DNA from: Nitrospirota bacterium
GTDB taxonomy: Bacteria; Nitrospirota; Thermodesulfovibrionia; Thermodesulfovibrionales; UBA1546
DNA length: 40,866 bases
Reading direction: 5' to 3'
Assembly: GCA_016208915.1 (NCBI GenBank)
Contig: JACQXE010000088.1
Location: 1-40,866 of the forward strand
Made by a program: the position numbers and the translations under genes. Under the pieces are notes generated by a model. The model saw nothing but the letters and a program-made list of their open reading frames with translations, ran no database searches and was not told the DNA's origin. Below, one piece after another: positions 1 to 40,866 of this stretch (the stretch's first letter is position 1; each line of letters opens with the position of its first letter).

Positions 1-105
1 AGTGTTTTCGAATATATTGAAATGTTCTATAATCGGCAGAGGAGGCATTCAGCCCTGGGATACCGTTCACCGGTATCATTTGAGCTGGAGGCTATGGCAG
101 CCTAA
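1..105 (+). CDS. IS3-family transposase, C-terminal end (partial)
   Basis: Only the last 34 residues are present. They read through [24 protein letters not shown] and end AMAA. This is the signature tail of the DDE integrase core of IS3-family OrfB proteins (YN..R.H..LGY.SP..FE). The protein would cut and join IS ends during transposition. Its start, catalytic Asp residues and OrfA partner lie upstream of the window. The stop is followed by the IS terminal repeat. Confidence 0.85.
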
Positions 106-140
106 CTTAACTTAGTGTCCGTAAAAACGGGGGAAGATCA
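1..140 (+). mobile_element. Right end of an IS3-family-like insertion sequence (left part outside window)
   Basis: The window opens inside a transposase reading frame that stops at 105, followed by about 35 bp of terminal sequence ending in GATCA near 140. The short outer part (TGTCCGTAAAAACGGGGG, about 115-132) is the likely terminal inverted repeat, because IS3-type ends finish in CA. The left end cannot be seen, so the boundary is inferred. The IS end lies inside the C-terminal codons of the neighbouring minus-strand gene fragment. Confidence 0.7.
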
Positions 141-429
141 ATTCAGTGAAAGAGCCAAATGTTAATTTAGAAAAATCATCATAAAACTTTTTGCAATAAT
201 CTCTGATGGGTCTTTTATGCCAGCCCTTTCTCTGATTGGGGAATAAAGGGTCAAATTCATCACGGTAATTTTTTATTGAAGCGGGTTTTGAACCGATTGA
301 ATAGCCAAGTGTATTGAATGCTTCATTAAATCCTCTAAATCCAAGTGCACTTAATGCTTCTTCATCAAACTTTGATAAATAAAGTCCGACTAAAATTGAT
401 TTATCTCTTGTTGAAAAAGCATTTTTCAT
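112..429 (-). pseudogene. Probable restriction endonuclease, N-terminal fragment cut by an IS
   Basis: The frame gives 105 residues starting MKNAFSTRDKSILVGLYLSK. The last ten or so (ELIFPRFYGH) are encoded by the IS terminal repeat, so the native C-terminus is gone. The start codon lies 11 nt after the stop of a C5-cytosine methyltransferase on the same strand, an arrangement typical of a type II restriction-modification operon. That context, not a recognised catalytic motif, is the reason for the call. No PD-(D/E)XK or HNH motif is visible in what remains, so the fragment is unlikely to be active. The family is not identified. Confidence 0.55.
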
Positions 430-440
430 TTACGAATACC

Positions 441-1310
441 TCAAGCAGCAATTTTGTATGTGTCTGGAAATCCCTGCAAGCGCAACATTTCACGCGGCGC
501 AAGTCTCCGCTCGCCATTAACCAATAAATAATTGTATGAAGCTCCGGCGCGTAAAGCGCAGGAAAAAGGATATGCGCTGATATGGCCCGCCTTATTTTCG
601 TGCCATATTGTCGGCTCTTTTGTAGGTTTGTGCTTTTTCAGTCGATTCTTTCTTATGTATGCGGAAGCATAGTATTGTTCAGGCACATTCTCTTCTAAAA
701 TATCCTTTAGCGGAGTCATCGGTACGCCACCTTTCGGCCAATCAAAGGAACAGGCTTTCTTAAATCCTATAATAAAAATGCGCTCTCTTTTTTGGGGAAG
801 TCCAAAATCTAAAGCATTAAAGATTCTAAAGTCAGCATGATAGCCTAAGTCTCTTAAAGCTGCCATGATGCGCTTAAGCGTTTTGCCGTTGTTATGGCCT
901 GCAAATAATTTGACGTTTTCCAGCACAAATGCTTTTGGTTTTTTTGCTTCAAGTATGCGGGCGATCTCAAAGAAAAGAGTGCCGCGAGTGTCTTCAAAAC
1001 CTTTTCTATGTCCGATTATGCTAAATGGCTGGCATGGAAAACCAGCAAGAAGAATATCATGGTCAGGTATGTCCTCAGCTTTGACAGTCGTAATGTCGCC
1101 CGCTGGCTTTTCGCCGAAGTTTATCTCATATGCTCTTTGACAATCCTCGTCAATATCGCTCGAAAAAACGCACTTCGCAGGAACACCTAATTCAGAGGAT
1201 ATTTGTTCAGCCGCCACGCGAAAGCCGCCAATGCCGCAAAATAAATCAATAAATCGAATTGCTTTGCCGTTTTTACCGTTACGATTTGCCATGTTGCTAT
1301 AGCTTACCAT
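441..1310 (-). CDS. C5-cytosine DNA methyltransferase, C-terminally short (no motif X)
   Basis: The protein is 289 residues and would transfer a methyl group from S-adenosylmethionine to C5 of cytosine in DNA. Conserved motifs appear in order: motif I FIDLFCGIGGFR near residue 20, motif IV GFPCQPFS with the catalytic Cys near residue 93, motif VI FVLENVK, motif VIII QKRERIFIIGF, and motif IX-like REMLRLQGFPDTYK. The usual C-terminal motif X (QxGNxV), which helps close the SAM pocket, is missing: the frame stops right after DTYKIAA, and the other frames do not supply it. No motif X is seen at the N-terminus either. The protein is short for the family (about 320-400 residues). It may start at the second Met (1292). 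The locus looks like a decaying restriction-modification system. Confidence 0.88.
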   Translation of the reverse strand: MVSYSNMANRNGKNGKAIRFIDLFCGIGGFRVAAEQISSELGVPAKCVFSSDIDEDCQRAYEINFGEKPAGDITTVKAEDIPDHDILLAGFPCQPFSIIGHRKGFEDTRGTLFFEIARILEAKKPKAFVLENVKLFAGHNNGKTLKRIMAALRDLGYHADFRIFNALDFGLPQKRERIFIIGFKKACSFDWPKGGVPMTPLKDILEENVPEQYYASAYIRKNRLKKHKPTKEPTIWHENKAGHISAYPFSCALRAGASYNYLLVNGERRLAPREMLRLQGFPDTYKIAA

Positions 1311-1470
1311 TATCGGCGGAGGGTCTTCAATTGCCTTTAATTTTGTCGTTATTATTTATGCACAACGCTCAGGATGAGGCGCACGGAGATAACATAAAAT
1401 GAAAAACAAACAAGGTTTATACCGTGTCGCCTCGAACCTGTTGTTGCACGATTTATCTATAGTTCTAAAA

Positions 1471-1543
1471 AAAAGAGGGACACATCCCACATTATTTTCG
1501 AAAACTCTGCATCATGCATTAATGAGGGATGTGTCCCTCTTTT
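1471..1543. repeat. REPIN-like palindrome with GGGACACATCCC arms
   Basis: Two perfect 18-bp inverted arms (1471-1488 and 1526-1543) read AAAAGAGGGACACATCCC and its complement, separated by a 37-bp spacer. The same GGGACACATCCC core recurs three times near 13.2-13.4 kb. Paired short palindromes of this kind are typical of REP/REPIN elements mobilised in trans by RAYT transposases. No such transposase is in the window. The element lies between two minus-strand genes. Confidence 0.7.
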
Positions 1544-1592
1544 CTCCTCTTTTCTACATTCAAGTGCATCCGATAGATGCTGTTATTTTCTA

Positions 1593-2501
1593 TCATTTTT
1601 TTACTTTGCTTATTATTTTATTTATCCAAGATTCTGTTGAATATTTTTCACTTGCAGACTCATCACTTCCTCGTAGAATACTTACAATCACAACAAAATC
1701 ACTTTTGAGAAATCTTTTGCTAAGTTTTTTCCAATGTCTAGATAAGTACCATGCAGCACCCGAAGTGCCCCACTCACCGATTCCTGCACACACAATCAAA
1801 GAATAATTATTAAAATGTGGGTTCTTGATCTTTAAAATAATACCAACATCATGTCTGTTGTCAGGCTTAAAAGATAGTCCGTTCTTTAGTTCTATAACTC
1901 CATTAATATCTTCTTTAAATAAGTTGTTTGCAATATGGTGCTTTATATCATCTGTTTTTATGTTTGATGCAGAACTTCCCAAGTTGATAAAAGTATCTTC
2001 CCATTTTGAAGCAACTTCTTCATCAGAAAAAGCTCCAACCCCTCTTTTAAAATAAGGTGATAACTTCTCTATTAAATAACTTGAAGCACGAGCAGAACAA
2101 TATCCCATTAATCGTTCAAAAGCTCCTTGCATTGCTGTATAGTGATTATCAGGGAAGGTTTTATAAAATCTATTAGTATTATGAGGTACAAAAATTCCAC
2201 TTAATTTTTTTTGTGAATCTTCAGGTAGCAGTCTTATATCACGATATGTATCCAACGTTATATTTAGTCTCCCAATTTCTACAGATTTCCTACCAAAAAG
2301 ACACCGTAGCCAAAGAAAGTCAAGCCCAGCCAACGAACGAATCTTGTCCCAATTAAGACCAACTACGAATATGATAGTACCAGCAATTAGGTTTATTAAA
2401 AGATCAGGCACTATATTATCTGAGGGATATCCCACGTATGGCAGGATATAAGTAAGACTAAAAGCAATAAGAAATAATAAAACTATAGTAATAAGCCACA
2501 T
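1593..2501 (-). CDS. Membrane-anchored protein of unknown function
   Basis: The protein is 302 residues. Two hydrophobic segments lie at the N-terminus (about residues 3-22 and 33-50), followed by a soluble part of about 250 residues. The soluble part holds a Gly/Ser-rich stretch (FINLGSSASN) and a conserved-looking sequence VCAGIGEWGTSGAAWYLSRHW near residue 240, preceded by KIKNP. These features suggest a nucleotide- or ligand-binding fold facing the cytoplasm, but I cannot assign a family. It stands upstream of a restriction-modification remnant on the same strand, separated from it by a REPIN-like palindrome. A role as a membrane effector in defence is possible from the neighbourhood only. 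Confidence 0.6.
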   Translation of the reverse strand: MWLITIVLLFLIAFSLTYILPYVGYPSDNIVPDLLINLIAGTIIFVVGLNWDKIRSLAGLDFLWLRCLFGRKSVEIGRLNITLDTYRDIRLLPEDSQKKLSGIFVPHNTNRFYKTFPDNHYTAMQGAFERLMGYCSARASSYLIEKLSPYFKRGVGAFSDEEVASKWEDTFINLGSSASNIKTDDIKHHIANNLFKEDINGVIELKNGLSFKPDNRHDVGIILKIKNPHFNNYSLIVCAGIGEWGTSGAAWYLSRHWKKLSKRFLKSDFVVIVSILRGSDESASEKYSTESWINKIISKVKK

Positions 2502-2857
2502 TCGTTATCTCAGTTCTTTACATCTAACTATACGAACTTCCGGTTTATTGTGTACATGAGAAAATATAACACAAAAAGAACAGGTAAAGAAAAAAAATTT
2601 CAATAAAAACAATGAAACAATTTAATGGCATTTCGTATTTTGCGGTAATATGGCATAAAAGCAAAGTTCGTATATCATAGGAAATTTGTCATTGCTGTTT
2701 TTGGAGTATGCTTCACAGACTATCATGGTGCGTGATGAGTGTAGCAAATTTGTAGCAGAAGGCATCTGATTTTAATAAGCGATTGAGATTATCGAAAGCA
2801 ATCAGGTAAACTTTAGGCGATGGAAATTCTAAAACATTCAGGCGATACGGGATAAAG
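2502..2857. other. 356-bp non-coding stretch with a TGTAGCA repeat
   Basis: No gene-like frame is visible. The only structure I see is a 35-bp sequence at 2740-2774 holding two 11-bp units (TGTAGCAAATT, TGTAGCAGAAG) followed by GCATCTGATTTTA. It recurs with one mismatch at 3374-3408, on the other side of the next two genes. The rest is A/T-rich and may hold promoters for the genes on either side. Confidence 0.6.
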
Positions 2858-3094
2858 ATGGAAAATACAACGCCCTATTTTAGAAATGAGATTTTAAGGA
2901 AAAGACCTTATCTCACAATTGAGATGTGTAGAAGAGTAATCGGAAATCCATTGAAAAAAGAAACCCAACCTGACAGGAGAATAAGGTTTTGGGGTAAAAT
3001 AGAAGAAATGGGGAATAAGTACATTAGGGTTGTTACTCTTGAGGATGGCATTACGATACATAATGCTTTTCTTGATAGAGGATTCAAACCGTAA
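2858..3094 (+). CDS. DUF4258-like small protein, putative toxin partner
   Basis: The product is 78 residues with the pattern RPYLTIEMCRRVIGNP, then a basic RRIRFWGKI strand, then IRVVTLEDGITIHNAF. This resembles DUF4258-type small proteins, which share a BrnT/RelE-like layout (helix with a conserved Arg, then beta strands ending in T.hNA). It is followed 17 nt later by a DUF2283 gene, a pairing found in toxin-antitoxin-like modules. A poor ribosome site precedes the ATG. Function is not proven. The pair is bracketed by 35-bp direct repeats. Confidence 0.65.
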   Translation: MENTTPYFRNEILRKRPYLTIEMCRRVIGNPLKKETQPDRRIRFWGKIEEMGNKYIRVVTLEDGITIHNAFLDRGFKP

Positions 3095-3111
3095 AGAAGG
3101 AGGAGAAGGTT

Positions 3112-3336
3112 ATGAAGATGAAATATTACGAAGACACAGATTCCCTTTATATTGACCTTAGTGAAAAAACGAGCAAAGAGTCTCTGGAAATTGCACCGGG
3201 CATAGTAGTAGATTTTGATGAAAATAACAATATTGTGGGTATAGATATAGACCATGCAAGTAAAATTCTTAGTCTTTCTGAATTGGAGATTGATAGTATC
3301 CCTGCAAAAAAGCTCATATTAGCCGCTACAGGTTAG
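3112..3336 (+). CDS. DUF2283 domain protein, putative antitoxin partner
   Basis: The product is 74 residues and shows the DUF2283 signature: MKYYEDTDSLYIDLSE at the N-terminus, then APGIVVDFDENNNIVGIDID in the middle, ending in LEIDSIP. A strong ribosome site (AAGGAGGAGAAGG) sits just before the start. DUF2283 proteins are small, acidic and commonly encoded directly after DUF4258-like genes, so an antitoxin-like role is inferred from gene order. The stop is followed 20 nt later by the iterated TGTAGCA repeat. Confidence 0.82.
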   Translation: MKMKYYEDTDSLYIDLSEKTSKESLEIAPGIVVDFDENNNIVGIDIDHASKILSLSELEIDSIPAKKLILAATG

Positions 3337-3356
3337 ATGTGCTTAAAATCCAACAA

Positions 3357-3429
3357 AAACACTGTAGTAAAAATGTAGCAAATTTGTAGCAGAAAGCATC
3401 TGATTTTACATAATCTACAGAAAATATCA
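3357..3429 (+). repeat. Iterated 11-bp repeat plus 40-bp conserved tail, copy 1
   Basis: Three head-to-tail 11-bp units (TGTAGTAAAAA, TGTAGCAAATT, TGTAGCAGAAA) are followed by GCATCTGATTTTACATAATC and TACAGAAAATATCA. The first 35 nt of the core (3374-3408) match 2740-2774 with a single mismatch. The whole block reappears inverted at 12519-12580, missing one 11-bp unit. Iterated short direct repeats of this sort resemble arm-type binding sites of tyrosine recombinases, but no integrase gene is present. Confidence 0.75.
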
Positions 3430-3514
3430 GAAAGTATAGAGGGTCAATTTATCTTTTCAATTCAATCCCTTAACTAAATATCCAGACCAGAAGCCCTTTT
3501 ACGAAAAATGACTC

Positions 3515-4765
3515 CTAAAGACCCTCGTTGCTATGGAAGATGCCATTGCCTGCCTGTCTGAAATTCTTCTCCCTTCTAATCAAGTCCCCTTCCCTCACCC
3601 AATCAGGAACAGGGATAAATACAATATCCTCATTTCGTGCCGAGCTAATGACTGTTCCCTCGATATCTTTCATGGACTCTATATCAAAAAGCTGTTCTTC
3701 AAGTCCGGGCGTAAGGTATTCAATCCTGTCTCCAACAGCCAACCTATTCCTCAATCCAATCTTTGCGGTACAGTTATTTACCTCAAGCACAACCCCGACA
3801 AGCTTATGGCTCATCCTGTACGATTCACCGTCAAAATTGTAGTCGTCATCAGGCTGCTTTCCAAAAAACATCCCTGTTGTATAGCCCCTGCTGCTGAACA
3901 TGGAAAGCTCCTTAAGCCATCTCGGATTAGCCTTAAAGTCACTGTCTGATATTGAATCTATGGCTTCTCGGTAAACCTTCACAACCCCTGCAACATAATT
4001 TATACCCTTCATCCTGCCTTCGATCTTAAAGCTGTCTATCCCTGCATCAACAAGCTGCGGTAAGTGTTGAATCATGCAGAGATCTTTCGAGCTCATAAGA
4101 TATGTTCCTCTGTCATCCTCGAATACAGGGAAATATTCACCCTGCCTTTTTTCCTCCATCAGCGTATAGTTCCACCTGCAGGAGTTCGTGCATTCACCTG
4201 TATTCCCGCTTCTTTGGGCAAGAAAGCTGCTTATATAGCACCGGCCTGAATATGAGATGCAAATAGAACCATGCACAAACACCTCAAGTTCAGCTTTTGT
4301 TTTTTTACGTATATCTTTTATTTCATCAATCGACAGCTCTCTCGAAAGGACAAGCCTCTTTGCACCGAGCCCTTCCCAGAATCTTGCAGCCTCTGAGTTT
4401 GTGATATTTGCCTGAGTGCTTATGTGGATATTTATTTCAGGAGCCTTTTTTCTGAACATGGCAAATATACCCGGGTCGGAGAGTATGACAGCATCAGGGC
4501 TGACATCATTCAAAAACTCTATGTGCTTTTCTATCTCAGAAATGTCCCTGTTATGAGGGAATATGTTGACAGTAATGTATGCTTTTTTGCCATGCTCATG
4601 CGCATACCTCACAGCTTCTTTCAGTTCATCAGGATTAAAGTTTCCGGCCTTTCCTCTCAAACTGAATCTTGAGTCTCCAAGATAGACAGCATCAGCGCCA
4701 TAATGAATGGCTGTTTTCAGTTTTTCAAAATCACCTGCTGGTGCCAGTAGTTCAGGTTTTTTCAT
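3515..4765 (-). CDS. U32 family peptidase-like protein (YegQ/TrhP type)
   Basis: The protein is 416 residues and begins MKKPELLAPAGDFEKLK, the standard U32/COG0826 opening (TIM-barrel domain). The U32 signature lies at residues 161-180 (EVFVHGSICISYSGRC). Cys169, 176, 192 and 196 match the cysteine set expected to hold an iron-sulfur cluster. A smaller beta domain fills the last 90 residues. In E. coli the related TrhP (YegQ, 453 residues) acts in prephenate-dependent 5-hydroxylation of U34 in tRNA rather than as a peptidase, so the tRNA role is the better guess. A TAGAAT box sits 5 nt before the ATG and there is no Shine-Dalgarno, so the mRNA may be leaderless. Confidence 0.92.
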   Translation of the reverse strand: MKKPELLAPAGDFEKLKTAIHYGADAVYLGDSRFSLRGKAGNFNPDELKEAVRYAHEHGKKAYITVNIFPHNRDISEIEKHIEFLNDVSPDAVILSDPGIFAMFRKKAPEINIHISTQANITNSEAARFWEGLGAKRLVLSRELSIDEIKDIRKKTKAELEVFVHGSICISYSGRCYISSFLAQRSGNTGECTNSCRWNYTLMEEKRQGEYFPVFEDDRGTYLMSSKDLCMIQHLPQLVDAGIDSFKIEGRMKGINYVAGVVKVYREAIDSISDSDFKANPRWLKELSMFSSRGYTTGMFFGKQPDDDYNFDGESYRMSHKLVGVVLEVNNCTAKIGLRNRLAVGDRIEYLTPGLEEQLFDIESMKDIEGTVISSARNEDIVFIPVPDWVREGDLIRREKNFRQAGNGIFHSNEGL

Positions 4766-4782
4766 AGGTTATTCTAATCCCA

Positions 4783-4909
4783 CAGACAGGATATAGCATT
4801 TGAGCGGCTTATTTTGCCGATATTCCGCCAGTATAAATGTAAAATCAAGAGGCAAAATCCTCGGAGGTCGATACGACCGAGAATGAGCGAGAATGCTATA
4901 TCCTGTCTG
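4783..4909. repeat. Structured hairpin element, copy 1
   Basis: Perfect 18-bp arms (4783-4800 and 4892-4909, reading CAGACAGGATATAGCATT and its complement) enclose about 90 nt. Inside are two further stems: ATTTTGCC with GGCAAAAT, and a GGTCG-ATA-CGACC hairpin near 4867-4879. The inner parts GAGCGGC, ATCAAGAGGCAAAAT, CCTCGGAGGTCG and GAATGAGCGA recur in copy 2 at 15606-15742, and the ends recur in copy 3 at 22643-22735. It fills the whole gap between coaE and the U32 gene, so it would be transcribed if the two are co-transcribed. Confidence 0.85.
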
Positions 4910-4913
4910 AATC

Positions 4914-5936
4914 TTATTTGCTTAAAATCTCCTTTGCCTTTTTAATGTCTTTTTTAATCTGCATCTCCAATGCCTTTGCGCTGGAGAATTTTTTTTCATC
5001 GCGTATCCGCTTTAAAAAAAATACCTTCAGGGTTTTACCGAGAAGATTTTCAGTGAAATTCAATATATGAACCTCAAAACTTAATTCAGAAGCGCCGAAT
5101 GTCGGGTTTTTCCCGATATTTGCAACACCGTTGACTCTTGGCCCTTTACCCTTAGCAACAGAGACCTTTACTGCATAAACACCTTCCTTAGGGCAATAAC
5201 CCTTGAATGAAATATTTGCAGTTGGTGTGTGAAGAATTTTTTCTCCCCTTCCCGCGCCCTTAATAACCTTACCCTCAATGGAGAATGGCTTTTCAAGGAT
5301 TTTTGCAGCTTTGTCCACCTTTCCTTCAAGAATAAGTTTTTTGGCCTTTGTTTCTTTCAAAAGTTCTTTATAAACCGCCTGTACCTGCTTTTTTGTCTTA
5401 TCAGGAGTCCTGCTGTTGTCAATGCTGTAATCAGCCTTTTTAATCTTTTCTATTATCGAAAGCTGGCATCTCAGCCTCTGCCCTGCCACATCTGACGTTA
5501 TTCCATGCATTGCAAGCCTCTTTATTGCAGTCTTTTCATCTGAGAATACCGTAATTATCCATTCAAATCTATCCTCGTATTTTCGTTCGAATATCAAAGG
5601 CGCCTCAACGATGAAAACCTTATTCTTATTTTTTGCCTTTTCGGAAAGCTCACTAATCTTTTTAAAAACACGGGGGTGGATAACATCTTCTAATTTCAGT
5701 CTTAGCAGCTTATTCTTAAAAATCTTCTCTGCTACTTTTTCCTTATCGAGCCTGCCTGTCTCATCAAATACAGAAGAGCCGAAAAGTGACTTTATCTCAG
5801 ATATGACCTTATTTTCTCTCAGCAGCCCCCTTACGATCTTGTCTGCATCAACGGTAAACGCCCCAAGCTCTCTGAACATAGAAAGCACAGCGCTTTTACC
5901 CATTCCATAATTTCCTGTAAGTCCTACGATAAGCAT
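4914..5936 (-). CDS. coaE: Dephospho-CoA kinase fused to a riboflavin kinase domain
   Basis: The protein is 340 residues, against about 200 for normal CoaE. Residues 1-195 are dephospho-CoA kinase (last step of CoA synthesis, ATP-dependent 3'-phosphorylation): P-loop GLTGNYGMGKS at 5-15, VDAD at 29-32, and R..CQ....K...ADY.IDN near 155-174. Residues 218-338 match the C-terminal riboflavin kinase domain of RibF (riboflavin to FMN): TPTANI at 237-242, VANIGKNPTFG, EVHILNF with the expected catalytic Glu288, and RIRDEKKFSS. Even the RibF-type linker GKVDKAAKILEKPFSIEGKV is kept, while the FMN adenylyltransferase half is absent. TATAAT ends 5 nt before the ATG, with no Shine-Dalgarno. Both domains look intact. 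Confidence 0.93.
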   Translation of the reverse strand: MLIVGLTGNYGMGKSAVLSMFRELGAFTVDADKIVRGLLRENKVISEIKSLFGSSVFDETGRLDKEKVAEKIFKNKLLRLKLEDVIHPRVFKKISELSEKAKNKNKVFIVEAPLIFERKYEDRFEWIITVFSDEKTAIKRLAMHGITSDVAGQRLRCQLSIIEKIKKADYSIDNSRTPDKTKKQVQAVYKELLKETKAKKLILEGKVDKAAKILEKPFSIEGKVIKGAGRGEKILHTPTANISFKGYCPKEGVYAVKVSVAKGKGPRVNGVANIGKNPTFGASELSFEVHILNFTENLLGKTLKVFFLKRIRDEKKFSSAKALEMQIKKDIKKAKEILSK

Positions 5937-5941
5937 AGATT

Positions 5942-5947
5942 ATTATA
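5942..5947 (-). promoter_or_regulatory. coaE -10 box adjacent to start codon
   Basis: A consensus TATAAT on the minus strand ends 5 nt upstream of the coaE ATG. Transcription would then begin at or within a base or two of the start codon. No clear -35 is seen. Confidence 0.5.
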
Positions 5948-5967
5948 CATCAGTGTCTTTTCAGGTG

Positions 5968-5997
5968 TTGACATAAAAAAACAGAATCCCAGATACT
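5968..5997 (+). promoter_or_regulatory. Candidate sigma-70 promoter for purE
   Basis: TTGACA at 5968-5973 is followed after 18 nt by GATACT at 5992-5997. This gives a 5' leader of about 30 nt containing the purE ribosome site. The spacing and the perfect -35 support it; the -10 is weak at its first base. Confidence 0.45.
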
Positions 5998-6034
5998 ATA
6001 TCTGTGTAATCAAAATCTTTAAATAGGGGGATTC

Positions 6035-6544
6035 ATGAAACCAAAGGTTTTAATAGTAATGGGAAGTGATTCTGACCTGCCAATAATGGAAGAGGCAAGT
6101 AAGCTGCTGGCTGAATTCGGAATACCTAACGAGATGACAATATCCTCTGCGCATCGCTCTCCAGACAGAACAATCGAACTCATTAGAAAGGCTGAAAAAA
6201 ACAGCGTAGAAGTTATTATTGCAGGAGCCGGGGCAGCAGCGCATCTTGCAGGCGCCATAGCGTCCCAGACAATATTGCCTGTAATCGGAGTTCCGATAAA
6301 CTCGTCTCCTCTTCAGGGCTTTGATTCTCTGCTTTCAACTGTCCAGATGCCCCCGGGTGTGCCTGTTGCTACAATGGCGATTGGAAAATCAGGCGCAAAA
6401 AATGCGGCTATATTTGCAGCACAGGTTATTGCCAGAAAAGACGCAAAGATAGCTAAGAAATTAAAAGATTACAAAAAGAAGATGGCTTATGAGGTTGAAA
6501 AAAAAGCAAAGGCGCTGAGCAATCACCGGCAGGGCAAGGGATAG
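6035..6544 (+). CDS. purE: N5-carboxyaminoimidazole ribonucleotide mutase
   Basis: The product is 169 residues, the usual size for class I PurE. It converts N5-CAIR to CAIR in de novo purine synthesis. The family hallmarks are clear: MGSDSD at 9-14, SSAHRSP at 37-43 with the proton-transfer His40, AGAGAAAHLAG in the middle and PVIGVPINSS further on. An AGGGGG ribosome site lies 5 nt before the ATG. Only 5 nt separate it from the DUF89 gene downstream, so the two are probably co-transcribed. The partner purK is not in the window. Confidence 0.96.
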   Translation: MKPKVLIVMGSDSDLPIMEEASKLLAEFGIPNEMTISSAHRSPDRTIELIRKAEKNSVEVIIAGAGAAAHLAGAIASQTILPVIGVPINSSPLQGFDSLLSTVQMPPGVPVATMAIGKSGAKNAAIFAAQVIARKDAKIAKKLKDYKKKMAYEVEKKAKALSNHRQGKG

Positions 6545-6549
6545 ATATT

Positions 6550-7395
6550 ATGAAGGTACACTTGGACTGTTATCCTTGCTTTGTCAGGCAGACGATCATT
6601 GCTCTCAGGCTCGGGACAAAAGACGACAAGCAGAGAGAGAATATTCTTAAACAGATAATCAATAGCATCGTGAACTATGACACATCAAAGACCCCTGCGC
6701 ATGCGACAACATTTCTGCACAGGGATATCCGCAATCTCCTCGGCAGGGATCCGTTCAGGGATATCAAGACCGAATATAATCAGCTCGCCCTCGGTCTTTA
6801 TCCATTTTTGAAAGAGAGAGTTGAAAAAAGTCCTGACCCATTATGGACAGCAGTTAGGCTTGCAATTGCAGGTAATGTTATAGACTTTGGCATATTCACA
6901 TCAGTTGACATCGAAGGGACAGTTGAAAGGGCGTTGACAACCCACATAACCGTAGACGACTATGCAGTCTTTAAGGATGAAATCTTAGAAGCAGAAGAGA
7001 TACTCTACCTGCTTGATAATGCAGGTGAGATCGTTTTTGACAGGATTCTTATTGAGACACTTGCTATGCTCGGGAAGAAAGTAACTGCAGTGGTAAAGGG
7101 TCTGGCTATAATCAATGATTCTACGATTGAAGACGCCCGTGAAACAAAGCTGACAGATATATGCAACGTAATAGATAACGGTTCAGATGCTGTTGGAACA
7201 ATTCTTGAGTGGGCGTCAAATGATTTCCGGAACGTGTTCAGTCGGGCAGGGCTTGTAGTCAGCAAAGGGCAGGGAAATTTTGAAACACTGCTTGGTTCAG
7301 AAAAGAGAATATTCTTCCTCTTTCAGTCCAAATGCGATGTAGTTTCGAAAGAACTAGGACTATCTAAAGGGTCAATGCTTCTGAAAAAATCCTAA
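6550..7395 (+). CDS. DUF89 / ARMT1-like metal-dependent phosphatase-like protein
   Basis: The product is 281 residues and opens MKVHLDCYPCFVRQ, typical of the stand-alone prokaryotic DUF89 (COG1578) group. Other family motifs are YLLDNAGEIVFD near residue 155, with the metal-binding Asp-Asn pair, the VVKG..IINDST segment that follows, and SKGQGNFETL near residue 240. DUF89 members studied elsewhere are Mn/Ni/Co-dependent phosphatases that remove damaged or surplus sugar-phosphate metabolites. Its tight spacing after purE suggests co-expression but does not reveal the substrate. The C-terminus ends cleanly next to a convergent RRM gene. Confidence 0.9.
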   Translation: MKVHLDCYPCFVRQTIIALRLGTKDDKQRENILKQIINSIVNYDTSKTPAHATTFLHRDIRNLLGRDPFRDIKTEYNQLALGLYPFLKERVEKSPDPLWTAVRLAIAGNVIDFGIFTSVDIEGTVERALTTHITVDDYAVFKDEILEAEEILYLLDNAGEIVFDRILIETLAMLGKKVTAVVKGLAIINDSTIEDARETKLTDICNVIDNGSDAVGTILEWASNDFRNVFSRAGLVVSKGQGNFETLLGSEKRIFFLFQSKCDVVSKELGLSKGSMLLKKS

Positions 7396-7400
7396 TCTGT

Positions 7401-7718
7401 TTATCTTCTTTCGCCGCTCCCTCTATCTCTGAAACCGCCCTTATCCCTTGAAGGGGTGCGTTCTTTTTTGTCCTGCGGCCTCGCTTCATTGACAACAATA
7501 TTCCTGTCGATAAAACTGGTGTCGTTGAACATCTCGATTGCTTTTTGCGCCTCTGCGTCAGAATTCATCTCAACAAAACCAAAGCCACGAGATCTGCCTG
7601 TTGCAGCATCCTTGATTAATTTTGTGGATGCCACTTCGCCTGCCTTTGAGAAAAGCTCCTTCAGGTCATCTTCTGACGCCTGGAAAGGAATGTTTCCAAC
7701 ATAAAGTCTTCTGCCCAT
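7401..7718 (-). CDS. RNA-binding protein with single RRM domain
   Basis: From the ATG at 7718 the protein is 105 residues. That start is chosen because AGGAGGAAGA precedes it exactly; a longer frame upstream has no ribosome site. RNP2 (LYVGNI) is at residues 5-10 and RNP1 (RGFGFVEM) at 44-51, followed by a basic, Gly/Arg-rich tail (DKGGFRDRGSGERR). Small RRM proteins of this kind in bacteria bind single-stranded RNA and are often cold-induced. The gene converges on the DUF89 gene, with a 5-nt gap. Confidence 0.93.
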   Translation of the reverse strand: MGRRLYVGNIPFQASEDDLKELFSKAGEVASTKLIKDAATGRSRGFGFVEMNSDAEAQKAIEMFNDTSFIDRNIVVNEARPQDKKERTPSRDKGGFRDRGSGERR

Positions 7719-7847
7719 TCTTCCTCCTAAAAACAAAATCCCAGAGCCAATGCCCTGGGGCGATATCAGCATATTATCTCAAGTGTAACCCATATACTCC
7801 GTATAAATATGCCAGTAAAAAAAATCTTTGTCAAGGGGAACTAAAAG

Positions 7848-7877
7848 TTGACTTGCCTGCTGTCATAGGGTTAATAT
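7848..7877 (+). promoter_or_regulatory. Candidate dnaE promoter giving a leaderless transcript
   Basis: TTGACT at 7848-7853 and TAATAT at 7872-7877 are 18 nt apart. The -10 ends 5 nt before the dnaE ATG at 7883, so transcription would start at the start codon. No good ribosome site lies in between. Confidence 0.5.
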
Positions 7878-7882
7878 TTTCT

Positions 7883-10800
7883 ATGCATCCACATTCAGAT
7901 TATGTCCCCCTCCATGTGCATACAGAATACAGTCTTTTAGACGGGGCATTAAAGATAGATGAACTGACTCAGCTTGCATCTTTATACAGGATGCCTGCAG
8001 TTGCAATGACTGACCACGGGAACCTCTTTGGCGCAATCGAGTTTTACAAAAAGGTTGCAAAGGCAGGCCTAAAACCTATTATTGGATGTGAAGTTTATGT
8101 TGCGCCGAAAAGCCGCTTTGATAAAGACAAAACAGAAATGCCTGAGGCGTCATTCCATCTTATCCTGCTTGCAAAGGACAACAATGGCTATAAGAACCTT
8201 GTTAAGCTTGTCACAAAGGCATACACAGAAGGCTTTTACTACAAGCCTCGCATAGACAGGGCTTTACTCGGAGAGCACAGTGGCGGGCTTATTGGACTTA
8301 CAGCGTGTCTTAAGGGAGAGGTTCCATATTACCTTCAGAGAGGCATGGCAGAGAAGGCGAGAGAGACCGCACTCGAATACAGAAACATCCTCGGTCCTGA
8401 AAATTTTTATATAGAGATACAGAACAACAACCTTGCAGAACAGGAAAAGGTGAATATAAAGCTTGTCGAGCTTGCAAAGGAATTAGATCTCGGAATCACG
8501 GCTACAAATGACTGCCATTATCTCAAGAAAGAAGACGCAAGGGCGCATGATATACTGCTGTGTATTCAGACAGGCAAGACCATCAAAGATGACACGCGGC
8601 TTAAGTTCACATCTGACGGTTTCTATTTTAAGTCTCCAGAGGAGATGAAGGCATTTTTCAAAGAACTGCCTGAGGCTGTTCTTAATACAAGGGCGATTGC
8701 AGAAAAATGCAATGTTGATTTCAAGCTCGGAGGAACACTGCTGCCGGAGTATCAGACCGAAACAGGGATTTCGCCGGAATCCCTCCTCGAAACCAAGGCA
8801 AAAGAAGGATTATTCGCAAAGTTTGGGTCACATCCTCCTGATATATATATCGAGCGGTTCAGGAAAGAGATAGAGACGATAAAGAAAATGGGGTACTCTT
8901 CATATTTCCTTATTGTCTGGGATTTTATTTCGTTTGCACGAAAAAATGGAATACCTGTTGGCCCAGGCAGGGGGTCTGCGGCAGGAAGCCTTGTCTCCTA
9001 TTGTCTGGACATAACAGAACTGGACCCACTTAAATATAACCTGTTATTTGAAAGGTTTCTAAACCCGGAAAGGGTCAGCATGCCTGACATAGATGTCGAT
9101 TTCTGCAAAGACAGGCGTGAAGAAGTAATCTCATATGTCTCAGAAAAATACGGCAAGGAACATGTAGCGCAGATAATAACCTTTGGAACAATGGCTGCAA
9201 AGGCGGCAATAAGGGATGTCGGAAGGGCGATGGATATTCCCTATGCTGAGGTTGACAGGATAGCAAAGCTTGTCCCTGATACCCTGAAGATCAAAATCGA
9301 GGATGCAATAAAAACAGAGCCTCAGCTGAAAGATCTCTATGAGAATAATCCAAAGGTAAAGGAACTTCTTGACATAGCAAAGAGGCTCGAGGGATTATGC
9401 AGGCATGCCTCAACACATGCTGCAGGGGTTGTTATATCACCGGCTCCACTGACAAATTATATGCCTCTCTACAGAACCCCCGGAGATAATACCATAACAA
9501 CACAGCTTGATATGGAAGCGGTTGAAAGCATTGGGCTTCTGAAGTTTGATTTCCTCGGACTGAAGACGCTCACCATCATAGATAAGACACAAAAATATCT
9601 CAAGGATAGCGGCACAGAGATAGCATTTGAGAACATACCATTAAATGACGCTGATACATACGCACTGCTGAGTTCAGGCCATACAACAGGTATATTTCAG
9701 CTCGAAAGTTCAGGGATGCGGGAGATCCTCCTTAAGATGCAGCCTAACAGGTTTGAAGACCTGATAGCACTCGTTGCCCTTTACAGGCCCGGCCCCATAG
9801 GCAGCGGAATGATAGATGAGTTTATAAAGAGGAAGAAAGGGCTAATTCCTGTTAAAAATGACCTGCCGCAACTTAAAGAAATCCTCGACGAAACATACGG
9901 TGTTATTCTCTATCAGGAACAGGTTATGCAGATTGCAAACAGGCTTGCAAACTTCACTCTTGGACAGGCAGACATACTCAGAAAGGCAATGGGCAAGAAA
10001 ACACCTGAAGAGATGGAGAAGATGAAAGAGGCATTCATAAAAGGGGCTGTTTCAAATAAAATCTCTGAGAAGAAGGCAAAAAAAATATTCGACCTGATGG
10101 CTTTATTCGCAGAGTATGGATTCAATAAATCCCACTCTGCTGCATACGCATATCTTGCCTATGAGACTGCCTATTTAAAGACGCACTATCCTGTCGAATT
10201 CATGGCGGCCAATCTAAGCGCTGGTATGGATAATACAGACAAGGTAATGCAGTTGATATCAGAATGCCGTAACATGTCTATAAAGGTGCTCCCGCCTGAT
10301 ATAAACGAAAGCGGGAGAGAGTTTAAGGTTATAGGGAATTCCATAAGGTTTGGCCTTGAGGCTGTAAAAGGCGTCGGCGCCGCAGCCATCGAATCAATAA
10401 TCTATTCCAAAGGAAAAAATGGTTCTTTTCTCTCAATAGAAGACTTTTTCAAAAAAGCAGATACAAAAAAAGTAAATAAAAAGGTGTTGGAGAATCTTAT
10501 TAAGGCAGGAGCATTTGATTCTTTAGGAATAACGAGGGCCAAGGCAATGTCAATGGCGAGCGATTTCCTTAATGGAGCAACCAGCTTAAGCCTCTTAGGA
10601 CAGCAGAACATTTTTTCTTCTGAAGATGAATATGGAAAAACCAAAGAATGGGATGAGATGGAACTCTTAACTTATGAGAAAGAGGCTCTTGGTTTTTATA
10701 TAACAGGGCATCCGCTTATGAAATACAGGGAACAGCTGTCATCTCTGAATATTAAGCCAATAGGCGAGATAAGCGACTTTTCGGACAGAGAAGAAGTGCG

Positions 10801-11293
10801 GGTTGCAGGCGTTATAAACAGCATAAAAAGGATTCAGAAACGGGGCACTGCAGAGACAATGGCTTATTTCATACTTGACGATGAGGAGGGCAGCCTCGAA
10901 GCCATTGCCTTCCCTGAACTTTACAGGAACAATGCAAAGCTGTTAAGAAAGGATGCCATCATCATTGTAAGAGGTGTCATAGACCATACAGAAAAGGGAA
11001 TAAAACTTATCTCTAATGAGATAACAGAAATAGACAGTCTTATATCTAAAAATGGATTCAAATGCGAAATTAGTATAAAATATTCTGTTTCAGAGGACTT
11101 AAATCTCAGGGAACTCCGGCAGATACTGACTGACAACTCAGGGAAGTATCCTTTATATATTAAGGTTGATTTAAAGGATTTACAGGTATTTTTGGCTACA
11201 GAGCTTAAGATAGAACCAAGCGCACTTTTTACAAACAAAGTGGAAGGGCTGCTCGGGAAAGGAGCAATGCGAATAGTAAACGGTAATCAGTGA
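7883..11293 (+). CDS. dnaE: DNA polymerase III subunit alpha
   Basis: The product is 1136 residues from the ATG at 7883 (MHPHSDYVPLHVHTEYSLLDG), the normal length for a DnaE1 replicase. It has the N-terminal PHP domain (HVHTEYS, MTDHGNLFGA), the polymerase core with GPGRGSAAGS and the catalytic PDIDVDF near residue 401, and the Glu-rich thumb/fingers region with GIFQLESSGM and LYRPGPI. A helix-hairpin-helix segment (GLEAVKGVGAAAIESI) and a C-terminal OB domain (VRVAGVINSIKRI) follow. A much longer open frame upstream runs antisense through the RRM gene and is not a plausible N-terminus. A candidate leaderless promoter precedes the ATG. accA follows 65 nt later, an order seen in many bacteria. 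Confidence 0.97.
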   Translation: MHPHSDYVPLHVHTEYSLLDGALKIDELTQLASLYRMPAVAMTDHGNLFGAIEFYKKVAKAGLKPIIGCEVYVAPKSRFDKDKTEMPEASFHLILLAKDNNGYKNLVKLVTKAYTEGFYYKPRIDRALLGEHSGGLIGLTACLKGEVPYYLQRGMAEKARETALEYRNILGPENFYIEIQNNNLAEQEKVNIKLVELAKELDLGITATNDCHYLKKEDARAHDILLCIQTGKTIKDDTRLKFTSDGFYFKSPEEMKAFFKELPEAVLNTRAIAEKCNVDFKLGGTLLPEYQTETGISPESLLETKAKEGLFAKFGSHPPDIYIERFRKEIETIKKMGYSSYFLIVWDFISFARKNGIPVGPGRGSAAGSLVSYCLDITELDPLKYNLLFERFLNPERVSMPDIDVDFCKDRREEVISYVSEKYGKEHVAQIITFGTMAAKAAIRDVGRAMDIPYAEVDRIAKLVPDTLKIKIEDAIKTEPQLKDLYENNPKVKELLDIAKRLEGLCRHASTHAAGVVISPAPLTNYMPLYRTPGDNTITTQLDMEAVESIGLLKFDFLGLKTLTIIDKTQKYLKDSGTEIAFENIPLNDADTYALLSSGHTTGIFQLESSGMREILLKMQPNRFEDLIALVALYRPGPIGSGMIDEFIKRKKGLIPVKNDLPQLKEILDETYGVILYQEQVMQIANRLANFTLGQADILRKAMGKKTPEEMEKMKEAFIKGAVSNKISEKKAKKIFDLMALFAEYGFNKSHSAAYAYLAYETAYLKTHYPVEFMAANLSAGMDNTDKVMQLISECRNMSIKVLPPDINESGREFKVIGNSIRFGLEAVKGVGAAAIESIIYSKGKNGSFLSIEDFFKKADTKKVNKKVLENLIKAGAFDSLGITRAKAMSMASDFLNGATSLSLLGQQNIFSSEDEYGKTKEWDEMELLTYEKEALGFYITGHPLMKYREQLSSLNIKPIGEISDFSDREEVRVAGVINSIKRIQKRGTAETMAYFILDDEEGSLEAIAFPELYRNNAKLLRKDAIIIVRGVIDHTEKGIKLISNEITEIDSLISKNGFKCEISIKYSVSEDLNLRELRQILTDNSGKYPLYIKVDLKDLQVFLATELKIEPSALFTNKVEGLLGKGAMRIVNGNQ

Positions 11294-11358
11294 ACAGTGT
11301 CAGTGGAACTAATAGAAAAACTGATACCTGACAACTAATAATGCCTGACAACTGAACA

Positions 11359-12336
11359 ATGAGATATTATCTTGAATTTGAGAAACCAATAGAAGAGCTT
11401 GAGATTAAGATAGAAGAGCTGAAACGTCTGTCTGACAGAAAAGAGATAGATATTACCTCTGAAATCAAAAAGCTTGAGAAAAAGGCAAAAGAGCTCCGTT
11501 CAGAAATCTTTTCAAATCTCTCTCCATGGCAGAAGACTACGCTTGCACGGCATCCTGAGAGGCCATACACTCTGGACTATATAACCCTGATTACAGAGGA
11601 TTTTATAGAGCTTCACGGCGACAGAAGGTTTGCTGATGACCCTGCTATAATAGGCGGCTTTGCAAGGATAAATGACAAGACCCTTATGATAATAGGGCAT
11701 CAAAAAGGAAGAGGGACCAAAGAAAGGATTTACAGGAATTTCGGGCAGCCCCAGCCTGAGGGTTATAGAAAGGCCTTGCGACTTATGCGTCTTGCAGAAC
11801 GGTTTAAAAAGCCAATAGTAACATTTATTGATACGCCTGGCGCTTATCCCGGCATAGGCGCAGAGGAAAGGGGTCAGTCAGAGGCAATTGCAACAAACCT
11901 AATGGAGATGTCACGAATAAAAACTCCGATAATATCTATTGTCATTGGTGAGGGCGGAAGCGGCGGAGCGCTTGCATTGGGAGTTTCAGACAGGGTTTTC
12001 ATGGTTGAACATTCAGTCTATTCAGTAATATCACCTGAAGGCTGCGCTGCCATATTATGGAGAAAGGATGGAGACCTCGGCGCTGAGGAATTTGCAAAGG
12101 CAGCGGACGCGCTTAAGCTCACAGCTCAGGACCTGCTGAGATTCAAGGTAATAGATGATATAATACCTGAGCCTCTTGGCGGCGCCCATAGAGACTCTGC
12201 GGCAGTGGCAAAAAACATTGCAGATGTAGTAATAAAATCAATAGAAGACCTCAGCAGCAAGAGCGCAGGGAAACTTATAGAAGACAGATATAAGAGACTC
12301 AGAAAGATGGGCAGTCTGGAGTTTGCCGGAACATAG
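11359..12336 (+). CDS. accA: Acetyl-CoA carboxylase carboxyltransferase subunit alpha
   Basis: The product is 325 residues, the usual AccA size. With AccD it transfers carboxyl from biotin carrier protein to acetyl-CoA, giving malonyl-CoA for fatty acid synthesis. Typical features are the helical N-terminus ([16 protein letters not shown]), [45 protein letters not shown], and the oxyanion-hole Gly-rich stretch [13 protein letters not shown]. No clear ribosome site precedes the ATG (the upstream is CTGACAACTGAACA), so translation may be coupled to dnaE or the 65-nt gap may hold another signal. AccD is not in the window. Confidence 0.96.
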
Positions 12337-12347
12337 ATTTTAATTAA

Positions 12348-12437
12348 GCCGGTGTGGTGGAACTGGCAGACCTGCCTCTACCTATCGGCAGACAGGTGCC
12401 GGCCGGCAGGCGCGCAGGACTTAGGACACGAAAAAGA
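12348..12437 (+). pseudogene. Broken tRNA-Leu(UAG) with palindrome inserted in the D arm
   Basis: Positions 12348-12371 repeat the first 24 nt of the intact tRNA-Leu at 15496. About 40 bp of palindrome-rich sequence (CCTGCCTC...GGCCGGCAGG) then interrupts the D arm. The tRNA pattern resumes as CGCGCAGGACTTAGGA, which gives an anticodon loop with TAG. After that the match ends: there is no variable arm, T arm or 3' acceptor strand. It cannot make a functional tRNA. Truncation in the anticodon arm is a common result of tRNA-targeted integration. Confidence 0.72.
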
Positions 12438-12518
12438 CGAATTTTGCTAAAAGGGCTTCTGGTCTGGATTTCAGCTTAACTTATTAAAACTAAAAGATAT
12501 TTCTCTTCTCTATTTTTT

Positions 12519-12580
12519 TGATATTTTCTGTAGATTATGTAAAATCAGATGCTTTCTGCTGCATTTTTGCTACAGTGTTT
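12519..12580 (-). repeat. Iterated TGTAGCA repeat, copy 2 (inverted)
   Basis: Read on the minus strand this is AACACTGTAGCAAAAATG followed by CAGCAGAAAGCATCTGATTT and TACATAATCTACAGAAAATA. It is nearly identical to 3357-3429 except that one 11-bp unit is missing. It begins 5 nt after the hepT stop, in the same orientation relative to that gene as copy 1 is to the DUF2283 gene. Confidence 0.78.
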
Positions 12581-12584
12581 TTTA

Positions 12585-12926
12585 TTAAGATAACTCACTC
12601 AGGATTCGAACAATCACCGGCTTTATTTCAGGCAATCTTTTTTTAATCACTTCCCAGACGATTTTGTAATTTATACCAAAATAAAAATGGGCTATTTTAT
12701 CCCTTATTCTTGACATATCCTTCCATGGAATCTCTTTGTGCTTTGTTTTTATTGTTTGCGGTATGTTTTTAGAAGCCTCTCCTATTGTCTCAATTTTCCA
12801 TACTACAGCGCTTTTGGTTTTGGAATCATCAAGGAATTGATCGTAATCCATTCCCTCAACATATTTTTCGATTTCTTTTATAGCATCCAATATGTCCTGA
12901 ATATATAACTTGTACTCTCTGGTCAT
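12585..12926 (-). CDS. hepT: HepT-like HEPN ribonuclease toxin (DUF86)
   Basis: The product is 113 residues, the normal HepT length. HEPN RNases of this family cleave RNA, and in the characterised pair MntA silences HepT by adding AMP groups to a Tyr. The R-x4-6-H active site is seen as RIRDKIAHFYFG near residue 75, including the target Tyr two residues after the His. The flanking ETIGEASKNIP motif is also typical. The start ATG overlaps the mntA stop (ATGA), so the two are translationally coupled. The partner antitoxin has lost its N-terminus, which raises the question of how the toxin is controlled. Confidence 0.9.
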   Translation of the reverse strand: MTREYKLYIQDILDAIKEIEKYVEGMDYDQFLDDSKTKSAVVWKIETIGEASKNIPQTIKTKHKEIPWKDMSRIRDKIAHFYFGINYKIVWEVIKKRLPEIKPVIVRILSELS

Positions 12927-13147
12927 AGATAAACCGTTTCCCTTAAGATGATATCTTTCAGTTCAGGGCGTATGCCTGTTTTTTCGATGAGGTCAACTTT
13001 TTTACGTATAAGTTTTTCGAGATATCTTTCAATCTCAATGAACCTTAGAAGATCCGGGAGTTCTTCAAATTCAACCAGAATATCTATATCGCTTCTCTCT
13101 TTCTGCTCGCCTCTGACATAAGAGCCGAAGACACCAATTTCCTTGAT
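12923..13147 (-). pseudogene. MntA-like nucleotidyltransferase antitoxin, N-terminus lost
   Basis: This frame reads IKEIGVFGSYVRGE, then RSDIDILVEF, and ends ETVYL, overlapping the hepT start by 4 nt. The minimal nucleotidyltransferase motif GS-x10-DxD is intact. The first codon of the recognisable part (ATC at 13145-13147) is preceded in frame by TAG, and upstream lies AT-rich repeat DNA (ATTAACTA). Some 20-30 N-terminal residues usual in the family are therefore missing, and no ATG, GTG or TTG start is available before the GS motif except weak internal ones. The damage coincides with a REPIN-like insertion. Confidence 0.75.
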
Positions 13148-13175
13148 CTAAATTAACTAAATTAGAAATTAACTA

Positions 13176-13380
13176 GAATTAACTAGGGACACATCCCGAA
13201 TTAACTAGGGACACATCCCTATTTTTTGGTATAAGAGAATCAAATATGCACAATCCTTCTATGCCGAGTATGAGCAAGGGTAGTTTCAGCGGGACTGCCT
13301 CTCCATGTTGTCCAGAGAGAGCAATAATAGAGAGAGCAATAATAGAGAGAGCAAATAAAACGGGATGTGTCCCTAATTTT
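13176..13380. repeat. REPIN-like cluster with tandem GGGACACATCCC units
   Basis: A 22-bp unit (GAATTAACTAGGGACACATC plus CC) occurs twice in tandem at 13176-13197 and 13198-13219. An inverted copy (CGGGATGTGTCCCTAATTTT) lies at 13361-13380. Between them is a short tandem of AGAGAGAGCAATAAT units around 13316-13355. The core is the same as in the palindrome at 1471-1543. A weak frame across this region is not considered a gene. Confidence 0.7.
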
Positions 13381-13430
13381 ACTCTGTAAGTCGTATAGCC
13401 CAAGGTCAGGGCGAGCATCCTTTGAGAAAT

Positions 13431-13530
13431 ATAACGAGTCGTTCCACGCCGACCGCTTCGCGGCATGTGAACTTGTCGTTCAACATCTTTACAATTCCTG
13501 CCACTACGCAAAAGAACTAAATCATAGTTT
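13431..13530 (+). repeat. attC-like hairpin A with conserved right flank
   Basis: Sequence 13431-13484 (ATAACGAGTCGTTCCACGCC ... GAACTTGTCGTTCAAC) folds into an imperfect hairpin with the loop around CGCTTCGCG. Its right half plus 46 nt of flank (13475-13530) matches 14267-14322 in about 49 of 56 positions. Imperfect hairpins with GTTCAAC-like ends that recur at cassette spacing recall integron attC sites, but the core triplets are not a clean match. Confidence 0.5.
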
Positions 13531-13665
13531 CCGAATTTTTCAATGGGTTTAGCATCAAAGGTTGGATATTCCCCTTGACTCAACTCATTATTTCACCTAA
13601 AATCATCACAAATAGACGCATGCGACATAAAAAATATTATTCGGCGACAATAGGATTACAATAGG

Positions 13666-14196
13666 ATGGAATCATACAAAGATCTGCCATGGAACTTGTA
13701 TACTGAGTTGCGAAAGGAAATTATTGAAACTCAAAAAATACGAGCACAGATTGTCGGTTTCAAAATTGCTTTTGTAAGCGGTGCTGTTGGCATTATTGTT
13801 GCGCACTCTGACAAAATTTCAAGTATGCTTTTCGCCCTACCAGCACTTGCGTCAATCTTCTTTGACCTACTTATTGAGAGCAATAGCTTTTCAGTGAAAA
13901 GAATTGGAGTTTATCTTAGAAATTACATTGAACCCGCTCTCCGCCAATCATACGACTTTCCAAAAGAGCCACCACTTTGGGAAGAATTTCTATGCAGACC
14001 CGAGACCAAACAAAAACTCTCGGCTTTAGGCAACTTAGGCTTGACAACCCTTACTGTCGCAATTGCAATTTTCGCTCTTATCAGACCATTCCAATTGGCT
14101 GCTTCTCTTCCTATGATAGTAATACTCGTTTCTATGTATTTATATGATATTTATGTATTTATCCGAATTGGTAGAATAAGGGACGAGAGTTTTTAG
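13666..14196 (+). CDS. Membrane protein of unknown function, cassette-like
   Basis: The product is 176 residues: a polar, charged N-terminus (MESYKDLPWNLYTELRKEII), a hydrophobic pair around residues 30-65, a middle loop rich in Pro and Trp (DFPKEPPLWEEFLC), and another hydrophobic pair around 118-165. That layout fits a four-helix inner-membrane protein. I do not recognise the family. The gene stands alone between two attC-like repeats about 790 bp apart, an arrangement typical of a captured gene cassette. Its A/T-richer codon use differs from the core genes nearby. No strong ribosome site is seen. Confidence 0.6.
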   Translation: MESYKDLPWNLYTELRKEIIETQKIRAQIVGFKIAFVSGAVGIIVAHSDKISSMLFALPALASIFFDLLIESNSFSVKRIGVYLRNYIEPALRQSYDFPKEPPLWEEFLCRPETKQKLSALGNLGLTTLTVAIAIFALIRPFQLAASLPMIVILVSMYLYDIYVFIRIGRIRDESF

Positions 14197-14220
14197 ATCA
14201 CCTAAGCAACATATAGTGAC

Positions 14221-14322
14221 GCCGAACCTGCATTCCATCGGACTCGCTTTGCTCACCGGTGAGTTGGTCGTTCAACATTTTCAAAATTCATGCCATGAAG
14301 CAAAAGAACTAAATCATAGTTT
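14221..14322 (+). repeat. attC-like hairpin B with conserved right flank
   Basis: Sequence 14221-14275 (GCCGAACCTGCATTCCATCG ... GAGTTGGTCGTTCAAC) folds imperfectly on itself (GAAC...CA..C.A.CGG against CCGGTGAGTTGGTCGTTC). It shares the 56-nt right-hand block with hairpin A. It lies 24 nt after the stop of the cassette-like gene, where a cassette's own attC would be. Confidence 0.5.
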
Positions 14323-14410
14323 TATTAAATTACCCTATAAGCCTTGTTAAAAACCTATCACCGACACTTCCGTTATCTTTCTTGACGCCTTATGTTTGGC
14401 AGTGTTAATA

Positions 14411-14432
14411 TTACACATATAGTTACACATAT
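14411..14432 (+). promoter_or_regulatory. Direct repeat, likely operator of the antitoxin gene
   Basis: TTACACATAT occurs at 14411-14420 and again at 14423-14432, a 12-bp period. Short direct repeats of this sort just before a ribbon-helix-helix antitoxin gene are the usual autoregulatory operator. The ribosome site GGAGG follows at 14433-14437. Confidence 0.5.
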
Positions 14433-14442
14433 GGAGGCAAGG

Positions 14443-14751
14443 ATGAAAAGAACCAATATAATGCTTACTGATGAGCAGCACAGGAAGCTTAAGTCATATG
14501 CGAAGAGAGGAGATGGCACTCTCGGCGGGCTTGTAAGGGAAGCGCTTGATGTGACCTATGGGAAAGATGCCCTTGAGCATAGAAAATCGGTTGCCCTTGA
14601 AGCATATAAAGAGGGGCTTATAAGCCTCGGCAAACTGTCAGAAGTCCTTGGCTTAGACGTTGTTAGCGCACGGCTTTATTTGAAGAGGCACGGCATACGC
14701 ATAATGCTGCAAAAACAGTCTGAGATTTTGCAGGATGCAGTGAATGCCTGA
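14443..14751 (+). CDS. Ribbon-helix-helix / UPF0175-like antitoxin
   Basis: Start at 14443 is chosen because GGAGG lies 5 nt upstream; longer in-frame starts have no ribosome site. The product is 102 residues. The N-terminus MKRTNIMLTDEQHRKLKSYA is a ribbon-helix-helix DNA-binding start, and the C-terminal half (AYKEGLISLGKLSEVLGL) looks like the UPF0175 helix-turn-helix often found in antitoxins paired with DUF3368/PIN toxins. It would repress its own promoter and neutralise the downstream toxin. It overlaps the toxin gene by 8 nt. Confidence 0.82.
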   Translation: MKRTNIMLTDEQHRKLKSYAKRGDGTLGGLVREALDVTYGKDALEHRKSVALEAYKEGLISLGKLSEVLGLDVVSARLYLKRHGIRIMLQKQSEILQDAVNA

Positions 14752-15241
14752 GGTTATATTCGACTGCTGTGTGCTGAGCAATTTCGCACTCTCAGATTCC
14801 TTGCATATCATCAAAAAATTCTATGCAAATTCTTCGTATGTAACTATCCTTGTAATGGCTGAAAATCTTAGAGGAATACTCAGCGGCTATAATAAACTTG
14901 CGGGTGTTAACGAAACCATAAAAGAGGGCTGGCTTAAGGAGATAGCATTGAAGGGCGAAAAAGAAAAGGCTTTGTTCGAGACGCTTTCTGTATCTCTCGG
15001 TTTCGGTGAGGCATCAAGCATTGCTATTGCAAAAACAAGGGGTTATGTATTTGCCTGTGATGACAGAACTGCAAGGAGAGAGGCGGACTTGCTTGACGTG
15101 AAACTGACAGGGACAATAGGCATTATTAAAAAGGCAGTTAAAAAGAAAGTTATAAGCAGCCAAGAGGCAGATGTGATATTAAATCAGATGATTGCAAGCG
15201 GTTTTTATTCGCCGGTAAGTTCAATAAAGAATCTTTTATAA
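14744..15241 (+). CDS. DUF3368/PIN-like ribonuclease toxin
   Basis: The product is 165 residues. It opens PEVIFDCCVLSNFA, the first acidic position of a PIN fold (D near residue 6, N near 12). Later come GFGEASSIAIAK with a conserved Glu and FACDDRTARREA, which supplies the Asp pair near residue 105. TGTIGIIKKAVKKKVIS is the DUF3368 C-terminal pattern. PIN toxins are Mg-dependent RNases that cut tRNA or rRNA. The ATG lies inside the last codons of the antitoxin, giving translational coupling. The metal-binding residues appear to be kept, so the module may be functional. Confidence 0.85.
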   Translation: MPEVIFDCCVLSNFALSDSLHIIKKFYANSSYVTILVMAENLRGILSGYNKLAGVNETIKEGWLKEIALKGEKEKALFETLSVSLGFGEASSIAIAKTRGYVFACDDRTARREADLLDVKLTGTIGIIKKAVKKKVISSQEADVILNQMIASGFYSPVSSIKNLL

Positions 15242-15495
15242 ATTCTCATGCCTTCCGGCACTCTAATGTCATTAACCCAAAAAGTGCAGACATTGCTCAA
15301 AAATTTCTTTAAATCGATAATTTTTTGACTTTTTCTTGAATTGTTCTATGGATAAAAATATTTGTAATAACATCAAGTTAAGGTACACTAAGGTATCGTT
15401 CGCCGCGGCGAATCTCGACTTCTGCACTTTTATAAATGCATTTTTCGGGTTAAGCGTTTGACCTTGTGTGCAAAAAACATTTAAAATCAACAGTA
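15242..15495. other. Non-coding gap before tRNA-Leu with a 14-bp palindrome
   Basis: No plausible gene is seen; an antisense frame here reads through the tRNA and is discarded. TTCGCCGCGGCGAA at 15411-15424 is a perfect palindrome. The stretch closes the accessory islet bounded by the two tRNA-Leu sequences. Confidence 0.5.
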
Positions 15496-15582
15496 GCCGG
15501 TGTGGTGGAACTGGCAGACGCGCCGGACTCAAAATCCGGTCTGGGCAACCAGGTGGGAGTTCGATTCTCCCCACCGGCACCA
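15496..15582 (+). tRNA. tRNA-Leu (CAA)
   Basis: The 87-nt sequence has acceptor GCCGGTG pairing with CACCGGC, a long variable arm as required for leucine tRNAs, and T-loop TTCGATT. The anticodon stem CCGGA/TCCGG holds the loop CTCAAAA with anticodon CAA, reading UUG. The 3' CCA is encoded. Its first 24 nt are duplicated at 12348. Confidence 0.97.
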
Positions 15583-15605
15583 TTTTTTAGAGCGTTTGAA
15601 TGAAT

Positions 15606-15742
15606 TAAGAAGGCAGGTATAGTATTTAAGCGGCATTATTTTGCTGATATTCCTACAGTAAGTATTAAAATAATCAAGAGGCAAAATACCTCGGAGGTCG
15701 GAACGACCGAGAATGAGCGAAAATACTATACCTGCCTTCTTA
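15606..15742. repeat. Structured hairpin element, copy 2
   Basis: Perfect 22-bp arms (15606-15627 and 15721-15742, containing AAGAAGGCAGGTATAGTATT) enclose the same internal blocks as copy 1: ATTTTGCTGATATTCC, ATCAAGAGGCAAAAT, CCTCGGAGGTCG-GAA-CGACCGAG and GAATGAGCGA. The outer arm sequence differs from copy 1 on both sides in a compensating way. It ends 16 nt before the murA ATG, leaving only the ribosome site (GGAG) outside the stem. Confidence 0.86.
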
Positions 15743-15758
15743 TTGGAGTCGTAAAATT

Positions 15759-17012
15759 ATGGATAAACTAATAATAAAAGGCGGTTCGCCGCTTAAAGGT
15801 GAAATCGAGATAAGCGGCGCAAAGAATGCTGCGCTTCCAGTGATAGCAGCCTCCCTCCTTACCTCAGGGGAATGCATAATCAACAGGGTTCCTGACCTGA
15901 GGGATATAAAGACAATGGGGAGGCTCCTTAAAAATATGGGAGCAGAGTTTCATTACGAGTCAAATAAGGCCATTGTAAGGACTGACAGGATAAAAAATCT
16001 GGAGGCGCCGTATGATCTCGTCAAGGAGATGCGTGCGTCTGTGCTTGTTCTCGGCCCTATGGTTGCAAGATTCGGCCGTGCAAGGGTATCCCTGCCGGGG
16101 GGCTGCGCTATAGGCGCGAGACCTATAAATCTTCATCTCATGGGACTCGAGAAAATGGGAGCAAAGATCGAGCTTGAAGCAGGCTATGTAATAGCAACAG
16201 CGAAAAGATTAAAAGGTTCAACAATATATTTTGATATCTCAACAGTAACAGGCACTGAAAATATTATGATGGCAGCTACGCTTGCAAAAGGAGTTACAGT
16301 AATTGAAAATGCTGCCCGAGAACCCGAAGTAGTAGACCTTGCAAATGCCCTTATATCAATCGGCGCAAAGATTAAAGGCGCAGGAGGCAGTGTCATAGAG
16401 ATAGAAGGCGTTGATGAACTTAAACCAATAAGGCATACAGTAATCCCTGACAGAATCGAGACAGGAACATTTATGACTATGGCCGGGATAACCGGCGGTG
16501 ATATCATAATCAAAGGATGTATGTTGGAACACCTTCATGCCTTCATGACAAAAATTGAGGAAGCAGGAACAAAAATTGAGGAAGCAGACAGCGGCGTCCG
16601 TATTACAGGCCCTGCAAGACCTAATGCAGTTGATATAGAAACCGCCCCTTATCCCGGCTTCCCTACAGACATGCAGGCGCAATTCATGGCGCTTATGACC
16701 ATTGCACAGGGGACAAGCATAATAACCGAGACTATATTTGAAAACAGGTTCATGCACGTTGCTGAGCTCATCAGGATGGGCGCTGACATAAGCTTTAAGG
16801 GAAGCACAGCAGCTGTCAAAGGAATAAAGCAATTAAAGGGCGCCAATGTCATGGCTACTGATCTCAGGGCAAGCGCCTCGCTTATTGTGGCAGCGCTAAG
16901 GGCAGAAGGCATGACAACAATTCACAGGCTTTATCATCTGGACAGGGGTTATGAAAAGATCGAAGAAAAACTTAACAGGCTCGGCGTCTTTGTAAAAAGA
17001 GAAAAGAGGTAA
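15759..17012 (+). CDS. murA: UDP-N-acetylglucosamine 1-carboxyvinyltransferase
   Basis: The product is 417 residues, the standard MurA length. It transfers enolpyruvate from PEP to UDP-GlcNAc, the first committed step of peptidoglycan synthesis in the cytoplasm. Residues 5-26 contain GGSPLKGEIEISGAKNA, and the catalytic Cys116 sits in GGCAIGARPINLHL. PGFPTDMQAQ and ENRFMHVAEL are the other diagnostic motifs. The Cys in place of Asp predicts sensitivity to fosfomycin. Start is supported by GGAG 10 nt upstream. It lies directly behind hairpin element copy 2. Confidence 0.97.
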   Translation: MDKLIIKGGSPLKGEIEISGAKNAALPVIAASLLTSGECIINRVPDLRDIKTMGRLLKNMGAEFHYESNKAIVRTDRIKNLEAPYDLVKEMRASVLVLGPMVARFGRARVSLPGGCAIGARPINLHLMGLEKMGAKIELEAGYVIATAKRLKGSTIYFDISTVTGTENIMMAATLAKGVTVIENAAREPEVVDLANALISIGAKIKGAGGSVIEIEGVDELKPIRHTVIPDRIETGTFMTMAGITGGDIIIKGCMLEHLHAFMTKIEEAGTKIEEADSGVRITGPARPNAVDIETAPYPGFPTDMQAQFMALMTIAQGTSIITETIFENRFMHVAELIRMGADISFKGSTAAVKGIKQLKGANVMATDLRASASLIVAALRAEGMTTIHRLYHLDRGYEKIEEKLNRLGVFVKREKR

Positions 17013-17026
17013 GCGGACTTACCTCT
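17005..17026. terminator. Hairpin shared by the murA and rpsU ends
   Basis: AGAGGTAAG at 17005-17013 pairs with CTTACCTCT at 17018-17026 around a 4-nt loop. The stem includes both the murA stop and the rpsU stop. On the minus strand it is followed by a T-rich tract (TTTTCTCTTTTT), so it should terminate rpsU; on the plus strand the tract is poor. Confidence 0.65.
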
Positions 17027-17225
17027 CTGATGTAAACCTCATTTTTCGAAGCTTGAGGGCTTTTTTACGTGCTGCGAGCGCTTTTTTCTTTTTTTTGACA
17101 CTTGGCTTTTCGTAATGCTCTCTCTTCTTTATTTCTGAGAGTATTCCTTCTCTTTCACACTGTTTTTTGAATCTCTTTAGTGCATTTTCAAACGAATCGC
17201 TCTCACGTACCTTCACAGAGGGCAT
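17019..17225 (-). CDS. rpsU: 30S ribosomal protein S21
   Basis: The product is 68 residues with the S21 pattern [20 protein letters not shown], then [20 protein letters not shown] and a strongly basic Lys/Arg tail. S21 helps base-pairing between the anti-Shine-Dalgarno of 16S rRNA and mRNA leaders. A very G-rich ribosome site (GGGGGGAGGG) lies upstream of the ATG. It converges on murA, sharing a terminator hairpin. Confidence 0.95.
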
Positions 17226-17317
17226 TCATACATCCCTCCCCCCTATCTTAAATTTTTCAGACTGGATACTTTACCAATAAAACAATCTGCCTGTCAAGCG
17301 AATGCACATATGACAAA

Positions 17318-18694
17318 CTAACGGATTTTATATTCTTTTATCTTTGTCCTTAGGGTATTTCTATTGATGCCGAGGATCTGTGCTGTCTTGAGCTGGTTGC
17401 CTTTTGTCTCCTTGAGCACAATGCTCATCAATGCCTTTTCCACCTCAGAGATGACATCAGTATGGAGATTTCCCCTGCCGAGTTTTGTTATATCCGCCAT
17501 ATATTTCAGTAATTTATCTTCAAAAAATTCTTTTATGGTATATGAATTTCCGTCCTGTACATGGAGATCTGATTTCTGGATAGCCATGCCCTTGGAAAGG
17601 ATGCATGCCTTTCTGATTGTGTTTTCCAGTTCTCTGACATTGCCTGGCCAGTCATATTCCATAAGAAAATCCCTTGCCTCTTTGGACAGCTCTTTGTTGC
17701 CTATTCCACATTTTTCATGCGCATCTTTAATGAAATATTTTGTGAGGGGAAGAATATCATCCTTATGGTCTTTCAATGGAGGAAGTTTTATATGTATTGC
17801 GCTTAATTTATTATAAAGTTCTTCTTTGAACGTGCCCTTGCTTACGGCATCTTTAAGATTTTTTCGCGTTGCGCCTATTATTCTGATGTCAGCCTTTATT
17901 ATGCTTTTAGTCCCGGATGGCGTGAATTCCTTTTCCTGTAGAAACTTCAGCAGTTTTCCCTGAAGATTCGAATCAAGCTCAGAGATTTCATTTATGAACA
18001 GGGTTCCGCCGTCTGCCGATTCAATCTTATTCTTGCATTTTTCTTTTGACGCGCCTTTTTCATATCCAAAGAGTTCTGTCTCGATCTCCTCCTTCTGCAC
18101 AGAGGCACAATCAACTGCAATAAACGGAGCTGAAATGCGTCTGCTGTTATAATGCACTGCCTTTGCCACAAGATTTTTCCCGGTACCGTACTCACCTGTT
18201 ATAAGGACTCCGCTATCCTTTGCCGAAGCCCTTCTGATATCGTTTGACACCTTAACCATTTTTTCGCTTTTGCCTATTATTTTTGGTGTCTCAGCGTCTA
18301 TGTCCTTGAGTCTTTTGAGTTCTTTCCTGAGAAGCATATTCGTAAATGCCCTCTCAATAACTACCTTAAGCTCCTCAACATTTAATGGTTTTTCAATATA
18401 GCAGTATGCCCCTTCTTTCATTGCCTCCAATGCATTCTCTCTCGCGCCCTGTGATGTCAGTACTATAACCGATGAGTCAGCGCTGGAGGATATAATATCG
18501 CGCAGTCCGTCAAGACCATTCAAATCAGGCAGAGCAAGGTCAAGAAGTACGACCTGCAAACAGTCCCTTAAAGCCTTTAGTCCTGAGGACAGCCGGGTAT
18601 GCGAAACGACTCTATAGCCTAAAGGCTCGAGAGCCTTTGCAGTTATAAGCGATGTACCTTCGTCACGGTCAATTATTAAGACTTCCTAGCTCAT
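17318..18694 (-). CDS. NtrC-family response regulator with in-frame amber codon 3 and degenerate AAA+ motifs
   Basis: From the ATG at 18694, which overlaps the fdhD stop (ATGA), the frame reads Met-Ser-TAG-Glu-Val-Leu-Ile-Ile-Asp and then stays open for 455 codons. The receiver domain is intact with phospho-acceptor Asp52 (VVLLDLALPD) and the Thr/Lys switch residues. The AAA+ domain has a recognisable Walker A (GEYGTGKN), but the sigma-54 contact loop GAFTGA is replaced by GASKEK, and Walker B reads LFINE instead of LFLDE. A Fis-type HTH ends the protein (LKTAQILGINRNTLRTKIK). Without readthrough, only a TTG at 18559 could start it, losing the first receiver strand. It may be a pseudogene, a sequencing error, or a DNA-binding regulator that does not use sigma-54. 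Confidence 0.8.
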
Positions 18695-19461
18695 TCTGCT
18701 CCTTTGATCCTGTGTGGATGTGTATAAACATTAAGCCTGTCTCCGCGCACAAATCCGACAAGTGTGATACCCCTCAATTCAGCAATCTCAACTGCGAGAT
18801 TTGTAGGGGCGGTCCTGCTTGCCAGGATAGGGATACCCCATTTTGAGCACTTTGATGCAATCTCGGATGAAAGCCTGCCGCTTGCAAGCATTATCTTACC
18901 TGAAAAATTTATATCCTCAAACAGCGAATATCCTATAACCTTGTCAACAGCATTATGCCTGCCTATATCTTCTGCAAAGGCGATTATGCTCTTTCCGTCT
19001 GTCAGTGCAGCGCTGTGAACGCATCCTGTAAGTCTGTACAACTCAGAACGGCACTGAAACTGCTGGAAGATATTAAAAAGATCCTCGGTATCTATAGAAA
19101 ATATATCATTTATCTTCTCAGTTTCAAGCTTTTTGGCAAATGTGACACCGCCAATGCATCCGGATGTTAATACCTTGTTCTCCTTGGAAACTACAGCGTC
19201 TGCGGCATCTATATTAACAAAAATCTCATCTTTGTATTCAATGCTCATCCTTTCTGTGCACCATTCGCCCTTAATGATACCTTCTGTCATTAGCAGACCG
19301 ACTGCAAGCTCTCTGATCATGGATGGCGTGCAGTAGAGACTGAGTAATTCTTCTCCGTTGACAGATATCCTCAACCGTTTCTCAACTGCGACAGAATCCT
19401 CAATCTCAGAAACAGCGCCTCCTGAGACCCTGAATACTGTCCTCTTTGCTTTTTCGTCCAT
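18691..19461 (-). CDS. fdhD: Formate dehydrogenase accessory sulfurtransferase FdhD-like
   Basis: The product is 256 residues. FdhD passes sulfur from IscS to the molybdenum or tungsten cofactor of formate dehydrogenase. Typical segments are RISVNGEELLSLYCTPSMIRELAVGL (in two parts here), FAEDIGRHNAVDKVIGY near residue 165 and SGRLSSEIASKC near 193. The mobile-loop motif reads TSGCIGGVTF, so only the first Cys of the CxxC found in E. coli FdhD is present, a variant known in many homologues. No formate dehydrogenase is in the window. The stop overlaps the ATG of the NtrC-like gene, indicating an operon. Confidence 0.93.
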   Translation of the reverse strand: MDEKAKRTVFRVSGGAVSEIEDSVAVEKRLRISVNGEELLSLYCTPSMIRELAVGLLMTEGIIKGEWCTERMSIEYKDEIFVNIDAADAVVSKENKVLTSGCIGGVTFAKKLETEKINDIFSIDTEDLFNIFQQFQCRSELYRLTGCVHSAALTDGKSIIAFAEDIGRHNAVDKVIGYSLFEDINFSGKIMLASGRLSSEIASKCSKWGIPILASRTAPTNLAVEIAELRGITLVGFVRGDRLNVYTHPHRIKGAE

Positions 19462-19513
19462 TTTTATTAAGAAAGATTTATAATTGAGTTTAAATTATAG
19501 CATCAAATCGTGT

Positions 19514-19519
19514 TAAAAT
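19514..19519 (+). promoter_or_regulatory. Extended -10 box for the gene at 19526
   Basis: TGT-TAAAAT ends 6 nt before the GTG start with no ribosome site, suggesting a leaderless mRNA. The same nine bases precede cobA-hemD at 31110. The 64-bp gap must also hold the divergent fdhD promoter (an AATTATAAAT tract lies on the minus strand). Confidence 0.45.
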
Positions 19520-19525
19520 ACTGCC

Positions 19526-20569
19526 GTGACAAAACCAATGACATATAAAGAAGCCTTTAACAATGGGTTAAACATTGTTCACAAGAACTGGCAGCTTGTG
19601 CTTATACAGGTGGCCATGATTATTACAAACTGCATCTTATTTTTTATCTTTATAGGGATTCCTCTTGCCATAGCTTTTGTAATGTTCGGGCTTGACCTGA
19701 CAGAGATGACAAGGCTAAAGGACCTATTAATAACCATGAGAGAGCCTTCAGAGATCATCTCAAGGTACCGTGGTATTTTTTTGGTGCTTCTGGTCGCTTT
19801 TATAGGTTATCTTCTTGTTGCTTCATCAATAGGGCTTTACTTCTTCGGAGGATCTGCAGGCCTGATAGCGAGAAGCATAAGAGATAACACGCTCAGGTTC
19901 AGCCTGAAGATATTTTTTGCTGAAGGCAAAAGGCTTTTCCTGCCATTGGTTGGATTTACAGCAATAATTGGCCTGATATTCACATGCGTTGCATTGGTGC
20001 TTGGTATATTCGGAGGCGGAATAGGAGCTATCATAGCATCTGCCAGAGAACAGGAAGCAATATTCACAATCTTTCTTGGGATCTTTTTTTCGCTATTACT
20101 ATTCTGCACAGGGCTTATACTGATTGCATTCACGATTGCGCTTGCCCTATATGGTCTGGCAGCAGTTATCTTTAAAGGCACAGGCGCATTTAAATCCATA
20201 AAAGAATCAGCGCGCTACCTGTATCATCAACCACGTGCATTATGGCTTTACTGTATTGTTTTCAGCGGGTATATAGGTGTGAGTTTCATCCTCATACTTC
20301 TCGGCGCGCCATTCAGCTTTATCCCGATAGTAGGGCCTATCATTGCGCTTCCATATCAGCTTTTTTCATACACGGTGCAGAGCTATCTGGGGCTTGTCAT
20401 TCTTGCAATAACATTCACATACTATTTTTCCACAGAGGGTAAATCTTCAGAAACTCCGGATATAACAGTAGTTCCTATTGCCGAATGGTCCAGTCAGACT
20501 TCTGATACTTCTCATTTTCAAGAACCAAGGCCAGAGACTCCTCCTCAGGAGTTGGAAAAGCCAGAGTGA
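19526..20569 (+). CDS. Polytopic inner-membrane protein of unknown function
   Basis: The product is 347 residues from a GTG start (an ATG at 19538 is an alternative). About six hydrophobic stretches are visible (roughly 24-50, 83-112, 137-170, 178-213, 238-262 and 265-305), with conserved-looking FKSIKESARYLYHQPRALWL between the fourth and fifth. The layout resembles bacterial membrane proteins with a glycerophosphodiesterase-like membrane domain, but I do not assign a function. The last 31 codons run antisense through the end of the lipoate ligase gene, giving a polar Pro/Glu/Ser-rich tail. Confidence 0.8.
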   Translation: MTKPMTYKEAFNNGLNIVHKNWQLVLIQVAMIITNCILFFIFIGIPLAIAFVMFGLDLTEMTRLKDLLITMREPSEIISRYRGIFLVLLVAFIGYLLVASSIGLYFFGGSAGLIARSIRDNTLRFSLKIFFAEGKRLFLPLVGFTAIIGLIFTCVALVLGIFGGGIGAIIASAREQEAIFTIFLGIFFSLLLFCTGLILIAFTIALALYGLAAVIFKGTGAFKSIKESARYLYHQPRALWLYCIVFSGYIGVSFILILLGAPFSFIPIVGPIIALPYQLFSYTVQSYLGLVILAITFTYYFSTEGKSSETPDITVVPIAEWSSQTSDTSHFQEPRPETPPQELEKPE

Positions 20570-21278
20570 AGCTAATATCAAAGGTCTCTTCAAAAGAATC
20601 CTTTATAATATCCCTGAAGTCCTCGTCTTTCAGGTCAGGAAGCATATCATTTAACCCTGCCATTACTTCAGTTATATCCTGATCTGTCTGCAAAACAAAG
20701 ACTTTCTGTATTTCTGATTTATCTATATGATAAGGGATTGAACCCTGCTGCAAAAGTCCGTCGGCCCAGTGTTTTTGCGCAGAACCGATAACCTTTCTGT
20801 TGTTAACTGTAATTTCGCCATACGATGTTGCCTGAAAGCATAATGGCGTCCGGCGTGCAGCATTCAGCGTCTTTTTGTCTGTTCTCACTTCTGGCGAGAT
20901 GCCTATCTTTAATAGTGCAAGTTGTAATGCTGAACTTATTTTTTTATAACTGTCGAAGATTCCTTTTGAGAATAATTCGTTGTCTGTTTTTACAGAGAAA
21001 CTATAGGTTAGTTCTCTGTCATGCAATATTGCCCTGCCTCCTGTGGGCCTTCTTACTATTGGAATACCCGAGTCCAGACAGTATTCAATATTGACATCCC
21101 TATTTTTCTGAAAGTGTCCGAGGCTTACTGAAGGACTATCCCATGCATAAAGCCGCAGGGTGGGAGGCGCCATCCCATTTCTTACAGAAACAGCAATAGC
21201 TTCGTCCAGCGCCATATTGTATGCCGCACTGCACTCCCCTGTGTTGATGAGTCTCCATGATCCTGATGAAATTAACAT
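20475..21278 (-). CDS. Lipoate-protein ligase A family protein
   Basis: From the ATG at 21278 the product is 267 residues. The family attaches or transfers lipoyl groups onto E2 or GcvH proteins. Characteristic features are WRLINTG and NMALDEAIA at the N-terminus, VSLGHFQKNRDVN, the lipoate-binding RRPTGGRAILHD near 79-90, and GSAQKHWADGLLQQGSI with the conserved Lys. The end NEKYQKSDWT is also normal. The ATG at 21317 would add 13 residues outside the family start; a TATAAT at about 21307 fits transcription ahead of 21278. The 3' end overlaps the convergent membrane-protein gene by 95 bp. Ligase versus octanoyltransferase (LipM) cannot be settled from sequence alone. Confidence 0.9.
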   Translation of the reverse strand: MLISSGSWRLINTGECSAAYNMALDEAIAVSVRNGMAPPTLRLYAWDSPSVSLGHFQKNRDVNIEYCLDSGIPIVRRPTGGRAILHDRELTYSFSVKTDNELFSKGIFDSYKKISSALQLALLKIGISPEVRTDKKTLNAARRTPLCFQATSYGEITVNNRKVIGSAQKHWADGLLQQGSIPYHIDKSEIQKVFVLQTDQDITEVMAGLNDMLPDLKDEDFRDIIKDSFEETFDISFTLAFPTPEEESLALVLENEKYQKSDWTIRQ

Positions 21279-21354
21279 GATTTTAAAATCTGATTTCGTT
21301 ATAATTATAACAGACATAAGGGTTAACCTTTAATGTATATTGTTGGAGGTTTCA

Positions 21355-21756
21355 GTGCTCAGATACATAAACGTCAGAAGCAAACAGAGAAATGAGTTCA
21401 TTGACATCACCGAAAAGATAAACGAGGTGATAAAGGAATCAGGGATAGCAAGCGGAGTATGTTACATCTATGTGCCTCACACAACAGCAGGTGTGACTAT
21501 AAATGAGGGCGCAGATCCGTCTGTTCAGCGTGATATTCAGAACTCGCTCAACAGACTATTCCCCTATGAAATGAACTATTCCCATAGGGAAGGAAATGCT
21601 GATGCGCATATAAAATCGAGCGTTATAGGCACGTCTCAGTTTGTTATTATTGATGAAGCCAGGCTTGTCCTCGGCACATGGCAATCTGTTTATTTCTGTG
21701 AATTTGACGGCCCCAGGCACAGGCGTGTAGCGCTCAAGTTTATTGCCGACAAGTAA
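21355..21756 (+). CDS. yjbQ: YjbQ / UPF0047 family protein
   Basis: Start is the GTG at 21355 because GGAGG lies 5 nt upstream; upstream TTG codons overlap that site. The product is 133 residues with the family motifs SGVCYIYVPHTTAGVTINE, a His/Asp-rich middle (YSHREGNADAHIKSS), and LGTWQSVYFCEFDGPR near the end. YjbQ proteins form trimers with a metal site and have a weak thiamine-phosphate synthase activity; their true role is unclear. The next gene follows after 8 nt, so they are probably one operon. Confidence 0.92.
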   Translation: MLRYINVRSKQRNEFIDITEKINEVIKESGIASGVCYIYVPHTTAGVTINEGADPSVQRDIQNSLNRLFPYEMNYSHREGNADAHIKSSVIGTSQFVIIDEARLVLGTWQSVYFCEFDGPRHRRVALKFIADK

Positions 21757-21764
21757 ATGGATGA

Positions 21765-22625
21765 ATGCCTGAAGACAACAATAATAATGAAGAAATCCAG
21801 CGCCTCCAAACCGAAGTAAAGAGATTAAGGCAGCGGCTTTCTGATCTCACGTCTCCGCTTGACGTATTACTTAGGCACAGGGGATTCAGGATATACAGAA
21901 AAGAACCGTCAGACGACCTTGTGCTCCCGCCTGAAAAATTCCTCGGTAGTTTTTACGAAATCTTGAAAAAATATTCATTCAGGTTATTCCTCAGAGATGT
22001 GATAAAACATCAGGATTTTTTTGTAAAAGAACAGGTTGAAAGATATGCCACTGCAGACGTGACAGGCAATTACATTGATTTTCTCCTCTCAATTATGCTC
22101 ATCGAGCCTGTACAGTCGAAGGGCTTCAGACTTATAAAGAGACCTGTAAAAAGTTTTGGAGCAACACTTGAGTGGCTTTTATGCGAGATATTCAAGCGTG
22201 AATTTGCCTCTGAGGCAACATGGGGAGTTAAGTTCAAAAGGCCTAAGGTTGGGGGTGATTATGATCTTATTTCAAAGATTGATGGTTTAATCCTGTATAT
22301 GGAAATAAAGTCATCGCCGCCAAAACAGATATATGCTAATGAGATTGCTGCCTTTCTTGACAGGGTTTCTGACCTTTCTCCTGATATCGCAGTATTTTTT
22401 ATGGATACCGAGCTACGGATGAAGGATAAGATTGTGCCTATGTTTGAGGATGAACTTAAAAGGAGATATCCTGATAGGGAAAACCTGCTGCCTTTTGTGA
22501 GGATTGAAAAAGAACTCTTCCAGATATTGGAAAGAATATTTATAATAAATGCCAAGGATAGCATTAGAAATAATATAGAAAGAGTCTTAATCAGGTATTT
22601 CAGGCCAGATAAAAGTATTCTGTAA
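21765..22625 (+). CDS. Putative PD-(D/E)XK nuclease-fold protein with coiled-coil N-terminus
   Basis: The product is 286 residues. Residues 5-30 are rich in heptad-like Glu/Leu/Arg (EEIQRLQTEVKRLRQRLSDL) and predict a coiled coil. Near residue 165-185 is GGDYDLISKIDGLILYMEIK, which fits the PD-(D/E)XK pattern: an Asp after a Gly pair, then a hydrophobic strand with ExK (MEIKSSP). The preceding helix EWLLCEIFKREF would carry the early Glu. This is the layout of restriction-endonuclease-like folds, but I recognise no named family. It is immediately downstream of yjbQ and upstream of hairpin element 3. Function is unknown. Confidence 0.7.
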   Translation: MPEDNNNNEEIQRLQTEVKRLRQRLSDLTSPLDVLLRHRGFRIYRKEPSDDLVLPPEKFLGSFYEILKKYSFRLFLRDVIKHQDFFVKEQVERYATADVTGNYIDFLLSIMLIEPVQSKGFRLIKRPVKSFGATLEWLLCEIFKREFASEATWGVKFKRPKVGGDYDLISKIDGLILYMEIKSSPPKQIYANEIAAFLDRVSDLSPDIAVFFMDTELRMKDKIVPMFEDELKRRYPDRENLLPFVRIEKELFQILERIFIINAKDSIRNNIERVLIRYFRPDKSIL

Positions 22626-22642
22626 TTTTTGGAAATATAGTT

Positions 22643-22735
22643 ATAGAAAGAGGATATAGCATTCTCGCTCATTCCCTGCCTGCCGGCAGGCAGGTCAGCA
22701 AAATAAGCCGCTCAAATACTATATCCTCTTTCTAT
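22643..22735. repeat. Structured hairpin element, copy 3 (minus orientation, short)
   Basis: Arms 22643-22659 (ATAGAAAGAGGATATAG) and 22719-22735 are perfectly complementary. Read on the minus strand the ends keep the copy 1/2 sequences TATAGTATTTGAGCGGC, TTATTTTGCTGA and GAATGAGCGAGAATGCTATA. The middle has been replaced by the palindrome CCTGCCTGCCGGCAGGCAGG. It follows the PD-(D/E)XK-like gene by 18 nt, a position suitable for a terminator or 3' end structure. Confidence 0.83.
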
Positions 22736-22770
22736 TAGGTAAATATATAATATATGAGCCGGAGGAACAA

Positions 22771-22929
22771 ATGGACATATGTGCAGTATGCGCATGGCGT
22801 GAAACATGCCAGAAAAAATTTTCATTATCAGGCAAAGATATGCGCTGTTCTGATTTTGTCAGGGATGTGAGTATAAAAGAAGATATCCCGGAGAAAAAAG
22901 AAAAGGAGCAGAAAAAAATTGATATATGA
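22771..22929 (+). CDS. Small Cys-rich protein (52 residues)
   Basis: The frame starts with ATG behind GGAGGAACAA, a strong ribosome site. It contains CAVC at 4-7, ETC at 11-13 and RC at 25-26, four Cys spaced as in a small metal-binding knuckle, then a Lys/Glu-rich tail (PEKKEKEQKK). It overlaps the start of the following ATPase gene (TTG at 22919), so the two should be translated together. I do not recognise a named family. The motif may bind zinc or an iron-sulfur cluster. Confidence 0.68.
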   Translation: MDICAVCAWRETCQKKFSLSGKDMRCSDFVRDVSIKEDIPEKKEKEQKKIDI

Positions 22930-24457
22930 TCAGTTCTTCGGTTTCAGAGAAGAGCCTTTCGGAGTAACGCCTGATCCCAAGTTCCTGTATCTAAGCAAAA
23001 AGCATGAGGATGCTCTCGCCCATCTGAATTTTGGCCTGTCAGAGAACAGGGGCTTTGTGATGCTCACAGGAGAGGTAGGCTCTGGAAAGACAACATTGAT
23101 ACGATATCTCTTAGACAATCTCGGCGCTGACAAGCACACCTCTTTAATAATAAATCCTATGTTTGACCCTTTTGAACTGCTCAAGCTTATAAATCACGAT
23201 TTCGGTGTTGTATGCACAGGCAATACGCAAAAAGACCATCTCGACGCCCTCAATAATTTTCTTCTGGAAGGATTTTCAAAAAATGAGAAAGCAGTTCTGG
23301 TGATAGACGAGGCGCAGGAATTAAGCCTTGAATGCCTTGAGTTCATAAGACTTCTTTCTAACCTTGAAACCCATACAAAAAAACTGTTTCAGGTAATCCT
23401 TGTTGGACAGCCTGAACTGAAGAGGCTTGTGGAGAGCGAACCGCTGAGTCAGCTTAATCAGAGGATTGCCGTACGATACCATCTGGGCCCCCTCGACCTC
23501 GATGACACAATAATATATATCAATCACAGACTGAAGATTGCAGGAGGAGGGATGATAACTTTCCCTGTAAAGGGGATTAAGGTCATTTACAGGCACAGCC
23601 GCGGCATCCCGCGTCTTATTAATCTTGCCTGTGACCGCGCCCTCCTCATGGCATACTCGGAGGGGAAAGTAAAGATAGATGCAAAAATGGTAAGGCAATC
23701 AATCAGAGACTTAGGTTTCTTGCCACAGAGGGAAAGGACAAGGTTGCTCGTGCCATTGACTGCCGGAATACTCTTGTCTTTATTTATCATAATACTTGCC
23801 TACTCTACCTTATCAAAGGAAGAAAATTACCTTGAGAAAGTCGGTAATATGCTCAGAGGGATAAAGACTGTGGGCGACTTTTTTATAAGCGACGGCATAT
23901 ATATGGTTTCGAAACCGGAACTTTCAGAGGCTGCGTGTTTTTTGAATCTTCTGAACACATGGGGGGAAAAAAACCTCAAAACCGATGGTGACCTGAAAAA
24001 AGACATAGAAATGAGAGGGTATTCCTTATATAGGGCAGGTGCCAATCTTGACAGTGCAATAAGATTGAATTTGCCATGCATATTAAATCTGAGACATAAT
24101 AACCAGACTAAGCTTGTTGTCCTCAGGTGGGTTGTCGGAAAGGATGTAATGCTCATAGACCCTGTTGAGGGGAAAAACATATTACATCTTAGCGCCTTTA
24201 AAAGTTCTGTTACAGATATTACCCTGATCTATAAAAATAGATATAATAGTAAGGACAAAATTCAGATGGTACAGAAAAGACTCAAGGAACTCGGGATGTA
24301 TAATCAGCAGATAACAGGAAAACTCAGCGCAGCAACCAAAAAGGCACTGATGAGATTTCAGCAGAGGAAAGGCATTGCAGTTACAGGAGGGCTTAATGAT
24401 GAGACAGCAATCATCCTTTCGAATGACAAAGGGACGCCGCATTTAATTCCTGAATAA
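22919..24457 (+). CDS. GspA/ExeA-like ATPase with peptidoglycan-binding domain
   Basis: The product is 512 residues from a TTG start preceded by GGAG. It opens YDQFFGFREEPFGVTPDP, the standard ExeA start. Walker A GEVGSGKTT is at 51-59, Walker B VLVIDEAQ near 127, and GRPELKRL-type sensor (VGQPELKRL) follows. A single membrane helix lies near 278-298. The periplasmic part has a C39-peptidase-like segment (LNLPCILNLRHNNQTKLVVLR, split) and a C-terminal peptidoglycan-binding domain 1 (VQKRLKELGMYNQQITGKLS). ExeA family proteins help secretion or pilus machines pass the cell wall. No secretin or pilus gene is in the window. Confidence 0.9.
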   Translation: MIYDQFFGFREEPFGVTPDPKFLYLSKKHEDALAHLNFGLSENRGFVMLTGEVGSGKTTLIRYLLDNLGADKHTSLIINPMFDPFELLKLINHDFGVVCTGNTQKDHLDALNNFLLEGFSKNEKAVLVIDEAQELSLECLEFIRLLSNLETHTKKLFQVILVGQPELKRLVESEPLSQLNQRIAVRYHLGPLDLDDTIIYINHRLKIAGGGMITFPVKGIKVIYRHSRGIPRLINLACDRALLMAYSEGKVKIDAKMVRQSIRDLGFLPQRERTRLLVPLTAGILLSLFIIILAYSTLSKEENYLEKVGNMLRGIKTVGDFFISDGIYMVSKPELSEAACFLNLLNTWGEKNLKTDGDLKKDIEMRGYSLYRAGANLDSAIRLNLPCILNLRHNNQTKLVVLRWVVGKDVMLIDPVEGKNILHLSAFKSSVTDITLIYKNRYNSKDKIQMVQKRLKELGMYNQQITGKLSAATKKALMRFQQRKGIAVTGGLNDETAIILSNDKGTPHLIPE

Positions 24458-24481
24458 TAAATAATCTTAGGAGGGGGCAAA

Positions 24482-25852
24482 ATGGATATCAAAAAATTAA
24501 AAAATGTTTTGTCTGTAACCGGCAGTTCTCTTGAATTAAAGGATAAAGCAGGGCTAAAGGCATTAATGGATGAACTCCTCTATGAGGCAGTATTCACAGA
24601 AGACAAGGACAGGCAGATTGCGCTCTTTATCTTAATAAAAGAGGCGGCAAAGGCAGCAGGCGCTGTGCCTGCATCCATACAGGATTTATATGAAGAGATG
24701 GGCAGAAACTATCCCGGCTTTACTGTGCCTGCAATAAATATCAGGGGTCTTACCTATGACACTGCAAAGGCAATTTTCAGAAAGGTAAATGAGGTGAATG
24801 CAGGGGCTTTAATCTTCGAGATAGCCCGTTCTGAGATAGGTTATACAAAGCAAAGGCCTCTTGAATACTCAACAGTAGTTCTTGCAGCAGCAGTCAGTGA
24901 GGGATTCACTGGCCCTGTTTTTATACAGGGCGACCATTTTCAGCTTGTGAGAAAAAATTATCTTGCTGACCCGAAGCCGGAAACTGATTATGTAAAGGGG
25001 TTAATCAAAGAGGCAATAGAAGCAGAGTTTTATAACATTGATATTGACTCTTCAACTCTTGTTGATATTGATAAACCAACAACAAAGGAGCAGCAGAGGC
25101 CTAATTTTCAGATGACAAAAGAACTCGCAGCTTACATAAGGGAGATACAGCCTAAAGGAATAAATGTATCAATCGGCGGAGAGATAGGCGAGATCGGAGG
25201 TAAAAACAGCAACCCTGAGGAGCTGAGAGCATATCTTGATGGATTTAAGGAAATCTTTAAGGCAGGCAAGGGTTTGAGCAAACTCAGTGTTCAGACAGGG
25301 ACATCGCATGGAGGCGTTGTTCTTCCTGACGGGACGCTTGCAAAAGTGAAAATTGATTTTGATACACTCAGGACCTTGTCTGACATGGCACGGAAAGAAT
25401 ACAGCCTATCCGGCTGCGTTCAGCACGGCGCCTCAACATTGCCTGAAGAGGCTTTCCATATGTTTCCTGAGACCGGCACATCCGAGGTTCATCTCGCAAC
25501 AGGCTTTCAGAACATAATGTATGACAGCGCATCAATGCCTAAAGAATTTAAAGATGAGGTCTATGAATTCATAAAGAAAGAGTATGCAAAGGAATGGAAA
25601 GAAGGACAGACAGAAGAGCAATTTATCTACAGCACAAGAAAAAAGGGATTCGGTCCTTTAAAGAAAAAATGGTGGGATCTGCCGTCAAATGGCAAGGCGT
25701 CTATAATGAAGGAACTCGAGGACAGGTTCGGACTGTTGTTTGACAAATTGAAAGTCAGAAATACAAAAGACATTGTAAACAGGACTGTAAGGCCTGTTGT
25801 CGTTAAAAAGGAGATTCCAGAATCACTGAGAAAAGAACTGCGGGTGCAATAG
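24482..25852 (+). CDS. Class II (metal-dependent) ketose-bisphosphate aldolase family protein
   Basis: The product is 456 residues. Zn/substrate motifs of class II aldolases are visible: FIQGDHFQL near residue 147 (Asp/His), SIGGEIGEIGGKN near 233 with an acidic pair, VQTGTSHGG near 272 and CVQHGAST near 318. The length exceeds the E. coli type (359 residues), with an N-terminal helical region of about 80 residues and a C-terminal extension (KKKWWDLP ...). The likely reaction is reversible cleavage of fructose 1,6-bisphosphate or a related sugar in glycolysis/gluconeogenesis. A strong ribosome site (GGAGGGGG) precedes the ATG. A phosphofructokinase lies 9 kb downstream in the window. Confidence 0.87.
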   Translation: MDIKKLKNVLSVTGSSLELKDKAGLKALMDELLYEAVFTEDKDRQIALFILIKEAAKAAGAVPASIQDLYEEMGRNYPGFTVPAINIRGLTYDTAKAIFRKVNEVNAGALIFEIARSEIGYTKQRPLEYSTVVLAAAVSEGFTGPVFIQGDHFQLVRKNYLADPKPETDYVKGLIKEAIEAEFYNIDIDSSTLVDIDKPTTKEQQRPNFQMTKELAAYIREIQPKGINVSIGGEIGEIGGKNSNPEELRAYLDGFKEIFKAGKGLSKLSVQTGTSHGGVVLPDGTLAKVKIDFDTLRTLSDMARKEYSLSGCVQHGASTLPEEAFHMFPETGTSEVHLATGFQNIMYDSASMPKEFKDEVYEFIKKEYAKEWKEGQTEEQFIYSTRKKGFGPLKKKWWDLPSNGKASIMKELEDRFGLLFDKLKVRNTKDIVNRTVRPVVVKKEIPESLRKELRVQ

Positions 25853-25985
25853 TAAAAAGTGCAAAAGTGTCATAGAACAGAAGTCTGCAAGAGGGCAAGC
25901 CTGCAAGCGCGGAAGTGCAGAAGTGAAAACCGCTATGCCGCCGGAGACTTGCAAATTTCTATAGGTAAAGTCCTTGATTATCTGA

Positions 25986-25991
25986 TACAAT
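25986..25991 (+). promoter_or_regulatory. Extended -10 box for the MNT gene
   Basis: TGA-TACAAT ends 7 nt before the ATG at 25999. No -35 or ribosome site is seen, so a leaderless transcript is likely. Confidence 0.45.
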
Positions 25992-25998
25992 ACTCACT

Positions 25999-26316
25999 AT
26001 GAACAGGTCTGTGGCATTAGAGAAGATAAATGACATCAAAAATCAGCTTATAGAAAAATATAAGCCGGAAAAGATAATCCTGTTCGGCTCTTCTGCATGG
26101 GGAAAAGAAAATATCAACGACATAGATCTTTTTATCATCAAAAGAGACGTTCCTTACTACGGCGCAGACCGGATCACAGAGCTCTACCGCATGATGGATA
26201 TTGACGCGGCTGTTGACTTTATCGTTTACAAGCCCGAAGAGGCAGAGGAAAGACTTTCTCTTGGAGATCCTTTCATAAAGAAGATATACAAAGAGGGCAA
26301 GGTTCTCTATGGCTGA
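25999..26316 (+). CDS. MNT-type minimal nucleotidyltransferase, antitoxin-like
   Basis: The product is 105 residues. The nucleotidyltransferase signature is LFGSSAWGKENINDIDLFI near residues 29-47, a GS-x9-DxD form, with the third acidic strand at VDFIVY near 76. Related MntA proteins inactivate HEPN toxins by AMP transfer. It overlaps the HEPN gene by 8 nt. Unlike the MntA fragment at 12923, this copy keeps its full N-terminal helix (ALEKINDIKNQLIEKYKPEK). Confidence 0.88.
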   Translation: MNRSVALEKINDIKNQLIEKYKPEKIILFGSSAWGKENINDIDLFIIKRDVPYYGADRITELYRMMDIDAAVDFIVYKPEEAEERLSLGDPFIKKIYKEGKVLYG

Positions 26317-26716
26317 TTCCAAGGTCGTCAGGGAATGGCTGACTAAAGCAGACGACGACTTTAATTTTGCAAGGATAAACCTCGAAGAAGATAACAAATT
26401 CTACTCTCAAATCTGTTTCCACTTCCAGCAGTCAGCCGAAAAATATCTCAAGGCCTATATCTCAGCCTACGACCTCGAATTCGAGAAGATTCATAATCTC
26501 GTCGCCCTGCTGAAAATCTGCGGGAAGAGAGACGTTTCCCTGCTTTCACTCATGGAGCAGTGCGAGCTTCTCAATACGGCATATATTGATACGCGCTATC
26601 CTGTTCACTGGCCGACTGATTATTCAAAAGAGAAAGCTCAGAAGATGCGGGATGCAGCCGGCAAGATAGCCCAGACGGTCAAGGAGATACTTGAAAAGGG
26701 AGGCATAAAGCTTTAA
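26309..26716 (+). CDS. HEPN domain protein paired with MNT gene
   Basis: The product is 135 residues. The HEPN helices are evident: WLTKADDDFNFARI, then FYSQICFHFQQSAEKYLKAYI (split), EKIHNLVALLKICG with the conserved His, and DTRYPVHWPTDYSKEKAQ at the end. This is the HEPN/MNT arrangement common in thermophiles and Nitrospirota-like genomes. The classical RNase motif R-x4-6-H is not clear, so activity is uncertain. Imperfect 22-bp direct repeats (25863-25884 and 26766-26787, 17 of 22 matching) flank the pair. Confidence 0.87.
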   Translation: MADSKVVREWLTKADDDFNFARINLEEDNKFYSQICFHFQQSAEKYLKAYISAYDLEFEKIHNLVALLKICGKRDVSLLSLMEQCELLNTAYIDTRYPVHWPTDYSKEKAQKMRDAAGKIAQTVKEILEKGGIKL

Positions 26717-26825
26717 ATCAGTTAGTTACTCCCCCGCCGCCCTTCCCGTCCGCCCAAGATAGTGGAAAAGTGCCATAGTTCAGAAACTTACTTTAGACCT
26801 TGCGCCTAAGCCCTTGATGGGGAAT

Positions 26826-26848
26826 TGCTACAATTTTGCTACAGTGTG
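26826..26848 (-). repeat. TGTAGCA repeat, copy 3 (short)
   Basis: Read on the minus strand this is CACACTGTAGCAAAATTGTAGCA, two 11-bp units. It matches the beginning of the longer copies at 3357 and 12519, but lacks the conserved tail. It lies 44 nt beyond the 3' end of tRNA-Ala and 110 nt past the HEPN stop. Confidence 0.65.
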
Positions 26849-26891
26849 ATTTTTTGAGATTGTATGGGATGGCATAACTTATTGATTTTAA

Positions 26892-27215
<324 letters not shown>

Positions 27216-27218
27216 AAT

Positions 27219-27318
27219 ACAAAGCCAAATGCTCTCCTCTATGAGCCGTGGCTCCCTATAGGCCGTTGGCCTACGGGCCAATAGACAACGAGCCATAGGC
27301 CAACTGAGCTACAGCCCA
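27219..27318 (-). repeat. tRNA-Ala 5' fragment plus palindromic repeat
   Basis: GGGCTGTAGCTCAGTTGG (27300-27317, minus strand) duplicates the first 19 nt of tRNA-Ala less one G. It is followed by a self-complementary stretch (TTGGCCCGTAGGCCAA and GGCCTATAGGGAGCC). No remaining tRNA arms are present. The fragment and the intact tRNA bracket the GIY-YIG gene. Confidence 0.75.
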
Positions 27319-27386
27319 TTATAAATAGTGAATAGTCGTTAGTAAAAGTTTTTCGTGCTTTTAGATTCTAAATTTTACAGCAAGTT

Positions 27387-27959
27387 TTAGTCAAGCGACT
27401 TTGCTCTGGAAAGGATATCTTTAAAAAAGGAGGAGTCGCGGATATTGTCGTAGGTGCTTGAATTTTTTATGTAGCTCCAGTTGTTGAATCCCTTTGCGAT
27501 TGCCAGTTTAAGCCATCTGCACGCCTCTACCGAATCCTTTTTTGCAGAATATAACTCAGCCATGCTGTTTAATGCATAGATATTATCAGGACTTATCTCA
27601 AGAGCCTTTTTAATGTCCTTTTCAGCATCCTTGAACCGGCCTAACAGAACAAAGAGGAAGCCTCGGTTGTTATACGCCATGCTGTTCCCGGGTTTGAGTT
27701 CTATTGCCTTGTCAAAATCAGCTATGGCAAATTCGTATAATTCTATTTCCTGATAGGTGACGCCTCTGTTCACATATGCCGCATCAAAGGCAGGATTAAG
27801 CTCTATTGCCTTGTTGAAATCAGCAATTGCAAGGTCATGCTTCTCTTTTTTCAGAAAGGCGATTCCCCTGTTATTGTAGGCCCTGCACTCATTAGGGTTG
27901 CCCTTTATCGTTTGAGTGTATTTGGCGATTGCAATGTCATATTTCCGTTTCTTTTCCAT
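27387..27959 (-). CDS. Tetratricopeptide repeat protein
   Basis: From the ATG at 27959 (GAGG 6 nt upstream) the product is 190 residues. Alternative GTG and ATG starts lie 12 and 6 nt earlier. Three canonical 34-residue TPRs are visible: AYNNRGIAFLKKEKHDLAIA, AYVNRGVTYQEIELYEFAIA and AYNNRGFLFVLLGRFKDAEK, each ending in KAIELNP-type. A partial fourth is at ALNSMAELYSA. There is no signal peptide, so it should be a cytoplasmic scaffold. Its GTG overlaps the stop of the DUF559 gene. Confidence 0.9.
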   Translation of the reverse strand: MEKKRKYDIAIAKYTQTIKGNPNECRAYNNRGIAFLKKEKHDLAIADFNKAIELNPAFDAAYVNRGVTYQEIELYEFAIADFDKAIELKPGNSMAYNNRGFLFVLLGRFKDAEKDIKKALEISPDNIYALNSMAELYSAKKDSVEACRWLKLAIAKGFNNWSYIKNSSTYDNIRDSSFFKDILSRAKSLD

Positions 27960-27970
27960 CTGCATCCTCA

Positions 27971-28348
27971 CTAATAAGAAGATAGGGGAGGTTTATTTTC
28001 AATATGTTCGATAATCTTTTGTAATACCCCATCTATGTTTTCATAGACTTCTTGATTTGTAAACCTCAAAAAACTAATTTCAAAAGACTCTATCGTTGTT
28101 TGCCTTGTTCTATCCCGCCGTGATGACATTTCTCTATAGTGAGACTCGCCGTCAATCTCTATAGCCAATTTTAATTGTGGACAATAAAAATCTATTACAA
28201 ATTTTCCGATACTGTATTGTCTTCTGAATTTATATCCCACTTGCTTGCTTTTTAATTTAGACCATAGCAGCACCTCAGCAAGAGGCATATTGCTTCTTAG
28301 TATGCGACGTTTTATTTTCTCTTCTTCTCTGTTAAATACTTTTGTCAT
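27971..28348 (-). CDS. DUF559 endonuclease-like protein
   Basis: From the ATG at 28348 the product is 125 residues. DUF559 is a Vsr/PD-(D/E)XK-type fold. The signature MPLAEVLLWSKLKSKQVGYK is followed by FRRQYSIGKFVIDFYCPQLK and LAIEIDGESHY, with the Asp of FVIDF and the Glu of LAIEIDG as probable metal ligands. A longer frame up to 28429 exists, but its extra residues are encoded by a C/T-rich palindrome and are likely artefactual. Two copies of that palindrome lie immediately upstream. The stop overlaps the TPR gene. Confidence 0.87.
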   Translation of the reverse strand: MTKVFNREEEKIKRRILRSNMPLAEVLLWSKLKSKQVGYKFRRQYSIGKFVIDFYCPQLKLAIEIDGESHYREMSSRRDRTRQTTIESFEISFLRFTNQEVYENIDGVLQKIIEHIENKPPLSSY

Positions 28349-28372
28349 GTAAAAATACACTACCCCACCTGC

Positions 28373-28455
28373 CCTCCCCTTGTAAAGGGGAGGAAAGCGA
28401 ACCTCTTTGCTTATTAGATTGCCCCTCAATGTAACCCCTCCTTACTAAGGAGGGG
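28373..28455. repeat. Two G/C-rich hairpins upstream of DUF559
   Basis: CCTCCCCTT-GTA-AAGGGGAGG (28373-28393) and CCCCTCCTT-ACT-AAGGAGGGG (28435-28455) are perfect 9-bp stems with 3-nt loops. Similar stems with different arms occur at 30071, 30974, 31042 and 32283. The flanking pieces (TACCCCACCTGC and GGGGCTAGGGGAGG) are part of the same element. Confidence 0.78.
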
Positions 28456-28569
28456 CTAGGGGAGGTTCTTCATCTATTGTCTCTATAATCCACACTCTGT
28501 TGCAAAACAGCCACATAAATCAGTGCATCCATAATGTAAGAATTCTTTATTTTTCAAGGGGTTGTATTG

Positions 28570-28584
28570 TGGCATGAGAGTTGC
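28570..28584 (+). promoter_or_regulatory. Sigma-54 promoter for the porin gene
   Basis: TGGCATGAGAGTTGC fits the -24/-12 consensus (TGGCAC-N5-TTGC), with GG and GC exactly 10 bp apart. Transcription should start near 28596, giving a leader of about 57 nt that holds a small hairpin (TCCGCC-CTT-GGCGGA at 28606-28620) and AGGAGG. Regulation by an enhancer-binding protein is implied. Confidence 0.72.
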
Positions 28585-28652
28585 TAATGTTAACCATGTA
28601 GTAAATCCGCCCTTGGCGGATGAATGCTGAACTAACCATAGGAGGTTAGGAA

Positions 28653-30053
28653 GTGAAAAAAATTATAGCATTAATCGTGGGGACAGTCTTTGTTGTAGGA
28701 TTTGCAGTTAGCGCATTTGCAATCCATGCAACAATACCTGCCGAGACAACAGCAGTTGTTGCACCAAAAGACATTCAAATTAAGCTCGGCGGTGAAATGA
28801 GGTTCAGGGGATGGTATGAATCAAATATTACAGACTCTGCCGGCGCAAAAGCCACAACTGGCCGTCCATATGACGGTAGTTCAATGTCATGGTATGACCA
28901 GAGATTCAGACTCGGCGTTGATGTAAAGGCTGGCGACAATGTGTCAGGAAAGATGACTCTTGAAACAGGTGTGGATTCATCATCGACTACGACTGATGTT
29001 AATACTTGGGGTTCGGCTAACTCATATTCTACTGTAAGAGGAGGGCAAAGACCATCAGGACTTGATACACTTCTTGAAGGATGGCTTGCCTACACAGGCA
29101 GTGGGCTCCTCGGCGTTCCATCAGGCATTAAGATTGGGCATATGCCTTTAATGGTGGGCGCCGGTCAGTTCTTTGATCACAGACAGCACGGCGATGATGC
29201 AATACTCTTTACTGTTGAGCCTGCAAAGGGCACGGAGATAAACCTCATAACAGCAAAGCTTTCAGAGGACACCACTACTGACAACACAAACGACATAGAC
29301 CTTTACACTATAGCAGTTGTACACAAACTTGATAAAGACAACTCTGTCGGAATCGACTATAGCACAGTCAATCAGTCAAACAGCGCAACCATAACAAATT
29401 ATACCAGACTGAATCTCCAGAACCTGGGCCTTAATGCAAACGGCAATATGTCAGGCATTGGCTACAGGGCAAGCGCAGATATCCAGTTTGGCGAGACAAA
29501 GACATCAGGCGCCACACCGGAAAAAGTTAAATTTAAAGGTTATGGCATCACATTAGGCGCTAATTACAACTTGGATCCAGTAACATTAAGGGCATCTTTT
29601 GCAATGGGTTCAGGTAATAAGACTGATACTGCTGACAAAAATGAGGCATTCCAGACCCTCGTAGGCACAATAATCAACTATACAGTGGCATATGATTACA
29701 GAGTTCACACTGCATGCTCAGGCAGCACAACAGGCACAGGAATCTGCAACACAACATACTATAATATTGGCTTAACAGCATCTCCTGTAAAAGACATGAC
29801 AGTTGCATTAGATTACTTCCTGTTAAGGGCAACAAAGAAATTAACTGAGACCGCTAATTCGCTCGGCAACAAAAAGGACATCGGTTCAGAAATTGACCTC
29901 AAGGCAACATACAAGCTCGCGAAGAATCTCACATACTTCATTAACAGCGGTATCCTTTTCGCAGATAACTTCTACAAAGCCGCGGCATCCGGCGCAACAA
30001 GCGATCCAAAAGATGCAGTTGTATTCCAGCACGGCATAACACTCAGCTTCTAA
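28653..30053 (+). CDS. Outer-membrane porin-like beta-barrel protein
   Basis: The GTG at 28653 follows AGGAGG by 8 nt. The product is 466 residues. A signal peptide spans residues 1-23 (MKKIIALIVGTVFVVGFAVS then AFA), with cleavage likely after AFA. The mature protein has alternating polar/hydrophobic strands (IKLGGEMRFRGWYESN, FRLGVDVKAG, NKTD ... ), many Gly/Asn/Thr turns, and ends HGITLSF with the terminal Phe used for outer-membrane assembly. There is a small CSGSTTGTGIC segment that could form a disulfide loop. It forms a transport pore or channel of unknown substrate. Strong sigma-54 promoter and strong terminator suggest a highly expressed single-gene unit. Confidence 0.88.
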   Translation: MKKIIALIVGTVFVVGFAVSAFAIHATIPAETTAVVAPKDIQIKLGGEMRFRGWYESNITDSAGAKATTGRPYDGSSMSWYDQRFRLGVDVKAGDNVSGKMTLETGVDSSSTTTDVNTWGSANSYSTVRGGQRPSGLDTLLEGWLAYTGSGLLGVPSGIKIGHMPLMVGAGQFFDHRQHGDDAILFTVEPAKGTEINLITAKLSEDTTTDNTNDIDLYTIAVVHKLDKDNSVGIDYSTVNQSNSATITNYTRLNLQNLGLNANGNMSGIGYRASADIQFGETKTSGATPEKVKFKGYGITLGANYNLDPVTLRASFAMGSGNKTDTADKNEAFQTLVGTIINYTVAYDYRVHTACSGSTTGTGICNTTYYNIGLTASPVKDMTVALDYFLLRATKKLTETANSLGNKKDIGSEIDLKATYKLAKNLTYFINSGILFADNFYKAAASGATSDPKDAVVFQHGITLSF

Positions 30054-30070
30054 AGAATACCCCCCTAATT

Positions 30071-30089
30071 CCCCCCTTGTTAAGGGGGG
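30071..30089. repeat. G/C-rich hairpin after the porin gene
   Basis: CCCCCCTT-GTT-AAGGGGGG is the same type of palindrome as at 28373 and 32283, set in the frame ACCCCCCTAATT ... GATAAAGAGGGG. It is inserted between the porin stop and the terminator. Confidence 0.72.
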
Positions 30090-30113
30090 ATAAAGAGGGG
30101 TTTATAAAGTTAA

Positions 30114-30139
30114 GGCGGGTCGAATGACCCGCCTTTTTT
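30114..30139 (+). terminator. Rho-independent terminator of the porin gene
   Basis: GGCGGGTC (30114-30121), loop GAAT, GACCCGCC (30126-30133) and then TTTTTT. This is an excellent 8-bp GC stem with a T tract. Confidence 0.92.
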
Positions 30140-30181
30140 ATTTTGTTTGTAATTTTAATGTAGCCTATGTTATTTATAAGT

Positions 30182-30466
30182 ATGCAATCAAATGACTTTG
30201 TTTTTACAGGAATTATCATTAAAGAAGGTAAAAGATATACCTCACTTTGTCCTGAACTGGATGTAGCATCAGAAGGTGATACGGTTGATGAGGCATCAAC
30301 AAATTTGCTGGAGGCTGTAACGCTTTATCTTGAAACAGCAATTGAAGCTAATCTTCCATATCTCCGCCCTATCCCTTCAGATGAAGACCCAAGAATAGCA
30401 GCTCCCAAGTCCATCATAAAGACTTTTCGGTTAAAGGTAGATTTTCAAGTAAAGGTTCATGCCTAA
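30182..30466 (+). CDS. HicB-family antitoxin-like protein
   Basis: Start at 30182 is chosen because TGT-TATTTA ends exactly 5 nt before this ATG, as in other genes of the window; an ATG at 30167 lies inside that box. The product is 94 residues with the HicB degraded-RNase-H pattern FTGIIIKEGKRYTSLCPELD, then ASEGDTVDEASTNLLEAVTL and YLETA. A DNA-binding C-terminal domain is not obvious. The toxin gene overlaps its stop by 8 nt but is broken, so this antitoxin appears orphaned. Confidence 0.83.
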   Translation: MQSNDFVFTGIIIKEGKRYTSLCPELDVASEGDTVDEASTNLLEAVTLYLETAIEANLPYLRPIPSDEDPRIAAPKSIIKTFRLKVDFQVKVHA

Positions 30467-30623
30467 ATTGCCTGTCGTAAAATCGCGTGAAGTCATCAAG
30501 GCTTTAGAACGTATCAATTCGGCAAAAAGGGAGTCATTTGCAAATGAAGCGCGGCAACCGGGTGTGCGACAAATTTGTTGGTATACCCCTTCTGAGTGTC
30601 ATTCCCGCCTGCCTGTCCGGTAG
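30459..30623 (+). pseudogene. Broken hicA toxin gene
   Basis: The frame opens MPKLPVVKSREVIKALERI, a perfect HicA start. From about codon 20 the sequence departs from the family (NSAKRESFANEARQPGVRQI), and the double-stranded-RNA-binding His motif (RQKGSHV-like) never appears. It ends at a stop inside a CCTGCCTG palindrome. The ATG overlaps the hicB stop, the normal coupling. It should not produce an active toxin. Confidence 0.75.
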
Positions 30624-30679
30624 GCAGGCTTGTCGGGAATCTTTCTTTAAAGAAGGATGCTGGACAAGCCAGCATGACA
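30597..30679. repeat. TGTCAT-ended composite hairpin repeat
   Basis: The element begins TGTCATTCCCG and ends CAGCATGACA, with inner arms ATTCCCG/CGGGAAT, a CCTGCCTG-TCCGG-TAGGCAGG palindrome nested in the first half and TGCTGG/CCAGCA in the second. Such TGTCAT...ATGACA elements look like small non-autonomous repeats. It lies beyond the broken hicA. Confidence 0.65.
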
Positions 30680-31127
30680 GGCTAATTGATCTGTTTGTCT
30701 GAATGCTTGATGCTTATATGCACCAACTTTTATGTCGCAGAAGCGCGGGAATCTTTTGGTTACAATACCAATCCATTCTGGAGACTTGAACCCGGGCACA
30801 TTAAGGTCTATTCTCCGTCAGGCAAAATTAGAGATGGAAGAATTTTTAAATCTCCTATAGCGGGCCGAGACCGCATGCCGAATACACATATTTGCTCTGA
30901 AAAGATTCGCCTTCTTTTGTGTTAATTGTTTTTAATACCCCACAGTCTCTGCTATGGGGTTTCCTTATACTTCCCTCCCCCTTGACGGGGGAGGGTTAGG
31001 GAGGGGGTGATTAAGATGCTGTTTTCACCCTCCCCTTAATTCCCCTCCCGTCAAGGGAGGGGAGACTTTAAGATACCCCGCCGTCTCTGCGGCGGGGAGG
31101 TTCATTTTGTGTTAAAATTACCTGTCT
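30680..31127. other. Non-coding stretch with two hairpins and an inverted palindrome pair
   Basis: No convincing gene is present; a 79-codon frame at 30686 has no ribosome site or recognisable motif. Two hairpins share the loop context GTCTCTGC: ACCCCACAG...CTATGGGGT (30938-30961) and CCCCGCCG-TCTCTG-CGGCGGGG (31076-31097). Between them lie CCCTCCCCC-TTGAC-GGGGGAGGG (30974-30996) and, inverted, CCCCTCCC-GTCAA-GGGAGGGG (31042-31062). Confidence 0.65.
31113..31118 (+). promoter_or_regulatory. Extended -10 box for cobA-hemD
   Basis: TGT-TAAAAT ends 9 nt before the ATG at 31128, with no ribosome site between. A leader of zero to three nucleotides is predicted. Confidence 0.4.
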
Positions 31128-32726
31128 ATGAAAAATAAAAAGGGGAAAGTATATCTTGTTGGCGCAGGCCCGGGTGATATAGGACTTTTAACTATAAAAG
31201 GCCTGCGTTGTCTCCAACAGGCTGATGTCGTAATCTATGACTTTCATCTCAATGCGCAGGTGTTAAATTATATTAATCATGACGCTGAATTCATCTACGC
31301 AGGAAAGCGCGGAGGACATCATACGATGACTCAGGAGGAGATAAACAGTGTTATTGTTGAAAAGGCAAAGGAAGGGAATTTGGTCTGCCGATTGAAAGGC
31401 GGAGACCCATTTGTTTTCGGAAGAGGCGGAGAAGAGGCAGAAGCCCTTGCAAAAGAAGGCATTGAATTCGAAGTCGTTCCGGGTGTAAGCTCTGCTGTTG
31501 CTGCGCCTGCTTATGCAGGGATACCTATAACGCATAGGCTTTATTCCTCCTCATTCGCAGTAATCCCAGGCTATGAGGACACGACAAAAGAGGAATCCTC
31601 AATAGACTGGTCAAAGCTCGCAACCGGAGTCGGCACGCTCATATTCCTTATGGCTGTGAAAAACATGGAGATGCTTACAAAAAAACTCATAGAAAACGGA
31701 AGAAGCCCTGAAACTCCTGTTGCAGTTATAAGGTGGGGAACGAGACCTGAGCAAAAGACATTAATTGGAACTCTCGGAAATATAGTAAGCATAGTAAATG
31801 AAAATGACATAAAACCCCCTGCTGTGATGGTGGTAGGAGATGTGGTCAGATTAAGAGAGAGACTCATGTGGTATGAGAAAAAGCCGATGTTCGGACATAG
31901 AATCCTCGTAACAAGAGAGCATTCAGGAGGTTTTGAACCGCTCGAGGAATTGGGCGCTGAGATTTTAGAATTCCCGACAATAGAAATTGTCCCCCCTGCA
32001 AACTACGATGACCTTGACAAGACAATAAATGAAATCGAATCATATAACTGGCTTATATTCACGAGCGCGAATGGGTTTAAGTACTTAATGCAGAGATTCA
32101 TCGAGAGGGATAGAGACATCAGGGATTTAAAAGGCATAAAGATCTGTGCGATAGGGACAAAGACAGCACAGGAGATAAAAAAATATGGAATCAAGATTGA
32201 TCTGATACCAGAAGAATTTAATGCAGAAGGACTTATTAGTGCTGTAGTGCAGAAGAGCAGAAGTCAGAAGTCACCCCCCCATCCCCCCCTTACTAAGGGG
32301 GGGAACGAAGGGGGGGTAGACTCCGAACTGTTAAGTGGTATGCGGTTCTTATTGCCGAGGGCTGAGAAGGCAAGAGAGATTTTTCCTGAAAAAGTGCGGG
32401 AACTCGGAGGCGAAATCGATGTGCCGGTAACGTATCGGGCTGTGAAGCCTGAAGTATACGGCAAGAGATTAAAAAGATTTTTAAAAGAAGGCCGCATATC
32501 AGTCGCAACATTCACGAGCGCAGCAACATTTAATAACTTCAAAGAGATTGTCGGCGAAGATGCCGATGATCTTCTTAAAGATGTAGCAATCGCTGTCATA
32601 GGCCCTGTAACTGCAAAGGCAATTGAGAAGGCAGGACTCAAGGTTCACATCATGCCCAAAGAGGCAACAATTGAGGCAATGGTAGAAGATATAATCAAAT
32701 GGGCAACTTCACGGCAACTGGACTGA
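31128..32726 (+). CDS. Uroporphyrinogen-III C-methyltransferase / uroporphyrinogen-III synthase fusion
   Basis: The product is 532 residues. Residues 1-245 are SUMT (CobA), which methylates uroporphyrinogen III to precorrin-2: VYLVGAGPGDIGLLTIKG at the start, then GKRGGHH, RLKGGDPFVFGRGGEEAEAL (split), VVPGVSSA and GIPITHR. Residues 258-528 are HemD, which cyclises hydroxymethylbilane: RILVTREHSGGF, NWLIFTSANG, FLLPRAEKAREIFPE and FTSAATFNNF. Between HemD halves, residues about 380-400 (QKSPPHPPLTKGGNEGGV) are encoded by a G/C-rich palindrome inserted in frame. This fusion serves siroheme, heme d1 or cobalamin synthesis. Related hemW lies 2.3 kb downstream. Confidence 0.95.
   Translation: MKNKKGKVYLVGAGPGDIGLLTIKGLRCLQQADVVIYDFHLNAQVLNYINHDAEFIYAGKRGGHHTMTQEEINSVIVEKAKEGNLVCRLKGGDPFVFGRGGEEAEALAKEGIEFEVVPGVSSAVAAPAYAGIPITHRLYSSSFAVIPGYEDTTKEESSIDWSKLATGVGTLIFLMAVKNMEMLTKKLIENGRSPETPVAVIRWGTRPEQKTLIGTLGNIVSIVNENDIKPPAVMVVGDVVRLRERLMWYEKKPMFGHRILVTREHSGGFEPLEELGAEILEFPTIEIVPPANYDDLDKTINEIESYNWLIFTSANGFKYLMQRFIERDRDIRDLKGIKICAIGTKTAQEIKKYGIKIDLIPEEFNAEGLISAVVQKSRSQKSPPHPPLTKGGNEGGVDSELLSGMRFLLPRAEKAREIFPEKVRELGGEIDVPVTYRAVKPEVYGKRLKRFLKEGRISVATFTSAATFNNFKEIVGEDADDLLKDVAIAVIGPVTAKAIEKAGLKVHIMPKEATIEAMVEDIIKWATSRQLD
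32273..32317. repeat. Palindromic element inserted in frame in cobA-hemD
   Basis: CCCCCCCTT-ACT-AAGGGGGGG (32283-32303) is a 9-bp stem with 3-nt loop, flanked by outer C and G runs (32274-32280 and 32311-32317). It adds about 15 codons to the HemD domain without breaking the frame. The sequence type is that of the hairpins at 28373, 28435 and 30071. Confidence 0.83.
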
Positions 32727-32788
32727 GAAATCTGAGAAATGTTATCATTTATTCACTAATCACTAATGACTATTCACTGTCGTTGATT

Positions 32789-32862
32789 GCCCCCTTAGCT
32801 CAGTCGGATAGAGCACAGGTTTCCTAAACCTGGTGCCGCAGGTTCGATTCCTGCAGGGGGCA
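32789..32862 (+). tRNA. tRNA-Arg (CCT)
   Basis: The acceptor GCCCCCT pairs with AGGGGGC, the T loop is TTCGATT, and the anticodon stem CAGGT/ACCTG holds TTCCTAA with anticodon CCT. The 3' CCA is not encoded (the next bases are CTTT), unlike the other tRNAs here. Confidence 0.96.
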
Positions 32863-32921
32863 CTTTAATCGCCCTATGTCTAAACGAAATCTACTTCACT
32901 CTTATAATTTATACTCTATCC

Positions 32922-33377
32922 CTATTCACCTTTTAAATCAGATGTGCAATAACCGCAACGAACTGCCTTAAGAGGAATTATGGACAAACAGTATGGACAC
33001 TCCTTTGTTATTGGAACTGCAAGTGGCGCTTCTTCTGTTCTTTTGAATCTATTTATATTGCGGATGAGTAGAAAAACTGCAAAGGCAACAATCAGAAAGC
33101 TGATAATAGTGTTTATGAATTTTCCATAGTTCAAAGTTACAGCCCCAGCCTTCTGGGCATCAGCGATTGAAGCATATGGCGCAGGGATAGTTCCTTCTTT
33201 CAAAATCAGAAAAAGATTTGAAAAATCCACTTTGCCTAATATCAACCCGATAGGCGGCATGATGATGTCTGCCACGAGTGAACTGACGATAGAGCCAAAG
33301 GCTGCGCCAATGATTATTCCAACAGCCATGTCTACTACATTCCCTCTCATAGCAAATTCTTTAAATTCCTTTAGCAT
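32922..33377 (-). CDS. mscL: Large-conductance mechanosensitive channel with C-terminal zinc ribbon
   Basis: The ATG at 33377 follows AAAGGAGGAAAC and gives 151 residues. It matches Msc[41 protein letters not shown] (TM1), the periplasmic loop, and a second TM ([19 protein letters not shown]). MscL opens at high membrane tension to release solutes during osmotic downshock. The C-terminal 25 residues add [18 protein letters not shown], a CxxC...CxxC zinc ribbon found in a subset of MscL proteins. Confidence 0.96.
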
Positions 33378-33441
33378 GTTTCCTCCTTTCATTTTTCGAA
33401 TATACACTACCCCTTTAGCAAAATCTTACCAGATTTTTTCT

Positions 33442-34569
33442 CTACCTAATTTCCAGTTTTTCAAATAAACTGACAATAACTGAATTTGATACAGGAAGTC
33501 CTTTTTTTGTAAGGCGGAGATTCTTATTTTTAATCCGAAGATAATCCTCTTCTATCAGCTCTGTGCAGGCATCAGGGATGTTCAAGCCGAAATCTTCTGC
33601 CTGGGCAAGGCTTATTCCTTCTGTTTTTCTTAGTCCGAGGAATAGGAATTCTTTAATTGCATCAGCTTTGTCTATTTTTGTTGATTCTACCTCGGGTATT
33701 AGGCCCATATTAAGCATTTCTATGTACTGGTGAATATCCTGTGTATTTCTTGAACGCACATCATTGATGAATGAGTGCGCGCCTGCGCCTGCCCCTATAT
33801 ATTCCCCTCTTTCCCAGTAATTTAGATTATGTATGCATCTGAATTCAGGCAATGCAAAATTGGATATCTCATAATGCTCAAAGCCATTGTTTGTGAAATA
33901 CTGTATCGCATGGGCATACATCTCAAGAACCAGTTCTTCATCCGGCATCTTAATCTGATGTGTTTCTATTGATTTGTATAGGGGCGTATTTTTTTCAGGC
34001 GTGAGCTCGTATGAAGAGATATGGCATGGTGAAAAAGCCACTGCCTCAGATGCAGATGCCTTCCATGTTTCAATGGTCTGACCGGGGATTCCATATATCA
34101 GGTCGAGAGAGAGGTTTCTTACCCCAGCGTTCTTAACCGTATGGATCGCTCTTTCTGCATCCTCAGATGAATGAACCCTTCCGAGTGTCTTAAGCTCAGC
34201 ATCATTGAATGACTGGACCCCGATGCTCATCCTGTTTACCCCCAGAGAAACTAATTCATTTACATTCGATTCGCTTATTGTTCCGGGGTTTGCCTCGACT
34301 GTTATTTCGATTGAGGGCGACCAGCAAAAATTATTTCTAACACATTCAAAGAGGTGTTTAAATCTTTCGACAGGAAGCAAAGAAGGCGTCCCCCCGCCTA
34401 TATATATTGCTTTCAGTTTACTGACAGAATGTTTTCTCATCCTCAGTTCCAGGCAGAGGGCGTCAATATATTTGGATGCCAGTGATTTGTCATACGGCAC
34501 AGAGAGAAAATCGCAGTATATGCATTTTTTTATGCAGAAAGGGAAGTGTATGTAGAGAAATTCCGTCAT
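33442..34569 (-). CDS. hemW: Radical SAM heme chaperone HemW-like
   Basis: The product is 375 residues. The radical SAM cluster motif is CIKKCIYC at residues 12-19 (CxxxCxxC). GGGTPSLLP, VEANPGT, RMSIGVQSFND and DLIYGIPGQT follow in the HemW order, as does the HemN-type C-terminal domain. HemW proteins bind heme and were once annotated as oxygen-independent coproporphyrinogen oxidase. The Cys after CxxC needed by true HemN is absent (the next residue is Asp), supporting HemW. The start has no strong ribosome site. Confidence 0.94.
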   Translation of the reverse strand: MTEFLYIHFPFCIKKCIYCDFLSVPYDKSLASKYIDALCLELRMRKHSVSKLKAIYIGGGTPSLLPVERFKHLFECVRNNFCWSPSIEITVEANPGTISESNVNELVSLGVNRMSIGVQSFNDAELKTLGRVHSSEDAERAIHTVKNAGVRNLSLDLIYGIPGQTIETWKASASEAVAFSPCHISSYELTPEKNTPLYKSIETHQIKMPDEELVLEMYAHAIQYFTNNGFEHYEISNFALPEFRCIHNLNYWERGEYIGAGAGAHSFINDVRSRNTQDIHQYIEMLNMGLIPEVESTKIDKADAIKEFLFLGLRKTEGISLAQAEDFGLNIPDACTELIEEDYLRIKNKNLRLTKKGLPVSNSVIVSLFEKLEIR

Positions 34570-34692
34570 GCCTTGTTTAATCTGCGGGGATTTAAAACCT
34601 TTTTATCTTCTTTCTTTACGATCAGTAAGGAATTATAATATCTGAGTTGTGTGAGGTCAAGGCTAATTATAAATAATATGGGGGCATAGGAC

Positions 34693-35931
34693 ATGAAAAA
34701 AGAGGTGCTCGCAATAGTGGTCGGTGGCGGTCCTGCGCCAGGGATAAATGGCGTTATCAGTGCAGCTACCATAGAGGCCGTGGGAAAAGGCAAAAAAGTT
34801 ATAGGTATTGTTGGAGGATTTAAAAGCCTTTTTTCAGGAGACAAGAAAAAAGCAGTAGAACTTACAATTCCTGAAGTAAGCCCCATACATATCAGGGGTG
34901 GATCTATTCTGAGGACCTCAAGAGATTTTCCTGATAAGGTTAAGGAGCAGTTCAATATCCTGATGTCAACCCTGAAATCCCTCAGCGTCAAATACCTTAT
35001 CACAATCGGCGGTGAAGGCACATTATATATGGCACAATGGATAGAAAAAGAGGCTAAAGGGAGCATAGCAGTTGTGCATGTTCCAAAGACAATAGATAAT
35101 GATCTTCTACTTCCGGCAGGCATGCCAACATTTGGCTATGAGACTGCACGTCACTGGGGAGTTGAGATCGTGGAGAACATCATTGAGGACGCAAGGGCAA
35201 CAGGCAGGTGGTACTTTGTAGCAACGATGGGAAGATTTACAGGACATCTTGCGCTTGGCATAGGAAAGGCAGCAGGAGCAGCCATAACGCTGATTCCTGA
35301 AGAATTCAGGGAGAAAAAACTTTCATGCAAAAAAGTTGCGCATATGCTTGAAGGTTCTATAATCAAGAGGCTTTCAATGGGCAAAGATTACGGTGTTGCG
35401 GTTCTTGCGGAGGGAATAGCAAATAAATTCGATATAAAGGAACTTCTGGGATATGAGGGCTTGGAAAAGGATGAAACAGGCAGGGTAAGGCTTTCGGAGA
35501 TACAGCTTGGCAGGGTAATGAAAGCAATAGTTAACAGAAGCCTTGAAAGCCGTGGCATTAAAATAACTATTGTTGACAAGAATATAGGATATGAGCTTAG
35601 GGCTGCTGATCCAATCCCTTTTGACGCAGAATATACAAGAAACCTTGGATACGGCGCTGTGAGATTCCTCATGATGGGCGGAACAGGCGCTATGATAATG
35701 TTTTATGAAGGAAAACTTAAGTCCGTGCCTTTCTGCGAGCTGTTCGAGCCTGAAACAGAAAAGGCCAAAATAAGATATGTTGATACTTCCTCTGAGACAT
35801 ATCTTGTTGCAAGGGAATATATGATAAGGCTTGAAAAGGATGATTTTAAGAGCGTGAATGTCAAAAGATTGGCCCTTGCTGCGAAGATGAGAGTGAAAGA
35901 GTTCAAGAAAAGATTTTCATATGTTGTTTGA
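34693..35931 (+). CDS. 6-phosphofructokinase family protein (unclear phosphoryl donor)
   Basis: The product is 412 residues. PFK family features are GGGPAPGINGVISA near residue 11, TIGGEGT near 101, VPKTIDNDLL near 137, and MGRFTGHLALG near 188. It phosphorylates fructose 6-phosphate. In E. coli numbering, position 104 is Gly (as in ATP-PFK) but position 124 is Lys (as in PPi-PFK), so ATP or pyrophosphate use cannot be read from these sites. The normally conserved Mg-binding Asp103 is Glu here (GGEGT for GGDGT). A G-rich ribosome site (GGGGGC) precedes the ATG. Confidence 0.9.
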   Translation: MKKEVLAIVVGGGPAPGINGVISAATIEAVGKGKKVIGIVGGFKSLFSGDKKKAVELTIPEVSPIHIRGGSILRTSRDFPDKVKEQFNILMSTLKSLSVKYLITIGGEGTLYMAQWIEKEAKGSIAVVHVPKTIDNDLLLPAGMPTFGYETARHWGVEIVENIIEDARATGRWYFVATMGRFTGHLALGIGKAAGAAITLIPEEFREKKLSCKKVAHMLEGSIIKRLSMGKDYGVAVLAEGIANKFDIKELLGYEGLEKDETGRVRLSEIQLGRVMKAIVNRSLESRGIKITIVDKNIGYELRAADPIPFDAEYTRNLGYGAVRFLMMGGTGAMIMFYEGKLKSVPFCELFEPETEKAKIRYVDTSSETYLVAREYMIRLEKDDFKSVNVKRLALAAKMRVKEFKKRFSYVV

Positions 35932-36023
35932 GCAGCTGTAAATTTTGATATAACATAGACAGAAATATGTTTATGGTTATAATAAGCATTACTGTTGTAA
36001 ATATTATATAATAAACAACTATA

Positions 36024-36110
36024 GCCGAAGTGGCGGAACTGGCAGACGCGCTAGGTTCAGGGTCTAGTAGTCGCAAGGCTGTGCGGGTTCAAATCCCGCC
36101 TTCGGCACCA
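36024..36110 (+). tRNA. tRNA-Leu (CAG)
   Basis: The 87-nt sequence has acceptor GCCGAAG pairing with CTTCGGC, a long variable arm, and T loop TTCAAAT. The anticodon loop TTCAGGG carries CAG, reading CUG. The CCA is encoded. Confidence 0.97.
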
Positions 36111-36390
36111 TCTTAATTTATATCTTATCTCATAGTTGTCCAAAATAAAATTCACGGAAAGGCTGAACGCTTCATAAATACAATGAATCGACAGGATATT
36201 AAGATGTGCAACCTCGTTTTGGTAAGCGTCTTTAAAGGGAACAATATGACAGATGTTTTTATTAATAATCGGATGTGGATTAATTTTATAAGGTGTCGTC
36301 ATTGTATTTCTTCATCATTCAGCCTTTTCCCAGTTATTTTGGCTGTACTAATGTTGTCAGAAATATTCTTTTAGTTGAGCAATAGCTGCT
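36111..36390. other. 280-bp non-coding stretch
   Basis: No gene-like frame with a ribosome site or motif is seen between tRNA-Leu(CAG) and hisA. The short frames here run antisense through the tRNA or have atypical composition. Confidence 0.6.
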
Positions 36391-37113
36391 TCATACAGAT
36401 TGTGAAATCCTTATTGCCTCTCTTAAATCAAGCGCTCCTGAATAAATAGCCTTGCCGGTAATCACGCCCCAGAGATTTTTTATTGTCTTTAATTTTTTGA
36501 TATCGTCGATAGAGGATACTCCGCCGGATGCAATAACAGGGATATTAACAACCTCAACCATCTCTTTCATGGCCTGTATATTCGGACCGCTAAGCATCCC
36601 ATCCCTTGAGATGTCAGTGTATATTATGCCTGCAGCACCTTTTTTTTCTGCATCTCTTGCAAGTTCTTTTGCATCAACACCTGTTACCTCAACCCAGCCT
36701 TTCACTGCAACCTTCCCGTCTTTTGCATCAATGCCTACGATTATCCTGCCGGGATATTTCTCACATGCCTCTTTTAATAATAGCGGGTTTTCTATGACAG
36801 CAGTGCCGAGTATTATCCTATTAATCCCAATTTTCACGAGGTTTTCTATCCTGGCCACATCCCTAATCCCGCCCCCGACCTCAATATCCATAGCAACAGC
36901 CTCTCTTATCTTTATTATTGCATCGAGATTTTCCTGGCTTCCTGAGAATGCTCCGTCAAGGTCAACAACATGAAGCAGTCCTGCACCGCATAACTCCCAT
37001 CCTTTGGCTGTTGATGCAGGATTATTTGAATATACTGTAACAGCGTCTTTTTTGCCCTGAACTAGTCTTACACACTGTCCTTGTTTTAAATCTATTGCAG
37101 GAATCACAATCAT
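36391..37113 (-). CDS. hisA: HisA: ProFAR isomerase
   Basis: Starting at the ATG 37113 the product is 240 residues (MIVIPAIDLKQGQCVRLVQG), the normal HisA size. It isomerises ProFAR to PRFAR in histidine synthesis. Catalytic Asp8 (PAIDLK) and Asp near 128 (VGIDAKDGKVAVKGW) are present, along with LHVVDLDGA, EVGGGIR, IYTDISRDGM and IASGGVSS. A longer frame starts upstream but lacks the family beginning. TGT-TATATT ends 5 nt before the ATG, without a Shine-Dalgarno. No other his gene is in the window. Confidence 0.96.
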   Translation of the reverse strand: MIVIPAIDLKQGQCVRLVQGKKDAVTVYSNNPASTAKGWELCGAGLLHVVDLDGAFSGSQENLDAIIKIREAVAMDIEVGGGIRDVARIENLVKIGINRIILGTAVIENPLLLKEACEKYPGRIIVGIDAKDGKVAVKGWVEVTGVDAKELARDAEKKGAAGIIYTDISRDGMLSGPNIQAMKEMVEVVNIPVIASGGVSSIDDIKKLKTIKNLWGVITGKAIYSGALDLREAIRISQSV

Positions 37114-37150
37114 AGAGTAATATAACATAACAAGTGGGCAAGCTATCAAA

Positions 37151-37921
37151 GTGAAAGTGAAAAGAATTTCGAGAAAATGCAGCTATAGGCTGTCAGCTGT
37201 TAGCTTTCAGCTTGTAACACTGTTATTTTTTGTATTTGTTCCCAATGCATATGCCTTTAATATCCCAGAGAAACTTGAATATGACCTTACGTGGACAGGC
37301 ATAAAGGCCGGAACATCCACTCTTGAGATAACAAATACGGGAGATGATATAAAGATAGTTTCTACCGCAAAATCGGCAAAATGGGTATCTGTATTCTATA
37401 CAGTCGATGACAGGGTAGAAAGCACACTCACAAAAAATCCAGCCGTATCATTTATCGGGCAACCTGTTAATTACAGGCTTAAGATAAGAGAGGGAAAGCA
37501 CCGCAGAGACAAGGAGGTAATATTCAAGCACGAATCAAAAAAGGCAACCTATATAGATCATCTGCTAAATGAGAAAGAAGAATTTGACGTCCCGTTTCTA
37601 GTCTTTGATCCAATATCTAGTTTTTATTATTTAAGAACCCTGAATTTTATTGTAGGCGAGTCTCTTTATGTGACGGTATTTGACAGCAAAAAGGTATGGA
37701 ATGTTGAGGTGCAGGTGCTCAAAAAGGAAAAGGTTACCCTTCCAGCAGGAGAGTTTGATACGATTTTGGTAAAACCACTCATGAAATCAGAGGGGATATT
37801 TTACAGAAAAGGTGAAATTTATGTCTGGCTTACTGATGACGAAAACCGAATACCTGTGAAACTGAAGACAAAGGTAGCTCTTGGTTCTATTACAGCAACT
37901 CTTGTGGGAGGAAGTTATTGA
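37151..37921 (+). CDS. DUF3108 exported protein
   Basis: The product is 256 residues from a GTG at 37151 (a second GTG at 37157 is also possible). The N-terminus is a signal peptide: basic start, hydrophobic LVTLLFFVFVP, and cleavage after NAYA near residue 35. DUF3108 is recognised from IPEKLEYDLTWTGIKAGTST, VSTAKS, FYTVDDRVES, FDPISSFYYLR and GEIYVWLTDDENRIPVKLK. Such proteins lie in the periplasm or outer membrane and their role is unknown. Residues 11-20 (SYRLSAVSFQ) come from an AGCTATAGGCTGTCAGCTG-type repeat. It overlaps the next gene by 4 nt, suggesting envelope polysaccharide context. Confidence 0.88.
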   Translation: MKVKRISRKCSYRLSAVSFQLVTLLFFVFVPNAYAFNIPEKLEYDLTWTGIKAGTSTLEITNTGDDIKIVSTAKSAKWVSVFYTVDDRVESTLTKNPAVSFIGQPVNYRLKIREGKHRRDKEVIFKHESKKATYIDHLLNEKEEFDVPFLVFDPISSFYYLRTLNFIVGESLYVTVFDSKKVWNVEVQVLKKEKVTLPAGEFDTILVKPLMKSEGIFYRKGEIYVWLTDDENRIPVKLKTKVALGSITATLVGGSY

Positions 37922-38658
37922 TCCCTGCCTCAATTGTCATCGTCACAAAGGATGAGGAGAGAAATATCAAAGATGCGCTTGAAAGCGTAAAAGACTTCGA
38001 AGAAATTATTGTTGTAGATGCCTTCAGCAAAGACAAAACCGTAGAGATATGCAAGAAATATACTGAAAAGGTCTTTCAGCGTGAATGGAAGGGATATGCA
38101 AAGCAAAAACAGGATGCAGTTGATATTGCAAAGGGCCCTTGGGTTTTGATACTTGATGCTGATGAAAGAATTACCCGTGCGCTTGTATCAGAAATAAACT
38201 GTGCAATCAGTGAAGACAGATACGAAGGTTTTTTTCTGCCACGAAAAAATTTCTTCTTGGGCAAATGGATCAGGCATGGAGGATGGTGGCCTGATTATAC
38301 ATTGCGGCTTTTCAAAAAAAGCGCCGGCAGTATTGAGGAAAGGGCGGTTCACGAAAAAGTTGTTGTGCAAGGGAGCATCTCATACCTCAGAAATCCCATA
38401 GAACATTATACTTACGATTCTATCGCTGACTACATAAAAAAAATGGATGGTTACTCTGCGCTTGCATCAGAAGAACTGAGAAAGAGCGGGACATCTGCAA
38501 ATCTGTTAGACCTCATCTTCCGTCCTTTGCTCACATTTATAAAGATGTTAGTCATAAGGCGGGGATTCATGGACGGCATGCACGGACTGATACTCGCTGT
38601 GCTTTACAGTTACTATACCTTTCTCAAATACGCAAAGACATGGGAGACGAAATACTGA
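37918..38658 (+). CDS. Family 2 glycosyltransferase (WaaE/KdtX-like)
   Basis: The product is 246 residues from a TTG start preceded by GGAGG 7 nt upstream. It shows ASIVIVTKDEERNIKDALES at the start, IIVVDAFSKDKT with the nucleotide-binding Asp, ILDADERIT with the DxD-like motif, and HGGWWPDYTLRLFKK near residue 121. The C-terminus has a hydrophobic segment (LDLIFRPLLTFIKMLVI) that could contact the membrane. Family members such as WaaE add glucose to the LPS inner core. It would act at the cytoplasmic face of the inner membrane. Coupled to the DUF3108 gene. Confidence 0.92.
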   Translation: MIPASIVIVTKDEERNIKDALESVKDFEEIIVVDAFSKDKTVEICKKYTEKVFQREWKGYAKQKQDAVDIAKGPWVLILDADERITRALVSEINCAISEDRYEGFFLPRKNFFLGKWIRHGGWWPDYTLRLFKKSAGSIEERAVHEKVVVQGSISYLRNPIEHYTYDSIADYIKKMDGYSALASEELRKSGTSANLLDLIFRPLLTFIKMLVIRRGFMDGMHGLILAVLYSYYTFLKYAKTWETKY

Positions 38659-38729
38659 AAAGCACTTCTCTCTTTAAAACAGCCTGCTATTTATATGCGT
38701 CGCAATACTATTAAAGCGCCGCAGTAATG

Positions 38730-39155
38730 CTATGCGCTTTTACATCCGGCAACCAGACTCAGGTCTGCCCCTTGTACCTTATAAGGCAGTCTCACATTAT
38801 TTGAATATGAAAGTATCCCGCGTTTCATCTCGACTATAGAGGGATTTTTACATTCAAATTTTTTTATCAGAAACTGAGCTGCAACCTCTGGCTTGATAAT
38901 CTCGCCGCATGTAAAAATATCAACAGCCGCGTAACCATACTCAGGCCATGTATGAATGGAAAGATGGGATTCAGCAATAACTACCATACCGCTTATACCG
39001 AAGGGACTGAATTCGTGGAAGGATATGTCGATGATTGTTGCCTTGGCCTTCTTTGCTGCCGAGACCATAGCATTCTTAACCGCATCAAGGTTTTTGAGGA
39101 CCTCAGGATTGCAATCCTTGAGCTCGACTAATAAGTGTTTACCTAAAGCATACAA
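38730..39155 (-). CDS. speD: S-adenosylmethionine decarboxylase proenzyme
   Basis: The TTG at 39155 is chosen as start because a G-rich site lies ahead of it and because this places the self-cleavage at Glu62-Ser63, the usual residue numbering for short bacterial SpeD. The proenzyme is 141 residues and cleaves itself, turning Ser63 (AESHLSIHTWPE) into the pyruvoyl cofactor. It then decarboxylates SAM to supply aminopropyl groups for spermidine. Catalytic His68 and Cys near 83 (FTCGE) are present. A longer frame to 39173 (also TTG) is possible. Confidence 0.93.
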   Translation of the reverse strand: MYALGKHLLVELKDCNPEVLKNLDAVKNAMVSAAKKAKATIIDISFHEFSPFGISGMVVIAESHLSIHTWPEYGYAAVDIFTCGEIIKPEVAAQFLIKKFECKNPSIVEMKRGILSYSNNVRLPYKVQGADLSLVAGCKSA

Positions 39156-39357
39156 TTCCCTACCCCCCTTCAAATTAAAATTAAAAGCTCATTGGCTCTC
39201 TTAAGTAAAATAAATTACAGCAATAGTGTGGTTTTGTCAAGAATTTTTTGAAATTCTCACTAAATTTTTTCTTCAACTACAAAATCTTGCACCGCACAAT
39301 GCTTGTCTTCAATCTCATGTTAAGCTATATTATACGAAAAACCATTCAGGAGCCTAT

Positions 39358-40626
39358 ATGCTTGACGTAAGAATTGTGAGAGAAGATACAGCGAAAGTCA
39401 TCGATGCCCTCAAAAAGAGGAATTATGACCCATCAATCCTCGATAAATTTTTAAAGGTAGAAAACGAGAGAAGAGAACTGCTTAGAGTCATAGAAGAGCA
39501 AAGGGAACAGAGGAACAAAATCTCTCAGGAAATAGCCCAGCTTAAAAGGGAAAAGAAGGATGCATCTTTTGTTCTGGATGAGGCAAAAAAGATTGCAGAT
39601 TCTATCACAGAGGAAGAGGGAAGACTTAAGGTGTTGGAAGAAGAGGGCATGAAAGAACTTCTGGTAATACCCAACATCCCCCACGAATCAGTCCCTGCCG
39701 GAAAGGATGAGGCAGAGAATATAGAGATAAGAAAATGGGGGACGCCGAAGATCTTTGAATTCCAGCCGCTAAATCACTGGGATATTGCAGAGATGCTCGG
39801 CATTATAGACTTTGACAGGGCATCAAAGATTGCAGGCGCAAGATTCAGCCTTATGAAAGGCATGGGCGCACGGCTCGAGAGGGCGCTGATGAACTTCATG
39901 CTCGATCTGAATACATCAAAAGGCTATAAGGAGATATTTCCTCCAATATTGGTTAATCGCGATGCCATGATAGGTACCGGACAGCTTCCAAAATTTGAGA
40001 CGGAACTGTTCAGAATTTCTGACCCTGAGTTTTATCTGATACCAACAGCTGAGGTCCCTGTGACAAATATGCACAGGGATGAGATACTGAATGAAAAAGA
40101 TTTGCCCATTTATTACACAGCATATACGCCGTGTTTCAGGCGAGAGGCGGGTTCTTATGGGAAGGATACGAGAGGACTGATCAGGCAGCATCAGTTCAAT
40201 AAGGTTGAGTTAGTAAAATTTGTTAAGCCTGAGGACTCTTATGATGAGATCGAAAGTCTTACAAATGATGCAGAGAGTATACTTCAGAAACTCGGATTAC
40301 CTTACAGGGTTATTGCATTATGCACAGGAGATTTAGGTTTCTCAGCAGCAAAGACGTATGATATTGAGGTCTGGCTTCCGGGACAGGAAAAATACAGGGA
40401 GATATCCTCATGCTCTAACTTTAAGGATTTTCAGGCAAGAAGAGCTAATATAAGATTTAAGCGCGAAGGCAAAAAGGGTACAGAGTTTGTGCATACACTC
40501 AACGGCTCGGCGCTCGCAATAGGCAGAACAGTTGTTGCCATACTTGAAAATTACCAGCAGAAAGACGGAAGCGTTTTGATACCCGAGGCGTTAAGGCCTT
40601 ACATGGGCGCAGAGGTAATAACATGA
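39358..40626 (+). CDS. serS: Seryl-tRNA synthetase
   Basis: The ATG at 39358 has AGGAG 7 nt upstream and gives 422 residues, the normal bacterial size; a longer upstream frame has no family support. The N-terminal long coiled coil (about 30-105), which grips the long variable arm of tRNA-Ser, is clear. Class II motif 2 is [20 protein letters not shown] and motif 3 is [20 protein letters not shown] near the end. TAEVPVTN is the serine-binding region. No T-box is visible in the leader. Confidence 0.97.
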
Positions 40627-40646
40627 GTCTCGCTTATGCTGTAATT

Positions 40647-40687
40647 CAGAAATAGAAATGTCCGGTTTTGCAGAAATAGAAATGTCC
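40647..40687 (+). repeat. Left-end direct repeats of an ISNCY-like element
   Basis: CAGAAATAGAAATGTCC occurs at 40647-40663 and again at 40671-40687, split by GGTTTTG. Repeats at the end of an insertion sequence are usual transposase binding sites. The transposase start codon follows 46 nt later. Confidence 0.6.
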
Positions 40688-40733
40688 TAATTCCAAGTGA
40701 TGCTATACTGCCTTTTTTTAAAAAGGAGGCGAG

Positions 40734-40866
40734 ATGGCAGGAAAGGACATCATCATGTTGCATCAAAGAGAATTAAAGCGGCTGCATGTAATCCACAGAG
40801 CGCGTGAGGAGGCATTAAAGCAGGTAGAGGCGGCGGAGATACTTTCAGTAAGCGATCGGCAGATAA
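40734..40866 (+). CDS. ISNCY-family-like transposase, N-terminal end (partial)
   Basis: The frame begins at an ATG preceded by AAAGGAGGCGAG and reads MAGKDIIMLHQRELKRLHVI, followed by an EEALKQVEAAEILSVSDRQI helix-turn-helix. This is the start of ISNCY-type transposases, which open with this MAGKDI and sequence-specific HTH. The catalytic part lies beyond the window. It is inserted 107 nt after serS. Confidence 0.82.
   Translation, partial: MAGKDIIMLHQRELKRLHVIHRAREEALKQVEAAEILSVSDRQI

What the first reader, a model, noticed from the sequence alone, without database searches (positions are those of the whole stretch)
4914..5936. Dephospho-CoA kinase fused to riboflavin kinase
A single frame holds CoaE (residues 1-195) and the C-terminal half of RibF (residues 218-338), including the RibF linker. 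The FMN adenylyltransferase half of RibF is absent. Both active-site sets look intact. CoA and FMN synthesis are normally separate; joining the two kinases that finish CoA and FMN could match supply of acyl carrier and flavin, or supply FMN without FAD synthetase. I know of no standard description of this fusion.
Basis: partly seen in the sequence, partly recalled or inferred. Interest (0 to 1): 0.75.

Follow-up and report, generated by a model that had tools for sequence, protein, structure and literature searches.

The report
CoA kinase fused to flavin kinase
In one family of uncultured Nitrospirota bacteria, the enzyme that finishes coenzyme A and the enzyme that makes the vitamin B2 cofactor FMN have become a single protein; this most likely happened when the DNA between two neighbouring genes, which encoded the FAD-making step, was deleted, with an archaeal-type enzyme probably taking over FAD synthesis.

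Summary
ORF 4914-5936 (-), 340 aa, is CoaE (PF01121, residues 2-176) joined to riboflavin kinase (PF01687, 214-338). It is not a frameshift or assembly join: the fusion is intact in 11 of 16 genomes (6 genera) of one family in Nitrospirota, order Thermodesulfovibrionales, and was not seen outside it (177 genomes of the order, 396 sampled from the phylum). In G000 it is the only CoaE and only flavokinase; FAD_syn (PF06574) is not detected.

Origin: in 36 of 36 loci of six related families with both genes on the fetched stretch, coaE lies directly upstream of a full-length ribF, usually overlapping it. The fusion equals that pair minus the FMN-adenylyltransferase (FMNAT) half, resuming just after the FMNAT SSSxxR motif. 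A deletion of roughly 0.5 kb explains it.

FAD: these genomes encode the FAD enzyme MnmG. G000 lacks both known non-archaeal FAD synthase types but, like 15 of 16 family genomes, carries a ~135-aa protein closest to archaeal FAD synthase (RibL). That it replaces FMNAT is inferred; related families keep it beside an intact RibF.

Coupling of CoA and FMN supply has no evidence. New variant of known parts.

The parts
4914..5936 (-). CoaE-RFK fusion gene, 340 aa
   Evidence: single ORF; two Pfam domains; orthologues across one family
5367..5936 (-). dephospho-CoA kinase (CoaE) half, residues 1-190
   Evidence: PF01121 res 2-176; PDB 2if2 dephospho-CoA kinase over res 3-195, E=1.3e-37
5343..5366 (-). 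fusion junction, residues 191-198; stands where CoaE would end and the FMNAT SSSxxR motif would be
   Evidence: comparison with RibF of neighbouring families; predicted long helix 178-203 runs across it
5298..5348 (-). retained RibF inter-domain linker (KLILEGKVDKAAKILEK)
   Evidence: matches SLILRGRVCEASRMLGR of full-length RibF
4923..5297 (-). riboflavin kinase (RFK) half, residues 214-338
   Evidence: PF01687; only flavokinase found in the genome
3515..4765 (-). U32-family (TrhP-like) gene downstream; also next to the fusion in 8 of 10 named family loci, not found beside coaE-ribF in other families

Best explanation
The gene encodes a bifunctional protein with two independent kinases: the N-terminal half phosphorylates dephospho-CoA to CoA and the C-terminal half phosphorylates riboflavin to FMN. 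It arose in the ancestor of this family by a deletion of roughly 0.5 kb in an ancestral coaE-ribF gene pair, which removed the coaE stop codon, the ribF start and the FMN-adenylyltransferase half of RibF, and joined the last helix of CoaE to the RibF inter-domain helix in frame. The loss was tolerable because an archaeal-type FAD synthase (RibL-like, about 135 aa, elsewhere in the genome) makes FAD from FMN. Shown by sequence: fusion, conservation, uniqueness of both kinases in G000, non-detection of RibF-type and PAPS-reductase-type FAD synthase in G000, adjacency of coaE and ribF in related families, junction position, presence of the RibL-like gene. Inferred: both catalytic activities, FAD synthase activity of the RibL-like protein, order of events.
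For: Both domains far above cut-offs. Only flavokinase and only CoaE found in G000, so both halves are expected to work. Fusion in 11 complete and 3 partial copies in 16 genomes; the two genomes without a copy also show no separate CoaE or flavokinase hit, which suggests assembly gaps. Fusion rows are one clade, support 100/99. PF06574 not detected in G000 and without a hit over the cut-off in all 16. PF01507 absent from G000 and 12 others. MnmG present at full strength in 15 of 16. 36 of 36 loci from six other families that held both genes have coaE then ribF on one strand, usually overlapping, mostly 442-500 bp from the CoaE stop to the FMNAT SSS motif. Junction lies just after that motif. 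RibL-like gene in 15 of 16 genomes, the exception 66% complete; its best plasmid hits are haloarchaeal 'FAD synthase' at 3e-19 and 4e-16, ahead of TagD and RfaE2; tree groups it with archaeal FAD synthases (86/61); best fold match is archaeal 3glv.
Against: The RibL-like protein co-occurs with an intact full-length RibF in another family (f12) and several genomes of f4, so it may have another role. Its grouping with archaeal FAD synthases is not strongly supported (86/61) and rests on three archaeal rows, one of them an unassayed PDB fragment. NCBIfam returned no RibL-specific model and all its equivalog hits are below cut-off. The RFK half is modelled with low confidence (pLDDT mostly 35-55, 11-row alignment), although its profile match is strong. 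coaE and ribF are apart in some other families of the order (f2, f6, f13), so adjacency is not universal. An unknown FAD synthase or FAD import cannot be excluded. No activity was measured.
Confidence: 0.78

Rival explanations
1. The fusion is selected because joining the two kinases couples CoA and FMN supply (shared regulation, stability or ATP use).
For: Fusion kept over a whole family at 59-71% identity to the window protein; a long predicted helix joins the halves; CoaE of M. tuberculosis needs its extra C-terminal domain to fold (PMC2765170), so a folding role for the second half is conceivable.
Against: The two reactions share no intermediate; the junction is the less conserved part (55% mean pairwise identity against 69% and 73% in the halves); adjacency plus deletion is enough; no regulatory RNA of Rfam was found in the window, only tRNAs.
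Confidence: 0.1
2. FAD is obtained by another route (import, or an unrecognised FAD synthase) and the RibL-like protein does something else, for example act as a sugar-phosphate or polyol-phosphate nucleotidyltransferase.
For: RibL-like gene also present beside intact RibF in f12 and f4; weak matches to RfaE2 and TagD models.
Against: Present in 15 of 16 genomes of the family that lost FMNAT; sequence and fold closest to archaeal FAD synthase / 3glv; shares the LG-x-DQ motif with them and not with RfaE2 or TagD; G000 has its own CoaD, NadD and RfaE2-type enzyme.
Confidence: 0.2
3. Assembly or sequencing artefact joining two genes.
For: The relatives are metagenome-assembled genomes.
Against: Same junction in 11 separately assembled full-length copies from six genera; no separate copies of either gene in G000.
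Confidence: 0.01

Closest known systems
RibF, bifunctional riboflavin kinase/FMN adenylyltransferase (prokaryotic type-I FAD synthetase)
   Same: RFK half and inter-domain linker are homologous and retained
   Different: FMNAT half (PF06574) absent; CoaE stands at the N-terminus instead
CoaE, dephospho-CoA kinase (PF01121, TIGR00152)
   Same: complete kinase domain with intact P-loop, over the curated cut-offs
   Different: normally stands alone; here fused to RFK
CoaE-UPF0157 of mycobacteria and mammalian CoA synthase CoaD-CoaE (PMC2765170)
   Same: CoaE carrying a second domain
   Different: the partner domain differs; in CoA synthase the partner is the preceding step of the same pathway
RibR of Bacillus subtilis and eukaryotic RFK (monofunctional riboflavin kinases; from own knowledge)
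   Same: RFK without an FMNAT domain
   Different: not fused to CoaE
RibL, archaeal FAD synthase (MJ1179 type; PMC8305020, PMC11423594)
   Same: the unlinked ~135-aa protein of this family resembles it in sequence, length and fold
   Different: found in bacteria beside a bacterial-type RFK; activity untested

Membership tests
CoaE (dephospho-CoA kinase) | PF01121 / TIGR00152 match over curated cut-off with P-loop | tested here: met
   129 bits vs 27, 131.4 vs 65.55; GLTGNYGMGKS
CoaE (dephospho-CoA kinase) | phosphorylates dephospho-CoA | not testable with these tools
   needs an enzyme assay
Flavokinase (RFK) | PF01687 match over cut-off, PTAN motif and conserved Glu | tested here: met
   133.8 bits vs 19.6; T239, N241, E288 invariant
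Flavokinase (RFK) | phosphorylates riboflavin | not testable with these tools
   needs an enzyme assay
RibF (bifunctional FAD synthetase) | N-terminal FMN adenylyltransferase domain PF06574 | tested here: not met
   no PF06574 in the protein nor in the genome; RibF equivalog models below cut-off, only their C-terminal half matched
RibL (archaeal FAD synthase), for the unlinked L081:1916-2323(-) protein | closer to archaeal FAD synthase than to other nucleotidyltransferases | tested here: inconclusive
   best hits and fold point to it but the tree branch has 86/61 support
RibL (archaeal FAD synthase), for the unlinked L081:1916-2323(-) protein | HxGH nucleotidyltransferase motif | tested here: met
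   GTFDHFHPGH; H16, G18, H19 invariant in 12 members
RibL (archaeal FAD synthase), for the unlinked L081:1916-2323(-) protein | two conserved cysteines linked to air sensitivity | not tested
   the positions were not compared with M. jannaschii RibL; a described archaeal-type enzyme lacks them and is active (PMC11423594)
RibL (archaeal FAD synthase), for the unlinked L081:1916-2323(-) protein | FMN + ATP to FAD activity | not testable with these tools
   needs an enzyme assay

The most novel reading that the evidence does not exclude
A bacterial family in which cofactor synthesis was rewired: archaeal-type RibL is the only FAD synthase, and a CoaE-RFK chimera is the only source of both CoA and FMN, with the fusion itself coordinating the two kinases.
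Probability: 0.12. Interest if true: 0.7.

Novelty: new variant of a known kind. Interest (0 to 1): 0.48.

Why it matters
It appears to be an undescribed domain architecture made from two near-universal kinases, and its likely path can be traced: neighbouring coaE-ribF genes, a probably redundant FAD synthase, then loss of one enzymatic half with fusion of the rest. Annotation by RibF or CoaE alone would miss one function, and the case points to a testable archaeal-type FAD synthase in bacteria.

Tried and rejected
Assembly or frameshift artefact: rejected by conservation of the junction. Second CoaE, flavokinase or RibF-type FAD synthase elsewhere in the genome: none found in G000; two weak sub-cut-off CoaE hits occur in other family members. 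Eukaryote-type FAD synthase (PF01507): absent from G000; two family genomes have hits over the cut-off and one a weak hit, unexplained. Fusion elsewhere: none seen in the order, in the phylum sample (their match lists were cut) or among the 79 best loci of the genome-contig scan; that scan used only two peptide patterns (TGNYGMGK, KEGVYAV[KR]), so distant fusions could be missed. Plasmids: no record with one place covering 80% of the fusion. Riboswitch in the window: only tRNAs in Rfam. Structure of the fusion: RFK half too uncertain to search by fold, so not searched. Literature: no paper held CoaE, RibF and fusion together; the one paper with dephospho-CoA kinase, riboflavin kinase and fusion concerns Rickettsia metabolism and was not opened.

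Full report
Observation. The window holds one open frame of 340 codons at 4914-5936 on the minus strand. Pfam gives CoaE at residues 2-176 (129 bits) and Flavokinase at 214-338 (133.8 bits), and nothing else. NCBIfam agrees: the dephospho-CoA kinase equivalog TIGR00152 is over its cut-off, while RibF models match only with their C-terminal half and stay below cut-off. By sequence, the solved structures closest to the two halves are a dephospho-CoA kinase (2if2) and RFK parts of RibF-type proteins.

Is it real? The same two-domain protein occurs in the family of the window genome: 11 full-length copies, 3 partial ones and 2 genomes with none, in 16 genomes of six genera; the two without a copy also show no separate CoaE or flavokinase. 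In G000 (98.8% complete) it is the only flavokinase and the only CoaE found. The fusion rows form one clade with support 100/99. Records with names place these genomes among uncultured Nitrospirota such as CG1_02_44_142 and GWF2_44_13; many relatives outside the family are labelled Thermodesulfovibrionales. No fusion was seen in the rest of the order (177 genomes) or in the listed matches of a 396-genome phylum sample (both match lists were cut).

How it arose. In 36 of 36 fetched loci that held both genes, from six other families (f4, f8-f12), coaE is followed on the same strand by a full-length ribF, usually overlapping by a few to some tens of bases. In f2, f6 and f13 the two lie apart. The distance from the CoaE stop to the FMNAT SSSxxR motif is mostly 442-500 bp, with five longer cases up to 678 bp. 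The fusion matches RibF again from just after this motif: RibF ...VSSSRIRSLILRGRVCEASRMLGRPY..., fusion ...LLKEAKTKNLILEGKVDRAAKILGKPF.... So the chimera equals the gene pair minus the CoaE tail, the junction and the FMNAT domain. A structure prediction runs one helix (178-203) across the junction; the RFK half is of low confidence there, probably because the alignment has only 11 rows.

What supplies FAD? PF06574 has no match in G000 and none over cut-off in the family. PF01507, to which eukaryotic FAD synthase is related, is absent from G000 and 12 others; two family genomes have hits over the cut-off and one a weak hit. Yet MnmG, an FAD-dependent enzyme (own knowledge), is present at full strength in 15 of 16. 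Fifteen of 16 genomes, the exception being 66% complete, carry a ~135-aa nucleotidyltransferase. It is distinct from the genome's CoaD, NadD and RfaE2-type proteins. Its best plasmid hits are haloarchaeal proteins annotated FAD synthase; the haloarchaeal RibL assignment rests on similarity to M. jannaschii MJ1179 (PMC8305020). By sequence and fold the best solved match is 3glv from Thermoplasma volcanium, 38% identical. In a tree it groups with archaeal FAD synthases rather than TagD or RfaE2, but with 86/61 support only. I therefore call it RibL-like and its activity inferred.

Caveat on order of events. The RibL-like gene is also found in most f12 genomes examined, in part of f4 and in one f10 genome, where RibF still has its FMNAT motif. 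This fits a redundant intermediate stage, but equally allows another function for the protein.

Function. Both halves keep the residues expected for catalysis and are the only copies in the genome, so the simplest reading is a bifunctional enzyme with two independent kinases.

Known context. CoaE fused to other domains is known: CoaE-UPF0157 in mycobacteria and CoaD-CoaE in mammals (PMC2765170). RFK without FMNAT is known from RibR and eukaryotes (own knowledge). An archaeal-type FAD synthase outside archaea is described from Entamoeba (PMC11423594). I found no report of CoaE-RFK, within an open-licence library only.

Noticed in passing
L040, L041, L035, L037, L044 (RFK half, between EGVYAV and ANIG): Several orthologues carry in-frame inserts in one RFK loop; the DNA looks like short tandem repeats (TTCACCCATTCACC, GGTATCAGGTATCAGG).
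   Followed up: partly
L219:4037-4317: The U32 gene beside the fusion in this genome (contig JACQXD010000153.1) seems to have lost most of its middle: matches to residues 1-36 and 339-403 lie next to each other.
   Followed up: no
window 31128-32726 (+): Another cofactor-pathway fusion: tetrapyrrole methylase plus HemD; such fusions are known from other bacteria (own knowledge).
   Followed up: no
G014:C22:22320-22916 and G122:C304:529-1050: Two family members have PAPS-reductase-type hits over the cut-off that G000 lacks; role unknown.
   Followed up: no
window 7622-11293 (+): The mechanical TTG start of the DNA polymerase III alpha ORF is probably too early: profile matches begin near residue 92, and the stretch overlaps an ORF on the other strand (7401-7772).
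   Followed up: no
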